DNA of 64,000 nt from Candidatus Electrothrix aestuarii (GCA_032595685.2 CP159373.1:3034193-3098192); one strand, 5' to 3'; counted from the first letter of the stretch, positions 1 through 64,000 are shown. Notes: a model not told the origin generated them from the sequence alone. Program-made: numbers and translations.

Positions 1-891
1 GTCACCTTGCATCAGGTTATGGATTCCTATGTATCCAAGGAGTCGGTTCTTCGGCCCCTTTGTATAGGAATATTCGGACCTCCCGGCTCAGGGAAATCCT
101 TTGCTGTTAAGCAGGTTGCCAGTGAGATAGCCCGTTATCACGAAGGGAATCCCTTCGATTTCTTTGAGTTTAATTTGACTCAATTTGCCAGCCCGGAGGA
201 AATTAACTCGGCAATTGATCCGGTCAGGGCTTCTGTGGCCCGAGGCCGGGTGCCTATCGCCTTCTGGGATGAATTTGACTGCAGGTATAATGGAGATGAA
301 TTCGGCTACCTGCGCTTTTTTCTGCCCTCAATGCAGGACGGCGTGACCTATGTTCACGGTATTCCTTACCATATAGGGCGGGCTATCTTTGTCTTTGCAG
401 GCGGTGTGAAGGCAAGCTGGGAAGGGATGGAGGATCTACTCTCCCCGGACAATCCTGAACGATTGAAAAGGGCTAGAACATTAAAAATACCTGATTTTAT
501 GAGCCGTCTTCGGGTGGTTCTGGATATTGATGGAATTGAGATCCCTGCCCATCTCTTGCAGGAATCAGCCACTGACGAGGATTTGGAAGAACTGCGCAGG
601 ATACTCCATAAACGTGCTCTGATTATCTCTCATCAGATGCAGACCCATTGGAAAAAGGCTGCGCGGAAAAGTTCTGGGCTCCTGCTCCGTCTCCTTCTGG
701 GTGAGTATAAATTCGGTGCCCGATCCATAGAGGCGGTGATTGAGGCCAGTCGGGCAGCTGATCGTCTGGTTTATGGCCTGCCGGAGCTGATCGCTCCGTC
801 TGCGGCCCGTATCCATGCCAATTGGCGAGTGGAGCTGGAGCGTCGGATTGATCATGTTCGTAAGTCTACAGGGTTACGTGCTATTTGGTGA
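1..891 (+). CDS. P-loop (AAA-type) ATPase, 5'-truncated by the window edge
   Basis: The frame is open from base 1, so the true start probably lies upstream; the first start-like codon is the TTG at 7. About 25 residues in is a Walker A motif (GPPGSGKS), followed some 60 residues later by a Walker B-like stretch (IAFWDEFD) with the acidic pair expected for ATP hydrolysis. The middle carries a segment reading VFAGG, where AAA proteins have their sensor strand, and the C-terminal third is helical and basic. This resembles the ATPase half of proteins annotated as AAA/RyR-domain proteins in deltaproteobacteria, but the specific role cannot be read from this part. It ends in TGA at 889-891 with no gene directly downstream on the same strand. 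Confidence 0.7.
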   Translation, partial: VTLHQVMDSYVSKESVLRPLCIGIFGPPGSGKSFAVKQVASEIARYHEGNPFDFFEFNLTQFASPEEINSAIDPVRASVARGRVPIAFWDEFDCRYNGDEFGYLRFFLPSMQDGVTYVHGIPYHIGRAIFVFAGGVKASWEGMEDLLSPDNPERLKRARTLKIPDFMSRLRVVLDIDGIEIPAHLLQESATDEDLEELRRILHKRALIISHQMQTHWKKAARKSSGLLLRLLLGEYKFGARSIEAVIEASRAADRLVYGLPELIAPSAARIHANWRVELERRIDHVRKSTGLRAIW

Positions 892-1422
892 GGTTGTTTT
901 CAGAAGTAAATAGAGGAAAATTTCCAGAGGAAGGGCGCATGAGTCAGCTAGTTAGAAACTCCGCTAAGTTTAGGGTGCTATTTCGCTATCTACCTTATTG
1001 TTTTTAGCAGCTTTTAGATTGGAGACTTTTATTGAGGTACTCTCGGGTATTTCTTCATAAGTTAAATGCAATAATAACATGATGATAATTGACAATAATA
1101 TAGTAAATAAAAATTCCATTTTTTCATTCATAGGTAAATTCGTTTGGCAGATTTAAAAGTCGAAAAGCTAGCGTTCTGAAATTACATTAAAAATACAGCG
1201 GGTAAGTTGGGGTCGGAATGCTAGCGCAGAGCATTGCAAAATATTTTTTCTACTACTTAATAGTACTATTTGATGGCGCAATTTTCTACGAATATCACTC
1301 AGGGGTCGTTTAATAGGGGATTCACTTAAACTTAATTGTGTTTGTAATTATTTGTTTTGTTTGTGGTAAAATAAAATGCAAGCCCCGGTTAAATATAGAA
1401 AGAGGATATGCATCGCGATAGG
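892..1422. other. AT-rich intergenic region (531 bp)
   Basis: AT-rich spacer between convergent genes. The only thing of note is a 53-codon minus-strand ORF (970-1131, listed separately). No convincing terminator, promoter or RNA structure was found. Confidence 0.5.
970..1131 (-). CDS. possible small single-pass membrane protein (53 aa)
   Basis: A short ORF starting with ATG at 1131 and ending in TAA at 970. Residues 6-23 form an uninterrupted hydrophobic helix (FLFTILLSIIIMLLLHL), followed by a polar tail ending DSEIAP. There is no good Shine-Dalgarno sequence upstream, and the surrounding DNA is AT-rich, which makes chance hydrophobic ORFs likely. It could be a real small membrane protein, but nothing beyond length and hydrophobicity supports it. 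Confidence 0.25.
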   Translation of the reverse strand: MNEKMEFLFTILLSIIIMLLLHLTYEEIPESTSIKVSNLKAAKNNKVDSEIAP

Positions 1423-2025
1423 CTACTGCTGGCGCAAATATTTCAGTTTGTTGTTCAATAGATCAAGATTGGCTTCAAGGTCCATGATTTGTTGCTGTAA
1501 TCCAGAAGGTAGTTCCTCGGCATCTTGTGCTTGAGAAGAGAGTTGCTTGAGCTCGCCTTCAATGTTTTTATATTCCCTTTCCGTTCTTTCAATGACGTGC
1601 ATTAGGCGAATGCGCTCTTTCTCCTGAATTTCTGTGAGATGAGAGGCTGTTCGCGCTTGGTTTTTAATCTGTTCGTATTCTAGCTCAATTTTTTTTAATT
1701 TCAGGATAAGTTGCTGTTGTTTCGTCTCGAATTCTTGTCGTTTTTTTTCTGGAGCGGACTCTTTCAAAAGGCTGGAAATTTCATTTTGACCTGCTTCGAT
1801 TCGGTCCAGTGCGTTTTGTAGACGAAATTGTTCATCTGGACGAGATTCAAAGAGATACTCTTCATAGAGGACTAGGCGTTTTGAACTGAGTAATTCCCAT
1901 TGTTGTTCAAGTTTATCAAGAGGTTCGTCAGCTGGTGATGGAGTTCTTTTGGAATGATGAAGTGGTGCATCTCGTTGAGATTCAATATTCTTTCGAGAGA
2001 GCAGTTGTCGTATTTTTGTGAACAT
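1423..2025 (-). CDS. coiled-coil protein of unknown function
   Basis: 200 residues, highly charged, with heptad-like Leu/Ile spacing from about residue 35 to the end, rich in Glu, Gln, Lys and Arg; predicted to be mostly one long coiled coil. The N-terminal 30 residues are basic and polar, with no signal peptide or membrane segment, so it is likely cytoplasmic. It starts with ATG at 2025, only 23 bp downstream of the acetyltransferase gene on the same strand, so the two may be co-transcribed. I do not recognise a family; coiled coils give little functional information. Confidence 0.6.
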   Translation of the reverse strand: MFTKIRQLLSRKNIESQRDAPLHHSKRTPSPADEPLDKLEQQWELLSSKRLVLYEEYLFESRPDEQFRLQNALDRIEAGQNEISSLLKESAPEKKRQEFETKQQQLILKLKKIELEYEQIKNQARTASHLTEIQEKERIRLMHVIERTEREYKNIEGELKQLSSQAQDAEELPSGLQQQIMDLEANLDLLNNKLKYLRQQ

Positions 2026-2048
2026 TATCTGTTGTCTTGTTGAGGTTT

Positions 2049-2900
2049 TTACCCAATCTCAAAAGAAGTCACCCCGAAAAGTCGATCAAAGGGTAACCCT
2101 GGAAATTCCCCTGTGTACATCCTGGCTGTTTCAAAGGAGACTTTCATGTCATGGCGCTCAGCCAGAACCACCGCCGCTGGATTGACCTCGGGCGTATCGA
2201 GAAAGATCGTCTCTGTTGCCGCAGCTTTGGATTTGAGGGCAAGAAAGAGTGATTCTGCCAGCTCAGGGGAGTTCGCGAAAAGAGGCCCTATTTTATAGCC
2301 CGTGCGGCATGGCCGGATAACGCCATAGCCTGCAAGATTTCCTCCATGCATGATCCCCAGGGCATGGCATCCTGGTTGGTTGATCCAGGCCTGGGTGAAC
2401 TGGGGTCGGTCATTCGGGAAAAAGGGGCGATCATATTGCTTCACCATGTCAAAGGGCAGGGTGGAGAGGGGGACGATGTTCGCATCCTGCGGGTCGCTTC
2501 CTCCACCTATGCCTTGGTAGCGGATGTTGCGATAGGCCAGTTTGAATCCAGACTTTTTGTAGTTTTCCTGCTGAGCAATAACCCCATCAAGACCGATGTT
2601 TCGTCTTTCGAGATATTCCAAGGCTACGTTCCAGAGGCGCAGGCCATAGCCCTTGCCTCGGTGCTCCGGTTTCACGATGTAGAAGCCAAGAAAACCAAAG
2701 GAGGCCGAGTAGCTGACAGCAGAGATAGTGGCAATGGGCTCCCCGTCAAGCAGGCCAAGCAGAAAACCATTCGGGTCAGCTGCAAAATAGCAGCCTGCAT
2801 CGTGCAGCCCAGGATTCCAGCCCTCTTGGGCTGCCCATTCAACAGCGAGGTCCACCTCGTCTCGGGTCATCGTTCTGATGGTGTATTGTTTGTAATCCAT
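2049..2900 (-). CDS. GNAT-family N-acetyltransferase with C-terminal Acetyltransf_18-like domain
   Basis: 283 residues. The N-terminal half is a GNAT fold that transfers an acyl group from acetyl-CoA; the CoA pyrophosphate-binding motif is visible around residues 80-88 (EHRGKGYG, the R/Q-x-x-G-x-G/A pattern), preceded by the beta-strand LGFYIVKP. The second half (about 150-283) matches the organisation of YitH-like proteins, where a second acyltransferase-like domain (Acetyltransf_18) follows. The acceptor substrate cannot be predicted. ATG at 2900 opens with MDYKQYTIRTMTRDEVDLA, a typical GNAT start. It heads a possible two-gene unit with the downstream coiled-coil gene. Confidence 0.8.
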   Translation of the reverse strand: MDYKQYTIRTMTRDEVDLAVEWAAQEGWNPGLHDAGCYFAADPNGFLLGLLDGEPIATISAVSYSASFGFLGFYIVKPEHRGKGYGLRLWNVALEYLERRNIGLDGVIAQQENYKKSGFKLAYRNIRYQGIGGGSDPQDANIVPLSTLPFDMVKQYDRPFFPNDRPQFTQAWINQPGCHALGIMHGGNLAGYGVIRPCRTGYKIGPLFANSPELAESLFLALKSKAAATETIFLDTPEVNPAAVVLAERHDMKVSFETARMYTGEFPGLPFDRLFGVTSFEIG

Positions 2901-3155
2901 GAGGAATATCTCTTTGTCATGTCATTATATGGAGGAAATCAAGAACAGCCTTCCTCTTCTTCTCCCTTCTTTCTCTCGCAACAACACCATATTACTCAAC
3001 CCTGCTTAAACAGCAAAGCGAAAACTATTGACTTCCTGTTCCAACTGCTCAATACTACAGCGGAAGAAACGGAGCCGGAGAGGTTCCACCTGTTGTGCTG
3101 GAAGCAGAATCTTTTGATATTATACCGCAGGCTGTGGTCGAAATAAGAGAGAAAA

Positions 3156-5369
3156 ATGAATACAGAAAGTGAGGTTGAGGCTGTGGAATCCAGAGAGAAA
3201 AAATCCAGTGCGCAGGGCGGGAGCAAAGGTAGGCCAGAGTTTGATTTGACCTCCCCGGAATGGTACCTGAATCGGGAGCTGACCTGGCTGGAGTTTAATC
3301 GTCGGGTTCTGCATGAGGGGCAGGACGAACGCACCCCGCTTCTGGAACGGATCATGTTCCTGGCTATTATGGGCGGGAATCTTGACGAGTTCTTCATGAA
3401 GCGAATCGGTGGCCTCAAACAGCAGGTCGGGGCCGGGGTGCGCAAGCTTACTGTGGATGGTCGTACTCCGGGCGAGCAGATCGGCGAATGTCATGAGGTG
3501 GTCCGTAGTATCCTGACGCAGAAGGAGCGGCTGGAACAGGAACTCTTCTCTACGCTGAGTGAAAAGGGTATCAGGATTGTTGGTTACCAGGAGCTAGATA
3601 AAGAGCAGCAACAGGAAGTAGATAATTATTTCCTCGAAAATATCTATCCGCTGCTGACGCCCCAGGGCATGGATCCGGCCCATCCCTTCCCCTTTATCTC
3701 CAATCTATCCATCAACCTGCTGGTAGTGACCAGGTACGAGCATGACGCCCATCCTTTCCTGAATCGTATCAAGGTACCTACCGGGGTGGGGATTCCTCGT
3801 TTTATTCGGGTCGGGGGAGGGCATCTCTATATCCGTTTTGAGGATCTTATAGCCAATAATCTGGCCGTAGTTTTCCCAGGTTTGGTTGTGGAATCATGCA
3901 GCTTTTTCCGGGTCACCCGCAATGCTATTACTGAGCAGGACGGTGCTAATGCCAATGATCTGTTGGCCGTGATTGAGACGGCGTTGCGTAATCGGAAATT
4001 CGCCGAGATTGTTCGTTTGGAAGTGGATGCCAAGATGTCAGCAGCTCATCGGGGCATGTTGGCTGCGGAATTGGGGATTGACGAGGACAAGGATGTGTTC
4101 ACCGTGGAAGGCATCATCGGTAAGCGGGATCTTTTTGAGATTGCTGCTATTGATCTCCCGGAATTTCATTATCCCCTGCACCAGCCCCTTGATCATTTCC
4201 GGTTGTCTGGAGATTCTCCCAATATTTTTCATCTGATCCGGGAAAAAGGTTCGCTTCTGTTTCAGCACCCCTATGAGTCCTTTGATAGCACGGTGCAGCG
4301 TTTTCTGCGCGAGGCCAGCCGTGACCCCAAGGTCCTGGCTATCAAGATGACCCTGTACCGCACCTCGGCAGGCTCCCGGATTATTCCCTATCTGCTGGAT
4401 GCGGCCCAGAACGGTAAGCAGGTGGCGGTGGTGGTGGAGCTTATGGCCCGTTTTGATGAGTCCGCCAATATCCGCTGGGCCGAAAATCTGGAAGAGGCCG
4501 GAGTCCATGTCACCTATGGTGTTGTTGGTTTGAAGACCCATTCCAAGGTCATTTTTGTGGTGCGGAGGGATTTTGATGGTCTGCGCCGCTATGCCCATAT
4601 CGGGACTGGGAATTATCATGCAGGCACGGCCAGGATTTACTCCGATTTGGGCCTGCTCACCAGTGACCGGGTGATAGCCAAGGACCTCACCGAATTATTT
4701 AATTATCTGACCACCGGTTACGCGCCGGAAAGAAATTACCGCAAGCTCTTGCCCTCGCCCAGGGTGCTGAAAAAGGCCCTGCTGGAAAAAATTGAGCGGG
4801 AGATTGCCAATCACAGCAATAAAAATCCTGGCAGAATCCAGTTTAAGACCAATGCGCTGGAAGATAAGGACATCACAGCGGCCCTGTACAAGGCCTCTAT
4901 GGCCGGGGTGCAGGTGGATTTGCTGATTCGGGATACCTGTCGGCTCCGGCCCGGCGTTCCCGGTTTGTCGGAAAATGTTCGGGTTATTTCTATTGTAGGT
5001 CGCTTCCTGGAGCACAGCCGTATTTATTATTTCTATAATAACGGTGAGGAAGAGTATTTTATCGGCTCCGCTGATATCATGAAGCGTAACCTGGAGGACC
5101 GGGTGGAGGTCATCACCCCGGTGGAGCAGGAAGAACTGCGTAAGGTCTTGCGGGAGGTCCTTGATGTTCAGTTGTCAGATCAGCGCAGTGCCTGGGAAAT
5201 GCAGTCCGATGGTCGTTATATTCAACGGACCAGCACCGGGGAGAATGAAAAAGGGAGCCATGAAATTTTGATCGAGAAGGCAGAAAAGCGTCTGTCTGAT
5301 GCCCAGGCCCTGTTTAGGTTAGAGCAGGGCAGGATGATGAAGCGGAAAAAAGGGCAGAGGAAGAAGTGA
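3156..5369 (+). CDS. ppk1: polyphosphate kinase 1
   Basis: 737 residues, slightly longer than the usual ~690. Reversibly transfers the gamma-phosphate of ATP to polyphosphate. The N-terminal domain begins with the family hallmark LNRELTWLEFNRRVL (about residues 33-47) and a NLDEFFMKRIGGL motif. The catalytic core has the phosphorylated His in KTHSKV (His462) and the second conserved His in FLEHSRIYYF (His620), plus HIGTGNYH and GSADIMKRNLEDRVEV. ATG at 3156 is preceded by AAGAGAGAAA. The C-terminus carries a basic extension ending KRKKGQRKK. A PPK2 gene lies about 25 kb downstream, so the organism can use both polyphosphate enzyme types. Confidence 0.96.
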   Translation: MNTESEVEAVESREKKSSAQGGSKGRPEFDLTSPEWYLNRELTWLEFNRRVLHEGQDERTPLLERIMFLAIMGGNLDEFFMKRIGGLKQQVGAGVRKLTVDGRTPGEQIGECHEVVRSILTQKERLEQELFSTLSEKGIRIVGYQELDKEQQQEVDNYFLENIYPLLTPQGMDPAHPFPFISNLSINLLVVTRYEHDAHPFLNRIKVPTGVGIPRFIRVGGGHLYIRFEDLIANNLAVVFPGLVVESCSFFRVTRNAITEQDGANANDLLAVIETALRNRKFAEIVRLEVDAKMSAAHRGMLAAELGIDEDKDVFTVEGIIGKRDLFEIAAIDLPEFHYPLHQPLDHFRLSGDSPNIFHLIREKGSLLFQHPYESFDSTVQRFLREASRDPKVLAIKMTLYRTSAGSRIIPYLLDAAQNGKQVAVVVELMARFDESANIRWAENLEEAGVHVTYGVVGLKTHSKVIFVVRRDFDGLRRYAHIGTGNYHAGTARIYSDLGLLTSDRVIAKDLTELFNYLTTGYAPERNYRKLLPSPRVLKKALLEKIEREIANHSNKNPGRIQFKTNALEDKDITAALYKASMAGVQVDLLIRDTCRLRPGVPGLSENVRVISIVGRFLEHSRIYYFYNNGEEEYFIGSADIMKRNLEDRVEVITPVEQEELRKVLREVLDVQLSDQRSAWEMQSDGRYIQRTSTGENEKGSHEILIEKAEKRLSDAQALFRLEQGRMMKRKKGQRKK

Positions 5370-5418
5370 GCCAGAAGTGAGCCTGGAGAGGGAAAAGGTA
5401 TATTGCAGGGAGTAAGGT

Positions 5419-5982
5419 ATGATAGGCCTTGAGAACATTGAAGTCGAAGCGGATACGGATGAGGCACAGATACTTGAAGATGAGGAGCTGAAAAAGGAGG
5501 ATGAAGAGAAAAATGCCCAGGCACAGCAGCGTATTCTCTATTATACCTATGGCGGTATGGCTATGGGCTTTGTTCCTTTTCCCCTGCTGGATCTGGCCGC
5601 ATTAAGTGCCTTGCAGTTGAAAATGTTGCATAGACTCTCTGAAATTTATGGGGTAGATTTCTATGGAAAAATGGGGCGCTCCGCAAGCAGTAGCCTTGTT
5701 GGTGGCCTTTTTCCTGTGGCCTCTGCTGCACCGGTGGCAGCCAGTTTGACCAAATTTATTCCGGGGATCGGCCATTTTCTCTCCTACGGGACCCTGGTGG
5801 TTCTCAACGGCGCTTCAACCTATGCAGTAGGGAAAGTTTTTGCCCGCCATTTTGCTTCCGGCGGTACCTTCCTGAATTTTGATCCTGACGCTGTGCGTGA
5901 TTATTTTGCTGAACAGTATGAAAAGGGCAAAGAGGTTGTTGCTGTTTTGAAAAAGAAAGGAAAACCAAGCAAAGAATTGTGA
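5419..5982 (+). CDS. DUF697 family membrane protein
   Basis: 187 residues. The first 40 are acidic (EADTDEAQILEDEELKKEDE) and probably cytoplasmic; the rest is the DUF697 module, with GGMAMGFVPFPLLDLAAL and a second hydrophobic pair around the GHFLSYGTLVVLNG segment, both typical of this membrane-associated family found alone or behind GTPase domains (YcjF-like). It lies 49 bp downstream of ppk1 and on the same strand, so co-transcription is plausible. The family has no established biochemical activity. Confidence 0.8.
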   Translation: MIGLENIEVEADTDEAQILEDEELKKEDEEKNAQAQQRILYYTYGGMAMGFVPFPLLDLAALSALQLKMLHRLSEIYGVDFYGKMGRSASSSLVGGLFPVASAAPVAASLTKFIPGIGHFLSYGTLVVLNGASTYAVGKVFARHFASGGTFLNFDPDAVRDYFAEQYEKGKEVVAVLKKKGKPSKEL

Positions 5983-6069
5983 TCAGGTGGGGCTATATCT
6001 GCTATAATAGATTATTGATAGAGCGTAATGAATAATGGGGATGATGTGTTGCCCAAATGAGGACAGGTT

Positions 6070-6204
6070 ATGAAGAGCAAGAAAGATGTACCCAAAAAAA
6101 ATATTTTTAAGAAACCTTTGAGAAAAAAAGGCATTGTGTTGAGATCCCAGGTAAAGGCCGGAGGCTTCTGGGAGGATATGCGGGCCTTATATGGAATGAA
6201 ATGA
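6070..6204 (+). CDS. small basic peptide with RK-x-G ... VKAGG motif (peptide P1; candidate RiPP/exported peptide precursor)
   Basis: 44 codons, ATG at 6070, TGA at 6202-6204, with a good Shine-Dalgarno (GAGGA) ending seven bases before the ATG. The first 24 residues are extremely lysine-rich (KKDVPKKNIFKKPLRKKG), followed by LRSQVKAGG and a C-terminal stretch FWEDMRALYGMK. The RK.G...VKAGG part resembles the four peptides at 24.5-29 kb around the asparagine-synthetase-like gene. The Gly-Gly could be a cleavage site for the C39 peptidase-ABC exporter encoded 3 kb downstream, though canonical leader residues at -4, -7 and -12 do not fit well. A strong terminator follows, so it is its own transcription unit. 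Function unknown. Confidence 0.6.
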   Translation: MKSKKDVPKKNIFKKPLRKKGIVLRSQVKAGGFWEDMRALYGMK

Positions 6205-6236
6205 GTGGATCCTCTGCTGGATGCATTCTTCTTTTT

Positions 6237-6276
6237 GCCACACTCTGGAGTTAGGATCAGACGTGTGGCTTTTTTG
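6237..6276 (+). terminator. Rho-independent terminator after peptide P1
   Basis: Inverted arms GCCACAC (6237-6243) and GTGTGGC (6263-6269), extended by CTG/CAG pairs, are followed directly by a run of T. It sits 32 bp after the P1 stop codon and 50 bp before the lipoprotein start, separating the peptide gene from the exporter operon. Confidence 0.85.
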
Positions 6277-6325
6277 TTTTACTCAAGAATAATTGCGCGT
6301 TAGGCCAAGAGTAGAGTTCTTTTTG

Positions 6326-8653
6326 ATGAAATTGAAAAAAGCCGCTGGGGTCTTGCTCGGCATACTTCTTCTTATATCCGGCTGTCAGAGCGAGCGGCAG
6401 ACTGTTAAGCAGGTTACGGAAAAAGAAGATGCAAGTACGATTCATCTCGGTGTGGCTTGGGTGCGGGGGGATGGGTTGTTCATTGAGGGTGCGGAACTGG
6501 CAGTGGAAGAGGCCAATGCCTCGGGCGGTGTCTTGCAGAAAAAGATCAAGCTCATCATCAGTGAGGAGGAAGCCGATACATCTGCTACTCTGAATCATAC
6601 CTCTAGCTTGATGGTCGGTGAAAATGTCAAAGAATACTCAAGAGAAACAGCTCGCTATTTTATTCGTCACCCCCGACCTATTACAGCGGTTATAGGCCAT
6701 CGATATTCCTTTATGGCGCTTTCTGCGGCTGGCCTTTACCAACAGAGCAGGATGCTTTTTCTTGCCCCGACAGCCACCAATGACCTCTTGACCAGCATGG
6801 ATTTTGACTATGTTTTTCGCATGGTCCCGAAGAACAGTGTCTTAGGTCGGCAACTGGCTATGTATGCAGCAGCCCGTGGAATCAAACGGGTGGCGATTTT
6901 TAATGAACGAAGTGAGGACGCCCTGGAACTGGGCGCGGCCCTGAAACAATCTCTGGCAGGGCAGGGCGTGCAGACTGTGGTGGAATATTCCTTTTTCAGC
7001 GGAATGTCTGGGCGGGAATTCACCTCCTATGCGATGGAGTTTAAGCGCCACCATAAAAAAGATCCTGTGGATGCGGTGTTTCTGTTGGTTGGCGGCGATA
7101 TGGCTCGCAGTATTATCCGGGAATTTTATAAGCGGGGGGTAGGTGATACGGTTTTTCTCACCGGAGAAGGTGTTGATGAACACGGCTTTTGGCAGACCAT
7201 GCAGGAGCTCCAGGAAGAAATAAAAGAACCAATTTATGTCGGCGTGCCCACCCTGTTTCAGGATAATAGTGAATATACCCGTTTCTTTCGGGAAAAATTT
7301 TCCCAAGTTTATGAAACTCCTCCAGATAGTTTGGCTGCTCTGGGCTATGATTCTGTGAATATTTTATTGGCCGCAGTGGAGCAGGCTGGAGCAGCCGCAC
7401 CGGATAAGGTGGTGGATGAACTCCGTTACTTGCGGGCCTGCCAAGGCCTGACCCGTAAAATCGCCTTTCAGGATACTGGGGATATTGAGTACAAACCCTA
7501 CCTGATCAAATGGATGACGGCGACCGGCTTTGAGTATCGTGATGTAAAGGATCAGGTTATTGCGCCTGATACCTATACCAGCGCCTTGCCCGGCTGTGTG
7601 AATATTGATCGGGATAAAGACGGTATCGTTGATAAGCGTGATATCTGCCCTGATAATAGCAAGGAGGAATTGGTGCAGGGGGTTTTTCTCAAAGGAGAAA
7701 AGAGAGGTTGTCCTCTGGATACAGATAAGGACGGATTACCCGATTACCTGGATGCATGTCCTCATAATACAGAGGAAGAGCTGACCCAAGGCGTAGATGC
7801 CCAGGGCTGCCCAGTGGATCTGGATCAGGATAAGGTGTTGGATTTTAGAGATGAGTGCTTGCAGAGTACCCCGGAGGCGCTGAGTAAAGGGGTAGATGCT
7901 CAAGGGTGTCCTGCGGATACGGACCAGGACGGCGTGGGGGATTATGTTGATCTTTGTCCGAACAGTGCTCCGCAGGAAATCAAGGAGGGAGTCGATCTGA
8001 CCGGCTGCCCTGTTGATGAGGACAAAGACGGGGTACCCAATTACTGGGATGCTTGCCCGAAGAGTACAGAGGAAGAACTACGTTTCGGTGTGGAACGAGA
8101 CGGCTGCCCGCAGGATACGGATAATGACCAGCACCCTGACTTTCAGGATCATTGTCGGGAAGATTCGCCAGCAGACTTGGCCTTAGGAACAGATGAGCAG
8201 GGCTGTCCCAAGGACAGCGATCAGGATGGGGTCTATGATGTGTATGATGCCTGTCCAGACACTGCACCGGGAACCTGGGTGAACGAACATGGGTGTACCT
8301 TGCTGACTTTGTTTTCAGATAGCAGTTTTGCGAGCGGCAAAGCAACCTTATCTGCTGAGGCTGAGCAGAAATTGCAGGACTTTGCCGGGAAATTGGTCCT
8401 GGAACTTATCGAGCGCATTATCATTACCGCCCATGCGGACAGTCAGGGGGCAGATGATTTTAACCTCCGTCTATCGGAGGAGCGCGCCGAGTCGGTGGCT
8501 CGTTTTTTAGAGCAGGAGGGCATTCCGGCAGGAATTATTTACACCCAAGGAGCTGGAGAAAGCCAACCTATTGCTGATAATGCAACAGAAGAGGGACGCA
8601 GAAAAAATCGTCGGGTAGAGCTGAATGTGCTCCTGAAGGCAAAAAAACACTGA
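6326..8653 (+). CDS. outer-membrane-type lipoprotein: periplasmic ligand-binding domain + thrombospondin type 3 repeats + OmpA domain
   Basis: 775 residues from the ATG at 6326, chosen because it gives a clean lipoprotein signal (hydrophobic core, then LISGC lipobox); the frame is open 11 codons further up. Residues ~30-400 look like a branched-chain amino-acid receptor/ABC substrate-binding protein (Peripla_BP_6). Residues ~425-660 hold about eight Asp-rich calcium-binding TSP3-type repeats (DxDxDGxxDxxDxCP with GC). The last ~120 residues are a peptidoglycan-binding OmpA domain (ITAHADSQG, LSEERAESVARFL, RRKNRRVEL). It is the first gene of a five-gene operon with two ABC exporters, so it may link the exporter to the cell wall and outer membrane while sensing a ligand. 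Confidence 0.85.
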   Translation: MKLKKAAGVLLGILLLISGCQSERQTVKQVTEKEDASTIHLGVAWVRGDGLFIEGAELAVEEANASGGVLQKKIKLIISEEEADTSATLNHTSSLMVGENVKEYSRETARYFIRHPRPITAVIGHRYSFMALSAAGLYQQSRMLFLAPTATNDLLTSMDFDYVFRMVPKNSVLGRQLAMYAAARGIKRVAIFNERSEDALELGAALKQSLAGQGVQTVVEYSFFSGMSGREFTSYAMEFKRHHKKDPVDAVFLLVGGDMARSIIREFYKRGVGDTVFLTGEGVDEHGFWQTMQELQEEIKEPIYVGVPTLFQDNSEYTRFFREKFSQVYETPPDSLAALGYDSVNILLAAVEQAGAAAPDKVVDELRYLRACQGLTRKIAFQDTGDIEYKPYLIKWMTATGFEYRDVKDQVIAPDTYTSALPGCVNIDRDKDGIVDKRDICPDNSKEELVQGVFLKGEKRGCPLDTDKDGLPDYLDACPHNTEEELTQGVDAQGCPVDLDQDKVLDFRDECLQSTPEALSKGVDAQGCPADTDQDGVGDYVDLCPNSAPQEIKEGVDLTGCPVDEDKDGVPNYWDACPKSTEEELRFGVERDGCPQDTDNDQHPDFQDHCREDSPADLALGTDEQGCPKDSDQDGVYDVYDACPDTAPGTWVNEHGCTLLTLFSDSSFASGKATLSAEAEQKLQDFAGKLVLELIERIIITAHADSQGADDFNLRLSEERAESVARFLEQEGIPAGIIYTQGAGESQPIADNATEEGRRKNRRVELNVLLKAKKH

Positions 8654-8655
8654 GT

Positions 8656-9171
8656 ATGGCAACAATACCTTTTTCTCAGACAAGGCGAGCCCTACAGGCA
8701 GACCAAGGGCGTTACAGCCGTTTGACCCTTGGTTTTGCCTTGGTGGTGATGCTGCTGTGGGGATACTGGTTTTTTACCGCTTCGACCCCTCAGTATATTA
8801 GCACCCAAAAGATCAAGATTACCCAGGGCGATCAGCCGGTGTGGCGCATTGCTCCTGGGGAAAATCGGGCTGCTGCCTATTATCGCTATACTGTGCAGGC
8901 GTATTTTACCCCGGAGGATTTTCAGCAGATCAGCTCTGGGCAGCAGATGCGCTTGCTCCTGACCCGTTCAGGCTCTCTTTCCGAACGTGTTCTTGCTGCT
9001 CAGGTGGATAGGATGGAACCGGTACATAATGCTATTGAAGCGGATTTGGAACTACGGATGGAAATTGCAGAAATGCTGGCCGGGGCAACTCTGGAACGGC
9101 TGGATATCGCAGTGACGCAGCAAACTCCGGCGGCCTTTCTGTTTCATACGGCCCGTTCCAATTTCCCCTGA
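8656..9171 (+). CDS. single-pass membrane-anchored periplasmic protein of the ABC export operon
   Basis: 171 residues starting 2 bp after the lipoprotein stop. A single membrane helix (LTLGFALVVMLLWGYWFF, about residues 23-40) is followed by a ~130-residue periplasmic domain with beta-strand character. It sits where HlyD-type membrane fusion proteins occur in C39 exporter operons, but it is much shorter and shows no lipoyl or long helical hairpin signature. It may be a reduced adaptor; no family is recognised. Confidence 0.65.
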   Translation: MATIPFSQTRRALQADQGRYSRLTLGFALVVMLLWGYWFFTASTPQYISTQKIKITQGDQPVWRIAPGENRAAAYYRYTVQAYFTPEDFQQISSGQQMRLLLTRSGSLSERVLAAQVDRMEPVHNAIEADLELRMEIAEMLAGATLERLDIAVTQQTPAAFLFHTARSNFP

Positions 9172-9199
9172 CCCCAGTCTGTTGAGCGATTATTGAGCG

Positions 9200-11968
9200 A
9201 TGTTGCAACTCTCTTCCCTTCTTGGCGGTTACGGTAAGGATAATCGACGCTTTCTGATACCGCAGGTTCTTCAGAGTTCGATGATGGACTGTGGCCCTGC
9301 TGCCTTAAAGGCCATGTTGGGAGGCTTCGGTGTTCATGTCAGTTACGCCAGGTTACGGGAGGCCTGCCAGACCGATGTGGACGGCACATCCATTGATACT
9401 CTGGAAGATTTGGCTGTCCAGTTAGGCCTGGATGCCAGCCAGGTGATCCTGCCGGCAGATCATCTTTTTTTGCCGGAAGCAGAGGCCCTGCCTGCCTTGG
9501 CTGTCATGCTGCAGCCCAATGGCTTTACTCATTTTATTATTATTTGGCGGCTGCATGGCCCTTGGGCTCAGATTCTTGATCCGGCCACAGGACGGCATTG
9601 GATACGGACTGATCTTCTCAAAGAACGTCTTTACCTACATCAGCATACCTTGCAAGCGGCTGAGTGGCAGGAATGGGCCGCTGGTCAGGACTTCTGTGAT
9701 CCGCTGTTGGCCCGTCTTCTCACACTCTGCTATGATCCGGTTTGGGCAGAGGCCCGTCTTCAGGAGGCCTTGGATGAGCAGATGCAGAGCGGAAAACAAC
9801 TTGCTGCTCTGGATGCAGCAACCCGCATGGCCTCTTCCCTGGTGCAGGCAGGGGGTATCCGTAAGGGAGACGAGGCAAGTAGTCTGATTGAGCGGCTTCT
9901 TGAGCAGCCGGAGCATATTCCCCAGCGTTACTGGTCTGCCTTTTTTTCATCGGATGAACAGGTCATTTTCCAGGGAGCCTTATTATTGCACGCCGCAGGC
10001 TTGGTTGAAGAACCGGAAATAGACCCCGTGGAAGTCGTAGAAGCCGAGGGGCAAGAAAACCTGGACGGTAGCGAAAGAGGGCCATCTGGATCAGTACAGA
10101 CCATATCCTCCCTGGATGGAGAGAGCCCGGAGAAAAAGATCCTGCATACTCTTTGCCAGGATAATAAATTTACACCCTTACTTGTTATCAGCGCTATTCT
10201 CTTGGCCGGATTCGGCACAGCAATGGAGGTCGTGGTGCTGAGGGGGCTCGTGGAAATCGGCCAGCAACTGCATCCGGGCGGTCAGCAAGGAGAGGCCTTT
10301 ATGCTGGTGATCCTCTTCCTGCTTTCCTTGCTGCTCCTGGAATGGCCCCTGCATAATGTTTCTCTACGTTTAGGGCGTCGTTTTGAATTGCGGCTACGGC
10401 AGCGTTTCCTGGAAAAAATACCTCGGCTGGAAGATCGTTATTTCCGTAGTCGGCTTACCTCGGATATGGTCCAGCGGGCCTATGAGCTGCGGCATTTGCG
10501 GATCATTCCAATGGTGGGTATGCAGGCGTTAAAAATACTCACTGAAATCATTTGTATTACGGTGGGCCTGATTATTCTCTACCCTCAGGGATCTCTGCTG
10601 ATCCTCTGTAGTTGCCTGGTTATTATCGCCCTGGCCCTGGTAACCCAGCCCTTGGTGCAGGAGCAGGATATGCGTTTTCGGACTCATATCGGTGGGCTCA
10701 GTCGTTTTTATCTGGATGCCCTGTTGGGCCTCTTGCCTTTGCGGAGCCATAGCGCAGTCCCGGCTTTGCGCAGTGAGCATGAGCGGCTGTTGGCGAATTG
10801 GGCAAAAGCAGGGCAGGATTTTTTTGTTACCTATGAGCGTATGACTGCTCTGAATGTTTTTTTCAGCACCAGCCTGGCTATACTCCTCCTCTATTCCTAT
10901 ACCCAGTCAGGCGGTGAGAGTAGCGGCACGTTGATTTTGCTTTATTGGATGCTGACTTTGCCGCAGCTGGGGCGATCTTTGGCTGAGTTGACTCAACTGT
11001 ATCCCTCGCTCCGTAATCGTCTATTGCGCCTGATGGAACCCCTGAATACGCCTGATGAAACCTATGATTGGTATCAAGAGGGGCAGGAGGATCAGGAACA
11101 TCAGGAAGAAGAGGTGGATAGAGGAGAAAAGCTGAAGGCGGAAGGTGGCATAGCTGTGCAGTTTGATCAGGTCCGTGTTGTCCAGGCAGGGAAAACCATC
11201 CTTAGGGGGATAAGTACTCAGCTTGCTCCTGGAGAGCAGGTCGCCTTGGTTGGCCCATCCGGGGCAGGGAAATCTACTTTGATTGGCTTATTGCTGGGTT
11301 GGTATCGACCGGAACTTGGCGGTACTGTGCGGGTGAATAGTGAGCTCTTGCAGGGAGAGCTATTGCAGGCCCTGCGGCGAGAGTTGGTCTGGGTGGACCC
11401 TGAGGTGCAGCTTTGGAATCGCACCTTTCAGGGGAATCTGAATTATGGAAATAATACTGTGGCCCCGCCAACAGCAGAGCTGCTCAGTCAGGCTGAACTC
11501 CTGGATGTTTTATCCCGTCTGCCAGACGGCGAAGGAACTGTGCTGGGAGAAAACGGCGGGTTCCTCTCCGGCGGAGAAGGGCAGCGTGTTCGCCTGGGAC
11601 GAGGATTAAATAGGGAGGCTCCACGCCTTGTTCTTCTGGATGAGCCCTTTCGGGGCCTGACTCGGGAGCAGCGACGGAATTTATTGATCAAAGCACGTTT
11701 GTACTGGCAGGGTGCTACCCTCATCTTTATTTCCCATGATGTGAGTGAGAGTTTGGATTTTGATAGGGTCTGGATGATGAAGGATGGTCAGTTGGTGGAA
11801 GATGGTCAGCCGCAAGAGTTGGCAGCCTGCCCTGATTCTGCCTATGCCCAGTTGTTACAAAGGGAGAAGTCCCTGCGTAGGCTGATTTGGGACAGTACGG
11901 ATTGGATTCGTCTCCGTTTGGAAAAGGGGAAATTGTACCCGGTGAAAGAACAGGGCGATGCGCCCTGA
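9200..11968 (+). CDS. peptidase C39-containing ABC exporter (PCAT type)
   Basis: 922 residues. An N-terminal C39 cysteine peptidase has the complete catalytic set: Gln25 and Cys31 (QSSMMDCGPAALKAML), His111 (FTHFIIIW) and Asp127 (ILDPATG). C39 domains cut precursor peptides after double-glycine leaders during export. A helical insert of about 150 residues precedes the membrane domain (about 330-620), followed by an ABC ATPase with Walker A (GPSGAGKST), signature LSGGEGQRVRLGRG and Walker B (RLVLLDEPF) plus the H-loop SHD. The insert and total length are larger than the usual ~700 residues. It is the third gene of the operon, with the next gene 9 bp downstream. A small GG-containing peptide gene is encoded just upstream of the operon. 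Confidence 0.88.
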   Translation: MLQLSSLLGGYGKDNRRFLIPQVLQSSMMDCGPAALKAMLGGFGVHVSYARLREACQTDVDGTSIDTLEDLAVQLGLDASQVILPADHLFLPEAEALPALAVMLQPNGFTHFIIIWRLHGPWAQILDPATGRHWIRTDLLKERLYLHQHTLQAAEWQEWAAGQDFCDPLLARLLTLCYDPVWAEARLQEALDEQMQSGKQLAALDAATRMASSLVQAGGIRKGDEASSLIERLLEQPEHIPQRYWSAFFSSDEQVIFQGALLLHAAGLVEEPEIDPVEVVEAEGQENLDGSERGPSGSVQTISSLDGESPEKKILHTLCQDNKFTPLLVISAILLAGFGTAMEVVVLRGLVEIGQQLHPGGQQGEAFMLVILFLLSLLLLEWPLHNVSLRLGRRFELRLRQRFLEKIPRLEDRYFRSRLTSDMVQRAYELRHLRIIPMVGMQALKILTEIICITVGLIILYPQGSLLILCSCLVIIALALVTQPLVQEQDMRFRTHIGGLSRFYLDALLGLLPLRSHSAVPALRSEHERLLANWAKAGQDFFVTYERMTALNVFFSTSLAILLLYSYTQSGGESSGTLILLYWMLTLPQLGRSLAELTQLYPSLRNRLLRLMEPLNTPDETYDWYQEGQEDQEHQEEEVDRGEKLKAEGGIAVQFDQVRVVQAGKTILRGISTQLAPGEQVALVGPSGAGKSTLIGLLLGWYRPELGGTVRVNSELLQGELLQALRRELVWVDPEVQLWNRTFQGNLNYGNNTVAPPTAELLSQAELLDVLSRLPDGEGTVLGENGGFLSGGEGQRVRLGRGLNREAPRLVLLDEPFRGLTREQRRNLLIKARLYWQGATLIFISHDVSESLDFDRVWMMKDGQLVEDGQPQELAACPDSAYAQLLQREKSLRRLIWDSTDWIRLRLEKGKLYPVKEQGDAP

Positions 11969-11977
11969 GAGTTCTGT

Positions 11978-14164
11978 ATGATTGCGACAGCTTCCTCCTT
12001 ACCAGCTGAGGTCATCTGGCCCCTGACAGCCTTGCATGAGGCCCTGCCTCTTTTGGCAGGGAAGTCCTCCTTGCTCTCCCGTGGTGCTGGAAAAGGAGCG
12101 CAGGTGACACCACTGACTGAGGAGGTGGATACCCCTGAGTTTCTCGCTGCCTGGTTGGAAAATACAGCCCAACAATTGGGTTTGGAAGCAGTGGCAACTG
12201 AGACCAACTACGCAGAGCTGGACACCATGCTTGCACAGGTTGGCCCGGCCCTGATTCCTCTCCCAAAGGAGCTCGATAAACCTGCTTCCTTTGTTTTGCT
12301 GCTCTCTGGGGGACGGAAAACCTTGCGTCTCCTGAAACATGATGGGGGGGATCGGCTGCCCGTGGATCGACTGCGGGATATCTTGACCAAGGAGCTGGAA
12401 GCCCCGCTCTTGCCGACCCTTGATGCGCTCTTGGAACAGGTGGATATTCGCGAGGAACAGCAGGGTCGGGTGCGCAAGTCCCTGCTGCGCGAATACCTTG
12501 CCCCTGAAAGGGTGGGTAGCTGTTGGATGTTGCGTTTGCCGCCAAGTGCCTCCTTTATCCATCAGCTCCGGCGGGTTGGTTTTTCCCGGAAGCTTGGTGG
12601 ACTGGTTAGCCTTACCCTGCTTGGCCGTCTGCTTATTTTACTTGCCTCGTTTTTGATCGGGAAAACGATCATACAGGGAAGTATTGAATCCAGTGATTTT
12701 CAGCTCTGGTCGCTTCTGCTGCTGACGATTATTCCAGTACAGCTGGCAGGCATGCAGATCAAGGATCGTTTGTCTCTGCACTTTGGCGTTCTCTTGCGCA
12801 GCCGTCTCTTGCATGGCATTCTGCAATTGCGGCCGGAAGAGGTACAGCATAAGGGGAGCGGTTATTTTGTCGGGACCGTGCAGGAGATCGAACAGCTGGA
12901 AGCTATGGGGATGAGTACGGCTTTCCTGTCCGTCACCTCGCTGCTTGAAATTGTGCTTGCAACTGGCGTGCTGATGTTGGGCGCTGGGGGACTGTTGCAC
13001 GGCCTGCTTCTGCTGGGGTGGACCGGAGCTATCCTTCTGCTTGGTCGGGTCTATTATCAGAGGATGCGGGATTGGTTGGTTCATTCCCGAGCCATGACCT
13101 GTGATCTGGTCGAGCGCATGGTGGGGCATCGAACCCGTCTGGCCCAGGAAAGGCCTGAAGAGCTTCATGCCCTGGAAGATCAGCTCCTTAGTCATTATGC
13201 GGTCTTGTCAGAACGGCTGGACAGTATGGAGGTGCTGCTGAAGGGGGCTGCCGGTCGGCGTGGCTGGTTGCCGGTAAGTTTGCTTGGAACCACGGCTTTG
13301 TTTTTTAATGGCACAACCGGGGTGGATATGCTGGCTGTCAGTCTGGGTGGGACCCTGCTGGCGGCCTTGGCACTGGATCAGCTGGTCTATAGTATCTATC
13401 AGTTCCTCAAAACCCTGATGAGCTGGGAGCAGGTGTATCCCCTGTACCAGGCAGCCAGCCGCGAACGTGTGCGAAAAATGCCGCAATTTGTTTCGCCTTT
13501 GGTCTTGCAGCGGAATAGGGAGTTATACCCTGTCATTCAGGCAGAGAAGCTCAGTTTTTCTTATGCCTCTTCCAGAGAAGGTACAGGACGTGCAAAAGGT
13601 GCTCAGAGGCTGCTGGATCAATGTGATCTGACTGTACGGACAGGGGAGCATGTTTTACTGGAGGGTGCCTCCGGCTGTGGAAAGTCCACCCTGGCTGCTT
13701 TGCTCAGTGGTTTGCAGCAGCCGGATTCCGGTTCTCTCCGTGTCCTTGGTTTTTCCTCAGCAAGTCTGGGAGAAGAGGCCTGGCGTAAGCGGGTGGTTAT
13801 TGCACCCCAGTTTCATCAGAATTATATTCTCACAGAGACCCTTGCTTTTAATCTTCTCATGGGTAGAGGTTGGCCTCCATCAGCCCATGATTTACAGGAA
13901 GCAGAGGAGATTTGCCGGGAATTGGGGCTGGGAGAATTGCTCCAGGCCATGCCCTCGGGCTTGCAACAGATGGTAGGAGAAGGGGGCTGGCGTTTATCGC
14001 ACGGCGAGCGAAGTCGCCTATTTATTGCCCGCACCTTGCTCCAACAAGCAGATGTAATTATTCTGGACGAGAGCTTTGCCGCCCTTGATCCGGAAACCCT
14101 GAATACAGCCTTGACCTGTGTCCTGGGTCGGGCAAGATCCTTGCTTCTTATTGCTCATCCTTAA
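11978..14164 (+). CDS. ABC exporter with degenerate N-terminal domain and abruptly ending ATPase
   Basis: 728 residues. The first ~180 residues look like a C39-type domain that has lost the catalytic Cys (no QxxxDCG), similar to the inactive partner of paired bacteriocin exporters. The membrane domain spans about 190-480. The ATPase has Walker A (GASGCGKST), a variant signature LSHGERSRL, Walker B (DVIILDES) and a D-loop (ALDP). The protein stops at LLLIAHP, immediately after the H-loop histidine, so the usual final 20-30 residues of the NBD are missing. The next gene begins 12 bp later, so this looks like the natural end. It is likely to pair with the C39 exporter as a heterodimer or act in series with it. 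Confidence 0.82.
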   Translation: MIATASSLPAEVIWPLTALHEALPLLAGKSSLLSRGAGKGAQVTPLTEEVDTPEFLAAWLENTAQQLGLEAVATETNYAELDTMLAQVGPALIPLPKELDKPASFVLLLSGGRKTLRLLKHDGGDRLPVDRLRDILTKELEAPLLPTLDALLEQVDIREEQQGRVRKSLLREYLAPERVGSCWMLRLPPSASFIHQLRRVGFSRKLGGLVSLTLLGRLLILLASFLIGKTIIQGSIESSDFQLWSLLLLTIIPVQLAGMQIKDRLSLHFGVLLRSRLLHGILQLRPEEVQHKGSGYFVGTVQEIEQLEAMGMSTAFLSVTSLLEIVLATGVLMLGAGGLLHGLLLLGWTGAILLLGRVYYQRMRDWLVHSRAMTCDLVERMVGHRTRLAQERPEELHALEDQLLSHYAVLSERLDSMEVLLKGAAGRRGWLPVSLLGTTALFFNGTTGVDMLAVSLGGTLLAALALDQLVYSIYQFLKTLMSWEQVYPLYQAASRERVRKMPQFVSPLVLQRNRELYPVIQAEKLSFSYASSREGTGRAKGAQRLLDQCDLTVRTGEHVLLEGASGCGKSTLAALLSGLQQPDSGSLRVLGFSSASLGEEAWRKRVVIAPQFHQNYILTETLAFNLLMGRGWPPSAHDLQEAEEICRELGLGELLQAMPSGLQQMVGEGGWRLSHGERSRLFIARTLLQQADVIILDESFAALDPETLNTALTCVLGRARSLLLIAHP

Positions 14165-14176
14165 TGGATATTTTTT

Positions 14177-15247
14177 ATGTTTTTCAAGAAGAAATCACAT
14201 CAATCGCAAAGGAAAGCCACTTGGTGGCAACGTCTGTGCTTTTCCTGTCGGAATAAATGGCCCTATTGGCTTTTGCTGAGTATTGGCCTGGGCTTGTTAT
14301 TTTTCGTCTTTTGGAAACGCATCGTCATCTGGATTGATACCGGCGAGGGCGGGGTACTTTATCGTCCCTTACAGGGTGGAACCGTGACCGATCAGGTCTT
14401 CACTGAGGGGGTACATCTGCTCATGCCGTATAATCGCATGACCCATTATAACACAAGGATCCAGATCATCCGCCATGAGTTCGATGTCCTGACCAATCGC
14501 GGCCTTCCGGTTAATTTAAAGATTGCTGTGCGCTATCGGCCTATTTTTGAATTACTGGGCGTGCTGCACCAGCGGGTTGGTCCCGATTATCCCAATAAAA
14601 TAATCCTCCCTCAGATTGAATCGGTTCTGCGAAAGGGCTTAGGTACCCATTCGCCGGAAGAGATCTATACCAATAAGAATCTCTTACTCACCGGTCTGGT
14701 TCGGCGGGCTATTGAGGAGATTGGGCGTAAATTCGTTATTGTTGATGATATCATTATCCGGGAAGTCAAACTCCCTCCGGGAGTGAAAAAAGCTATTGAG
14801 GATAAGCTTGTGGAAGAACAGCGCTTTCTTTCCTATAATTTTCGTTTGCAGGCGGAGAAGCAAGAGGCGGAACGGAAACGGATTGAGTCTGGTGGTATTC
14901 GCGATTATGCGGAAAATATCGCGGCAACCATGAGTGAAAAGGTCCTGCGTTGGCATGGTGTGCAGGCAACTTTGAAGCTGGCTGAGTCACCTAATGCCAA
15001 GGTGGTGGTGATTGGTGGCGGCAAAGATGGTTTGCCGCTGGTGCTTAATGCCGGAGAATGGCCCGGAGCAGGTGCAGCATCAGCTGAGATGACAGAGAAG
15101 TCATCAGGAGCAGAGGAAGAGCAGGCAAAAGCAACAAACCTGGCCCGCCCTGCACAGGCGAATGCAGCGCAACCTTCTGTTAACAGACCTGAAACCGAGC
15201 AAAAGGCAGCTCAGCCTCTTTTTCCTCTCCCTCAGAACGGAAATTGA
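14177..15247 (+). CDS. SPFH/prohibitin-family membrane protein
   Basis: 356 residues: short basic N-terminus, one membrane helix (WLLLSIGLGLLFFVFW, about residues 32-50), then an SPFH domain (GVLYRPLQGG, GVHLLMPYNRM, and NLKIAVRYRP, typical of prohibitin/HflK-C proteins). A coiled-coil helix follows (EEQRFLSYNFRLQAEKQEAE), then an Ala/Glu/Pro-rich tail. SPFH proteins form large membrane rings that organise or control proteases and transporters. It is the last gene of the exporter operon, suggesting a scaffold role for the two ABC proteins; that is inference. Confidence 0.85.
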   Translation: MFFKKKSHQSQRKATWWQRLCFSCRNKWPYWLLLSIGLGLLFFVFWKRIVIWIDTGEGGVLYRPLQGGTVTDQVFTEGVHLLMPYNRMTHYNTRIQIIRHEFDVLTNRGLPVNLKIAVRYRPIFELLGVLHQRVGPDYPNKIILPQIESVLRKGLGTHSPEEIYTNKNLLLTGLVRRAIEEIGRKFVIVDDIIIREVKLPPGVKKAIEDKLVEEQRFLSYNFRLQAEKQEAERKRIESGGIRDYAENIAATMSEKVLRWHGVQATLKLAESPNAKVVVIGGGKDGLPLVLNAGEWPGAGAASAEMTEKSSGAEEEQAKATNLARPAQANAAQPSVNRPETEQKAAQPLFPLPQNGN

Positions 15248-15489
15248 GAATTGAAACTGATGAGTTTTGCTTTGAAAAAAGATGGGATGAGATGTCCCCA
15301 AAAAAGAGATAATGGTGTAGGATGAAATGACTGAAGCATTCCTTCTGAGGCCCAAATAAAGAATCCGATCGTGATGGTCAGTCGTCAGCATGTTGAATCT
15401 ATGTATCCTCTGACTGGCCTGACAGATTTTTCAGGCAGCTTCCTGCTTGTCAAGATATCCCGCTATCCTTGAAGATCTATGATGCCATC

Positions 15490-18400
15490 ATGATGAAATT
15501 GATAACGTTTTTTGTTCTTGTTGTCAGCTCTGTTGGTTTCTTTTTGCTGTCAGGCAGCCTCCATGCTCAATCACTTAATCCTAATATTCACATATCCCAA
15601 TACCTGCATAAATCCTTTGTCCGTGATGATAGGATAAAGAGTGTGCTGGACATCACCCAGGATGATGACGGATTCCTCTGGCTGGCAACCTATACAGGGC
15701 TTGTCAGGTTTGATGGTGAGGAATTTGTCCATTATAGCCGTCTGAACCGAGAAGACTTTTCTGCTTCGGCTGTGCGGAGCCTGCTCAAGGACCGCAAGGG
15801 GCGTCTCTGGATTGGCACCAATGATAACGGGCTCTTTTATTATGAAAATGGTCAGTTCACAGGCTTTACTGTGCAGGATGGTTTGCCGAGCAACTCGGTG
15901 AGGATCTTGTTTGAAGACAGGGATGGGGGGCTATGGGTCGGAACGACCTCCGGGCTTGCTTATTTCGACGGTACAGATTTTCATCTTTTCTCTTCTCTGG
16001 ATGTATCCGGGAGCACGCTGGTTAACTTTATCTGCCAGGATGAAGACGGCGTTATTTGGGTCGGCATGAAGCAGGCCTGCGCTGTGTACTTTCTTGATAA
16101 AGAAACAAAAAAGTTTATTCCATATAGCGGTAGCTTGCTTGAGGTTATCCGAAATGCAGTTCTTGAATTTATGATCAAGGACAGAGAACAGGGCGGCCTT
16201 TGGGCTATTACCGCAGATAAACTTATCTATGTCAAAGATCATGAAATCTTACAGGTCTATGACCTAAATCAGGAAATAAAATATTCAAGGAAGGTGAGTA
16301 ATTCCAAAGTGTACCAGGATAATAACGGAGCACTTTGGCTGACAGGAGACAGCGGCCTGACTCGTTTTTATAAGGGAAAGTTTGATTTTTTCACCAATAC
16401 CGACGGGCTGAGCGATGATATCGTGTTCACAGCCTATCAGGATCAAGAGGGCAATCTTTGGGTGGGAACCCGCCCTGGTATTGACCAGTTTTCTGAGACA
16501 AAATTTTTAAGCTACAGCTCATCAGAAGGGATGCTGGGGGATACGGTTAATGCGGTCCTGGAAGACAGGCCCGGAGAGTTTCTTGTTGCCACCAACCAGG
16601 GATTGAGCGTGATACATCCACTGCTGAATACGGTGGAAAAGTTTTCGGAACAGCGTTTGCGAACAAGGATACGGCATCTCTATAAGGACAGTTTAGACAG
16701 GGTCTGGGTGAGTACCTATGGAAACGGTTTGCTGGTGCTGAAAGATCGGGAGATCATACAGCAGTTCACGGTGCAGAATGGGCTTGCTGCCAATAGTGTC
16801 CGATTAGTTCTGGAAGACAGGCAGCATAATATTTGGGTAGGGACGACCTCAGGTCTCAGCGTTATCAATCCGCAGGGGAAAATCACCAATTATACAACCA
16901 GTACCACTGCCGAACTCAGTAATGGTTTTATCTTGAGTTTGTATGAAGATCAGCAAGGACGTCTTTGGATAGGGACTGACGGCGGAGGTATTTATATTTA
17001 TGAAAAAGGGCGGATTATTAAGAGGTATTCGCGAAAAGATCAGCTGTCTGGAAATGTCATCTTCAGGTTCTATCAGGACTCGCAGGAAGGAGGGATATGG
17101 GTAACCTCCAATAATGGGATTTCTATCCTCAGAGAGGATAAGGTATATACCATTACTTCCAGGCAGGGATTACTGGCTGACAGCGTTTTTGAGATTGCAG
17201 CAGACACAAAGGACAGGCTGTGGATGACAAGTAATCTCGGTATCTTTTATGTCCACCGGAAGGATTTTGAAGATGTTCTTGAAGGGAAAGCGGATAGTTT
17301 TCCTATTACGGTCTTTGATAAGCATTCAGGCTTTAAGGAAAATCCTACAGCAACCGCTTGGATGGCAACGGATGCTGACGGTAAAATGTGGATTCCCACC
17401 CACGGCGGAGTGGCTGTGGTTGATCCTGATAATATTCCCATTAACGAGATCTCACCGAAAACGATTATTCTTTCTTCCAATATTAATACGGTTGGCAAGA
17501 AAAAAGCCGATGGCGTGTTGTATATTCCGCCTGGTGTTACCAGGGTGAATTTTTATTTTGCAGTGCTGAGCTTTGTTTCTCCTGAAAAGAATCTCTTGCA
17601 ATTCAAGTTGGACGGATTTGATAAGGACTGGTCAGAACCGAGTAAGAAGCGAGAGGTCTCATATACTAATCTGCCCCCTGGTGCTTATTCTTTTAAAGTC
17701 AAAGGAATGAATAATGACGGAGTTTCGTCCTCTGATGAAGCTGTCCTTCGTTTTTACAGGACACCTTATTATTACGAAACCTCCTGGTTTCGTTTTTTGG
17801 TAATAATTTTCAGCGTTATTCTGGTGGCCTTGGCAGGATTCCTCCTTTACCGGCATCGTGTGAAGAGGTTGAATGAAGAGCTCAAACGGAAAAAACTCCA
17901 GCTGGAATTGGAACGAAAGTCCACTGAGATGGAAAGGCTTGCCAAGGAGAATGAAATCCGACTGTCCGAGGCCTATAGTCGCTTTGTGCCGCATATCTTT
18001 TTCAACTTTTTAGGGAAGGATAGTGTTCTTGATGTTGGACTGGGCGACCAGGTGGAGAAAGAACTGACTGTCCTGTTTGCTGATATTAGAGATTTTACTA
18101 CATTATCAGAAAATCATTCTCCTAAGGAGACCTTTGATTTTATTAATTCTTATTTGAGTCAAATGGGGCCTATTGTTTATGCCTCAGAGGGCTTTGTTGA
18201 TAAATATATAGGCGATGCTATTATGGCCCTGTTTCCTTCTGCCCAGCAGGCCTTGTACGCTGCTATTCAGATGAACTTGAGTCTGTTGAACGAGAGGACC
18301 CAGGGCCGAATAAAGAATCATCAGATGCCGGTCAGGATCGGGATAGGGATTAACACCGGCAATTTAATGCTTGGTACTGTGGGGCAAAAGAATCGGATGG

Positions 18401-18831
18401 ACGGAACCGTCATCAGTGATGCCGTGAACTTAGCTGCCCGGCTTGAAAGCCTGACCAGTTATTATGGTGTCAATATCCTTTTATCCGAGGAAACCTATCG
18501 TGGTCTTGCTCATCCTGAACAATACCAGGTCAGGTTACTGGATAATGTCACTGTGAAGGGGAAGAAGAAGTCGGTCAGAATTTTTGAGGCGTTAGACGGT
18601 CTTCCTGAGCCGGTACGGGCAGCAAAAATACGGTCAGCGCCAGTTTTTGAAGAAGCCATTTGCCATTATTGCGCTGGGAATCTGGTCCGGGCACAGGAAA
18701 TATTCCGGGAATGTTTGCAGAAATGCCCTGAGGATAAGACCTCTGATATCTATCTTCAGCGCTGTGCCCATTATTTAGATGTGGGTATAGAAAAAGACTG
18801 GGACGGTGTGAGTAGTTTCAAGTTTAAGTGA
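15490..18831 (+). CDS. beta-propeller (Reg_prop/Y_Y_Y) sensor fused to a class III nucleotide cyclase
   Basis: 1113 residues from ATG 15490; the frame opens at TTG 15469 but the signal peptide (LITFFVLVVSSVGFFLLSG...LHAQS) fits the ATG better. About 700 periplasmic residues hold a dozen two-component regulator propeller repeats (DxxGxLWxGTxxGLxxxxxG), then a Y_Y_Y domain (FKLDGFDKDWSEP). One membrane helix (about 765-787) leads to a coiled coil and a guanylate/adenylate cyclase domain (about 857-1035) with the metal-binding aspartates in VLFADIRDFT and YIGDAIMALF. Usually such propellers drive histidine kinases; here the output is a cyclic nucleotide. The short C-terminus has a TPR-like segment. 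Confidence 0.87.
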   Translation: MMKLITFFVLVVSSVGFFLLSGSLHAQSLNPNIHISQYLHKSFVRDDRIKSVLDITQDDDGFLWLATYTGLVRFDGEEFVHYSRLNREDFSASAVRSLLKDRKGRLWIGTNDNGLFYYENGQFTGFTVQDGLPSNSVRILFEDRDGGLWVGTTSGLAYFDGTDFHLFSSLDVSGSTLVNFICQDEDGVIWVGMKQACAVYFLDKETKKFIPYSGSLLEVIRNAVLEFMIKDREQGGLWAITADKLIYVKDHEILQVYDLNQEIKYSRKVSNSKVYQDNNGALWLTGDSGLTRFYKGKFDFFTNTDGLSDDIVFTAYQDQEGNLWVGTRPGIDQFSETKFLSYSSSEGMLGDTVNAVLEDRPGEFLVATNQGLSVIHPLLNTVEKFSEQRLRTRIRHLYKDSLDRVWVSTYGNGLLVLKDREIIQQFTVQNGLAANSVRLVLEDRQHNIWVGTTSGLSVINPQGKITNYTTSTTAELSNGFILSLYEDQQGRLWIGTDGGGIYIYEKGRIIKRYSRKDQLSGNVIFRFYQDSQEGGIWVTSNNGISILREDKVYTITSRQGLLADSVFEIAADTKDRLWMTSNLGIFYVHRKDFEDVLEGKADSFPITVFDKHSGFKENPTATAWMATDADGKMWIPTHGGVAVVDPDNIPINEISPKTIILSSNINTVGKKKADGVLYIPPGVTRVNFYFAVLSFVSPEKNLLQFKLDGFDKDWSEPSKKREVSYTNLPPGAYSFKVKGMNNDGVSSSDEAVLRFYRTPYYYETSWFRFLVIIFSVILVALAGFLLYRHRVKRLNEELKRKKLQLELERKSTEMERLAKENEIRLSEAYSRFVPHIFFNFLGKDSVLDVGLGDQVEKELTVLFADIRDFTTLSENHSPKETFDFINSYLSQMGPIVYASEGFVDKYIGDAIMALFPSAQQALYAAIQMNLSLLNERTQGRIKNHQMPVRIGIGINTGNLMLGTVGQKNRMDGTVISDAVNLAARLESLTSYYGVNILLSEETYRGLAHPEQYQVRLLDNVTVKGKKKSVRIFEALDGLPEPVRAAKIRSAPVFEEAICHYCAGNLVRAQEIFRECLQKCPEDKTSDIYLQRCAHYLDVGIEKDWDGVSSFKFK

Positions 18832-18906
18832 AAGGTCGAACCACGGGGGCTTCTCTATAATCTAAATGCGGATTTTGTGCGAATCAAAAGGCTCCCCTTC
18901 TGTATA

Positions 18907-19800
18907 TCAGAACCTGTTGAAAAACTATTTATACCTATTTAGCATCTTCCTGATTGATGCTATGTAAACCATAGTTTCGGCTGATTGCGCCTGTCGCTCG
19001 TAGTCGATCATCAGTCTTCGATCCCATTGGAACCAGCCGAAGGTCCTTTCAATAATCCAGCGTTTCGGCACCACTTGAAACCCTTTAGTCTTCAAGGTGG
19101 GAGCGATTTCCAACCGGCACTGAAAGGCGCACCATAAATAGTCGGCCAAATCGCCTCGATAAGCGGCATCGGCCCAAACCATTTTAATGGAAGCAAACCA
19201 CAAAAAAAGAGTTTGAAAGATAGAGATAGACTGCTTTCCATCTGACAGGTTGGCATCATGAACTTTGACAATTAGCGGAAAACCAAGGGTATCCGAAATT
19301 ACATGGCGTTTTCGTCCTTTTACTTTCTTATTGCCGTCAAAGCCTCGGGTCTCAGCCATCTGTGCAGTTTTGACGGATTGACTATCAATCATAACCGCAG
19401 AAGGCTCAGCGTTTTTCCCTTGTTCCTCTCGCAGGTCCGTGTGAATTGCCTGCTTGACGAGAAACCAGGTTCCATCCCGCTTCCATTTACGAAAGTAATA
19501 GTAAACGCTGGTCCACTTTGGGAAATCATGCGGAATTTCTCGCCATTGACACCCAGTGTGAACCAAGTAAAAAATTGCGTTGAGAATCTCTCTGAGAGCA
19601 TAAGATCTTGGCCTGCCGGTTTTTGAAGGAGAGGGGAGAAATTTATTAATAATTTCAAATTGTATATCAGTGAGATCTGTACTGTAGCTAGCTCGTTCCA
19701 TGTTGTTTTTCCTTTCGCTGTTTGATATGGCTGAAAAGAAAATTATGCTATGAAACTGCTTCAGCAGTAAAGTCTCAAAAAGTTTTTAAACAGGCTCTCA
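18907..19800. mobile_element. IS5-family insertion sequence with 3-bp target duplication
   Basis: Element 18910-19797 (888 bp). The left end GAACCTGTTGAAAAACT and the right end (reverse complement) GAGCCTGTTTAAAAACT are imperfect terminal inverted repeats. It is flanked by TCA on both sides (18907-18909 and 19798-19800), which fits the TNA target of IS5/IS427-type elements. One intact transposase gene. It landed at the edge of the repeat-rich leader upstream of the GH8 gene. Confidence 0.9.
18925..19701 (-). CDS. IS5-family transposase
   Basis: 258 residues. The DDE catalytic triad is visible as IDSQSVK, WADAAYRG and IERTFGWF, with the DUF4096-like N-terminal domain (GRPRSYALREILNAIFYLVHTGCQWREIP cut here to its key GRPR and GCQWR motifs). 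It is a full-length copy without frameshift, starting at ATG 19701 and occupying nearly the entire element, so it may still be active. Confidence 0.93.
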   Translation of the reverse strand: MERASYSTDLTDIQFEIINKFLPSPSKTGRPRSYALREILNAIFYLVHTGCQWREIPHDFPKWTSVYYYFRKWKRDGTWFLVKQAIHTDLREEQGKNAEPSAVMIDSQSVKTAQMAETRGFDGNKKVKGRKRHVISDTLGFPLIVKVHDANLSDGKQSISIFQTLFLWFASIKMVWADAAYRGDLADYLWCAFQCRLEIAPTLKTKGFQVVPKRWIIERTFGWFQWDRRLMIDYERQAQSAETMVYIASIRKMLNRYK

Positions 19801-19995
19801 AAAGGGTTCCCTTTTGAGATGTAAAAACCTCCTTTTTGATATATAGAAGGGAGGTTTTTTGATAGGTAGAAGCCAGGGCTTTTGATAGGAAAAGCCTTGG
19901 CCTTTTGATAGGCAAACCTTATGCCTTTTGGAAGGCAAAGCCTACGCCTTTTGAACGGCAAAACCCAGGCCTTTTGAAAGACAATACATCCTTTT
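19800..19995. repeat. degenerate 23-bp tandem repeat array upstream of the GH8 gene
   Basis: About eight copies of a 22-23 bp unit with consensus close to GCCTTTTGAAAGGCAAAGCCT. Clearest copies begin at roughly 19895, 19918, 19941 and 19964 (gccttttgatag.., gccttttggaag.., gccttttgaacg.., gccttttgaaag..). The unit length is not a multiple of three, so it is not a protein repeat. It fills the leader region of the GH8 gene, and the IS5 element sits at its left edge. It could be a regulatory array, a hairpin-forming leader or selfish repeat DNA. Confidence 0.75.
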
Positions 19996-20009
19996 CAAGG
20001 GAGAAGAAA

Positions 20010-21314
20010 ATGCAAAAGAGGCTGCTGGTAAGTTGCATATTAACCATACTAAAGTTAGTTGGCCTAAGCCTTGTCTTCAGTTCTTCAGTATCTGCTGCAA
20101 CGCCTCATTATCCGTTTCCTCAACATGTTAAATATCCTGACAGCATACAGCCGAATCAGTTTACGCAAGCAGAACAGGATGAACATGTTCAGACTTTTTA
20201 TGACTATTGGAAGCAGAACTATTTGGTCTCAGCAGGAAATGACAATAATGGCAAGCAGATGTACCGTGTTGCCTTTGCTCAAGATTCAGACACTACCGTA
20301 TCAGAGGGGCAAGGCTATGGTATGATAATTGTGTCTTTAATGGCAGGTTATGAAACAGAGGCACAGAATTTATTTGATGGCTTATGGCGTTTTGTACGTC
20401 AGTATCCGAGCACCATTGATTCACGCTTAATGGCCTGGAAAGTCCAAAATGGGAGTGCCGTTGAAGGGGTCAATTCGGCATTTGACGGCGATGCTGATAT
20501 TGCGTATGGCTTATTGCTGGCAGCGGCACAATGGGGTAATCAGGGAGAAATTAATTACCAGACTGAGGCAGGCACCATAATTGCCGGTATTTTGGCATCC
20601 ACCATTGGCCCGGAAAGTCGGTTGCCGATGCTGGGTGATTGGACACAACCCAATGGTGATACCTATAACCAATACACTCCACGTTCTTCTGATTTCATGT
20701 TGGCAAATTTTCAGGCCTTTGCCCAGGCAACAGGAGATAATAGCACCTGGCAAACGGTGATCAATAATAGCCACACGGTGATTGGGGAGATCCAACAGCA
20801 ATACAGCCCTGGTACCGGGTTGTTGCCTGATTTCATCCAATGCCAAAGCGTAACCCAGTGCGCACCTGCACAAGCGCATTTTCTTGAAGGAGCCAATGAT
20901 GGAAACTATTATTATAATGCAGGACGGGTACCGTGGCGTTTAGGTTTGCATGCCTTATTACATAACGATGCAACATCGCGAAGCCAGGTACAAAAAATTA
21001 CCGACTGGTTAGTGACAGCAACTGGCGGTGATGCCAGCGCAATTAAATCGGGCTATCAATTAAACGGTACGTACATTGGTAATTATTTTTCCACGTTTTT
21101 TGCCGCACCCTTCGGCGTTGGGGCGATGTTATCCAACCAGCAGGACTTCCTGAATGCAATTTATGCACAAGTATATCAACGCCAGGAAAATTATTACGAA
21201 GATTCCGTTAATCTGCTCAGTTTATTGGTAATGACAGGCAATGCCTGGGCACCAGTGGTAGCGCAGGAAAGCAGAAACGGCTTTCTGCCTGCGCTGCTCA
21301 TGCTTTTGTTGTGA
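20010..21314 (+). CDS. secreted glycoside hydrolase family 8 (endoglucanase/chitosanase type)
   Basis: 434 residues from ATG 20010, which has an AGGGAGAAG Shine-Dalgarno; the frame extends upstream through the repeat array but that part is not coding. A signal peptide (LLVSCILTILKLVGLSLVFS) is cut near VSAAT. The catalytic (alpha/alpha)6 domain shows the GH8 acid in TVSEGQGYGM (Glu near residue 99) and the FDGDADIAYG motif near residue 160. GH8 enzymes hydrolyse beta-1,4 glucan, chitosan or xylan; in bacteria the same fold (BcsZ) trims cellulose during biofilm formation, but no bcs genes are here. The C-terminus ends in a short hydrophobic stretch (NGFLPALLMLLL), odd for a secreted enzyme. 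Confidence 0.9.
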   Translation: MQKRLLVSCILTILKLVGLSLVFSSSVSAATPHYPFPQHVKYPDSIQPNQFTQAEQDEHVQTFYDYWKQNYLVSAGNDNNGKQMYRVAFAQDSDTTVSEGQGYGMIIVSLMAGYETEAQNLFDGLWRFVRQYPSTIDSRLMAWKVQNGSAVEGVNSAFDGDADIAYGLLLAAAQWGNQGEINYQTEAGTIIAGILASTIGPESRLPMLGDWTQPNGDTYNQYTPRSSDFMLANFQAFAQATGDNSTWQTVINNSHTVIGEIQQQYSPGTGLLPDFIQCQSVTQCAPAQAHFLEGANDGNYYYNAGRVPWRLGLHALLHNDATSRSQVQKITDWLVTATGGDASAIKSGYQLNGTYIGNYFSTFFAAPFGVGAMLSNQQDFLNAIYAQVYQRQENYYEDSVNLLSLLVMTGNAWAPVVAQESRNGFLPALLMLLL

Positions 21315-21385
21315 GAAAGGATTGAGGCAAGAGGTGGAAAGTCCTGCCCCTGGGGATCATATCCCTGCCGTCTTACCGCACCATA

Positions 21386-21598
21386 TCAGGGCCTTGCCCA
21401 GCAGCTCCCCCACAGGTAGGGCCGTTGCGCCACAGTACCGGGTATGGCCTTGAGTACCTTCTGGGCGCAGGTCAGCACGGCTGCGACCTCCTCCTTGTCC
21501 GGCTCCTCCTCCTGGTGAACAGTAATGGAATATCCGGTCTGCATGGCTCTGTGATGTTTGCCCCGTACCCCGCCTGTGAAATCATATTCTGATCGCAT
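21386..21598 (-). pseudogene. truncated/divergent antitoxin-like gene behind hicA
   Basis: Starts MRSEYDFTGGVRGKHHRAM (ATG at 21598), the very conserved opening of a common small bacterial/cyanobacterial protein usually found beside toxins, which normally continues with a different acidic C-terminus of about 90 residues. Here after TVHQEEE the sequence diverges (EVAAVLTCAQKVLKAIPG) and ends after 70 residues, suggesting a frameshift or recombination. It begins 4 bp after the hicA stop codon on the same strand. Confidence 0.4.
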
Positions 21599-21602
21599 CT
21601 CC

Positions 21603-21830
21603 TTATTTCTTTGCCAAAAAATCATCCGGCGAGATGTCAGCCTGTCTCAGAATTGCCCGAAGAGTGCCTTCCGGCATATCTCCGGGATGATTCGGTACTG
21701 TGGTATACCGGTCACTTTGTTCATTACACCAGATCTCATGGCTGCCAGCGGCCTGTCGATCAAACACAAAACCCAACTTTTTCAATCGCTTGATAATTTG
21801 ACGATAACGAAATCCTGACAATCTTCCCAT
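21603..21830 (-). CDS. hicA: HicA-family mRNA interferase toxin
   Basis: 75 residues with the HicA dsRBD-like fold: SGFRYRQIIKRLKKLGFVF, then the catalytic histidine in GSHEIW, and a conserved VPNHPGDMPEGTLRAILRQA C-terminal helix. HicA toxins cleave mRNA independently of translation. It begins immediately after the hicB stop codon on the minus strand (antitoxin first), a common order for HicBA pairs with a short HicB. Confidence 0.9.
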   Translation of the reverse strand: MGRLSGFRYRQIIKRLKKLGFVFDRQAAGSHEIWCNEQSDRYTTVPNHPGDMPEGTLRAILRQADISPDDFLAKK

Positions 21831-22073
21831 TTAACAGCCCACCACCACCGCACACTCAAACGAAGCTCCTGTTGGATATTCCGGGACCTCCTCTCGCTTT
21901 TCTTTCCGGGCCTCTAACAATCTCCTCGCCACATCTCTTGCAATTTCAATTGTCTCGGCTATAGTGCGGCCTTGGGCAACCAGTCCCTGTATATCGTCTG
22001 AAGTTGCCAGGTAAACGCCTTCAGGCAACTTTTCAATCTGTAAATTAATTATCCGTTCCATAGGCTTACTCAC
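21831..22073 (-). CDS. hicB: HicB-family antitoxin (short form)
   Basis: 80 residues with the degenerate RNase H-like HicB fold: INLQIEKLPEGVYLATSDDI followed by QGLVAQGRTIAETIEIARDV. It lacks a C-terminal DNA-binding domain, so autoregulation would need another factor. It is the first gene of the pair; a perfect hairpin (AGCTCAGG / CCTGAGCT at 22100-22122) lies directly upstream and could be an operator or a terminator-like structure. Confidence 0.85.
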   Translation of the reverse strand: MSKPMERIINLQIEKLPEGVYLATSDDIQGLVAQGRTIAETIEIARDVARRLLEARKEKREEVPEYPTGASFECAVVVGC

Positions 22074-22358
22074 ATAATCTCTTTCTCTTTGTTACGGCAG
22101 AGCTCAGGGGATTATCCTGAGCTGAACTTGTTAAGTTCCGGACACCCTGAAGGAATGGGAGAGAACAGCCCGAAGGAACACTCCGGGCAACTCCGGTGCT
22201 GGGTATATCATATCACCGATTAACCTGTTTGTCGGTAAATCTCTTTGCCGCCCCTGATTCGTAGGTTGCGGGTAATCGGAACGAACCCCGACATGTCCGA
22301 CTCGCCTTATGATTGTCGGGGGGCGTGCCTTATCCTAATCTAACGGGCTAAAAACGGG
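22074..22358. other. intergenic region left of the group II intron
   Basis: Besides the 22100 hairpin, this holds CCCCGACA ... TGTCGGGG arms (about 22286-22321) about 40 bp before the intron. Structured DNA of this kind (terminators, attC-like sites) is a known target for some bacterial group II introns. No gene was found. Confidence 0.45.
22100..22122. promoter_or_regulatory. 8-bp perfect inverted repeat upstream of hicBA
   Basis: AGCTCAGG and CCTGAGCT separated by 7 bases, 27 bp upstream of the hicB start. Position suits an operator; no T-run follows on either strand. Confidence 0.4.
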
Positions 22359-24350
22359 GTGCGTCCGTTCGCAGTAACATCTGTAGGTCTAGCAGGTTAA
22401 AGTCCTGTCCGGGGAGTTGTCCGTACGCCCCGGTAGTATGAGGAAGCGGCGTTGTAGAGATACAGGGTCGTGAGTTTCCCCCCAACAATAAAGCAGGCCG
22501 TAACGCAAGTGAACCTATGAGTAGCCTCGTAAACGAATTGGAGGAGCCGACCCTGTGGACGGAAGGGGAAGGCCGTTGGACGTGTGCTGGAATAACGGAA
22601 GTGGCACACGTTGACTCCCGGGGTAGCAGGGATGGCATGTTTTTGAAGATTTACAGACCAGTGCTGGAGACCCGTCTCCGGGGGTGGTGAGAGCACCAAC
22701 TGATGCGTATAAGGAAACGAAATCGCAGAGGCCCGGAGCGGGAGTCGGAGGGGTTCATAGTACCGTTTGAGACCAAGGGACAACATAACTCTGGTCAAGG
22801 AAAGGAACCCTACTTTGTTCATGCAACCAAAGAGTGGAGGGTCAGGGGATTGCCATGTCGCTAGTCACCCCGGAAAAGATCAGGACGCTACAGAGGAAGC
22901 TGTATATCAAGGCCAAGCAGGAACCGGCCTATCGCTTCTACGCACTTTACGACAAGATTTTTCGGGCTGATGTTCTCTATCATGCCTGGAAGCTTGTTCG
23001 TGCCAATGGAGGAAGCCCTGGAGTAGACGGGGTGAGCTTCAAGGCCATAGAGGGCGGGGTAGGGGTAGGAACGTTTCTTCTGGAGCTGGCCCATGATCTG
23101 AAGGAAAGAAAATACCAGGCCCAGCCTGTTCGCCGTGTCATGATACCTAAAGGTAACGGAGAGTTCCGACCGTTGGGTATTCCGACTATTCGGGATCGGG
23201 TTGTGCAAATGGCAGTGAAACTGGTTATTGAGCCGATTTTCGAAGCGGATTTCTGTGAGCACTCATACGGATTTCGTCCTAAAAGGTCGGCCCACCATGC
23301 CGTGGACGATATTGCCAATACGCTCTGGGCTGGCTACACGAAAGTCATAGACGCTGATCTGTCGAAGTACTTTGACACTATTCCACATAATAAATTACTG
23401 GTCGTAGTGGCTGAACGCATTGTAGACGGGAGCATATTGCACCTTATCAAACAGTGGCTTAAGGCACCTGTAATCGGTGAAGACGATTGTGGAAAGAAGA
23501 AAACTGTAGGGGGTGGGAAAGGCAATCGGAAAGGCACACCGCAAGGTGGCGTGATCTCACCGTTGTTGGCCAACTGCTACCTGCATATTCTGGATCGTGT
23601 ATGGCAACGACGGAACCTCAAGTTCAAGCTGGGGGCGCATATTGTCCGCTATGCGGATGATTTTGTAGTGATGTGTCGAGGCGATGTAGAGAAACCAATG
23701 GAAGTGGTGCATGATGTGTTGAACCGACTTGATCTTACACTCAATGAGGACAAGACGCACGTCGTGGACGCCGCTGAAACAGGTTTCGATTTTCTTGGTT
23801 TTACAATTCAGATGAGTCGGGGTGCTCGAAGCGGTAAACCGTATCCCAATGTACGACCGTCGGATAAGTCGCTGAAGAAAGTGAAAGCGAGGCTGACGGA
23901 ACTGACAGACAGGAAGCTGACCTGTATTCCTCTGAGTGATGTGGTGGGCAATGTAAATCGCAGCCTTCGTGGCTGGGTGAACTATTTCCACTTTCGTAAC
24001 TCAAGCATGGCGATGACCAAGGCCAGACAACATGCGGAAGACCGACTGAGAACCCACCTGGTGAAGCGCCACAAGGTCAGGGATAGGAAGGCGGCTTTAT
24101 GTCGTTTTCCCCGCCGTGATCTTTATGAGCGTTATGGGCTATACAAAGTTTCCGGGAAAGCGGGCTGGAGAACGGCGCATGCCTTGTTATGAAGAACATC
24201 GGAAAGCCGTGTGCGGGAAAACCGCACGCACGGTTTGATGAGGGAGCATTGAGGAAGCAAGTTCCAGGTACACGTAGTAGCCGCGTGCGGCGAGGCGTCT
24301 GTAAAAAGGGCCAAGGAAACCTACTGAATCAGTGCTCTACTCTACCCTAT
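22359..24350 (+). mobile_element. complete group II intron with intron-encoded reverse transcriptase
   Basis: Begins with the GTGCG consensus at 22359 after about 500 bases of structured RNA domain sequence before the reverse-transcriptase ORF. Downstream of the ORF is a typical domain V (AGCCGTGTGCGGGAAAACC... pairing with GCACGCACGGTTTG, about 24204-24237), then a domain VI region, ending near ...CTACTCTACCCTAT at 24350. Boundaries are inferred from consensus and may be off by a few bases. All parts seem intact, so it may be mobile. Confidence 0.85.
22855..24192 (+). CDS. ltrA: group II intron reverse transcriptase/maturase
   Basis: 445 residues from ATG 22855 (GGGGA Shine-Dalgarno); a GTG at 22834 is an alternative. 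The fingers-palm reverse transcriptase has its catalytic YADD (IVRYADDFVVMC) and the block GTPQGGVISPLLAN. The C-terminal maturase domain (GIIM-type: SLRGWVNYFHFRNS) follows. No HNH endonuclease domain is present, so target cleavage would rely on the intron RNA alone or a replication fork. It acts to fold, splice and reverse-transcribe its own intron. Confidence 0.95.
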   Translation: MSLVTPEKIRTLQRKLYIKAKQEPAYRFYALYDKIFRADVLYHAWKLVRANGGSPGVDGVSFKAIEGGVGVGTFLLELAHDLKERKYQAQPVRRVMIPKGNGEFRPLGIPTIRDRVVQMAVKLVIEPIFEADFCEHSYGFRPKRSAHHAVDDIANTLWAGYTKVIDADLSKYFDTIPHNKLLVVVAERIVDGSILHLIKQWLKAPVIGEDDCGKKKTVGGGKGNRKGTPQGGVISPLLANCYLHILDRVWQRRNLKFKLGAHIVRYADDFVVMCRGDVEKPMEVVHDVLNRLDLTLNEDKTHVVDAAETGFDFLGFTIQMSRGARSGKPYPNVRPSDKSLKKVKARLTELTDRKLTCIPLSDVVGNVNRSLRGWVNYFHFRNSSMAMTKARQHAEDRLRTHLVKRHKVRDRKAALCRFPRRDLYERYGLYKVSGKAGWRTAHALL

Positions 24351-24456
24351 TTCCAATAGAGTCTGAAGTCGTCGTTGTGGTGATAGCTGTAGGCCGACGG
24401 GAGAAAAACAGCGTGTACAGAAAGGCGATTCAGCGTACAGTCAGATAAAAAAAACA

Positions 24457-24475
24457 GGGTGCGCGGTGCGCACCC
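24457..24475 (-). terminator. GGGTGCGC palindrome followed by T-run: terminator of peptide P2
   Basis: On the minus strand GGGTGCGC-ACC-GCGCACCC is followed by TGTTTTTTTTTATC, a good Rho-independent terminator about 100 bases after the P2 stop. The same palindrome recurs at 25524-25543 and, without T-run, at 28808-28824. Confidence 0.75.
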
Positions 24476-24572
24476 TACAGGGCTAATTGGGGTCTTTCCC
24501 TGATTTATTTACTTGATTTAGTCATTAACGAGCTACTACCCAGGTAATTTGTCATTAAAAAAAAACAGCTAT

Positions 24573-24695
24573 TTATCGAGAGTCAGCTCTCAATCCTCCC
24601 GCCTTCACTCCGGTCTGAAAACCTTTCCGGTTCTTCTCATTTTTCTGCGCTGCAACGGTCTTGTGGTCTGTTTTTTTAGCGGTGTTACGTTTCAT
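24573..24695 (-). CDS. MKRNT-family small basic peptide with VKAGG motif (peptide P2)
   Basis: 40 residues, ATG at 24695, TAA at 24573, with a perfect GGAGGA Shine-Dalgarno five bases upstream. Starts MKRNTAKKTDHKTVAAQ, middle KNRKGFQTG, end VKAGGLRADSR. It is nearly identical to P3 (25586-25708) and related to P4 and P5, all with the MKRNT start and a [VI]K[AV]G motif near the C-terminus. A near-perfect sigma70 promoter, leader hairpins and a terminator make a complete one-gene unit. The conserved N-terminus with variable C-terminal tail is what one expects of a precursor peptide with leader and core; the modifying enzyme candidate is the AsnB-like protein nearby. Function unproven. Confidence 0.72.
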   Translation of the reverse strand: MKRNTAKKTDHKTVAAQKNEKNRKGFQTGVKAGGLRADSR

Positions 24696-24727
24696 GATAC
24701 TCCTCCATGTTTTTGAGTGGAATGTCT

Positions 24728-24777
24728 CGGTCGTCCGACCGGCTGATGAGATTATCTCCGCATCCGCAGAGATAATC
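24728..24777 (-). promoter_or_regulatory. structured 5' leader of peptide P2 (two hairpins)
   Basis: Hairpin 1: GATTATCTC / GAGATAATC with a 10-base loop (24750-24777), starting about 6 bases after the predicted transcription start. Hairpin 2: CGGTCG / CGACCG (24728-24741). Both are kept, with changes in hairpin 1, in the P3 leader, suggesting RNA stability or translational control. Confidence 0.5.
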
Positions 24778-24789
24778 CGTATTCTTAAT

Positions 24790-24818
24790 AGAATATACCC
24801 CCCTCAAGTATTTGTCAA
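24790..24818 (-). promoter_or_regulatory. sigma70-type promoter of peptide P2
   Basis: Minus strand: TTGACA (24818-24813), 17-base spacer, TATTCT (24795-24790). Predicted start near 24783, about 90 bases before the ATG. Confidence 0.7.
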
Positions 24819-24871
24819 TCTGTATTTTAAAAATATATCTTGGCAATATCAAAGAGCTGTCACCTTCCTGC

Positions 24872-24900
24872 TTGACTTCATGATCTTCCGCGTCTATTCT
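24872..24900 (+). promoter_or_regulatory. divergent promoter, orphan copy
   Basis: TTGACT, 17-base spacer, TATTCT on the plus strand. In the duplicate locus the equivalent promoter (25890-25918) drives peptide P4; here the downstream peptide is absent and a 139-bp foreign stretch follows. Confidence 0.55.
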
Positions 24901-25035
24901 GATGTCGAGGTATCCATCTGGAATGACAGCGCGGTAGCGTTGTTTTTTTCAGAACCTGATGGTATCATATCGGATATGAATGAGGTAATCAGCTCGCACG
25001 AATACTGGAAAGAGCACGCTTTTCAGGAATCATAG
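24901..25035 (+). pseudogene. gene fragment inserted behind the orphan promoter
   Basis: An open stretch ending ...FSEPDGIISDMNEVISS...AFQES with stop at 25035 but no start of its own. It is flanked by the 7-bp direct repeat GATGTCG (24901-24907 and 25040-25046); the sequence after the second repeat (CTACGTTGT) continues the homology to copy B (TTGCTACGTTGT). So a ~139-bp piece replaced or split the region where a peptide gene should follow. The source protein is not recognised. Confidence 0.4.
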
Positions 25036-25107
25036 CTTTGATGTCGCTACGTTGTGCAAATCCAGGCGGTCTGCTGCGATAATCAGCAGTTCAGGCAAGG
25101 AGGAAAT

Positions 25108-25344
25108 ATGCAATTATCCATACAGGCACCGGACAATATCCCCCTGTACCGTATTCAACAGCGCATCCGGGAACTGGAAGAAAGCTTACGGGAAGAAGCC
25201 CGCTTTATTCACAGGTTATCTACGAAAACCCAAGATAAAAACGGCATCAAAGCCTTGTTGCTTTCTATGCCGCCTACGGGCGAAGATAAAGATTTCTCCC
25301 GTCGCCGGGATTTAGGCCGTGCGGAGGTGCTATGGGATTCCTGA
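25108..25344 (+). CDS. VapB-like antitoxin (orphaned)
   Basis: 78 residues from ATG 25108 with a strong AAGGAGG Shine-Dalgarno. A helical N-terminus (YRIQQRIRELEESLREEA) is followed by a C-terminal toxin-binding-type tail (DFSRRRDLGRAEVLWDS). It overlaps the start of a PIN-domain toxin fragment by 13 bases, the usual arrangement of a vapBC operon. As the toxin is broken, the antitoxin is a leftover. Confidence 0.55.
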   Translation: MQLSIQAPDNIPLYRIQQRIRELEESLREEARFIHRLSTKTQDKNGIKALLLSMPPTGEDKDFSRRRDLGRAEVLWDS

Positions 25345-25550
25345 TGGATACCAACGTGCTGTCGGAATTGCGCAAGGATAAAAAAGCAGACCGTAACGTG
25401 CGGGAATGGTTCGCGCAAGTAGACGGAGTATTGAACGTACCGGCGTGGCTTTCATTAATCCGTTTAAAGGTGAAAAAACAGAAAGTTAGGCAAAAAAAGG
25501 GAAACAATAGGGGAAAAAAAACAGGGTGCGCGGCGCGCACCCCGACATGA
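25332..25550 (+). pseudogene. truncated VapC PIN-domain toxin
   Basis: Begins MGFLMDTNVLSELRKDKKAD, the canonical PIN-domain start with the first catalytic Asp, continues to REWFAQVDG (about residue 32) and then loses homology, running into lysine-rich sequence (KVKKQKVRQKKG) and the GGGTGCGC palindrome. The remaining three catalytic acids are absent, so it is inactive. Confidence 0.65.
25524..25543 (-). terminator. GGGTGCGC palindrome followed by T-run: terminator of peptide P3
   Basis: Minus strand GGGTGCGC-GCC-GCGCACCC then TGTTTTTTTT, 43 bases after the P3 stop codon; the same element as behind P2. Confidence 0.75.
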
Positions 25551-25585
25551 CCGTATCGCTATGTATGATTAATAAGCGTCAGCTC

Positions 25586-25708
25586 TCAAAGAGCGTCAGC
25601 TCTCAAAGCTCCCGCCTTCACCCCGGTCTGAAAACCTTTCCGGTTCTTCTCATTTTTCTGCGCTGCAACGGTCTTGCGGTCTGTTTTTTTAGCGGTGTTA
25701 CGTTTCAT
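25586..25708 (-). CDS. MKRNT-family small basic peptide with VKAGA motif (peptide P3)
   Basis: 40 residues, ATG at 25708, TGA at 25586, GGAGGA Shine-Dalgarno six bases upstream. It is the twin of P2: same MKRNTAKKTD start and KNRKGFQTG middle, with changes concentrated at the end (VKAGALRADAL instead of VKAGGLRADSR) and one His-to-Arg change. A 17-base direct repeat (GCGTCAGCTCTCAAAGA, 25576-25608) spans the end of the gene. The pattern, constant N-terminus and changing C-terminus, fits leader/core evolution. The promoter, leader and terminator are also duplicated. Confidence 0.72.
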   Translation of the reverse strand: MKRNTAKKTDRKTVAAQKNEKNRKGFQTGVKAGALRADAL

Positions 25709-25804
25709 GATGTTCCTCCATATTTTTTGAGTGGAATGTCTCGGTCGTCCGACCGACTGATGAGATTATCTCCGCATCAGCAAAGAAAATCTGTATTCTT
25801 AGGA

Positions 25805-25832
25805 AGAATACCCCCCCCCGAATATTTGTCAA
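25805..25832 (-). promoter_or_regulatory. sigma70-type promoter of peptide P3
   Basis: Minus strand: TTGACA (25832-25827), 16-base spacer containing a C-run complement, TATTCT (25810-25805). Confidence 0.65.
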
Positions 25833-25889
25833 GCTGTATTTTTATAAAAAATATATCTTGGCAATATCAATGAGCTGTCGTCTTCCCGC

Positions 25890-25918
25890 TTGACATCACG
25901 ACCTTCCGCGTCTATTCT
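25890..25918 (+). promoter_or_regulatory. sigma70-type promoter of peptide P4 and the AsnB-like gene
   Basis: TTGACA (25890-25895), 17-base spacer, TATTCT (25913-25918), 53 bases upstream of the P4 ATG. Back to back with the P3 promoter, so the two units may be co-regulated. Confidence 0.7.
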
Positions 25919-25971
25919 GATTGCATTGACTTGCTACGTTGTCAAAAAAATCCAAACAGAGGAGCGACACC

Positions 25972-26088
25972 ATGAAACGTAATACCAGCAAGAAAGCAGT
26001 CCGTAAAATCGTTACCGTGCAGGAACGGCAAAAAAATAACAACAGCCGCAAAGGATTTCGTACCGGAATAAAAGTCGGATTTTCGTGA
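25972..26088 (+). CDS. MKRNT-family small basic peptide (peptide P4), first gene of the AsnB-like operon
   Basis: 38 residues, ATG at 25972 with GAGGAG Shine-Dalgarno, TGA at 26086-26088. MKRNTSKKAVRKIVTV start, KNNNSRKGFRTG middle, IKVGFS end. Compared with P2/P3 it keeps MKRNT, the RKGF-x-TG block and the K-x-G, but has a shorter tail. It is 61 bp upstream of the AsnB-like gene on the same strand, with a small hairpin (26106-26122) between them, which would let the short peptide be made in excess over the enzyme. This is the strongest positional link between the peptides and a modifying enzyme. Confidence 0.72.
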   Translation: MKRNTSKKAVRKIVTVQERQKNNNSRKGFRTGIKVGFS

Positions 26089-26105
26089 GGAGCCTGTTAA
26101 AAGAA

Positions 26106-26122
26106 ACAATCAGTTAGATTGT
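26106..26122 (+). promoter_or_regulatory. intercistronic hairpin between P4 and the AsnB-like gene
   Basis: ACAATC / GATTGT with a 5-base loop and no T-run. In precursor-enzyme operons such structures often partly block read-through or protect the upstream mRNA; here that is only a suggestion. Confidence 0.35.
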
Positions 26123-26149
26123 CCAACCAACCTTACGGGGTAATTTACT

Positions 26150-28375
26150 ATGTGCGGTTTTTCCGGAATCCTGAAACGTGATCATACGCCTCTCGGCCCT
26201 GAGACTGAATCAGTGCTCCGGGCTATGGGGCAATCCATCGCCTATCGCGGCCCGGACGACGAGCAGCTCTATCAGGACGAGACTCTGGGCGCGGTGTTCC
26301 GCCGTCTCTCCATCGTCGATGTGGCAGGCGGCAGGCAGCCACTGTTCAATGAAGACCGCTCCCTGATGCTCATGGTCAACGGTGAAATCTACAATCACCG
26401 GGAACTCAGGCCCCAGCTTAAAGAGCCGCACCAGTTCCGCACCGCCTCGGATGCGGAGGTCATTCTCCATCTTTACGAGGAACAGGGTACGGATTTTCTC
26501 GCGCAGCTCAACGGCATGTTCGCCCTGTGCCTCTGGGATATGCGCCGCAGAGAGCTGCTGCTGGCCCGTGATCGGATGGGCATCAAGCCGCTTTTCTACA
26601 GCTTCAACAAGGAACGCCTGCTTTTCGGTTCGGAAATCAAGGCACTGCTGGCCTGTCCCGACTGCCCCCGTGACTTTGACTGGGAAACCGCCCTGAGCTT
26701 CAACCTGATGCAGCAGAGCATAGAGAATCCCCTGCCGTCTTTCTTTAAAGACATTCATTACCTGCCCGGCGGTTCGCTGCTTATTGCCAAACCGGACACC
26801 GGAGAAATCCGTCAGAAACGCTGGTGGACGCTTGATATTCCTTCAGCAGAGGAATTCGCCGCAGACGACCGTTCCGCAGAAGAGGTTATTCAGGGCTACG
26901 GTGAACTGCTGGAAGATGCGGTGCGGCTCCGCCTGATGGCTGATGTGGATATCGGCCTGTTCCTCAGCGGCGGCATTGATTCAGTCTCGGTGGCGGCTTT
27001 CGCCGCAAAGCATCAGCCGTTGCACACCTTTTCCGTGCTCGGTCAGAGCACCTTTGAAAACGGCGATGCCTCTGCCGCCCATCAGGCCGCAGCCCATCTC
27101 GGTCTGCCCAATCATCAGGTGCTGTTTTCCTGGCACGACAGTCCCTTCACCCCGGAGGGCTGGAAATCAATCCTGTGGACCACCGAGACGCCACTCTGTG
27201 ATGCGGAAAAGCTGTATAAATTCCATCTCCATCGCTACGCCCGCGCTGTTTGTCCGGGCATCAAGGTTATGCTTCTCGGTCAGGGCAGCGACGAGTTCAA
27301 CGGCGGCTACGGCCCGAATTATCTGACGCAACATTATCCTGATCGCCCGGAAGAGGAACGGAACTGGCCCCTGTTTATGGAACTGCTGCGGGATTTTGAA
27401 AAAACCTATCTCCTCTCTGTCGGCCCGAAAAATACAGCGGACTATGCCAATCTGCTCAACAGCGGCTTTCTCGCCGACTGCGGCGGAGCAACCCTCCAGC
27501 CGCATCCTTGGCAGTACCATATCCGCATGTATCAGGCCAGCCTCCAGATGTTCAACCTCTGGCACGAAGACCGGACTGCGGCGGGCAACAGTATCGAAAA
27601 CCGGGTGCCCTTTCTCGATCACCGTCTCGTAGAGTACACTGCCGCAGTTCCGCCCAAATATTATGCGGAACTGTTCTGGAATAAGCGCATTCTCCGCGAG
27701 GCCATGCGGCCCCATTTGCCGAAAGAGCTGGCTGAACGACCCAAGGTGCCGTTTTTTCACGGGCAGGACGTTCGCTATACTCGGCGGATGATGTACGAGC
27801 TGCTCTATGCCGATGACCGTGCCCTGTTGCGCGAAGCCTTCGGCGATGCGGACGGCTCGCATCCGGTGTTCGACCGAAAGACCGTAGAGGAGATGATCAA
27901 CAGTATCCCTGACGACCCGGAATATACGGATATGGATCATCTGGTGAAGCTGACCAATATGGGCCTGCTGGCGCAGATGGCCAAAACCGCCGCCGCTCCA
28001 ATCGCAATCTATGAAGCCCCGATCCTGCCTTCCCTGCGGGAGGAGGAATGGGATGAAGATGAGATCGCCCTGCGTCTGGCCCTGCGGCGGGAGGAAATCA
28101 CCCCGGACAGCGTCCCTGGACTGGCTGAGGATGTGCTCCTGCTGACCACCGGGGAGCAGGCGGGTGTGGAAACTCCCCTCTGGCATATCCTGGTCAACGG
28201 GGTGCTGGAGTATGATTTAGCTGAGGATGAGCTGGGGGACTGGATTGCGGTGTTGCGGCGGATGGACGGGGAAACTTCGCTGGGAAAAATTCTTGCGGAG
28301 CTGAATTTGAAGCAGGCTGATATCCGTAAATATCTGGAGGAGGCTTTGGATTACGGGGTGGTAGTAGTTAGTTGA
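26150..28375 (+). CDS. asparagine-synthetase-like amidotransferase with C-terminal PqqD/RRE-like domain
   Basis: 741 residues. Starts MCGFSG, so the class II glutaminase nucleophile Cys2 is intact, followed by the YRGPDDE and VNGEIYNH motifs of AsnB. The synthetase domain has the ATP-pyrophosphatase loop LFLSGGIDSVSVA (about residue 270) and GSDEFNGGYG. Known AsnB is about 550-630 residues; here the last ~85 residues (WHILVNGVLEYDL..., MDGETSLGKILAELN, IRKYLEEALDYGVVVV) look like a PqqD-type winged helix, the leader-binding element of many peptide-modifying enzymes. Lasso-peptide cyclases belong to this synthetase family. With peptide P4 directly upstream, a role in activating an acid side chain or terminus of a peptide is plausible; ordinary asparagine synthesis remains possible. 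Confidence 0.82.
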   Translation: MCGFSGILKRDHTPLGPETESVLRAMGQSIAYRGPDDEQLYQDETLGAVFRRLSIVDVAGGRQPLFNEDRSLMLMVNGEIYNHRELRPQLKEPHQFRTASDAEVILHLYEEQGTDFLAQLNGMFALCLWDMRRRELLLARDRMGIKPLFYSFNKERLLFGSEIKALLACPDCPRDFDWETALSFNLMQQSIENPLPSFFKDIHYLPGGSLLIAKPDTGEIRQKRWWTLDIPSAEEFAADDRSAEEVIQGYGELLEDAVRLRLMADVDIGLFLSGGIDSVSVAAFAAKHQPLHTFSVLGQSTFENGDASAAHQAAAHLGLPNHQVLFSWHDSPFTPEGWKSILWTTETPLCDAEKLYKFHLHRYARAVCPGIKVMLLGQGSDEFNGGYGPNYLTQHYPDRPEEERNWPLFMELLRDFEKTYLLSVGPKNTADYANLLNSGFLADCGGATLQPHPWQYHIRMYQASLQMFNLWHEDRTAAGNSIENRVPFLDHRLVEYTAAVPPKYYAELFWNKRILREAMRPHLPKELAERPKVPFFHGQDVRYTRRMMYELLYADDRALLREAFGDADGSHPVFDRKTVEEMINSIPDDPEYTDMDHLVKLTNMGLLAQMAKTAAAPIAIYEAPILPSLREEEWDEDEIALRLALRREEITPDSVPGLAEDVLLLTTGEQAGVETPLWHILVNGVLEYDLAEDELGDWIAVLRRMDGETSLGKILAELNLKQADIRKYLEEALDYGVVVVS

Positions 28376-28411
28376 TTTTCTCAGTCTTTCTATTCGGAAA
28401 CTTCAAGGAAG

Positions 28412-28708
28412 TCATCGTTCACAGACAGAGCGGTACATGTCGCATGCTGCGCTCCACTCAAAAAAATCCGCATCATCTCCGAGTTCCCCGTCATGAAAGC
28501 GACGGAGAAAATCATCGGACGACATTTGGTGATGTGTTTCAAATGACTGCAGCAATGTTTTATACTCAGCAAGATCATGTTGAGCAGTCTCCCGTTCCAG
28601 CTCAATAAGCTTGTCTAATATACGATCCGCCACAGCGGACCGGTAATCCTTTCGGTAAATTTCTTCAAGCATGTAAATTCTGCTTAATGTGCCGTTTTGT
28701 ATCTCCAT
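28412..28708 (-). CDS. antitoxin-like small protein (orphan)
   Basis: 98 residues from ATG 28708 (GCGAGG upstream; the open frame extends 11 codons further). The C-terminus SSDDFLRRFHDGELGDDADF...EWSAACDMY is highly characteristic of a small protein family seen beside toxins in cyanobacteria and proteobacteria (TumA-like pairs). No partner toxin gene is visible on either side. It sits between the AsnB-like gene and a remnant of a second AsnB-like 3' end. Confidence 0.6.
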   Translation of the reverse strand: MEIQNGTLSRIYMLEEIYRKDYRSAVADRILDKLIELERETAQHDLAEYKTLLQSFETHHQMSSDDFLRRFHDGELGDDADFFEWSAACDMYRSVCER

Positions 28709-28730
28709 ATAAATGCCTCGCTTTTTTCCC

Positions 28731-28787
28731 GACATCCGCAAGCATCTGAAGGAGGCTTTGGATTACGGGGCGGTAGGAATCAGGTGA
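28731..28787 (+). pseudogene. remnant 3' end of a second AsnB-like gene
   Basis: Reads DIRKHLKEALDYGAVGIR-stop in frame, against DIRKYLEEALDYGVVVVS-stop at the end of the intact AsnB-like gene (28322-28375). DNA similarity covers about 55 bp (for example GGAGGCTTTGGATTACGGGG is identical). The rest of the copy is gone, implying that a second enzyme gene once lay here next to peptide P5. Confidence 0.65.
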
Positions 28788-28807
28788 TGAACGGAATCGC
28801 GGGATAA

Positions 28808-28824
28808 GGTGCGCTGTGCGCACC
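28808..28824 (-). repeat. GGTGCGC palindrome, third copy
   Basis: GGTGCGC-TGT-GCGCACC, the same palindrome as behind P2 and P3, 54 bases after the P5 stop, but without a T-run. Confidence 0.6.
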
Positions 28825-28877
28825 CCACTACTGTTTTCCGGCTCAGTTGGTAATGAAACTGAACCGGAACCTCTCTT

Positions 28878-29009
28878 TTATATAATGGCCATTGCTATTC
28901 CTGCTTTAATATCGCTGCGAATCGCGACCGGAAAAATTTTCCCTTTCCTGCCGGTCTTCCGTGCCGAAATAATCTTACAGTCTGTCTTTCTGCTGGTGTT
29001 GCGTTTCAT
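28878..29009 (-). CDS. MKRNT-family small basic peptide with IKAG motif (peptide P5)
   Basis: 43 residues, ATG at 29009, stop at 28878, AAGGAAG Shine-Dalgarno. Starts MKRNTSRKTDCK, then GRKGKIFPVAIRSDIKAG and a hydrophobic tail IAMAII. It is the most diverged member: the leader-like start is kept, the block after it is rebuilt, and the C-terminal tail is entirely different. It lies beside the remnant of a second AsnB-like gene, repeating the peptide-enzyme association. Confidence 0.68.
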   Translation of the reverse strand: MKRNTSRKTDCKIISARKTGRKGKIFPVAIRSDIKAGIAMAII

Positions 29010-29136
29010 GGTATCTTCCTTACAAGGTTTGAAAAGTTTGATTTGCAGTGGGTCATCGGTATAATGACCGATAAGCTGTGACAACCAGAATTCCTCTTAC
29101 TCTATTTTTACATAACGGTAAAGTATAAAACATATC

Positions 29137-30141
29137 ATGAAAAACAACAACGTATTGGTCACCGGCGGCGGCGGATTTATCGGGCTGGCACTGGTGCAGG
29201 AGCTTTGTCGGCAGGGCAGGGCGGTCCGTGTTCTGGGCAGGCATCGCTACCCTGCTGCCGAAGCAGCCGGGGCGATTTCTCTGCAAGGGGATATCCGAAT
29301 TCTGAAGGATGTGCAACAGGCCGCAGCCGGTTGTGATACCGTCTTTCATGTTGCAGCCAAGGCAGGTATCTGGGGACCATTTCATGAGTACTACTCCATT
29401 AATGTTCTTGGTACCTTGAACGTCTTAGCTGCCTGCCAGGAATTGGGGATAGGCAATCTGGTCTATACCTCGACCCCGTCCGTGGTTTTTGATGGTCATG
29501 ATTTGCAGGGAGCAGATGAGTCACTTCCTTATTCCTCTCAACCTCTCTGTGCCTATGCCGCTACCAAGATCCTTGCCGAGCAGCATGTTTTACGGAATAA
29601 TTCAGCCTCGCTGCGCACAGCGGCCATTCGTCCCCATCTTGTTTGGGGGCCTGGTGACACCAATCTTATCCCCCGTTTGATGGCTCGGGGGCGGGAGCAG
29701 AGCCTCCGCATCGTCGGGACAGGAGAAAATCAGGTGGATATCGCCTATATTGATAATGTGGTGCATGCTCATCTGTTGGCTGCGGAAAATCTTGCTGACC
29801 AGGGGACAGCTGCTGGACAGGCCTTTTTTATCGGCCAACAGGAGCCGGTGCGGCTTTGGTCCTGGATCAATGAGCTTTTTACCCGGATGGACGTGCCTCC
29901 GGTCACATCCCAGGTGGGGTTGGGTACGGCAAAGACCGTAGGTTGGTTGCTGGAAAAAGGCTCTGCTTTGCTGGGAAAAACACAGGAACCCAAGATGACC
30001 CGTTTTTTGGCAGAGCAACTGGCCATGTCACATTGGTTTAGTAAGAAAAAGGCTGAGACATTATTAGGCTATCAGGAAAAGGTCTCAACAGAGCTTGGAA
30101 TGGAGCGTTTGATTGCTTGGTTGCAGCAGGAGCGGCTGTAG
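29137..30141 (+). CDS. NAD(P)-dependent epimerase/3-beta-hydroxysteroid dehydrogenase-like (OleD-type) protein
   Basis: 334 residues, extended short-chain dehydrogenase. N-terminal Rossmann motif VTGGGGFIG (residues 8-16), active-site Tyr-Lys in YAATK (about 145-149) with the upstream Ser/Thr in VYTSTPSVV. The signatures VFHVAAKAGIWG and IRPHLVWGPGD are close to OleD, the 2-alkyl-3-oxoalkanoate reductase of long-chain olefin synthesis, and to sterol-4-carboxylate dehydrogenases. No OleABC partners are in the window, so the substrate is open. ATG at 29137; spaced about 130 bp from the divergent P5 gene. Confidence 0.85.
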   Translation: MKNNNVLVTGGGGFIGLALVQELCRQGRAVRVLGRHRYPAAEAAGAISLQGDIRILKDVQQAAAGCDTVFHVAAKAGIWGPFHEYYSINVLGTLNVLAACQELGIGNLVYTSTPSVVFDGHDLQGADESLPYSSQPLCAYAATKILAEQHVLRNNSASLRTAAIRPHLVWGPGDTNLIPRLMARGREQSLRIVGTGENQVDIAYIDNVVHAHLLAAENLADQGTAAGQAFFIGQQEPVRLWSWINELFTRMDVPPVTSQVGLGTAKTVGWLLEKGSALLGKTQEPKMTRFLAEQLAMSHWFSKKKAETLLGYQEKVSTELGMERLIAWLQQERL

Positions 30142-30318
30142 CCCGTTGCTCAGAAGAAAAATCAGGTAAAGACCGCGTCGTCGGTAGGGTGTTATTCCCA
30201 TTTAGATAAAAATGTGGTATGCCTTTTTGTAGGTTATAAAAGCACGAGACTGATCACTGAGGGTATTGCATTTGTTGTTAAAGAGGGATTTTTATATAAT
30301 TGACGAGGAAAAGGAATA

Positions 30319-31233
30319 ATGGCGGACAAAAAAGAGAAAGAAGCGGGGAAAAAAAAAGAGAGTCCGATCAAGGTGAAGCTTCTTGAAGGGACAGCAATGA
30401 AAAATATGAACAAAAAAGAAAAAAAAGACCGCCGTGCCGTATGGATTAAAAAGGCCACCCTGGATTATGAAGTTGAGCTGAAAAGTATGCAGGTCGAACT
30501 CATGAAGCTGCAAAAGCACATGAAAGCCACTGGCATGCGGGTGCTGGCTATTTTTGAAGGTCGTGATGCCGCAGGCAAGGGTGGAACCATCAAGCGGATC
30601 ACCGCCTTTCTCAATCCCCGAAATACCCGGGTGGTAGCTCTGTCAAAGCCCAGTGATACCGAGATAACTCAGTGGTATTTTCAGCGCTATGCCCCCCATC
30701 TTCCCGCTGCTGGGGAGTTAGTGCTCTTTGATCGCTCCTGGTACAATCGGGCAATGGTGGAGCCGGTCATGGGATTCTGCACTGATGAGCAGCATAAGCG
30801 CTTTCTTAAGGATGTGCCCTTGTTTGAGCAGATGTTGGTCAAAGACGGCATTCTTCTTTTTAAGTTTTACTTTTCTGTTTCCAAAGATGAGCAATCCCGA
30901 AGGTTTGAATCTCGCAAACATGACCTCCTCAAGCAGTATAAGCTGTCGCCAGTTGATAATCTGGCACAGCAGCTCTGGGATAAGTACAGCGTTAAAAAAT
31001 TCCAGATGCTCAATGAGTCTAACCGCACCCTTACTCCGTGGACGATCATTCGGTCGGACAACAAGAAAAAAGCCAGAATAAATTGCATGAAGCATATTCT
31101 TTCCAATATTGAATATAACAAAAAGATAGACCCGGAAAAACTCATCCCGGACCCAGAAATTGTGATTTCTGGTATTGATGAGATCAAGCATATGGAAAGA
31201 AATCTTTTTCAGCCCACGCAGCTCAGGGGATAA
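30319..31233 (+). CDS. ppk2: polyphosphate kinase 2 family protein
   Basis: 304 residues with the PPK2 kinase fold. Walker A FEGRDAAGKGGTIKRI (about 76-91), Walker B LVLFDRSWYNRA, and the lid-region RRFESRKHDLLKQYKLSP. PPK2 uses polyphosphate to phosphorylate nucleotides (or the reverse). The single kinase domain with the conserved WKLSP/YKLSP-type block matches the typical ~300-residue class I proteins. The first 40 residues are lysine-rich. Together with ppk1 this suggests active polyphosphate turnover. Confidence 0.93.
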   Translation: MADKKEKEAGKKKESPIKVKLLEGTAMKNMNKKEKKDRRAVWIKKATLDYEVELKSMQVELMKLQKHMKATGMRVLAIFEGRDAAGKGGTIKRITAFLNPRNTRVVALSKPSDTEITQWYFQRYAPHLPAAGELVLFDRSWYNRAMVEPVMGFCTDEQHKRFLKDVPLFEQMLVKDGILLFKFYFSVSKDEQSRRFESRKHDLLKQYKLSPVDNLAQQLWDKYSVKKFQMLNESNRTLTPWTIIRSDNKKKARINCMKHILSNIEYNKKIDPEKLIPDPEIVISGIDEIKHMERNLFQPTQLRG

Positions 31234-31310
31234 GGTACGTTCTGTACCGGGCCGTTATCCTAAAGATGTGCTGGTAGAAAAATAATACAGATCAACCCAA
31301 GGAAGATCCA

Positions 31311-31871
31311 ATGGTTACACTCAGCTTTTTCTTTTGGTTTCTTATCCTGCTGTTCGCGACCATCGGTTCCATGCGCGGGTGGGCAAAAGAGATGCTCGTC
31401 TCCTTTAGCCTCATTATGGCTCTTTTTATCATGCAGGTCGGGTTGACCCATGTTGGGCCAATAAAGAAATTATGGAAGGCAATGGATGGGTCAACCCAAT
31501 TCTATGCGGCCTCCCTCATCTTAATTCTCTTTGCCCTTTTTGGCTATCATACACCTAATGCCAAAAAGGTGAATGTGAAGTTATCGCAGGATAATAAGAG
31601 CGCTGCCCGGCATTGGCTACAGGACATGATGCTGGGCGCTATCTTGGGGGCTGGTAATGGCTATCTTTTGGCGGGAACGCTTTGGTTTTTTTTGGATTTG
31701 GCAAAGTATCCGGTCCCGGACTGGGTATTGACTGCGCCAGATCAAACAACTCCAGCCGGAGAGGCTGCATTAAAGCTTATTAACTGGCTGCCGCCGGTTT
31801 GGCTGGAAATACCGGTTATCTATTTTGTGGTGGCCGTGGTTTTTACCTTTGTGATTATTGTCTTGATTTGA
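31311..31871 (+). CDS. CvpA-like integral membrane protein
   Basis: 186 residues with four to five membrane helices (FFFWFLILLFATIGSMRGW; MLVSFSLIMALFIMQ; FYAASLILILFALFGY; MMLGAILGAGNGYLLAGTLWFF; IPVIYFVVAVVFTFVIIVLI). The first helix followed by RGW-x-KE, and the GA-x-LGAGNGYLL segment, fit the CvpA family (colicin V production/cell-envelope function). It ends in a hydrophobic helix right at the stop codon. It lies 77 bp after ppk2. Confidence 0.7.
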   Translation: MVTLSFFFWFLILLFATIGSMRGWAKEMLVSFSLIMALFIMQVGLTHVGPIKKLWKAMDGSTQFYAASLILILFALFGYHTPNAKKVNVKLSQDNKSAARHWLQDMMLGAILGAGNGYLLAGTLWFFLDLAKYPVPDWVLTAPDQTTPAGEAALKLINWLPPVWLEIPVIYFVVAVVFTFVIIVLI

Positions 31872-31907
31872 CAGAAGTATCTCTTGTTTGTCATGCCCAG
31901 GGCATAG

Positions 31908-31929
31908 GGGCGAACCTCTGTGTTCGCCC
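31908..31929. repeat. GGGCGAAC / GTTCGCCC hairpin between convergent genes
   Basis: 8-bp perfect arms with a 6-base loop, between the CvpA-like gene (plus) and era (minus). No T-run, so it is either a weak bidirectional terminator or a dispersed palindromic repeat. Confidence 0.5.
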
Positions 31930-31936
31930 AAATCCC

Positions 31937-32881
31937 TCACATGCCCAACTCCCGCAGGATCTGCTCGTTACTGGTCCAATGCTTCTTCACCTTAATCCAG
32001 AGTTTGAGCTGAACCTTGCAGTAAAGCAATTTCTCAATTTCCTTGCTTGCAGCCTTACGGATGTCACCCAGCATCTTGCCTTGCTTACCGATAATAATCC
32101 CCTTTTGTGATCCCCGTTCCACCAGAATGGTGGCATGAATCTGGACTGGTCCGCCAAAGGGGTCTTCCTTGAACGAGTCTATGAGCACTGCTGTGGAGTA
32201 GGGAACCTCCTGCCGGGTACGGAGAAAGATTTTTTCCCGGATCAGCTCTGCCACAATAAAACGTTCTGTTGCATCTGTCGGGATATCATCGGGATAGTAT
32301 TGCGGTCCTACTGGCAGCTGCCCCACTAAGGTCTGGAGCAGAGTGTCTGTTCCATCACCTTCCAGGGCGGAAATGGGTACAACAGCCTGAAAAGGATGCA
32401 TGCGTGTGAAGCGTTCCATCATGGGGAGCAATTCTTCTTTGGCCAGCTGATCCACCTTGTTCAGGGCTAGTACTGCTGGGCATGGTATCTTGCTGAAATA
32501 GTCCTTGTATTCTGCAAAGCGTTTTTCCGCTTTCTTCGGGTTCCCGGCCAAGGTGTGCAGGTCCTGCGCGTCAACCAGGAATAGCACCGCATCGGCCTCG
32601 GTCAGGGTATCCAGAGCAATGCGCACCATCTCCTGATTGATCATCTCTTTGGCCTTATGCAGGCCCGGTGTGTCCAACATGATCATCTGAAAATCAGGCC
32701 CGGTCACAATGCCCAGGATACGGTTGCGTGTTGTTTGGGGTAGGGGAGTAACAATGGCTATTTTTTGCTCCAGATACCTATTGAGCAGCGTGGATTTGCC
32801 CGCATTAGGCGGGCCGATCACCGCAACCACACCGGAGCGGTGATCTTTCGGGGAGGAGTGATCCAGAAGGGTGGAATTCAT
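31937..32881 (-). CDS. era: GTPase Era
   Basis: 314 residues. N-terminal GTPase with G1 GPPNAGKST, G2 TTRNR, G3 DTPGLH, G4 NKVD; C-terminal KH domain with GKQGKMLGDIRKAASKEIEKLL, which binds the 3' end of 16S rRNA during 30S assembly. It acts at the membrane-associated late steps of ribosome maturation. The start ATG at 32881 gives about 20 extra residues before the G domain, slightly longer than E. coli Era. Confidence 0.96.
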   Translation of the reverse strand: MNSTLLDHSSPKDHRSGVVAVIGPPNAGKSTLLNRYLEQKIAIVTPLPQTTRNRILGIVTGPDFQMIMLDTPGLHKAKEMINQEMVRIALDTLTEADAVLFLVDAQDLHTLAGNPKKAEKRFAEYKDYFSKIPCPAVLALNKVDQLAKEELLPMMERFTRMHPFQAVVPISALEGDGTDTLLQTLVGQLPVGPQYYPDDIPTDATERFIVAELIREKIFLRTRQEVPYSTAVLIDSFKEDPFGGPVQIHATILVERGSQKGIIIGKQGKMLGDIRKAASKEIEKLLYCKVQLKLWIKVKKHWTSNEQILRELGM

Positions 32882-33268
32882 TTTTGAACGTTCTTCCTTT
32901 TGCTGATATCCGCTGTTTGCGGGCGTATCAATAAAATATTTTTTAATACCTTACCCTATAAGGGGCTGGGATCTTTATTTTCGGGCGGGTCTTTTCCGTC
33001 CAATGTACTCTGAGTTTTCCGGGATGCAAGTTCTTTCCTGCCTCTTTCGCTGTTCTCAGAGGAATAATCCAGTAAAACCTTTGTGTTCTTGTCGTGTTAT
33101 CTGTATACTCAAAGAAAGCAAATCCTTCTTGTGCTGAACTTCCTCCCAAAGAATATGCAAAATATACAGGCATCCTTTGACAGACCGGGGTCGGATTGAT
33201 ATGCTTATCAGTTTTCTTTGACAGTCCTCCGGCCTTCTGGATGCCGGTTTTATATATTTTTTCAACCT
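32882..33268. other. divergent intergenic region between era and the RNB exonuclease gene
   Basis: 387 bp holding promoters for both genes. The only one I can place is the plus-strand site at 33177. No credible gene; a 76-codon minus-strand ORF (32943-33173) has no recognisable features. Confidence 0.4.
33177..33205 (+). promoter_or_regulatory. putative sigma70 promoter of the RNB exonuclease gene
   Basis: TTGACA (33177-33182), 17-base spacer, TATGCT (33200-33205), about 60 bp before the ATG at 33269. Confidence 0.5.
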
Positions 33269-35278
33269 ATGACAATGACACCTCCCGGAACTATTATCGA
33301 ATATCTTGACAGCGGACGTTTTATCTGTGGTCTTGTCCTGCAAGACAGCAATAACCGTCTGCGCCTACTCAACCAAAACGGGCGCGAAATGAATCTGCCT
33401 GCCTCCCGTGTGGTTACAGTCTCCAAAACAAAACATCAGGTCAATACCAGTCGTGAAGATCATATTGCTCTGCTCAAGGAGATGGCCGCGATACGGGCTG
33501 ATTTGACCGAATCCATCCCACTGGAAGAAATCTGGGAGCTGGCCAGTGAAGAGGAGGAAAGCGCGTTTCCGGCAGATTTTCTTGCGGAGCTCTCCTTTGG
33601 AGACAATTTAACCGATGACCAGTCAGCAGCCTTTCTTCGTGCTGTGTTTACGGATCGTTTTTTCTTTAAGTATAAAAACGAGATGGTCAATGTTCATACC
33701 CCGGAACAGGTGGAACAATTGCGCCATCAGCGGCAGAAGGAGAAGGAAAAAGAGGCTATCCTAACGACAGGTGCGGCCCATTTACAGGCCATCATGCAGG
33801 GTGAGCAGGTGAGTGTTGAAGAGTGGCCTGATCGAGAGAAAATCCTGGCATGGATTGCTGATTTTGTCCTGTTTGAGAGCGAGGCGGAACAGGCTGATTT
33901 GGTCCGCCAGCTGCTGAAAAAGGCTGAACTGCATCAGCCCAATAAGGCCTATCAGCTTTTAGTGCGGGCCGGAGTGTGGGAACGGGATGAGAATCTTCCT
34001 CTGCTTCGAGCCGAACAGCCTGTGGAGTTTAGCCCGGAATTATTGGCGCATGCGGAAAGTATTAAAGAACCCACGGCTGAGGAACTCTTGGCTGACCCTA
34101 AGCGTAAGGATTTTCGGGAACTGGATACCCTGACTATTGACGGCGCTTCCACCCGTGATTACGACGATGCCCTGCATGTAGAAGAACTTGAAAACGGGAA
34201 TATTCTGGTCGGAATTCATATCTCCGATGTCAGTTATTTCTTGAGCCAAAAGAGTCCCTTGTTTCAGGAAAGTATGGAGCGTGCCACCTCGCTCTATTTT
34301 CCGGAAGGCCAGATTCCTATGATGCCCCGTGAGCTTTCCCAGGGCGTATTCAGCTTGATCAAGGACAGGGTTCGCCCGGCAATCAGTTTTCTGGTGAGGG
34401 TTTCTCCTGACGGAGAGGTGTTGAGCAGCAGGATCGTTCCCAGCGTGATCCAGGTGAAACGGCAGCTCAGCTACACAGAGACAGATAAGATGATGGAAAC
34501 GGATCGGGATCTGAGCCTGCTCAACCGGGTGCGGCAACAGCTGCGCCTCAAACGGGTTGAGCGCGGCGCCCTGCTTCTTTCTTTTCCTGATGTGAATATT
34601 TATGTCAATAATCAAGGGAAGGTTTCTATAAACCTCAGCCCCTCTGATAGCCCCTCCCGGAATTTAGTTTCGGAATGTATGATCTTGGCCAATGGGGTGG
34701 CTGCTGATTATTTGGCTGCTCAGGAAGCTCCTGGCCTCTTCCGTTCCCAACCACCGCCCCGCAAACGTCTGATCTCCGGGGTGCAGAACAGTCTTCAGGA
34801 TATCGCCTGCCAGCGTCGTTTCCTGGCTCGGGGTGAGCTCACGATCCATCCCAAACCCCATTCCGGCCTGGGTCTGAATTGTTATACCACCATTACCTCA
34901 CCCATTCGCCGTTTTCTTGATACGGCCATGCAGCTCCAGATTTCCCATATGATCCATGGGCGGGGTATGCTTTTTTCCGCAGATATGTGCAAAAATTTTG
35001 CAGGCACTATTCAACAGAAATTGGGACGGGCCAATAAGGTGCGTCAGCATCGACATCGCTACTGGGTTCTTCGCTATCTGGAAGATTTGGTTGGGAAAAG
35101 GGTCTCCGCTCTTGTGGTCAGTCATGGACCAAAGCGGGTAAGTCTGCTTTTGCTCGATTGTCTTTTTGATATTGATCTGGCTGTTCATCCCTCCTTTCCT
35201 GTGGAGCCTGGTGACACGGTCAAGGTGCGTATAAGTAAAGCTGATGCTCTGGATAACACTTTAAAAGTGGATTGGTGA
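33269..35278 (+). CDS. RNase II/R-family exoribonuclease (RNB domain)
   Basis: 669 residues from ATG 33269 (the frame continues to a TTG at 33218, but homology-like sequence begins at [15 protein letters not shown]). The RNB catalytic domain starts around residue 280 with [21 protein letters not shown], containing the metal-binding aspartates, and ends with the SPIRRFLD motif that binds RNA. A short S1-like fold closes the protein ([11 protein letters not shown] ... [12 protein letters not shown]). Degrades RNA 3' to 5'. Its N-terminal region is unlike the cold-shock domains of E. coli RNase II, matching the shorter RNB proteins of cyanobacteria and deltaproteobacteria. Confidence 0.88.
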
Positions 35279-35375
35279 ATTTCTAGGGAAAACTCAGCTG
35301 TTTTGTGACCAAGGTCGAAAATGCGGTGTTTTGCAAAAAAATATCAGGAAAAGATGAAATGAATGCGTTAAAATA

Positions 35376-36170
35376 ATGGGGCAATTCATAGGAACAGGAG
35401 AGAGCGCCGGAGAAGAAGATCCGCAATCCTTTCACCTCTGCCCGGGACAGGCCTACCCTGAAAAAGTAATGAATCCAGATAAGCCCGAAGAACCGTATAA
35501 AGACAAATACAGTCTTCTGGAGAATCTCCGAGAGTCTTTCTCTGATCCCTCCCTGTCGCAGGAAAAACTGCGGGAAAACGGCTATGCCCTGGCCGAGGAA
35601 TACACTGCTATCCTCCAGCAATTTTCCCGACTTGCTGAATTCAACGAGAGTACCCAGCGGAAGCTGCTGGGGGCGGACCTGAGGATACGGGAACAGCAGG
35701 CAGAGCTGGAAAGAAAGAATGCACGTCTGGAGCGGGAAATAGCTGAGCATATTGAGTTGAAAAAGCAGCTGCAGCAGCGGACAGATGAGTTAACCGCAAT
35801 CAATAATCGCCTTTCCGGGACCGTTAATGAGCTGACCCAACGTAATCTTGAAATCCTGACTTTGCAGCAGTTGGGAGAATTTCTCCAGTCCTGTGAGTCT
35901 GAAGAAGAGACGTTTCATATCCTGATCAGTACCTGTCGTCGCCTGTTCCCCTCAGATGCAGGTTATCTGAGTCTGATGGATGATTCTATGAAAATGCTCA
36001 GGGTTGTTGCTTTTTGGGGGATAGTCGATTCAGGAAGATGGAGTTTGATCAGCAGCGCTGCTGGGCTGTACGGCGAGGAAGGGCACATGCTGTTCTGGAT
36101 CCCCAGGTTGCTCCTATCTGCCTCCATTCAGAACTTTTTCCAAATGAAAGCGCACTTTGTGTTCCTATGA
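35376..36170 (+). CDS. diguanylate cyclase, N-terminal part (coiled coil + start of GAF domain), frameshifted
   Basis: 264 codons. A long coiled coil (about residues 60-160: QQAELERKNARLEREIAEH) is followed by a GAF domain that begins at LQQLGEFLQSCESEEETFHIL. Homology stops at VAFWG (about 36019), after which this frame gives nonsense and ends at 36170, while the +2 frame continues the GAF domain. One missing base in the TTTTTGGGGG stretch (36011-36020) would join both halves into one ~500-residue protein. An alternative start is ATG 35469. Confidence 0.75.
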   Translation: MGQFIGTGESAGEEDPQSFHLCPGQAYPEKVMNPDKPEEPYKDKYSLLENLRESFSDPSLSQEKLRENGYALAEEYTAILQQFSRLAEFNESTQRKLLGADLRIREQQAELERKNARLEREIAEHIELKKQLQQRTDELTAINNRLSGTVNELTQRNLEILTLQQLGEFLQSCESEEETFHILISTCRRLFPSDAGYLSLMDDSMKMLRVVAFWGIVDSGRWSLISSAAGLYGEEGHMLFWIPRLLLSASIQNFFQMKAHFVFL

Positions 36171-36898
36171 CAGCGCACGGGCAGGTTTTCGGTATGATGC
36201 ATCTGTTAATGCGCCCGGAAAAGGAAAGGCAGACAGAGGAGGAGCGTCAACAGTTCTTCGAAAGCAAGCAACGACTGTTTGTGAGTATGGTAGATCGTTA
36301 CGCCTTGAGCCTGACAGATTTGCGCTTGCGTGAAACCCTGAGAATCCAGGCTATCCGGGATCCCTTGACCGGTTTGTATAATCGGCGCCATATGGAGGTT
36401 TCCTTTCATCGCGAGATTAGCCGGGCCCAGCGTCATGATCAGTCCCTTGGGGTTATTATGATAGATATTGATCATTTTAACGTATTCAACGATACCTATG
36501 GTCATGATCTGGGTGATAGAGTCCTCAGTGAAATAGGGGCATTCATCCTGAGGCATGTTCGCGGCGAGGATATTGCCTGCCGTTATGGTGGGGAGGAGAT
36601 TATTATTATTCTGCCCGGCGCCTCCTTGCAGCATACTCAGCAACGTGCTGAACAGTTACGTATCGGCATTGAAGCTTTGATTGTGGAAATGTACGATGAG
36701 GAGCACACTGTGACGGCCTCTTTGGGAGTTGCTATTTATCCAGAACATGGACACTCCATTGAGGCGGTGGTGAAAGCGGCTGATTGTGCCCTGTATGAGG
36801 CAAAAAACAGGGGAAGAAATCGGGTCATTCTTGCAGAAAAACCAGTGGCGCTTTCTGGTAAGGATGAGGGAAAAGAGGAGAGACAACCTTCGTCGTAA
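36014..36898 (+). CDS. diguanylate cyclase, C-terminal part (GAF end + GGDEF domain), frameshifted
   Basis: Continuation of the preceding frame. The end of the GAF domain (ALCVPMTAHGQVFGMMHLLM) leads into a full GGDEF domain from about residue 113: DPLTGLYNRRHM, IDIDHFNVFNDTYGHDLGD and the active site RYGGEEI, a working variant of GGDEF. It would make cyclic di-GMP from two GTP. No RxxD inhibitory site is evident directly before the active site. The apparent TTG start at 36014 is an artefact of the frameshift; the real start is upstream in the other frame. Confidence 0.8.
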   Translation: MGDSRFRKMEFDQQRCWAVRRGRAHAVLDPQVAPICLHSELFPNESALCVPMTAHGQVFGMMHLLMRPEKERQTEEERQQFFESKQRLFVSMVDRYALSLTDLRLRETLRIQAIRDPLTGLYNRRHMEVSFHREISRAQRHDQSLGVIMIDIDHFNVFNDTYGHDLGDRVLSEIGAFILRHVRGEDIACRYGGEEIIIILPGASLQHTQQRAEQLRIGIEALIVEMYDEEHTVTASLGVAIYPEHGHSIEAVVKAADCALYEAKNRGRNRVILAEKPVALSGKDEGKEERQPSS

Positions 36899-37047
36899 AA
36901 GGACGAAGTTACTTGTTGATGGGCTACATTGGTTTGCCAGGTAGGGAGAGAGCCGGGTCGCGCTTCCTGCTTGACAGGGGCTCTGTGGATTGGTATCACA
37001 TAATAAGAAAAGAACGGCTCACAGCCCCTTAGAAACTAGAGAATATA

Positions 37048-37671
37048 ATGAGAAAAAAACGAATACTTGGTCTAGATTTTTTTGTAATTTTATCTATTTC
37101 CCTCTCCTACTTCCTTACCCAACCTGTTTTAGCTCAAGAAGATCCTGATGACATATTGACGACCGTAAATGAGGCGGTCAAGCAGTATAAACTCGGTGAT
37201 TTTTCTGGTGCCATTTCCAATCTTGATTATGCGACCCAGTTGATACGCCAGAAAAGAAGCGAGCGTATGAAGGCTTTGTTACCCGAGCCCTTGAGTGGTT
37301 GGCAGGCTAAGCCCGCTACGGCCCAGGCCCTGGGGACAGCTGTCTTTGGTGGTGGCGTAACCGTGAGTCGGGATTATTTCACCGAGAAAGGGGCGTCCCT
37401 TTCCATTGAGATGGTTTCGGACTCGCCGGTGTTACAGTCCATCATGACCATGCTGAATAATCCTATGTTTGCCGGAGCTGCCGGTGGGATGATCAAGACC
37501 ATTAAACGCCAGCGTGCCATTATTAAATACGATAAAGATGACCGTAAGGGTGAGGTTGATATCGTGGTTGCCAGCCGTTTTATGGTAACCGTCAAAGGGC
37601 AGGGTGTTGAGCGGGATACCCTGCTTAAATTTGCTGAGTCGGTTGATTTTACGGCCCTGTCAAAGAATTAA
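37048..37671 (+). CDS. secreted/periplasmic protein of unknown function
   Basis: 207 residues with a clear signal peptide (LDFFVILSISLSYFLTQPVLAQ, cleaved after the AxA-like LAQ) and ATG at 37048. After a helical region (ILTTVNEAVKQYKLGDFSGA) comes a mixed domain containing GWQAKPATAQALGTAVFGGG and AGGMIKTIKRQRAIIKYDKD. Similar unnamed proteins occur widely in proteobacteria; no activity is known to me. The strong terminator at 37765 closes the unit. Confidence 0.7.
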   Translation: MRKKRILGLDFFVILSISLSYFLTQPVLAQEDPDDILTTVNEAVKQYKLGDFSGAISNLDYATQLIRQKRSERMKALLPEPLSGWQAKPATAQALGTAVFGGGVTVSRDYFTEKGASLSIEMVSDSPVLQSIMTMLNNPMFAGAAGGMIKTIKRQRAIIKYDKDDRKGEVDIVVASRFMVTVKGQGVERDTLLKFAESVDFTALSKN

Positions 37672-37764
37672 AAAGACTTGCTGCGGATTAGCTCTCCAGA
37701 GCCAGATCCCGGCAAAACAAGATCCTCCCAGGGAGTGCCTACCCGGGTTTTTCCTGTGCGAGTC

Positions 37765-37817
37765 CCCCTGTCACCTCACTTGGAATTGGCCTTCTTCGCG
37801 GTGACAGGGGATTTTTG
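37765..37817 (+). terminator. Rho-independent terminator
   Basis: CCCCTGTCACC (37765-37775) pairs with GGTGACAGGGG (37800-37810), followed by ATTTTTG. A perfect 11-bp stem, about 95 bp after the periplasmic protein gene and before the mpl unit. Confidence 0.9.
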
Positions 37818-37878
37818 TGTCCCACCCTGAATCTGTACTATTCCCAAAGAACAATCCCTTTTTTCATAGAGTCATATC

Positions 37879-38061
37879 ATGTGTGAACAGCAGAAAAAGC
37901 AGCCTTATAATCGCCCTGTTACCGATGAGGCGATTCTGAAGGTGACAAAAGAGATCGTGGTGAAGTTTATTGAGATTGGTCGGGTAACACCTGGTAATTT
38001 CGAGGAACATTACGAGCGGGTCTTCAAGGCAGTCCGACAGTCGGCAAAGGAGCTCTCGTGA
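37879..38061 (+). CDS. small conserved protein upstream of mpl
   Basis: 60 residues, mostly helical (EAILKVTKEIVVKFIEIGRVTPGNFEEH... in two parts), no membrane segment. Its stop codon overlaps the GTG start of mpl (GTGA), so translation is coupled. Similar small proteins occur in other Desulfobacterota; the function is not known to me. Confidence 0.7.
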   Translation: MCEQQKKQPYNRPVTDEAILKVTKEIVVKFIEIGRVTPGNFEEHYERVFKAVRQSAKELS

Positions 38062-39527
38062 AAGCCCAGCTTGATCCCCAGCTCAATATTGCTCCGGAAC
38101 ACATCGAACATATCCATATTATGGGCGTCTGCGGTACTGGCATGGCTGCCATTGCCGGAATGTTGAAAGAGCGTGGTTATAAGGTCACGGGCTCGGATCA
38201 GAATGTCTACCCTCCGATGTCGGATTTTCTTGCTCAGGCTGGCATTGAGGTCATGCAGGGGTATGTCCCGGAGAATTTGGAGCCGCGCCCGGATCTGGTT
38301 ATTGTCGGCAACGTGATCCAGGCCGTCTTTCCAGAGGCGCAACGCTTGGCAGAGCTCGGTATTCCCTACCTGTCCATGCCCCAGGCCCTGGGCCATTTTT
38401 TTCTGGGCGGAGAAGCTCCTAAGAAATCACTGGTGGTTGCCGGTACCCACGGAAAAACAACCACCTCCTCCCTGCTGGCCACGGCCCTGCATCGGGCAGA
38501 TTGCTCGCCCGGTTTTCTCATCGGCGGGATCGTCGAGGCTTTTGCCCGTAATTATAACCTGGGTGATGGGGAGTATTTTGTGGTGGAAGGGGATGAGTAC
38601 GATACCGCCTTTTTTAATAAGGTCTCCAAGTTCCTCCATTACCGCCCTCATTGCGCTATTTTGACCTCCATAGAGTTTGATCATGCAGATATCTTTGCCG
38701 ACCTGGAGGCGATCAAGGCATCCTTTGCCCGCTTTGTCGGTCTTATTCCTGCGGATGGGGCCTTAGTTGCCTGCATGGATGACCCGGTGGTTGCTGAGAT
38801 TGCCGCTCAATGTGCTGCACCGGTGATCAGCTACGGTACGGGGGAGCATTGTCGTTGGCAATTGCGTGATCTGACCGTGACCGGGCTCAGTAGTTCTTTT
38901 GCCGCCTATAAGGACGGCACTCTGTTCGGGGAGTTCACTTTGCCCATGTCGGGGCGTCATAATGGTCTGAATGCCTTGGCTGTGATTGCCCTGATGGATC
39001 ATCTTGGTATCAGCCGGGACGCTATCAGGCAGGGACTGGCCTCCTTTGAAGGGATCAAGCGGAGGCAGCAAATCAGAGGTGAGGTTAATGGTATTACGGT
39101 GATTGATGACTTTGCCCATCATCCCACAGCGGTTCGGGAGACCGTGCAGGCCCTGCGTCTGGCCTGGCCGGATCGTCGTCTCCTTATCGTTTTTGAGCCG
39201 CGTACTAACTCCAGCCGACGGGCTGTGTTTCAGCAGCAGTACGAGCAGGCCTTTTCTGGGGCAGATCAAGTCCTGGTGCGGGAGATTGTGCCTCTGAGTA
39301 ATGTGCCTGCGGAAGAGCAGTTCTCCTCCCGCAGACTGGCTGTGGCCCTGCACGCTCAGGGGGTGCCGGCAGAGTATTTCCCAGATACCGCTGAAATCCT
39401 CACCGCTCTTGCTGAGCAGGTGCGCCCCGGTGATGTTGTTGCTATCCTCTCCAATGGTGGTTTTGATAATATTCATGAGCAATTATTGGGTCTCCTGCAA
39501 AACAAGGAGGGCTGTTCCGAGGGGTAA
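38058..39527 (+). CDS. mpl: UDP-N-acetylmuramate:L-alanyl-gamma-D-glutamyl-meso-diaminopimelate ligase
   Basis: 489 residues, a Mur-ligase paralogue that recycles cell-wall tripeptide by attaching it to UDP-MurNAc. N-terminal UDP-binding Rossmann motif HIMGVCGTGMAAIAGML, ATP-binding GTHGKTTTSSLL (about residues 130-141), a central YDTAFFNK-type segment and C-terminal VIDDFAHHPTA and FEPRTNSSRR motifs typical of Mpl rather than MurC. GTG start at 38058, translationally coupled to the 60-residue gene upstream. Confidence 0.93.
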   Translation: MKAQLDPQLNIAPEHIEHIHIMGVCGTGMAAIAGMLKERGYKVTGSDQNVYPPMSDFLAQAGIEVMQGYVPENLEPRPDLVIVGNVIQAVFPEAQRLAELGIPYLSMPQALGHFFLGGEAPKKSLVVAGTHGKTTTSSLLATALHRADCSPGFLIGGIVEAFARNYNLGDGEYFVVEGDEYDTAFFNKVSKFLHYRPHCAILTSIEFDHADIFADLEAIKASFARFVGLIPADGALVACMDDPVVAEIAAQCAAPVISYGTGEHCRWQLRDLTVTGLSSSFAAYKDGTLFGEFTLPMSGRHNGLNALAVIALMDHLGISRDAIRQGLASFEGIKRRQQIRGEVNGITVIDDFAHHPTAVRETVQALRLAWPDRRLLIVFEPRTNSSRRAVFQQQYEQAFSGADQVLVREIVPLSNVPAEEQFSSRRLAVALHAQGVPAEYFPDTAEILTALAEQVRPGDVVAILSNGGFDNIHEQLLGLLQNKEGCSEG

Positions 39528-39705
39528 TTCTTTGGCGGAAAGGCAGAGGAATAGCTCTTGCTGGCAAGGCCTTTGTCTTTTTCTTTCTCGTGCTTGAGTC
39601 TCGAATAAACAAAATGTGCTATTTTGTTCTCTGGAAGTCGAGTATACTCAATTGTGATACAATGTGGTTTGTGGTGGGCCAGGAAAAAAAGAGGAGGTAG
39701 GAATA

Positions 39706-40113
39706 ATGAGCTTAATCAAGTGGGATGATAGTTTTAGCGTCAATGTCAGCAGGGTTGATCAGGAGCATAAAAAGCTCTTTGACATGATCAATGAACTGAC
39801 TGATGCTATGAAGGCAGGGAAAGGAAAAGATGTGCTGGGAGGTATTCTGGACGGATTGGTTTCGTACACAGCTTCCCATTTTCAAACTGAGGAAAATTAT
39901 TTTCAGCAGGTAAAATATCCTGATGCAGCTGCGCATAAAAAGGAACATGTCGCCTTTGTCAAAAAGGTGACGGAGTTTAAAAAAGAGTTCGACGCAGGTC
40001 GGGCAACGGTTTCTGTTAATATCTTGCAGTTTCTCAGTAAGTGGTTGCAAACCCATATTAAGGGGACAGACCAGAAGTATAGCAACTTCCTTAACGAGCA
40101 CGGCATCAAGTAG
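39706..40113 (+). CDS. bacteriohemerythrin, copy 1
   Basis: 135 residues from ATG 39706 (AGGAGG Shine-Dalgarno). A four-helix di-iron oxygen-binding protein with the ligand set in order: VDQEHKKLF, SHFQTEENYF, HKKEHVAFV and THIKGTDQKY, i.e. the H...HxxxE...HxxxH...HxxxxD pattern. Likely binds or scavenges O2 in the cytoplasm. A near-identical paralogue follows about 250 bp downstream. Confidence 0.95.
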   Translation: MSLIKWDDSFSVNVSRVDQEHKKLFDMINELTDAMKAGKGKDVLGGILDGLVSYTASHFQTEENYFQQVKYPDAAAHKKEHVAFVKKVTEFKKEFDAGRATVSVNILQFLSKWLQTHIKGTDQKYSNFLNEHGIK

Positions 40114-40367
40114 CGGCATTGCCTTTCTTATCAATCGGGGCTGATAAAAAGTTACTTTTCGCCCCAGTGGTAATCTATTCCCCCATTTTTTCTCTATTTC
40201 CTGACTGGATAAAGGAATTGCTACAGGAATCGGAATAACCTCTTTGTAAGCGGCTAATAGGCTGGAGTCAAACGTTACTCTCTTGACCGCCCCAAAACAG
40301 GATAAAGAACTTCGTGTAGCATTGTGGCTGTTGAGACAGTCGTAATCTGAAAGGTGAGGTTGAAAAT

Positions 40368-40775
40368 ATGAGTCTTATCAGGTGGAACGATAGCTTTAGT
40401 GTAAATGTCAGCAAGATTGATCAGGAGCATAAAAAACTTGTTGAGATGGTCAATGAACTCACAGATGCTATGAAGGAAGGGCAAGGCAAGGAGGTTCTCG
40501 GAGAAATTTTGAATGGGCTGATAGCGTACACAGCCTCTCATTTTCAAACTGAGGAGAACTACTTCCGTCAGGTGAAATACCCTGATGCTGAGGAGCATAA
40601 AAAAGAACATGTGGCCTTTGTGCAAAAGGTTAGCGAGTTTAAGCAGGAGTTTGATGCCGGGCGGGCGACCGTGTCGGTGAATGTCCTGCAATTCCTCAGT
40701 AAATGGTTACAGACCCACATCAAGGTCGCTGACCAGAAGTACAGCAGTTATTTGAACGAGAAGGGGATAAAGTAA
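40368..40775 (+). CDS. bacteriohemerythrin, copy 2
   Basis: 135 residues, same ligand pattern (IDQEHKKLV, SHFQTEENYF, HKKEHVAFV, THIKVADQKY) and very similar to copy 1, differing mainly in the second helix region and near the C-terminus. A recent tandem duplication, with its own spacer of about 250 bp that may hold a separate promoter, so the two could be expressed under different oxygen conditions. Confidence 0.95.
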   Translation: MSLIRWNDSFSVNVSKIDQEHKKLVEMVNELTDAMKEGQGKEVLGEILNGLIAYTASHFQTEENYFRQVKYPDAEEHKKEHVAFVQKVSEFKQEFDAGRATVSVNVLQFLSKWLQTHIKVADQKYSSYLNEKGIK

Positions 40776-40785
40776 CAGCCTTCTC

Positions 40786-40893
40786 ATCCCTCCTTTTTTT
40801 GGGGAGAGGGGAACAGTGCGGATAAAGGACGGGTAATCCCTCCTTTTTTTGGGGAGAGGGGAACAGTGCGGATAAAGGACGGGTAATCCCTCT
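40786..40893. repeat. 50-bp tandem repeat (2.1 copies)
   Basis: Unit begins ATCCCTCCTTTTTTTGGGGA and ends ...GGATAAAGGACGGGTA; copies at 40786-40835 and 40836-40885, plus 8 bases of a third. The two full copies are identical. It lies between the second hemerythrin and the converging DMT gene and touches the 3' end of the latter. Confidence 0.9.
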
Positions 40894-41905
40894 AATGGAT
40901 CCCTCTGTGGCCTGTCCTGTTTGCGCTGTTTCTCCTCTCTGCCTCTTTTTGATCTCCTCCGGTTCCCTTCCTTTTCTCCTCTGCTCCCTGCTGGACAATA
41001 AACATAGCCGCTATAATCAATCCTACGCCGGGTAAGATCCGCGCGGAGGGCAGGGGATGCCCTAGGCCCCACTCTATCAGGACGATAAAGGGCGGGTAGA
41101 GATAGCTATAGGCCATGACCCGTGTCGGCCCGAGGATGAGGGTGCAGAACTGGCTGAGAAAGAAGGTGATGATGGTGGAGAATGTCGCCAGGTAGATAAT
41201 GCCGCTCCAGACCTTAAGGGGGACGCTGGTCCAGGGGAGCGAGGGAAGCTGGTGCCCGCAGAAGAGCAGCAGCCAACCTGTGCCCGTGACCAGGATCCAG
41301 AAGGTCATGAGCGACATGGGCTCATCCCTATGGAAGAATTTGACCAGGGGCATATAAAAGGCCATGAGCAGGCAGCTGGCAAAGAAGAGCAGGTCCCCGG
41401 GGTTGAGGTTAAAGGCGAGGAGCTCGCTGAGGCTGCCGCGAAAGATAACCCAGATCGCGCCCAGGGTGGCGGGCAGCATGGCCGTGAGCCGATGGCGACC
41501 CAGCCGCTCCTTGAGCAGGATTGCGCTGTACAGGCCAGAGATCCCCGGTACCAGGGTGAAGATCACCCCGGTGTTCAGGGCCGTGGTCGTGCGCATGGAC
41601 AGGAACATGAGCCAGAAGAAGCCGGTCAGGGTGAAGCTGATGCAGGCATAGCCGAGCAGGCTTTTTTTATCTGGCAGGCGGAGCCCGTACTTGCGGTGGA
41701 TATAGGGCAAGAAGAGCAGGGCCGCGATGGCAAAGCGCAGCAGGGTGAGCACTGCCGGGTCCATTGCATCGGTGATGGCCTTGCTCACGGTAAATGAGGT
41801 GGAGACCAGCCCGGCGCAGAGCAGCATCATGGCGTGGATGGGCCAGAGGGATTTCCTGCTGTATTGCTGCGACTGGGATGGGGCAGTGCTTGTTTGATAT
41901 TTCAT
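40892..41905 (-). CDS. DMT-superfamily (EamA) permease
   Basis: 337 residues with ten predicted membrane helices in two EamA repeats (for example LLCAGLVSTSFTVSKAI, LLRFAIAALLFLPYI, ALNTGVIFTLVPGISGLY, and the second half from LLFFASCLLMAFY to ILPGVGLIIAAMFIVQQ). Members export metabolites such as amino acids; the substrate is unknown. The C-terminal 35 residues after the last helix are basic and low in complexity (KRKGTGGDQKEAERR), and the gene ends inside the tandem repeat region, suggesting the original stop has been replaced. Confidence 0.87.
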   Translation of the reverse strand: MKYQTSTAPSQSQQYSRKSLWPIHAMMLLCAGLVSTSFTVSKAITDAMDPAVLTLLRFAIAALLFLPYIHRKYGLRLPDKKSLLGYACISFTLTGFFWLMFLSMRTTTALNTGVIFTLVPGISGLYSAILLKERLGRHRLTAMLPATLGAIWVIFRGSLSELLAFNLNPGDLLFFASCLLMAFYMPLVKFFHRDEPMSLMTFWILVTGTGWLLLFCGHQLPSLPWTSVPLKVWSGIIYLATFSTIITFFLSQFCTLILGPTRVMAYSYLYPPFIVLIEWGLGHPLPSARILPGVGLIIAAMFIVQQGAEEKRKGTGGDQKEAERRNSANRTGHRGIH

Positions 41906-42065
41906 AATCGAATGTATACGGTGGGATTGTGTTTTTCCCCGAGTTTCATCCTCAGGTAGGAGACGACTCCTGCATTGTCTTGAGGCGATTTTTCTGTGCG
42001 TTGTTGATTATACGAGAAGTCAAGGGAAGGGGGAAGAGGAGGAGGTGACCTTATGCGTTTATTCT

Positions 42066-42971
42066 CTATGAGGACTCATCAGGACTGGGCGTAGAAGGCT
42101 CTTTTTTTGAGCAAACAGCTGTAAATTGTTTGGCAATATTGGTGAGTTTGTCGATGTTCGGTAGCCGGTTGATGTGTTGCTCAGGTAGTACCGCCCGTCC
42201 AAGATGCGCTCCCACGATATTGCCGATCATTGAGGCGATGGTATCAGTGTCTCCGCCTGCTTCAATGGCATCGATGAGGACATCCTCAAAGGGCAAGGTC
42301 GCTGCTTTTCGGGCACAGAATAATGCCAGTGGGACAGAGTCGACCACATAGCCGGATGAGCCGAATTCGTTTGCAAGGACTGCTGCCGGAGTATCCTGCT
42401 GTATCTGATTGATGGCAATCAGGCGATCCCGTGTTCTTGAGTCTGGTAATGCCTCTATGGAGTTCAGGATGATGTCGTGGATTGCATCGCTTTGCATGGC
42501 GTAAAGAATTGCCAGGGCACCAAGATAAGCCTCATCATTATGATGTGTTATTCTGCAGACATCCCGAATAATCTGTCTGTCTTGGTCCTTTTCCGGGCGG
42601 AGCATAAACGCGAGCGGAGAGATCCGCATTGCCGCGCCATTGCCAGCAGCTCGTTCTCCTTTTGCGCCACAGATCGCCCAATGCCCGCCTGCGTCGAGGT
42701 CCCGCATGGCCTTTAGGGTGCTGGAGCCAATTCCGGTAATCTTTCTTGCGCGAAAGTACTGAAGAAATGTCTCGGCAATGTGTTGTGCTGAGACAAAACC
42801 GCAGGTTGTGATTGATTCGTAGGTAGCCAAGGTGAGCTGGGTATCGTCGGAAAGGTGCCAGGAGTCATGGGCCTGGTATGTGAGTGGGCCGGGCTGGCCT
42901 TCGAATGGACCACCCATGCAGTCGCCGATGGCACCAGCGAGGAGAGAGCCGATGATTTTGTCGTTTTTCAT
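42066..42971 (-). CDS. ADP-ribosylglycohydrolase family protein
   Basis: 301 residues from ATG 42971; the open frame runs 57 codons further, but that part overlaps the PIN gene and lacks homology. Signatures of the DraG family: SLLAGAIGDCMGGPFEG at the start, HLSDDTQLTLAT (metal-binding), and GGDTDTIASMIGNIVGAHLG near the end. These enzymes remove ADP-ribose from proteins or nucleic acids using two Mg/Mn ions. Only 7 bp downstream of a PIN toxin gene in the same direction, so it may belong to that operon. Confidence 0.88.
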   Translation of the reverse strand: MKNDKIIGSLLAGAIGDCMGGPFEGQPGPLTYQAHDSWHLSDDTQLTLATYESITTCGFVSAQHIAETFLQYFRARKITGIGSSTLKAMRDLDAGGHWAICGAKGERAAGNGAAMRISPLAFMLRPEKDQDRQIIRDVCRITHHNDEAYLGALAILYAMQSDAIHDIILNSIEALPDSRTRDRLIAINQIQQDTPAAVLANEFGSSGYVVDSVPLALFCARKAATLPFEDVLIDAIEAGGDTDTIASMIGNIVGAHLGRAVLPEQHINRLPNIDKLTNIAKQFTAVCSKKEPSTPSPDESS

Positions 42972-42978
42972 TCCGGGC

Positions 42979-43437
42979 TCAGCGCTTGCCTTTTGGGGCA
43001 GGGCTTTGTTGGTCCGTTTGCCTGAGCATTTCAAATGCGCCGAGAAACTCTTTTGGTTCATGAACAGGAAGAGTCGCTTCCTTAAAATCTTTGATATTTC
43101 TTGTGATGATATGCTGCACTCCCGCATGGAGAGCTGCTTCATGAATCACGGCATCTTCAAAATCCTTAAATCGGGATGCGAGTGACTTTTCAAGGACTCT
43201 TTGATTGACCGGTGCGATGGTAAACAGGGAAAGCAAGGATTGAATATGGCTGGCCGCTGCTTCGCGGTCGAGCATCTTGGTGCAGAGATAATGGATTGTG
43301 GTTATCGTGGTTGCACAGGCAAAACCGGCGAATTCCGAGTGCTCCACTTTTGCCATGAGTAGGGCGGCATCGTTAGAGAACGGCTCTCTGTCCAGCAGTA
43401 CATCCAGTATCACATTGGTATCAAAGAGCACCTTCAT
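42979..43437 (-). CDS. PIN-domain toxin
   Basis: 152 residues. MKVLFDTNVILDVLLDREPF opens with the first catalytic Asp; FKDFEDAVIHEAAL and IITRNIKDF hold the remaining acidic/polar residues of the PIN ribonuclease site. It starts 4 bp inside the preceding antitoxin gene, the usual toxin-antitoxin coupling. The DraG-type gene follows. Confidence 0.88.
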   Translation of the reverse strand: MKVLFDTNVILDVLLDREPFSNDAALLMAKVEHSEFAGFACATTITTIHYLCTKMLDREAAASHIQSLLSLFTIAPVNQRVLEKSLASRFKDFEDAVIHEAALHAGVQHIITRNIKDFKEATLPVHEPKEFLGAFEMLRQTDQQSPAPKGKR

Positions 43438-43676
43438 AGGTACTTCTCTTCCAGGTATTTTTTGTACTCACCCTCTCCGAGACCGCCTTTTTTCAAGGCT
43501 CCCTTGAGGGAGCGTACTGTAGGGGGCAGTACCTGCTCCCTATCCTGGTTCTCGTTTTGTATTGTCTGGAAGAAATCAGCAACGATACGGGAGAGCGATT
43601 TGCCGGTCTTTGCGGAGTATTCTTTGGCCGCCGCAATCAGGCTTTCGTCCATTCGCAGGGTTAATTTCGTATTCAT
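43434..43676 (-). CDS. DUF6364-like ribbon-helix-helix antitoxin
   Basis: 80 residues: a short ribbon-helix-helix (NTKLTLRMDESLIAAAKEYSA, then GKSLSRIVADFF) for operator binding and a flexible C-terminal tail (LKGALKKGGLGEGEYKKYLE) for toxin binding. First gene of the toxin-antitoxin unit. Confidence 0.85.
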   Translation of the reverse strand: MNTKLTLRMDESLIAAAKEYSAKTGKSLSRIVADFFQTIQNENQDREQVLPPTVRSLKGALKKGGLGEGEYKKYLEEKYL

Positions 43677-43856
43677 AGTAGCACCTTTTGGGAAGACGTA
43701 TTCTGTTTATTATTTTATACGTCGTGCGGGTGGGAAAGTCAACAGATCAGAGCGGGAGCGGTGCAGGCGCAGGGTGGATCGGTAGGGGTGGAGTCACCAT
43801 GCTGGTACCGGGCGAGTCAGCATGATGGCATGAGCCTCGTCATATGTATGATACGG

Positions 43857-43903
43857 CCTGAGTCATAGGGTTGACACTGAGGGAGTTATAACTATGACTC
43901 AGG
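43857..43903. repeat. 12-bp perfect inverted repeat
   Basis: CCTGAGTCATAG (43857-43868) and CTATGACTCAGG (43892-43903) around a 23-base loop that contains TTGACA. It may be an IS end, an operator or a hairpin. Confidence 0.65.
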
Positions 43904-43932
43904 CAGCAAGCAGAAGGCGACTGGTTCTTCCT

Positions 43933-44068
43933 TTATCGTCTCCGCCGCTTGGCCCGCACCCGTTTTAAACCATCGCGGAATTGCTCCAAGGAAGGGTAAC
44001 TGATGTGAATAACAGTCAACGCAGTGTCGATCGGCAAATGAAAATCACTGACGCTCGCTGCAAGTTAA
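43933..44068 (-). pseudogene. C-terminal gene remnant
   Basis: An open stretch without start, reading SDFHLPIDTALTVIHISYPS then LEQFRDGLKRVRAKRRRR and stop. The basic C-terminus and protein-like composition suggest a leftover of a transposase or similar gene; the family is not recognised. Confidence 0.3.
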
Positions 44069-44103
44069 AATTTGTTTACCATGAAATTGAGGTCTGACAG
44101 GGC

Positions 44104-44215
44104 ACTAGTACAGTCGGGCGTAAATCGCCCTATACTTTTGGGAGGCACTTTTCCAATTTTCACAAGGCATTTTTCTGTAAAAAGCAGTGCAAAATTTACG
44201 CCGCGCTGTACTAGT
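44104..44215. mobile_element. 112-bp MITE-like element
   Basis: Ends are ACTAGTACAGTCGGGCGTAA and, as reverse complement, ACTAGTACAGCGCGGCGTAA, i.e. about 22-bp inverted repeats with 3 mismatches. There is no coding capacity inside. The right end lies at the stop codon of the next gene, so the element may supply that stop. Confidence 0.65.
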
Positions 44216-47200
44216 TAGTTTTCCAGCAGATAATCTGTGAGTGCCTCAAGCTCTGATTCGGAGCCGCTGAAAGGAGTCATAACCATATTTGCCGGACTTG
44301 GAGGCTGACGGATGAATTCCATGAGTTCACCCCTCTTATTTTGATACTTTTCTGCCACGTTCGTCAAATCAGGTCCTATGGTGCCGCCTTGCCCCTGATA
44401 GGCATGACAGCCCTTGCATCCCTGGAAGACCTGCTTACCGTTTACAGCCGCTTCATTGCCTTGATCCGATCCAGCTGTATTCTTATCCTTCATTGTCTTG
44501 GCGAAGGTCTGGTCTATACTCATAACATAGGCTTGGCCGTTCCCGTCTTTATATAACTGCTTTGCTTGTTCTATAGTAAGTATAGGATCTACCTGCACAG
44601 AAACTTTAAAAGAATGCCCCGAGTTGGTAATAAGAACTGAATCCAGACCTTTTCCCTTTGCTTCAATAAGTCCGTCGGATGAAACTGTGATTATGTCTTC
44701 CGTTCCGCTTTCTGTGGCATAGGTTGTGCCTAATTCACCTTCTGCAATATTGAATTCTGAGCCGTTAGGGTATTTTCCTATGACCTCAAGTTGATAGGTG
44801 GAACCAACTTGGGAGAGCAGGATATCTTCCTGTGACGAGCTGATTGAATCCGGTGAGCCTTCGGGTACAACGAGTATATGGGAAGAGAAGGAGTATGATT
44901 CCTTATCAGAACCAATTGTATCTACATAGATGTTTATTTTTCCTGCTTTATAGGGTGGGATTTTATAATTCGCAACGTAAGGTGGCTCACCTTTGACCTG
45001 TATTACCTTATTGTCTATTTGGAAAAAAGCCGCTTTCTGTTCATCCTCCCCTTGTATATCAAATTTTATGTCAACGTTTCCGCCCGGCCTGATAACGGTG
45101 CCTGCCAGTGGCACAAACTTTATTGATGTACCTAAAATATATCCTTTTGTATCTGTTTTTGCAGGGGATTTACAGTCGGTATATTCAGTTTGCTCATTAT
45201 TAGCAGAAGTCGCTGTAAAGAAACCCCATTGTTTATTTTCTTCCCCTCGTAACGAGGTAACCAGTTTATTTTTTAATAAGAGATTAATAATATTTTTAGA
45301 AACTTTTTTTGACGTTGTCTCGCCAGAGTCTTCAATAACAGGAAGAGGAGCATGCACAACCCCCTTCACAACGCTTGTTTTTTGACCTGATAACCCTCCA
45401 CGCTGGCTTTTTGCAGTAACAATTGTATCGTGTTCCTTTCCCAACAATCTGTCAACACTGATTTTTTCGTTATTATCTTTCAGTCTTATATCGAATTTAC
45501 CCAATAAGAAATCCAGTTGAAACGCGATATTGAAGCCTAACTCGAAAATAGAATTATCCGAGGCAATTCCTATAACTGCATGTGAGGGAACATCGGTTAA
45601 CGGAATATTAGCAATAGCCTCACTTACAATCTGAAGATCCTCTACTCCTTGATCTATCGGCTTTTTTCGTGCTGACATCCATTCTTTAAGACTGATGCCA
45701 ACACCATAGCGTTTGCAAAATGATTTACATTTTTCTTTGCACCTTAATACTGGTCCGGGAGATTCATTACATTTTGTATAACAATCTCTGTCTGGCTCGC
45801 AGCGCATATACATTTTTTTGACATCTTTACATTCTGCTAAAACATTTCCAAAAGGTGAACCTTGATGAGGCGTTCCTATCGTAATAATTTTATGAAAATC
45901 TCCTTTATTGTAATTATCTTTTCTCTTGTATTTATCTCCCATCCATACTGTTCTTGCCCGTGTAATCAGCCCCCCCATGCTATGACCAACAACATCGACC
46001 TGAGAGGCGGCGATTCCTTTCTTTCGATGGTCGAGTAATGCATCATTAGTTTTATTAACAAGTTGATTTATTGGGTAACTGTTAGATTGTGGATTGAAGG
46101 TAGCAGCTGAGTGTTCGCTATAATCTACTAGGTAAGTTTTAAATCCTTTTTCTTTTAAAGAGGCATCAAGCCCTTCATCCCAGCAACTCATGTTGTCATA
46201 GTCTGTCAGGTAGAGATTTGAAGGAATTTCAGTAGCTAAAGAGCTAGAGCAGACCTTCCGACTCCACGTTTCCTTATCACTCCATAAACCATGAATCAGA
46301 ACGACTGGCGGCGGCACGAGTTCTAACTCCTTGATAACAGAATTTCCGGCAGAGTCTGTAGCCTCAATTATGGCTGTCTTCTTAGTTATCTCAGTAGCAT
46401 CAGAACCAGCCGGGAAATTGAGCGGAGCTTTGTACAGGGCAAATACGTAATTATCACCGTTCCCATATTGATGGGATTCATGTATCGTAATAGTTTTTTG
46501 ACATGATGAGGCAGGAGTTGAATCGGAAAGATTGTTTGAAATATTCATCGAAGCTGGCTGAAAATCAGGAGAGCCGGGTGTCTGACCATTATAAGACGAC
46601 AATTCTCCTAACTCACATGATGAAGCATTTTTAATGGTGAATGTAACAGGGCCGCTACTCTTAGCTCGGAGAAGTAACCGGGTAACGCCATCTGTAACTA
46701 CTCCTTTGCGATGAACACTGAAATTAAATAAATTCGTTTCAGAGAGATAAATGCTGTCAGATGTCGTGTCGAAAGTGGCATTCTCTAAATATTTTCCATT
46801 GCAGTTTTTCTGGGAGTCTTCACCCTCACATGCAGGGTCTAGAGCGTCCAGAGATGCTATAGATAGAACAGGCAGCATCCCGAGTTTTTTTTGGAACATG
46901 TATTGATCTTCGTCGGCTACAAGCGCCCCGTTGTCCAAAAGTATTTTTGCAACTTTTCTGTGCCCGTTATGAGTTTCACCCCAATTGTATATCAACCTGA
47001 ACAAGAGGAAATTGGTAGATTTGGCCTTCATGCTCATATCTGCTCCTCTTTCTATGAGTAATTTTGTAACTTCAGGCTGTCCAAATCTTACAGCCCAAGT
47101 CAAGGCTGTATAGTCTGACATTGAAAAATTGTAACTCTCTTTTTTAGAGATGTTGCCGTTATTGATGTCAGCACCGTGATCTAAAAGAATTTCGACAAGG

Positions 47201-48429
47201 TCAAGGTATCCTTTTGTTGCTGCTACAGTTAGAGCGGAGTGGCCGATTTTCCTTTGATTTCTTCTAGTTGTCGTGATGCCCTTTATTTTTGTTGGCATTT
47301 TTATGACTTTATTTCTAATATTTGGATCGGCACCATGGTCTATCAACAACTTTACAGATTCAGTATCCCCATTTTCTGTAGATTTTATTAATGCGGAATT
47401 TCCCTCAACGTTAATGGCATTAATGTCAGCACCTGCTTCAAGCAGTAGCTGTATAATATCATGGTGTCCGTTTTCCGCTGCTGCTATGAGTGGTGTATAG
47501 CTATACAAATTTTTGATGTTAATATTGGCTTTATTTTCAATAAGCAATTTAACAAGATCGGTGTGACCTCTCTGAGCTGCTAAAATTAAAGCGGGTTCTC
47601 CTTGTAAAGGGCCATAAAAGTCAATGCAGAATTTTAAAGTTTCCTTTTCTGTTAGAGGGTCAGCAATATGATAGTGAGATTTATCAGTGTTAATCTGTTT
47701 CTTACAGTATATTCTGGGTAGTGAGTCAATCTTTGCCCCTTTTTTTATAAGGAGATCAACTATGTCGTAATGACCATTAAAAACAGCCCACATTAAGGGT
47801 GTTTCGGCAAACCCTTCTTTGGGATTTATTTCAGCCCCCTCCTTAATGAGGTATTTAACTGTTTCAAAGTGCCCATACGCCGCTGCCACAGTTAAGGCGG
47901 TTTCCCCTGCAAATTCATAATAAGGCTTTTTAGGGTATGGGAGTCTATGATATATTTTGGTGGTATTCAAACTAGCACCATGTTGGCGCAAAAGTTTGAT
48001 AATTTCTGTATGGCCTTCTTGCGCTGCCATAATCAAGGCTGTAAATTCATCAAAATCATATTTTGGATCAACTTTCTGAAAATAATCCAGCAGGCCGCGT
48101 GATCGTACAGGGGACATTGGATAATCATAATGAAATGGCATTGTGACCCCAGAGAATATTGGTCCATTACTAATTGGTATTGATGCATTCAGGCGGATAT
48201 TACTGTCTAAATGTTTTTTGACGGCCTCAATATCGCCGGATTTCGCGGACTGAAGAAAATCCAAATATGTTTTGAAGAGCGAACTTTGTTCTTCCCTTGA
48301 CTCTAAATTGTAGAGCAAAGCAAAAAGAGATTTGATCTCTCCCTCTGGTTTTGTATCTGAGGCTGAGGAGTTTGAGAAAAAGGAGGTTAGGCAAAGTAAC
48401 AGGATTGCAGAAAGAATGTATTTATTCAT
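44215..48429 (-). CDS. secreted ankyrin-repeat / lipase-like hydrolase / Ig-like / mono-heme cytochrome c fusion protein
   Basis: 1404 residues from ATG 48429 (AGGAA Shine-Dalgarno; 12 extra codons upstream ignored) with a signal peptide (ILSAILLLCLTSFFSNSSAS). Residues ~90-490: about ten ankyrin repeats (GHTEIIKLLRQHGA-type). Residues ~720-900: alpha/beta hydrolase of lipase type with VLIHGLWSD and the nucleophile elbow GHSMGG (Ser near 815), then TIGTPHQGSP. A Cys-rich insert follows (CEPDRDCYTKC ... CKEKCKSFC). Residues ~1180-1290: BIG2-like Ig domain. The last ~85 residues are a class I cytochrome c: CKGCH haem site near 1338 and MVMTPFSG with an axial Met. AT-richer than its neighbours. 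I know of no such combination. Confidence 0.85.
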   Translation of the reverse strand: MNKYILSAILLLCLTSFFSNSSASDTKPEGEIKSLFALLYNLESREEQSSLFKTYLDFLQSAKSGDIEAVKKHLDSNIRLNASIPISNGPIFSGVTMPFHYDYPMSPVRSRGLLDYFQKVDPKYDFDEFTALIMAAQEGHTEIIKLLRQHGASLNTTKIYHRLPYPKKPYYEFAGETALTVAAAYGHFETVKYLIKEGAEINPKEGFAETPLMWAVFNGHYDIVDLLIKKGAKIDSLPRIYCKKQINTDKSHYHIADPLTEKETLKFCIDFYGPLQGEPALILAAQRGHTDLVKLLIENKANINIKNLYSYTPLIAAAENGHHDIIQLLLEAGADINAINVEGNSALIKSTENGDTESVKLLIDHGADPNIRNKVIKMPTKIKGITTTRRNQRKIGHSALTVAATKGYLDLVEILLDHGADINNGNISKKESYNFSMSDYTALTWAVRFGQPEVTKLLIERGADMSMKAKSTNFLLFRLIYNWGETHNGHRKVAKILLDNGALVADEDQYMFQKKLGMLPVLSIASLDALDPACEGEDSQKNCNGKYLENATFDTTSDSIYLSETNLFNFSVHRKGVVTDGVTRLLLRAKSSGPVTFTIKNASSCELGELSSYNGQTPGSPDFQPASMNISNNLSDSTPASSCQKTITIHESHQYGNGDNYVFALYKAPLNFPAGSDATEITKKTAIIEATDSAGNSVIKELELVPPPVVLIHGLWSDKETWSRKVCSSSLATEIPSNLYLTDYDNMSCWDEGLDASLKEKGFKTYLVDYSEHSAATFNPQSNSYPINQLVNKTNDALLDHRKKGIAASQVDVVGHSMGGLITRARTVWMGDKYKRKDNYNKGDFHKIITIGTPHQGSPFGNVLAECKDVKKMYMRCEPDRDCYTKCNESPGPVLRCKEKCKSFCKRYGVGISLKEWMSARKKPIDQGVEDLQIVSEAIANIPLTDVPSHAVIGIASDNSIFELGFNIAFQLDFLLGKFDIRLKDNNEKISVDRLLGKEHDTIVTAKSQRGGLSGQKTSVVKGVVHAPLPVIEDSGETTSKKVSKNIINLLLKNKLVTSLRGEENKQWGFFTATSANNEQTEYTDCKSPAKTDTKGYILGTSIKFVPLAGTVIRPGGNVDIKFDIQGEDEQKAAFFQIDNKVIQVKGEPPYVANYKIPPYKAGKINIYVDTIGSDKESYSFSSHILVVPEGSPDSISSSQEDILLSQVGSTYQLEVIGKYPNGSEFNIAEGELGTTYATESGTEDIITVSSDGLIEAKGKGLDSVLITNSGHSFKVSVQVDPILTIEQAKQLYKDGNGQAYVMSIDQTFAKTMKDKNTAGSDQGNEAAVNGKQVFQGCKGCHAYQGQGGTIGPDLTNVAEKYQNKRGELMEFIRQPPSPANMVMTPFSGSESELEALTDYLLEN

Positions 48430-48719
48430 TGTTGTTCCTGTGAGGTTAGATGGCTCTCGTGACAAGAGAAAGGAAGTGTATGTTACGTCCGCTTAACTTT
48501 TTTTTTCTGGTAAGTCAAGGGATTGTTTTTCTGTGACTCTGTTAGTGGTTATAAAAAAAGCCCCTCTCGATTTTACTCGGAAGGGGCTTTCTCGTTTCAG
48601 TGTGCCTGAATGAGAGCAGGCTACAGCATATTAAATTTGTTTGTGGCTCGGCTGATTGTAAGTCCTCGAGGGATTTGAAACGATCATGAAAGAGATTGCA
48701 GATATTCTCTCTCGTTTTT
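48430..48719. other. intergenic region upstream of the fusion protein gene
   Basis: 290 bp with the minus-strand terminator at 48553 and presumably the promoter of the fusion gene between it and 48429. No gene seen. Confidence 0.5.
48553..48590 (-). terminator. Rho-independent terminator (minus strand)
   Basis: Minus strand AAAGCCCCTTCCGAG pairs with CGAGAGGGGCTTTTTTT. Ends transcription coming from the chimeric ORF before the large fusion gene. Confidence 0.85.
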
Positions 48720-49040
48720 TTACCTACACGCCAACATCTGCTCATTCAGCCGCTCGGCCTGAAGACAAAAGGCCTCCATCCGGGCCTCGATGAGTTGCGG
48801 AAAGGGGTTGCCGCCAGGTCCGCAGACCGCCACCACCCGGTCAGGGTGCAGGTGCTCATCCAGCCAGGCCAGTTCCTCCTTCCGGTGGAGGAAGACAGCA
48901 TCCTCAGCCGGCAGAGAGCAGGTTGCCTCTGCCGGGGTAGGGGGCGCGCCGGTATAGTAGTTGTTGATCTGCTTGCCGATGGCTCCCTCGCCCTGGCCGA
49001 CGTTCTGGTCTCTGCCTTTGCTCTCGAATTGGTTGCTCAT
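48720..49040 (-). pseudogene. chimeric ORF: STAND NTPase N-terminus joined to a dehydratase-activase C-terminus
   Basis: 106 codons from ATG 49040. The first ~75 residues (QINNYYTGAPPTPAE, then FLHRKEELAWLDEHL and VVAVCGPGG) are the start of a STAND/NB-ARC NTPase up to the Walker A loop. At GPGG the frame passes without break into NPFPQLIEARMEAFCLQAER and LNEQMLACR, identical in protein to the last 29 residues of the activase at 51654-55922. It therefore lacks an ATPase core. A product of recombination, probably non-functional. An IS element sits directly before its start. Confidence 0.75.
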
Positions 49041-50490
49041 GCCCAGCAATTATAAATTTGACAACGTACTATTTTATTTAACGAATATGTGTTATTGAAA
49101 GGCATGATCAATATCACACGAGTCCTCTGCTTATGCCTTCAAATACCAAAGAATTAACATTCGATACGTTTGTCAATCAGATCCATAGCATATTTGATGA
49201 ACTCCCGGATTACCGGAAATTCAGCCCAAACCTCACATATTCAATGAAGGATGCGGCGTTAGGTGCGTTTTCCATGTTTTTCAACCAATCCCCATCATTC
49301 TTATCTCATCAGCGGGCAATGCAGCAGGCTCACGGGCATAATAATGCTCAAAGTTTGTTCGGAATAACACAGATCATGTCGGACAATCAGACCCGCAATC
49401 TTCTTGACACCCTTACTTCTGATAATTTTTATCCAATTTTTTCAGAAACTTTTGATCGGCTTGAAAGTGCTGGACACTTGGATCGTTATAGAGTGCTGGA
49501 TGAATATTTGTTGGTTCCGATAGATGGTACAGAATTTTTTCGTTCCTCCAAAATACATTGTGAAAACTGTTCCGTTGCTCGTAACTCCAACGGAACGGTA
49601 AGTTATTCCCATAAGGTTCTTACCCCGGTGGTAGCTGCACCGGACAACAACAAGGTCATCGCTCTGGAACCAGAATTCGTCACCCCTCAGGATGGTTCAG
49701 CAAAACAGGATTGCGAGTTGAATGCTGCTAAGCGCTGGATTGAACGGAACTCTTCTTTATCGGCTCGAAAAGTTATCATCCTGGGAGACGATTTGTTTTC
49801 CAGAGGGCCGTTTTGCAACTTATTATCGGCACACAGTTTTCGTTTTATCCTGATTTGCAAACCCTCCTCACATACGACCCTTTATCAGTATGTTGCCGAA
49901 CTTGAAAAGAAAGATGGTATTACAGTAAGTTCTCAAAGAAAATGGAACGGAAAATTTCACGAGCTTCATACTTATCGTTATGCTAATGACTTACCCCTCA
50001 AGCAGGGGGATGACGCTCCTTCTGTCAATTGGGTTGAGTTGACCGTCATTAACACCAAAACACAAGAGGTTCTGTATAAAAATACTTTTATCACTGATTT
50101 TAAAATAGACAGAACCAATGTTCAATCTATAGTACAAGCCGGAAGAACTCGATGGAAAGTGGAAAATGAAAACAATAATATCCTCAAAACAAAAGGCTAT
50201 CATTTAGATCACAATTTCGGACATGGTGATAAATTTCTCTCGAACACCTTGCTGACTCTCAACTTGGTCGCATTTCTGGCCCATACTTTCCTGGAATTTG
50301 TTGATAAAAAATACAAAGCCGTCAGATCGGTCTTGTCTGTCCGGAAAACATTTTTTAATGACCTGAAAGCATTAACCAAATATTTATTTTTCAGTAATTG
50401 GTCTCAGCTGATAAATTTTATGTTTGAACAGCTTGAGATTAAAAGGCTATCGACTTGATAATAATAAAATTTAAAATTACTGGCTCATGC
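49036..50490. mobile_element. IS4-like insertion sequence with 7-bp target duplication
   Basis: Element 49043-50483 (1441 bp). Inverted ends: CCAGCAATTATAAATTT on the left and CCAGTAATTTTAAATTT (reverse complement) on the right. Flanked by CTCATGC on both sides (49036-49042 and 50484-50490). The target includes the start codon of the STAND fragment, so the insertion cut that gene from its upstream region. Confidence 0.9.
49133..50458 (+). CDS. IS4-like DDE transposase
   Basis: 441 residues, full length. Catalytic residues can be placed in VPIDGTEFF, IILGDDLFSR and RWKVENENNN (YREK-like E region of IS4-type proteins). The N-terminus (FVNQIHSIFDELPDYRKF) and FFNQSPSFLSHQRAMQ are typical of a widely spread environmental transposase group. 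The exact family is uncertain. The gene appears intact. Confidence 0.88.
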   Translation: MPSNTKELTFDTFVNQIHSIFDELPDYRKFSPNLTYSMKDAALGAFSMFFNQSPSFLSHQRAMQQAHGHNNAQSLFGITQIMSDNQTRNLLDTLTSDNFYPIFSETFDRLESAGHLDRYRVLDEYLLVPIDGTEFFRSSKIHCENCSVARNSNGTVSYSHKVLTPVVAAPDNNKVIALEPEFVTPQDGSAKQDCELNAAKRWIERNSSLSARKVIILGDDLFSRGPFCNLLSAHSFRFILICKPSSHTTLYQYVAELEKKDGITVSSQRKWNGKFHELHTYRYANDLPLKQGDDAPSVNWVELTVINTKTQEVLYKNTFITDFKIDRTNVQSIVQAGRTRWKVENENNNILKTKGYHLDHNFGHGDKFLSNTLLTLNLVAFLAHTFLEFVDKKYKAVRSVLSVRKTFFNDLKALTKYLFFSNWSQLINFMFEQLEIKRLST

Positions 50491-50529
50491 CTGTTCTTGC
50501 CTTTTCTGTTGATGATGCCGCGCATCGTG

Positions 50530-51474
50530 TTACGAATCACCCCGGCGCCAAGGCCGGAAGAACCGCAGCCAGCTTTGCAGGGTCTCTTTCCGTTGTCGGG
50601 ACCGGATTGCCCTGCGCACCCGCTGCATGGTCCGCATCCGTTCCAGGCCCTTGGTGTACTCGCTTCGGTCGTGTCTGCTTGCGCCTTTTTTCCCTGGTGC
50701 CTGGGCCTTCCTGCTCTGTTTCGCAGGGAGCCTTGCCCGGTTCTGCCGGGGCATGCCTGTCACGTCCCTGCGCACATCCAGCTCACGCCATAGGGGCAGG
50801 CATTGCCGGAACCAATGCAGGGCCTGCTTCTCCCCCTTATGGCGCAGGCAGATATAGCCCAGGCTGCTCAGGCACCAGGCCTCATCCCGGCGGTCGCCGA
50901 GCTGCCGGGCCGCGATCAGGCGCATCTCCCATACCTCCTTTTCCACGGTCCAGGTATCCTGCTGCTCCAGGAAGAGGTCAATGACACTGGCCAGGGCCTG
51001 TACCTCGGGCCACAGACCGTTCTCCAGGCAGGACGTAACCAAGCGCAGGCACTGGGCCAGCTCGCCATCCGGGAGGGCAGGCGTCTCTGCCTTGGTCACA
51101 GCCTGCGGCCTGTACTGGGAGATGTAATACCAGGCGACCCGCTTCAGGGACGTGCAGTCCAGGGGCAGGTGCTCGGTCGCGTATTCATGGATCAGGGGAT
51201 GGCTGAGGTGCAGGCATTGCTTCCGGTGTTCCAGCAGGTCGTACCGGACCAGCTCATGGACGGCCCTGCGGCATCGGTCCTCATCATCCTCCAGCAGGGT
51301 GGTCAGGGATGCAGGGGTCAGGAGATCAAAGGCCAGGCATCCTGCCAGACGGAGGATCTGGCGGGCGTCCTCGCTCAGCAGGGTGACGTCGTGCTGCAGC
51401 TGCCCAAGGTCAGGGGGCGGGTTCGCAGGAGGGTCCTTCTTTTGTCTGTCGTTGTTGTGCAATGGCTTATCCAA
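50530..51474 (-). CDS. STAND NTPase fragment: winged-helix and TPR-like C-terminal part
   Basis: 314 residues from ATG 51474 without any P-loop. It begins in a winged-helix region typical of STAND/NB-ARC proteins (LLSEDARQILRLAGCLAFDL, CRRAVHELVRYDLLEH) and continues with helical TPR-like repeats (WCLSSLGYICLRHKGEKQAL). The C-terminus is unusually basic (RVRRAIRSRQRKETLQ). STAND NTPases are often signalling or antiphage proteins; this one lacks the sensor and ATPase parts and is probably a broken gene or half of a rearranged pair with 48720-49040. Confidence 0.6.
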   Translation of the reverse strand: MDKPLHNNDRQKKDPPANPPPDLGQLQHDVTLLSEDARQILRLAGCLAFDLLTPASLTTLLEDDEDRCRRAVHELVRYDLLEHRKQCLHLSHPLIHEYATEHLPLDCTSLKRVAWYYISQYRPQAVTKAETPALPDGELAQCLRLVTSCLENGLWPEVQALASVIDLFLEQQDTWTVEKEVWEMRLIAARQLGDRRDEAWCLSSLGYICLRHKGEKQALHWFRQCLPLWRELDVRRDVTGMPRQNRARLPAKQSRKAQAPGKKGASRHDRSEYTKGLERMRTMQRVRRAIRSRQRKETLQSWLRFFRPWRRGDS

Positions 51475-51593
51475 TTACTTCCTCCCTTAGGATCGTATAA
51501 TGGATAGATGGACAGGGTGTGATCTTGTTGTGACTTGGATTCAAGTGGTATGGTTGGTCGGCCACGCAGGCCTATTCCAGTACAAGCAGGGGA

Positions 51594-51621
51594 GAGGTGC
51601 CAGGGCTGTCCCCGGCACCTC
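51594..51621. terminator. GAGGTGCC hairpin after the activase gene
   Basis: GAGGTGCC-A-GGG / CCC-C-GGCACCTC with a short loop, 33 bp after the activase stop (minus strand). No T-run, so termination is uncertain. Confidence 0.45.
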
Positions 51622-51653
51622 CTGTGTCAGCACTATCAGCGCTATCAGTGGTA

Positions 51654-54600
51654 TCAGCGGCAGGCCAACATCTGCTCGTTCAGGCGCTCGGCCTGGAGGC
51701 AGAAGGCCTCCATCCGGGCTTCAATGAGCTGCGGGAAGGGGTTGCCATCGGTCTCAATGCAGATGAACGGCAGCTTGCGCTCCTTCTCCAGGATGGGCCG
51801 CCAGCGGGATTCCTCACCGTTGAGCTGGGCCAGCTTCTCGGTGGTGGTGAACTTCTCGTTGAGCACCGCCTCAGCCACCCGCGAGGGCATACAGCCGAAG
51901 GGACCAATGGAGATGATGCCGCAGGAGGGATGGAGGATCTCGTGCATGGCCGAGCCCACCGTGACAATGGTCTCCACAGTGAGGTAGGGGGAAACATACT
52001 TGCTACCCGCTTCCATGACCGGCTCGATAGGGGCATTGCCGTCATAGAAGAACAGTCCGCTCGGTCCGAGCCGCTTGCGGATGGCATGGTTGAAGTAGCG
52101 CTTCACCTGCTCCCGAATAGCAAAGCCCTTGGTCCGCTCGCCCTCGATGTCATGCTTGATCAGCCAGTCAATGAACTTGATGTACTCGCTGATCATGGCC
52201 GTGCGCACGATAAAGCCCCGATCCGCCAGCTTCTCCATGATGTTCTGGAGGGAGAGGGGGTCATGGCGCACGTACATCTCCCCGATCAGGGAGATCTTGG
52301 GGATCTGCTCATAGGGCATCTTCAGCTCAATCTGCTTCAGGCGGGCCGCAGACTTGGAGAGCTGGGAGGCAATAATAGGCCAGCGCCGATGTATAACCTT
52401 CCTGACCGCCTCGAACTCTTCATGAAAGACCTGTAGGCCTGCCTCCCGATCCTTGGCCCCGGCCAGCACGGTGGACCACATCTCGTCAAAGAGGTCACCG
52501 ATGATAATGGCACGCCAGGCCGCCCGCAGGAAGTTGTCCCCCAGGTTGCAATACCCATTCATGGAGGTGGGGGTGAGCATGGCCACGTTCCGGATCTTTT
52601 GTCGCTCCAGCACCCGCTTGGTGTAGACATGGTACTGCCCCAGACGGCAGGGACCGTCGGAGCTGGCCATGTAGTAGATCAGTATCTCGTTGTCCTCACG
52701 TTCTTTGATGCGGTGCAGTAAGCCACCCAGGGTGGTCTGTAAGGGCAGACATTCCTTGCAGGAGGCATTACCACGTCCCAGCTTGAGGACGTCCTCGTTG
52801 GCTGATTCCAGGATTTCCGTGCGGATGCCGATCCTGCCGAAAGCAGCTGCCAGCAAAGGGGTGCAATAGCGGCTCATGGCCGGGATAAGCAGGCGGACCT
52901 TGGGGTCAGAGAGGGGAACCCACTGGGCATCTGAGGTGCGGACGCCAGCGACACCGTCTTTCTCCTCAAGGGTGGCGGCGCGGAAGAGACGATCGCTCAC
53001 CAGGGCAGAGGTCGCCTTTTTCTGGATCTCCCGGTAATAGCGGATAATGTCGAGGAAGGCCTCGATGCGGGTCTCCAGGCCAGCATCAGCGGTATGGCTG
53101 TCCAGCTCCAGGGTCAGGGAGGGCTTGCGGCCCATCACATCCCGGAAAAAGCTAACCAGGAAGGAGTCTGGGCCGCAGGAGAAGTTGGTGATATAGGTGC
53201 CAAAGAGCTGGGGGTGACGCTCGACAAAGCGGGCACCCTTGAGGATGATCTGGCCCATAGCCCAGTACATGTTCTCGTCATCAGAGAGCTTTTCCTCCCA
53301 GTAGGGCAGCATGTCAAAGGGGATCACAGCAATGCCCCGGCTGGCGAATTTGGCCGGAATACCCTTATTGGCCACTGAGGCAAAGGCGTTATAGGGACGA
53401 CCAAAGACCACAGTGCCGAATTTTTCCGGGTCCGCCTCAAGAGCAGCCAAGGCCTCCTTACCCATTGCGCGGATATCCTGGGTAAAGGTCTTCTGGGCCG
53501 TATCCGCCGCCTGCAAGGCCGCATCAACCGTATTGGTATCAACGCCCAATTTGCGGATCAGCTCCTCAAAGGCCTCGGTGTCTGCGGTATTGCCCTTGGA
53601 AAAGTCAATCACTTGGGAGATTACCCGGCCAGCAGGCGTCAGGCCCGGGAAGGCGGTGCGCAGATAATAGGGCTCTCCCTGGACCAGCACGCAGGTGCAG
53701 GAGGTCATATCCGGCTCGCCCATGTCCAGTCCCCGGAGATGGGGCATGAAGATGTAATCCGGCTTTTCCGTCAGCAGGGTTGCTGCGTAATTATGGGCGA
53801 TCTCCACCGGATAGCAAAAGGCTGCTCCCTGCTGATCCATGCCCTTGGGATCTTCCTTGGAGGGCAGGGTGAGGCGGAAGCCCAGCTCGGCAAAGAAGGC
53901 ATTGAAAAAGGGGAAATAGGTGTTGAGGAGAAAGGAGCGGTTCATGCCCACAGTGGGGCGGGTGTCTGTCGGATCAGCTGGTGCCAGATCGCGGAAGACC
54001 CGCTGCTCGCGCTTGATGACCAGATTCAAGTCCTCGGTCCTGACCTTGCGGTTATGGATCAGGTTGTCGTAGCGGTTACAGATACCTCCAAAGGGATAGA
54101 CCTTGTCCTTGATCTTGATCCGGGAGATCTCGCAGCCCCGGTCACAGTCCTTACCTCCGCCGCATTTGAAGGGTTCGCCGTATTCCACCTCACGGGCAAT
54201 GAGTTCCTGGAGATCATATTCCTGGGCTGTGAGCAGCCCCTGCTCCATCCTTCGTTCCACTTCCAGGGCCACACCAAATGCCCCCATGAGTCCGGCCTCG
54301 GAAGGAACCACCACATGTTTGCCGGTCAACCCGGCCATTGCTGCGGGTACGGCCTTATTATAGCAGACTCCGCCCTGAACAAAGACCTTCTTGCCCACGG
54401 GACGGTTGCCCTTAACTCGGTTATTATAATTCATGCCAATGGAGTAGACCAGACCGGCCACGATGTCCTTCAGGGGCACGTTTTCCTGGACTGAGCGTTT
54501 GATGTCCGAGCCGATAAAGGCAGCACACTGGTCGCTGAAGTTGGGCGGAGCTGTGGCCCGGAAAGCGGTATTACCGATCTCGGTCACGGCCAGCCCCAGG

Positions 54601-55922
54601 CTCTCCTTGGCTGCCTCTTCGAGAAAGGAGCCAGTCCCGGCGCTGCATGCCTCGTTCATGGCGTAATCGCTGGGCACCCCGTTGGTGATATAGGTGTACT
54701 TGGCATCCTGGCCGCCGATCTCGAATATGGTGTCTACCTCAGGATCAAAATGAACCGCTGCTGTTGCATGGGCCACGATCTCGTTGATCACCCCATCGGT
54801 CAGGGCATGGAGACCGGCAATCTGGCGACCGGACCCGGTGACACCCAGGCCCTCAATGCTGATCGGCACCTTGACCTGATCAGCCAGACTCTGGTAGACA
54901 TTTTTCGAGGCCCCGATGGGATCGCCGTTGGTGCGCAGGTATTCGGCTGCAACGATGGCCTTATCGCTGCGCCGCATGAGCACGCCCTTGGTGGTTGTGG
55001 AACCTACGTCCAACCCGAGGATCACCTTGTCGCCTTCCACCGCAACACCTCGTTCCTGGTGCTTATAATCCACCAGATGCTGGCATTCAGAGAGCGGGGG
55101 CAGGGTGGCCAGCCCGGCCCGCTGGTCGGTAAAGATGGCATTCAGCGAGGTGAAGGGGCGGACTTCATTCTCCATTGCCCAGAGGGCCGCGCCCAGGGCC
55201 TCAAAAGCCGCAGCCTCTGTCGGGATGTAGAGATCCGGGATGGCCTCTTGCAGGTAATGAACCATTGCCTGATTGCCCACGCAACCACCCACCAGCATGA
55301 CCGCATCTTTGGGCAGCTTCTTGAGCAGTTCCATGACCTTGCCGGACATCATCCGGGATAGGCCTGCTACCACCTGATCCTTGGGGATTCCCTTGTTCAG
55401 GGCATGGGTGCAATCACTTTTGCAGAAGACCGAGCAACGACCGGAAACCTTATAGGGTTTCTCCGGCAGCTTCATCTCCCCTGCCTCATCCAGGGTCACT
55501 GACATCCGGCCCAGCTGCTGGAGAAAAAACTCCCCGGTTCCGGAGGCGCATTTATTCCCGGTATGGATCTCGTTTACCCTGCCGTCCTCATCCAGATGAT
55601 AGACCATCGTGGTCTCACCACCGGCGCTGATCACCACCCGATAGGGATGATCCGGCGGCAGCAGGTACGCCGCAGCCAGTTCCACCGCCTCGGGTTCAGC
55701 AATGCCGGAAAAGTTGAGCATATTTCTGAATTTCCGACCAGTGACCGCGATACTGTATTCCTGCAGATCTTCAATCTGCTCCAGCATCTCCCGCAACACC
55801 TTTCTCGGGTTGCCATCATGGGCTCGGGATTGAGTAAAAAGAAGCTTCTTTTCCGTGCTGTTCTGCTCAAGTCCTGCAAGGGAGATGCTGGATGCACCTG
55901 CACATATGCCTAAAGATTTCAT
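51654..55922 (-). CDS. giant acyl-CoA dehydratase activase (BadF/HgdC-type) fused to dehydratase-like domains
   Basis: 1422 residues. Two ASKHA-fold ATPase domains come first: residues ~1-260 (ISAGGETTMVYHL; GNKCASGTGEFFLQQLGRM) and ~295-570 (GLDVGSTTTKGVLM; EIGGQDAKYTYI; NEACSAGTGSFLEEAAKES). Both carry the Cys that binds the shared [4Fe-4S] cluster used for ATP-driven electron transfer. A DUF2229-like part (~650-870) and an HgdB-like dehydratase-subunit region (to ~1400) follow. Such long fusions occur widely in anaerobes, with physiological substrate unknown. GC-rich, intact. Its last 29 residues are duplicated at 48720-48811. Confidence 0.9.
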   Translation of the reverse strand: MKSLGICAGASSISLAGLEQNSTEKKLLFTQSRAHDGNPRKVLREMLEQIEDLQEYSIAVTGRKFRNMLNFSGIAEPEAVELAAAYLLPPDHPYRVVISAGGETTMVYHLDEDGRVNEIHTGNKCASGTGEFFLQQLGRMSVTLDEAGEMKLPEKPYKVSGRCSVFCKSDCTHALNKGIPKDQVVAGLSRMMSGKVMELLKKLPKDAVMLVGGCVGNQAMVHYLQEAIPDLYIPTEAAAFEALGAALWAMENEVRPFTSLNAIFTDQRAGLATLPPLSECQHLVDYKHQERGVAVEGDKVILGLDVGSTTTKGVLMRRSDKAIVAAEYLRTNGDPIGASKNVYQSLADQVKVPISIEGLGVTGSGRQIAGLHALTDGVINEIVAHATAAVHFDPEVDTIFEIGGQDAKYTYITNGVPSDYAMNEACSAGTGSFLEEAAKESLGLAVTEIGNTAFRATAPPNFSDQCAAFIGSDIKRSVQENVPLKDIVAGLVYSIGMNYNNRVKGNRPVGKKVFVQGGVCYNKAVPAAMAGLTGKHVVVPSEAGLMGAFGVALEVERRMEQGLLTAQEYDLQELIAREVEYGEPFKCGGGKDCDRGCEISRIKIKDKVYPFGGICNRYDNLIHNRKVRTEDLNLVIKREQRVFRDLAPADPTDTRPTVGMNRSFLLNTYFPFFNAFFAELGFRLTLPSKEDPKGMDQQGAAFCYPVEIAHNYAATLLTEKPDYIFMPHLRGLDMGEPDMTSCTCVLVQGEPYYLRTAFPGLTPAGRVISQVIDFSKGNTADTEAFEELIRKLGVDTNTVDAALQAADTAQKTFTQDIRAMGKEALAALEADPEKFGTVVFGRPYNAFASVANKGIPAKFASRGIAVIPFDMLPYWEEKLSDDENMYWAMGQIILKGARFVERHPQLFGTYITNFSCGPDSFLVSFFRDVMGRKPSLTLELDSHTADAGLETRIEAFLDIIRYYREIQKKATSALVSDRLFRAATLEEKDGVAGVRTSDAQWVPLSDPKVRLLIPAMSRYCTPLLAAAFGRIGIRTEILESANEDVLKLGRGNASCKECLPLQTTLGGLLHRIKEREDNEILIYYMASSDGPCRLGQYHVYTKRVLERQKIRNVAMLTPTSMNGYCNLGDNFLRAAWRAIIIGDLFDEMWSTVLAGAKDREAGLQVFHEEFEAVRKVIHRRWPIIASQLSKSAARLKQIELKMPYEQIPKISLIGEMYVRHDPLSLQNIMEKLADRGFIVRTAMISEYIKFIDWLIKHDIEGERTKGFAIREQVKRYFNHAIRKRLGPSGLFFYDGNAPIEPVMEAGSKYVSPYLTVETIVTVGSAMHEILHPSCGIISIGPFGCMPSRVAEAVLNEKFTTTEKLAQLNGEESRWRPILEKERKLPFICIETDGNPFPQLIEARMEAFCLQAERLNEQMLACR

Positions 55923-55962
55923 GATGTTGAATTGTTGTAAGAGTTCTTTTTATGATTGGCGG

Positions 55963-56811
55963 TTATACGTCGTTCCAGATAGATAATGCTTGGCGATAGA
56001 CCTGTGATCGTGAAATATCCAGGTCTCTGGAAATGAGACGGACCGCGTCCTTGAGTGAAGTTTTTCCTTTGTCACGATACCAGATGATCAATTCGTTGAG
56101 GTCTTCCGGGCGTTCTTCTCGGGATTCAGTCATCCCGCTGACGATCAGGACCAACTCGCCCTTGACCTTACCCTTGGTGAGCTCTATCAGTTTGGAAATG
56201 GGGCCGAAAAGATGCTCTTCGTGGAGCTTGGTCAGTTCGCGGAAGAGCTGGGCCTGTCGATCTCCGAAAACCTCAAGGCAGTCCTGTAAGGTCGCCTGAA
56301 TACGGTGGGGGGCTTCGTAAAAGACCAGAGAGCAGTTAAATGCCTTGAGCGCATGGAATTGCTTGATGCGCTCGCCTGTTTTCGCTGCCGGAAAACCGCC
56401 GAAATAAAATCCTCCGCCTTGTATGCCGGAAACAGAAAGGGCTGCTGCAAGGGCTGAGGGGCCGGGGATGGGCACAACAGGGATGTCTTGCTGGCGTGCG
56501 GCCCGGACCAGAACTGCTCCGGGGTCGGAAACTCCTGGCGTGCCAGCATCCGAAACCAGGGCGATATCCATTCCATCACAGAGCTTTTCAAGTAGGTAGG
56601 CTGTTTTTTTCTGCTCATTATCACGATGATAGCTGGTCAGGTCCGCCTTGATGCCCAAGTAGGCCAGTAGTCTTCCGGTGTGGCGGGTGTCCTCGCAGGC
56701 GAGAAGATCTACGGAAGAGAGGATATCCTTCATACGTTGACTGATATCAGCAAGGTTACCGATGGGGGTTGCGACAATATACAGTGAGCCAGTCTTTTGT
56801 TCGGGTTTCAT
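55963..56811 (-). CDS. rsmI: 16S rRNA (cytidine(1402)-2'-O)-methyltransferase RsmI
   Basis: 282 residues. Tetrapyrrole-methylase fold with LYIVATPIGNLADIS at the start, ACEDTRHTGRLL, the SAM-binding LVSDAGTPGVSDPG, and VVPIPGPSALAAAL. It 2'-O-methylates C1402 in the decoding centre. The C-terminal helical part (SLKDAVRLISRDLDISRSQV) is the usual RsmI extension. ATG at 56811; it ends 40 bp upstream of the activase gene, same strand. Confidence 0.95.
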   Translation of the reverse strand: MKPEQKTGSLYIVATPIGNLADISQRMKDILSSVDLLACEDTRHTGRLLAYLGIKADLTSYHRDNEQKKTAYLLEKLCDGMDIALVSDAGTPGVSDPGAVLVRAARQQDIPVVPIPGPSALAAALSVSGIQGGGFYFGGFPAAKTGERIKQFHALKAFNCSLVFYEAPHRIQATLQDCLEVFGDRQAQLFRELTKLHEEHLFGPISKLIELTKGKVKGELVLIVSGMTESREERPEDLNELIIWYRDKGKTSLKDAVRLISRDLDISRSQVYRQALSIWNDV

Positions 56812-57121
56812 AATAAAGGCCCCTGCCCCTTTGGGTGGGGTATTAAGAAAAAAATGTTTTGTTGATATGCCGCAGGTAGCGGGGTGTCAGACCAGGAGCT
56901 TCGCAATGAGAAAACAGGTGGGAAGCAAAACAGGTTAAATCCTCTCGGAATCGTCCATTCACTTGTACCTTATTCAGCCTATTCTTTCAGCCTCTTTCAT
57001 CTGATAATGAGAAAAAAGTTCATTTTGGCGAACGGAAATGGTACCCTACAGGTATTACAGGAATTGACCATATACTCTATATATGGCATGGCACGACAAC
57101 TCACCAAGTTCGTAAAGTGAA
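56812..57121. other. divergent intergenic region, rsmI / lipoprotein gene
   Basis: 310 bp without a convincing gene; a 78-codon plus-strand ORF here (56884-57120) lacks any protein-like signal. Promoters for both flanking genes are expected but none stands out. Confidence 0.4.
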
Positions 57122-57472
57122 ATGAAGGGAAAGACGATACTGGCATTGGGCATAGGTTTGGGAATATTTCTTACGAGCTGCGGTTCAGAACGGCCGTTTT
57201 CCGCTCGATATACCTCTCCGAACCAGGTTATTATTACCTATCAGGGGAAACAGTACACCCTGAATCGCTATGGTATTGCCGCTTCAGTTCCTTTTGCTTA
57301 TCGCTTTGAAGATGACGGCGATCTTGATTTGACGATCGGCGGTAAACTGTATGAAGTGGATAGCCCTTATGATAGAGATAAGGATAAGAAAAAAGTTAAG
57401 AAAAAGAAACCTATGAAAAAGTCTGTGAAAAAGACTGCCCGGACAAAGCCAAACACCAAGACGAAACGATAA
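57122..57472 (+). CDS. small lipoprotein with lysine-rich tail
   Basis: 116 residues with a lipoprotein signal (ILALGIGLGIFLTSCG; Cys20). A compact beta-rich domain (NQVIITYQGKQYTLNRYG) is followed by a highly basic tail (DKKKVKKKKPMKKSVKK). The tail could bind peptidoglycan, nucleic acid or polyphosphate. It is 23 bp upstream of the K+ channel gene, so the two are likely co-transcribed. Confidence 0.7.
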   Translation: MKGKTILALGIGLGIFLTSCGSERPFSARYTSPNQVIITYQGKQYTLNRYGIAASVPFAYRFEDDGDLDLTIGGKLYEVDSPYDRDKDKKKVKKKKPMKKSVKKTARTKPNTKTKR

Positions 57473-57495
57473 GGCCATAGGGCTCGGCAGAGGCG

Positions 57496-58512
57496 ATGAA
57501 AAACAGACTCAAAAGGCTGTATCTTTTTTTTCAACGGGAGAATTTGCTCTATCTCCTTGGCTTGATTCTTGGAATGATCCTGTGCAGCAGTGCATTGATC
57601 GCATTTTTTGAGGAGAAGCTTTCCTTTAGCGATGGGGTATGGTGGAGCATTGTTACGCTGACAACAGTGGGGTATGGTGACATTTCCCCGGCAACTCCGG
57701 CTGGCCGCATATTGGCTGTTGTTATTATGTTTTTCGGCATAGGCCTGCTGGGTACGCTCAGTGCAGGGCTTGCCTCGATTTTGATCAACAGAAAGATGAG
57801 GGAGAATAGGGGAATGTGTCCTGCAACATTTGAAGAACATATTATCATTTGTGAATGGAACCATCGGGCAAAGGCTATTTTGAACGAGTTGCGGGCTGAT
57901 CCCCAGACTGAGCAGACCCCTGTGGTGTTGATTGCCGATATAGAAGAAGTTCCGCTTGAGGACCCTTATTTGGTCTTTATTCGCGGAGTGGTTTGCGAGG
58001 AAACTCTGGAAAAGGCCCATCTGAAAAAGGCGCAAACGATTATTGTGCTCGGGGACGATACTGCAGAGCCCACTGCCCGTGATGCCAAGGTGGTGCTCAC
58101 CACTCTGGCCGTTGAAAGCATGAATCCCCATGTGTATAGTGTAGTTGAATTGGTGGATAAGAAAAACGAGGCCCATTGTCTCCGCGCCAATGCAGACGAA
58201 ATTATTATCGGCAGTGAATTGAGTAGCCATCTGATTGCCAGTGCTGCTTCTGACCACGGTATCAGTCGGGTTGTGACGGAATTGCTGAGCAGTCGCTATG
58301 GTAATGAACTCTATTCCATGCCAGTCCCGGAGAGCATGGCCGGAAAAAATTTTCTGGATGTCTTTATTGCCATGAAGACAGAGCATAACATCACTGTCTT
58401 TGGTGTGCAGAAGGGGAGGGCTGGGGAGTTTATCCCTAATCCCAATGCTGAGTATTGCCTTGCGCCTGATGATTTGCTCCTGGTGATTTCGAAAGATCGG
58501 ATCAGAAAGTAA
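57496..58512 (+). CDS. two-helix potassium channel with RCK/TrkA-N and TrkA-C domains
   Basis: 338 residues. Two membrane helices (LLYLLGLILGMILCSSALIA, ILAVVIMFFGIGLLGTLSAG) flank a pore with the K+ selectivity filter TVGYGD. The cytoplasmic RCK part begins HIIICEWNHRAKAILNEL, where the usual GxGxxG is replaced by EWNHRA, so NAD binding is doubtful; the TrkA-C domain ends the protein (FLDVFIAMKTEHNITVFG). Likely a ligand-gated K+ channel of the MthK type. Confidence 0.9.
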   Translation: MKNRLKRLYLFFQRENLLYLLGLILGMILCSSALIAFFEEKLSFSDGVWWSIVTLTTVGYGDISPATPAGRILAVVIMFFGIGLLGTLSAGLASILINRKMRENRGMCPATFEEHIIICEWNHRAKAILNELRADPQTEQTPVVLIADIEEVPLEDPYLVFIRGVVCEETLEKAHLKKAQTIIVLGDDTAEPTARDAKVVLTTLAVESMNPHVYSVVELVDKKNEAHCLRANADEIIIGSELSSHLIASAASDHGISRVVTELLSSRYGNELYSMPVPESMAGKNFLDVFIAMKTEHNITVFGVQKGRAGEFIPNPNAEYCLAPDDLLLVISKDRIRK

Positions 58513-58629
58513 TTCAACAGAAAATTTACTGGTCCTCCTTACCCTGCTTTGCTCGCATGTACAGGCGGGGATGAGATAAATAACAAGCCGGAGAGCCCGA
58601 GTTCTGTTGTTCCGCTGGATGGAGTATTT

Positions 58630-61600
58630 ATGAGAGAGCTTCTGCTGCTTGATCTTGCCGGGTTTCGTTGCGGTGTTTGGAAAGAAGAAATACTTTCCCA
58701 TGATGAACAGAGCATACACTGGCTGACAGATAAGGAAGGGCCTGTCAGGGCTATCGCCATGATGGGAGCGCACCCGGTCAGTCTGGTGGATCTTTCTTAT
58801 TGTCTCGGGCTTGCACCTGCCCGGAGAGGTCGTATATATCCGGTGCTCGTTCCTGCTGGCCACGATTTTTCTATCGGCTTTGTTGTCGAACAAAAGCTAG
58901 AGGGAGTACAGGTGTCTGCTTCCGCTGTTTTTTCTCTGCCCACCTACGTACAAACCTCCTACATTGACAGTTGCGTTGAGCTCGACGGTGAACTTGTCCC
59001 CCTGATTAATATTCAGGCTATCCATACCCAGGTGTCACAGGGTAGTTATGTTCCTCAGGCGCCGCTGTTGCAGCTTCCAGCCCAAAAAGAGGAGAAGGCG
59101 TCCTCTCTTAGTGCTCTTCGGGGATTTAGCTATAATAAGAAATCCTTTGCAGCCTCTGTTGACTATTTTGCACTAGAGCAGGCCTTATCTCCTGGATCTC
59201 TTACCACGCTTCCGCTTCTGCCTCCCTTTGTCCGGGGGATCACACTCCATCATCAGCAAGTCCTCACCGTTCTTGATATTGGGAGATACCTGCAACTGGG
59301 GACAGAGCCAGAAGGACAGGATGAAAAATGGCTGATCAGCACGGTTGCCGGACAAGGCTTTGCCTTTGTTATTCATGATGACCAGGGTGTGTTGCCTGCT
59401 GAAGCTGTTGCCCTGACCCCGTTGCCGTTGCTGATTCGTTCTGACTGGCGACAGCAGGCTGTCCTTTATTCCCGGAAGATTATTCCTGTGCTTGATATCC
59501 GGGCGCTACTTTCCTGTCAGACCCATGAAATGGGATATCCCACCCTGGCTCCGCGTTTGCAGGCAGACAGCTCTTTTGAAGCGGCATTTGGTCAGGAGCA
59601 GGTCGAGATAGTGGAGTTCTCTCTCTGTAACATGGTGCATGCCCTTCCTGATATTGAGGTGCTTGATACCTTCCCTTTTACGCATTGTCAGAAGCTTGCC
59701 GAAACCAGAGGGCTTGTTGCTGGGGTGACTCTCTATAAGGACGAACTCCTTCCTGTGCTGGATCCGGCTCGCTGTTTCGGGCGCACATCCCAGCCTACGC
59801 CAACATGGACCTTGCTTCTGGTTTGTAATGGCGATCTACGCGCCCTTGTTCTGGTGGAAGAGGTTCTGGGAAAACGGTCTCTCAATATCAGCGAGCAGCG
59901 CCAGCTCCCCTTTACGGTTCCCCATTCCTGTGTATATGGTTGCTATCCGATGGCCAGCCGAGTGGGTTTGATTCTCAATATCCTGGCTCTGACCGTATAT
60001 TTTGATGACGAGCAGTCCAGTGAGCTGTTCCTCTTTGCAGACGACTTACTGCCTCCTGTTCTGGAGACTCAGGAGCAGCAGGAGGGGATTGACTCGAATA
60101 TCGAACAGGGAGATCAGGTTGGTGATGCTAGTGAAGCTGTTGCCTCGGTTATTGGTCAGGAAGAGGGGGGGGATGAGAATGCGCTTCCTGCGGTACGAGA
60201 GGAAAGCGTGGAGGATGATCTTTCTCCATTTCCTGCATCTGGCGACTTTCCTCTCCTTCCTCTTGTTGACGAAGGGGAGGGAGAGGAAAATGATTCGTAT
60301 CATGCATTGGAAGAAAAAGAACCTGTTGCATCCTGGGATTTAGAAGAGAAAGCCTCGCTCCTCCTCAGAGAAGAGCAAGATAGTTTGGTGAAGGCTGTTG
60401 TAGCCTCAATGCTGACCCGAAAGGCAGGTGAATATGCTGATTCGGCAACAGGAGAGAGCTTTGCTGATGCTTCCCTTGACGATGTCACCGGTTTGGATGA
60501 GAGCGAGGAAACTGAGGATATCTTTTCCTCTGTTGTCGCCGCAATGCTGACTGGGAATGGACACGATTTAGATGAAGAGGCGTGGGATATACCGGAACTT
60601 CGCCCTGCGCTAAAAGATGGAGATACTTCGGCCTCTGATGCAGGTGGTGATGAAGGTGATGAGGAAACGCAGAAAGAAGAAGCCTCTCAGGAAACGGAGC
60701 TGCATGCCGATGCTTTGCCTCCATCCTCTGAGATGGAACTCCCCGATGAAGCAGAATCCTCGTTCAATGCCGCTCCTGTTTTATTGACAGAAGAGCCAGA
60801 TGCGGTAGTGAACTCTACCTTGGCATTAATACTTCAAGGGAAAACGGAGGCACTGGATGAGCAGGTTTCGGGTGATGAAAACGATGACGAGGAAGAAGAC
60901 TCTTTCGATGTTGCAGCGGCAGAGGCGGTAGATTCTGAGAAGGATACGGAGCCGGTTTCCTTGACTGATGAGCAGGAACAACTACTGCAATCCTCTCTTG
61001 TTGAGGTCTTCTTGGCACAGGGAGAGGGTGCTGGTCCCTCCTCTTTGTCAGAAGGTGGAGTAGAAGAGCCGGATTCTCAGCCTGAGGCGGAAGAGCAGGC
61101 GGTGGCTCCCCTGGATGTTCGTACAGAGGAACAAGATGCCTTGTCGCAACACTCGATGGAAGCAGCCTCTTTTCAAGAGGAGGATGGAAGAACTATAAGA
61201 GCAGCTGGCGAGGAACAGGATGATTGGGAAGCAGAGGATATTTTTGCGGCCTTGGATGATCCAGCGGATGACGAAAAACATCATACTGTAGATGCCCCCC
61301 TGGAGGTCCCTAAAGAAGAGCAAGGCTTTTCTGATCTTTTTCCAGAGGAAGAAGATCCTTTGCATGCAGAATTAGAGGAGATGGGAGGCAGTACAGGTCA
61401 ATTTGCTACAGACCAACTTGAGCAGGAGAACGAGGCACCAGAGAGAAAAGTCTTGGGGGAACGTACAGCCGTTGATCAGGAAAATGACGAAAGATTTATC
61501 CACGATCAGTTGGATGGAGGTGCTGTCAGGCTTGAACTTTTTGATATTTCGGTTGAGAAAGAGCATGTAGAGAAAGAAGCAGGTCGAAAATCTGCTCCCC

Positions 61601-63306
61601 CCTTGGAGGAGGGCACGCCTACAAGTTTTTCTAATATTTTGCAAAGTACTTATGCCTTTCCAGAGCTTGAAGAGTTTGCTGAGCAGATTGCAGAGACAGA
61701 ACAGGTAACGCCTCCCTTTATTGAACCGCCTGCCGATTTTGTGAAAAAGGCGGAGTTCCCGACGCTCTTGTCCCTGGACCCAAGGAACATTAAGAAGCGA
61801 CTTGATACCTTGAGACGGAAAGAGGATGAATTTCTTTTTCAGGGGGTAATTCATGATGAGCAGGAAGATGAAGAACCGCAGGAGCTTGTCTCTGGGAAAG
61901 AGGACCGGCGTATCAAGGTGTGGAAGATACTCTTTTTGCTCGCTCTGCTTTGCGGATTTTTGCTCTGGTTTTTTGTTCTTCGCCATGATGAGGTTCCACG
62001 AGGAAAATTTATAGAACCGGAGCCTCAACGTGTACAAGTTGGGCAAGTTAGTCGTGAAGTTGATGGCGAGGGAGCAGATAAAGAGCCTGTTGCGGTTCAG
62101 GAGGTTGAGTCCGGGAAAAAGGTGGAGGATGCTGTTCAGGGAGGGGAGACCTCTGCAAAGGAATCAGATCAGAGTACGATGGAATATCATGTTCCAGCCG
62201 AAGGTATCTCAGGAAAAAAAATAGATGAGCAAGCTACACAGGGTGAAGCCTTTGTGCAAGAAGACGCGACTAATGAACAGACGGGACAGGTTATTCCTGG
62301 GGTAATAATAGGTACTAAGCCTGCTATCGGAAATTCTCAAGATGTGATGGAGTCTGCTGAAGAGAGCCCTTCAGAGCAAACAGAGGGAGCTGAGTCCATA
62401 ATGCAGGAGAAGAAGGAAGAGGGACCGTCAGGTGGACAGGGCGAGGAAGATGAGAAAACAGATTCTTTGTATGAAAATCATCTTGATGATAATACACTGG
62501 TCGAGGCGAGTAAGTCTATAAAAGAAGCTGAAGAGAGTGTACCTGAAGATATGGGGCAATACGATAGTGCTCGTACAGGCATGACTGCGGTACTAAAAAG
62601 GATAGGGAAAGTGGCCCAAAAACCTGATTCGGTGCGTCAGAAGGAAATGATTGCTGAAGAAAAGCTAAAAAAAGATGAGAGCTCAAAGGTGCAGCCTTTT
62701 CTAGAAAATTCTCTGGAAAACTCTCAGGAATTACCTCAGGAAGTTCAAGAACCCCAGGGTGTGAATGGAAAAGATGCGGTAAAGTCTGAGGGAAAAATGC
62801 CTACGCAGGAGGAGGCTCAGCAGGAAAATACTATTGAACAAAGCCGCACGATAAAACCTCCTCCTCTTTTTTTGAAAAGGCCAGATGCTGGAATTCCTTT
62901 TGTTGCAGATTTTGCTGAGGAACAAGAAAAAGGACAAAGGAAACCGCAGGGAGAACGACAGGAAAATAAGCAGGATAAGGCAGTGCATAATAAGGTCTCA
63001 GAGATTAATTCTGATATCAGCGTAGATAATAGCCCTGTAGCTGGTGTTGATAACGTAGAAAGTAAGACCGGTGGCAGAAACGCGAGTGAAGTAGAGCTAA
63101 AAGATACTGTCTTTATACCTCTTGAAGAAAAGACCACAAAAGACCAGGCTCATCACACTGTCAGCAAAGGAGAGACTCTCTGGAAGATTTCTGAGCAATA
63201 TACTGGAAGTGGCTTTAACTACCCTGATGTGGCCAAGAAAAATAAAATTGCGAACCCTGATTTGATTTACCCTAATCAACAGGTTGAATTGCCTGCCAAG
63301 AAATAA
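58630..63306 (+). CDS. giant protein with three CheW-like domains, acidic linker with repeats, membrane helix and periplasmic LysM domain
   Basis: 1558 residues from ATG 58630 (frame open to a TTG at 58549). Three CheW-like segments (~1-140, ~185-300, ~320-460; e.g. GVWKEEIL, LVPLINIQAI, GITLHHQQVLTVLDI, LYKDELLPVLD). Then about 600 acidic residues with at least four degenerate repeats (EEQDSLVKAVVASMLTRKAG; ETEDIFSSVVAAMLTGNG; EEPDAVVNSTLALILQGK; DEQEQLLQSSLVEVFLAQ). One membrane helix (KILFLLALLCGFLLWFFVLR, ~1100), a periplasmic charged linker, and a C-terminal LysM domain (HHTVSKGETLWKISEQY ... YPNQQVELP). CheW domains join chemoreceptor-kinase arrays; LysM binds peptidoglycan. It resembles an inverted FimV. 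Likely anchors a signalling array to the cell wall. Confidence 0.82.
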   Translation: MRELLLLDLAGFRCGVWKEEILSHDEQSIHWLTDKEGPVRAIAMMGAHPVSLVDLSYCLGLAPARRGRIYPVLVPAGHDFSIGFVVEQKLEGVQVSASAVFSLPTYVQTSYIDSCVELDGELVPLINIQAIHTQVSQGSYVPQAPLLQLPAQKEEKASSLSALRGFSYNKKSFAASVDYFALEQALSPGSLTTLPLLPPFVRGITLHHQQVLTVLDIGRYLQLGTEPEGQDEKWLISTVAGQGFAFVIHDDQGVLPAEAVALTPLPLLIRSDWRQQAVLYSRKIIPVLDIRALLSCQTHEMGYPTLAPRLQADSSFEAAFGQEQVEIVEFSLCNMVHALPDIEVLDTFPFTHCQKLAETRGLVAGVTLYKDELLPVLDPARCFGRTSQPTPTWTLLLVCNGDLRALVLVEEVLGKRSLNISEQRQLPFTVPHSCVYGCYPMASRVGLILNILALTVYFDDEQSSELFLFADDLLPPVLETQEQQEGIDSNIEQGDQVGDASEAVASVIGQEEGGDENALPAVREESVEDDLSPFPASGDFPLLPLVDEGEGEENDSYHALEEKEPVASWDLEEKASLLLREEQDSLVKAVVASMLTRKAGEYADSATGESFADASLDDVTGLDESEETEDIFSSVVAAMLTGNGHDLDEEAWDIPELRPALKDGDTSASDAGGDEGDEETQKEEASQETELHADALPPSSEMELPDEAESSFNAAPVLLTEEPDAVVNSTLALILQGKTEALDEQVSGDENDDEEEDSFDVAAAEAVDSEKDTEPVSLTDEQEQLLQSSLVEVFLAQGEGAGPSSLSEGGVEEPDSQPEAEEQAVAPLDVRTEEQDALSQHSMEAASFQEEDGRTIRAAGEEQDDWEAEDIFAALDDPADDEKHHTVDAPLEVPKEEQGFSDLFPEEEDPLHAELEEMGGSTGQFATDQLEQENEAPERKVLGERTAVDQENDERFIHDQLDGGAVRLELFDISVEKEHVEKEAGRKSAPPLEEGTPTSFSNILQSTYAFPELEEFAEQIAETEQVTPPFIEPPADFVKKAEFPTLLSLDPRNIKKRLDTLRRKEDEFLFQGVIHDEQEDEEPQELVSGKEDRRIKVWKILFLLALLCGFLLWFFVLRHDEVPRGKFIEPEPQRVQVGQVSREVDGEGADKEPVAVQEVESGKKVEDAVQGGETSAKESDQSTMEYHVPAEGISGKKIDEQATQGEAFVQEDATNEQTGQVIPGVIIGTKPAIGNSQDVMESAEESPSEQTEGAESIMQEKKEEGPSGGQGEEDEKTDSLYENHLDDNTLVEASKSIKEAEESVPEDMGQYDSARTGMTAVLKRIGKVAQKPDSVRQKEMIAEEKLKKDESSKVQPFLENSLENSQELPQEVQEPQGVNGKDAVKSEGKMPTQEEAQQENTIEQSRTIKPPPLFLKRPDAGIPFVADFAEEQEKGQRKPQGERQENKQDKAVHNKVSEINSDISVDNSPVAGVDNVESKTGGRNASEVELKDTVFIPLEEKTTKDQAHHTVSKGETLWKISEQYTGSGFNYPDVAKKNKIANPDLIYPNQQVELPAKK

Positions 63307-63581
63307 TTTTTTCCTTCACCCTCACTGAGTCTTCGGTGGGGACTTTCCCTCATTGTACCTGACTAAAAACTACGATTATTGGAGAGCGTCGGGTGTTTTT
63401 TTGCCTGAAACTAAGAATTGTTACCGAGAGTGTATAGAGTTGTGATATAGTTATCCTAGTGACCGGAAGTCAGGACTTTTCTTCTGTCATGACGATTCTG
63501 TCTTGGAGATCTAGACAGAGAATGTGGAATGTATTTCCTTACCTGATAGGAATAGTTGCTTGAGCAAATGAGGCAATAACC
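63307..63581. other. intergenic region before the last gene
   Basis: 275 bp with no gene and no clear terminator; the promoter of the last gene is expected here. Confidence 0.4.
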
Positions 63582-64000
63582 ATGAAACGAGCGATAACGG
63601 TCGGGTTGCTTGTGTTGGGCAGTGGTTTCTTACTGCTATGGAGCGTGCAACACGATGGGGGGGCTAGTTTTTTTCAGGATTTCGGCTTGGGACTGACTGG
63701 GCAAAACACAACCTCTGTTGTGAAGATTCAGCCTGTTGTGCCGCCGGTTATAGAGCTTATTGATAAAGAGCAAGGCTCCCTGAGGACAAGGCCACGAGCA
63801 GGTACTGAAGTAGAATCTGTTATGGAACTTGCTATGGAGAAACCTCCCATAGACGAGAGTGATGCTTTACATGTGCCATCGCTACCCTCTTCTTCTTTCT
63901 CTTCGATGGGGCTTGCACTGGAAGTCGCTGGGCAGGGAATGCTCACGACAGAGAGCGAATCGGCAAAAAAGGAAAACGATACTGTAGAGGAAAATCAGGA
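63582..64000 (+). CDS. membrane-anchored protein, 3'-truncated by the window edge
   Basis: 139 codons to the end of the window, open. An N-terminal signal-anchor (AITVGLLVLGSGFLLLWSV) is followed by a Pro/Glu/Ser-rich periplasmic stretch (PVVPPVIELIDKEQ, SLPSSSFSSMGLALEV). It resembles the low-complexity region of the upstream CheW-LysM protein and may have a similar C-terminal domain, but that lies outside the window. ATG at 63582. Confidence 0.6.
   Translation, partial: MKRAITVGLLVLGSGFLLLWSVQHDGGASFFQDFGLGLTGQNTTSVVKIQPVVPPVIELIDKEQGSLRTRPRAGTEVESVMELAMEKPPIDESDALHVPSLPSSSFSSMGLALEVAGQGMLTTESESAKKENDTVEENQ

Follow-up and report, generated by a model that had tools for sequence, protein, structure and literature searches.

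Exported ankyrin proteins of bacteria, e.g., Pseudomonas AnkB, carry ankyrin repeats behind a signal peptide and have neither a hydrolase nor a cytochrome. Cable bacteria have a homologue of cytochrome bd subunit I, CydAh, whose cytochrome c domain is oriented toward the periplasm (PMC13047784). A cytochrome c domain is also fused to the enzyme body of a urate oxidase, which as an oxidase depends on an electron acceptor (PMC4562309), and polymorphic toxin systems combine a conserved front with a C-terminal toxin that is exchanged by recombination (PMC3482391).

The gene studied here, at positions 44215-48429 (minus strand) of the window, by which we mean the whole stretch of DNA analysed (64,000 nucleotides), can be compared with each of these systems. 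Its protein shares ankyrin repeats behind a signal-peptide-like start with AnkB, although the hydrolase and the cytochrome are found only in the window protein. With CydAh it shares the cytochrome c tail, the preceding stretch VMSMDQxFTKTMKDK, the spacing and the ligands; however, CydAh has this tail on a multi-helix, oxidase-like membrane body, whereas here the tail is on an ankyrin-esterase with the appearance of an exported protein. As in the urate oxidase, a cytochrome c domain is fused to an enzyme body, but this enzyme is a hydrolase and needs no electron acceptor. As in polymorphic toxin systems, a conserved front precedes an exchanged C-terminus, but what is exchanged is a cytochrome rather than a toxin. 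The protein could not be placed among the polymorphic toxins because of that cytochrome C-terminus and because no immunity gene was recognised adjoining the gene, the neighbouring ORFs being a PIN/DUF6364 pair, NB-ARC remnants, an IS-like ORF and a CoA activase.

Domain Organization of the Window Protein

The gene is a single uninterrupted ORF with its ATG at 48429, its stop codon at 44215-44217 and 1404 codons with no internal stops, which bore out an earlier claim that one protein spans the region. ORF reading, Pfam and motifs gave the order ankyrin repeats, esterase, beta-rich/Ig-like stretch and cytochrome c; the coordinates of these parts below all refer to the minus strand. The genome carrying the gene (G000) was assembled as a single contig of 5.11 Mb, and the host is very probably a cable bacterium. 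Residues 1-24 (48358-48429), read by eye, resemble a signal peptide, with no lipobox seen, and the orthologue in the sister species G003 begins likewise. This start suggests that the window protein is exported.

The ankyrin repeat region, at about residues 128-503 (46921-48048), matched ankyrins and DARPins in the PDB. Several consecutive repeats scored above the Pfam cut-off, as expected of an ankyrin repeat protein (Ank_2, E = 4e-79, 7 stretches; Ank, 206.6 bits, 8 stretches), and the "about ten" repeats counted in the preliminary description are about eight by Pfam. A match to the defence system PDC-M72A was set aside since it involved only the ankyrin part of the window protein. Another exported-looking ankyrin protein, of about 870 residues, was noted in the sister genome G007 (L031, 1976-4585). 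Close to it (5500-6900) are long stretches resembling G/C homopolymers, which look like errors of sequencing.

The alpha/beta hydrolase, residues 706-1055 (45265-46314), is PGAP1/DUF676-like: residues 709-861 scored 31.4 bits against PGAP1 (cut-off 24.3) and 26.0 bits against DUF676 (cut-off 20.3), both above the Pfam gathering score. The nucleophile-elbow motif GHSMGG is at residue 815, and S817, D1001 and H1026, a triad assigned by motif, are invariant in a three-sequence alignment of the G000 and G003 proteins with L044, a distant relative found elsewhere in the phylum. The window hydrolase, with this conserved Ser-Asp-His triad, is a putative serine esterase. GHSMGG, the Asp, the His and a preceding beta domain are common to the window protein, PGAP1/DUF676-type hydrolases and L044; in the window protein the beta-rich domain is directly N-terminal of the hydrolase, at about residues 560-705 (46315-46752). 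In contrast, L044 has no ankyrin front, Cys-rich insert or cytochrome tail. The Cys-rich insert, residues 867-905 (45715-45831), has a twin CX3C pattern (CYTKC-X9-CKEKC), is kept in the G003 orthologue, and suggests a disulphide-bonded hairpin and hence an oxidising compartment.

A beta-rich, Ig/Big-like stretch follows at about residues 1102-1280 (44590-45126). It was recognised from sequence character and is 72% identical in the G003 orthologue, but no Ig/Big domain was matched in the window protein by Pfam at E <= 1, and its borderline match (E 0.02) to an ORF neighbouring the L044 esterase is weak. The ankyrin repeats, GHSMGG hydrolase, Cys-rich insert and CxxCH cytochrome of the preliminary description were thus found, and its Ig-like domain stands less firmly. 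A structure model of residues 694-1404 built without an alignment had a mean pLDDT of 32 and was discarded.

The Cytochrome Tail Is Derived from cydAh

Residues 1301-1404 (44218-44529) form a cytochrome c tail that DNA and protein identity and Pfam assigned to CydAh. The Cytochrom_C score was 31.5 bits in the full protein (residues 1329-1402) and 38.5 bits for the tail alone (cut-off 21.3). Together with CKGCH at residue 1338 (44404-44418) and a candidate distal Met ligand, M1384 (44278-44280), this is the sequence of a class I (mono-haem) cytochrome c. The second match to the window protein in its own genome covered only residues 1302-1404, at about 60-61% identity. It was the C-terminal end of CydAh, a protein in which Pfam found a Cyt_bd_oxida_I body followed by a Cytochrom_C tail. 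No Cyt_bd_oxida_I membrane body was found by Pfam in the window protein, of which only the tail is CydAh-derived.

The last 104 codons were 61-75% identical in amino acids to CydAh tails overall and 69-75% identical to those of other species of the genus. The closest were G005 (75% amino acid and 79% nucleotide identity) and G006 (74%). A copy from the strain's own cydAh was rejected because that gene is less similar (61% and 72%, respectively). The DNA match to the G005 cydAh was gap-free, at 79% identity over 44217-44528, began abruptly at 44528 and ended with the stop codon. The linker before the haem site lies within the homologous stretch (VMSIDQTFAKTMKDK versus VMSMDQQFTKTMKDK), indicating that the tail is the 3' end of cydAh itself and not merely a similar cytochrome. 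Across 74 genomes of the family, CydAh-type tails (E <= 1e-20) were found, besides the window gene, only at CydAh loci of the genera g1 and g10, and one of the two genera with strong scores is the window's own. A tree of the cytochrome tails was weakly supported.

The tail retains both haem ligands and, of the 26 positions that never vary among the CydAh tails compared, it retains 25, the exception being a K to R substitution; the haem domain therefore looks functional. The dN/dS of the tail was about 0.17 versus G005, a low value that may reflect time within cydAh before the fusion and so speaks for an intact domain rather than proving selection after fusion. Two cytochrome c assembly proteins of PF01578 are encoded in the genome, and haem c would be expected to be loaded onto the tail. 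Among other CydAh loci, that of G001 (L014, 1054-2778) has a pair of cytochrome c domains with a repeated linker, GDEAKPAAGDAVDDVQKDV, between them, which points to a duplication of the tail in that genome. In G004 (L018) the CydAh body and cytochrome tail are in different frames, through either a draft-assembly frameshift or a real split.

Replacement of the 3' End

The G003 protein was the only orthologue found for the rest of the gene. It is 59-72% identical in each domain and colinear up to residue 1300, after which it continues into TPR-like repeats, a weak call in Pfam (TPR_2, E = 0.0017, below the cut-off). At residues 1285-1300 (44530-44577), the window protein has a remnant of the first helix of that TPR-like tail, TIEQAKQLYKDGNGQA, where the G003 orthologue goes on SLEQAEQLYKDGKDKAAFAAMQHLAEDGN. 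The junction between the ankyrin-esterase body and the cytochrome tail, at 44529/44530, is sharp and coincides with a change in composition: the body had a GC3 of 34%, as did G003, and the tail one of 51%, close to the 50% of the CydAh tail of G005. An earlier remark that the gene is AT-richer than its neighbours applied to its body, with a GC of 39.8% versus 49.5% for the window, and failed for the tail (48.4%). The TPR-like end of the orthologue, the half-helix remnant and the GC3 split together point to the cytochrome being a 3'-end replacement, the TPR-like form being the likelier ancestor.

One fusion copy, the window gene, and one orthologue are the known members. Searches of the phylum (395 genomes) and the class (258 genomes) at the thresholds used returned only the G000 and G003 proteins and the distant hydrolase L044. 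No relative of the same architecture was found in GTDB contigs, viral contigs, phages or plasmids, although the GTDB and viral scans, made with short peptide patterns, are weak evidence of absence.

The Locus and the Presumed Imported Tract

Comparison with G007, a sister genome of about 97% DNA identity, showed the two to be colinear on both sides of the gene. At the syntenic locus of G007 the chimera is missing and an NB-ARC/TPR gene is present, the body of which is replaced by window positions 43829-48808. The tract presumed to be imported has its left edge at 43600-43828. In these final 230 bases up to 43828 identity to G007, otherwise 97-100%, is only 86-88%, and position 43828 is also the end of a short dispersed repeat. 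At the right edge, 48720-48812 (minus strand), an NB-ARC fragment and the 3' end of a CoA-activase gene form one continuous reading frame. This CoA-activase copy agreed with the strain's own CoA activase, which ends at 51654, at 80 of 96 positions and with five sister sequences at 85 of 96 at best, and its unlikeness to all of them marks it as foreign. The NB-ARC fragment, 48809-49043 (minus strand), is a remnant 99.6% identical to the gene that is intact in G007, where Pfam identified it.

Given the foreign CoA-activase end in the surrounding tract, another species of the genus is the probable source of the chimera, and the gene was apparently imported as a whole; the donor species was not found. 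Loss of the gene from G007 would be a less simple explanation, since the site is occupied by an intact gene in that genome. The suggestion in the preliminary description that the gene was acquired was supported by its lack at the same locus of G007, its differing composition and the foreign flanking tract.

At 48720-49049, the start of the NB-ARC gene with the last 29 codons of the foreign CoA activase constitutes a second in-frame 3'-end paste. The occurrence of two such swaps side by side suggests a common mechanism. The NB-ARC remnant is interrupted by an IS-like element (49044-50474), on either side of which the same 17 bases occur (49027-49043 and 50475-50491). G007 has almost identical copies of the element, whose ORF (49133-50458) had no Pfam hit. 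Elsewhere in the window, at 39664-40775, there are two tandem bacteriohaemerythrin-like genes with 77% DNA identity.

Directly behind the stop codon of the chimera is a MITE-like inverted-repeat element (44105-44215, minus strand) with the terminal inverted repeat ACTAGTACAG. It folds at z = -4.9 and belongs to a multi-copy family in the same genome (74-77%). The sequence following the fused tail is thus this element and not the terminator or flank that follows cydAh. The element may have a CTAG target duplication, and copies were also seen in sister genomes.

Discussion

We consider a recombinational chimera with a docking cytochrome tail to be the best explanation of the origin and function of this gene taken together, at somewhat better than an even chance; for the origin alone, a recombinational chimera with a CydAh-derived tail, our confidence is high. 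The parent would have been an exported protein of the ankyrin-esterase-Ig-like type with TPR-like repeats at its end. These repeats would, in one lineage, have been cut after their first helix and a copy of the cydAh 3' end put in, in frame. The chimera would then have reached the strain within some 5 kb of DNA of another Electrothrix-like species and displaced most of the NB-ARC gene, possibly as a linear fragment that recombined by sequence similarity at one end and was joined illegitimately at the other.

The reverse polarity, with an ancestral cytochrome tail and a later gain of the TPR repeats in the G003 form, has in its favor that only two members are known. We find it most improbable, as the truncated start of a TPR-like helix is retained directly before the junction in the G000 protein and the tail is like cydAh, and unlike the body, in composition. 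Even less credence can be given to a tail from the cydAh of another organism in the sample having been joined by mistake during assembly, assembly error being the refutation that the preliminary description named. The tail is indeed not from the strain's own cydAh, and closely related CydAh tails do occur in other species. However, indirect evidence speaks against this: the genome is a single contig, the reading frame is continuous across the junction, the closest tail in the genome is only the 72% DNA match to its own CydAh, and the stop is followed by a MITE of the genome's own family and not by a cydAh terminator.

The purpose of the tail is a separate question. Illegitimate recombination could have pasted on a passenger whose only role is to fold and end the protein, with the esterase working as before. 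The second in-frame paste shows a locus that makes accidental chimeras, the G003 orthologue needs no cytochrome and the fusion is in one strain only; yet all 104 codons are intact, free of frameshifts and stops, with the ligands and nearly all CydAh-invariant residues conserved, and we hold a mere passenger to be plausible but on balance doubtful. Control of the esterase by the state of the haem, a redox switch such as the preliminary description suggested, appears very unlikely. A haem domain is covalently linked to the hydrolase, in a host group known for the long-distance coupling of sulphide oxidation to oxygen reduction, but some 240 residues, rich in beta structure, separate the hydrolase from the haem, the same triad is present in the G003 orthologue with its TPR-like tail, and no precedent was found in the literature searched. 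A redox-regulated hydrolase, with a haem that senses redox state or passes electrons on to the enzyme, found no support and was dropped as the main reading: the tail was swapped in, and the hydrolase of the sister species does without a cytochrome.

For the chimera with a docking tail, the precursor would be exported by Sec and the tail would receive covalent haem c in the periplasm. The serine esterase would act on an ester or lipid substrate, the ankyrins would bind a partner, and the cytochrome would keep the esterase close to the partners of CydAh in electron transfer, where electrons might be exchanged while hydrolysis proceeded independently. Docking is favored as hydrolysis has no need of electrons and the same hydrolase has a probable protein-interaction tail in G003; as the replaced TPR-like part was such a tail, the cytochrome is, by analogy, most likely a docking tail. 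A function in docking or electron exchange, taken as a whole, nevertheless remains a tentative proposal to which we assign slightly less than an even chance. In the literature found, no partners of the CydAh cytochrome domain are established in cable bacteria. We further speculate, as an unlikely extension, that the cytochrome tail of CydAh acts as a plug that can be moved between proteins and links an exported protein to the electron network in the periplasm of cable bacteria, by which the esterase would be placed on, or redox-coupled to, that network.

A natural transplant of the CydAh domain and a sister form free of cytochrome make it testable whether the domain alone docks to, or exchanges electrons with, the periplasmic network. 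The gene is also a clear example of the 3' end of one gene being swapped for that of another, after which the product was probably transferred from one cable-bacterial species to another.
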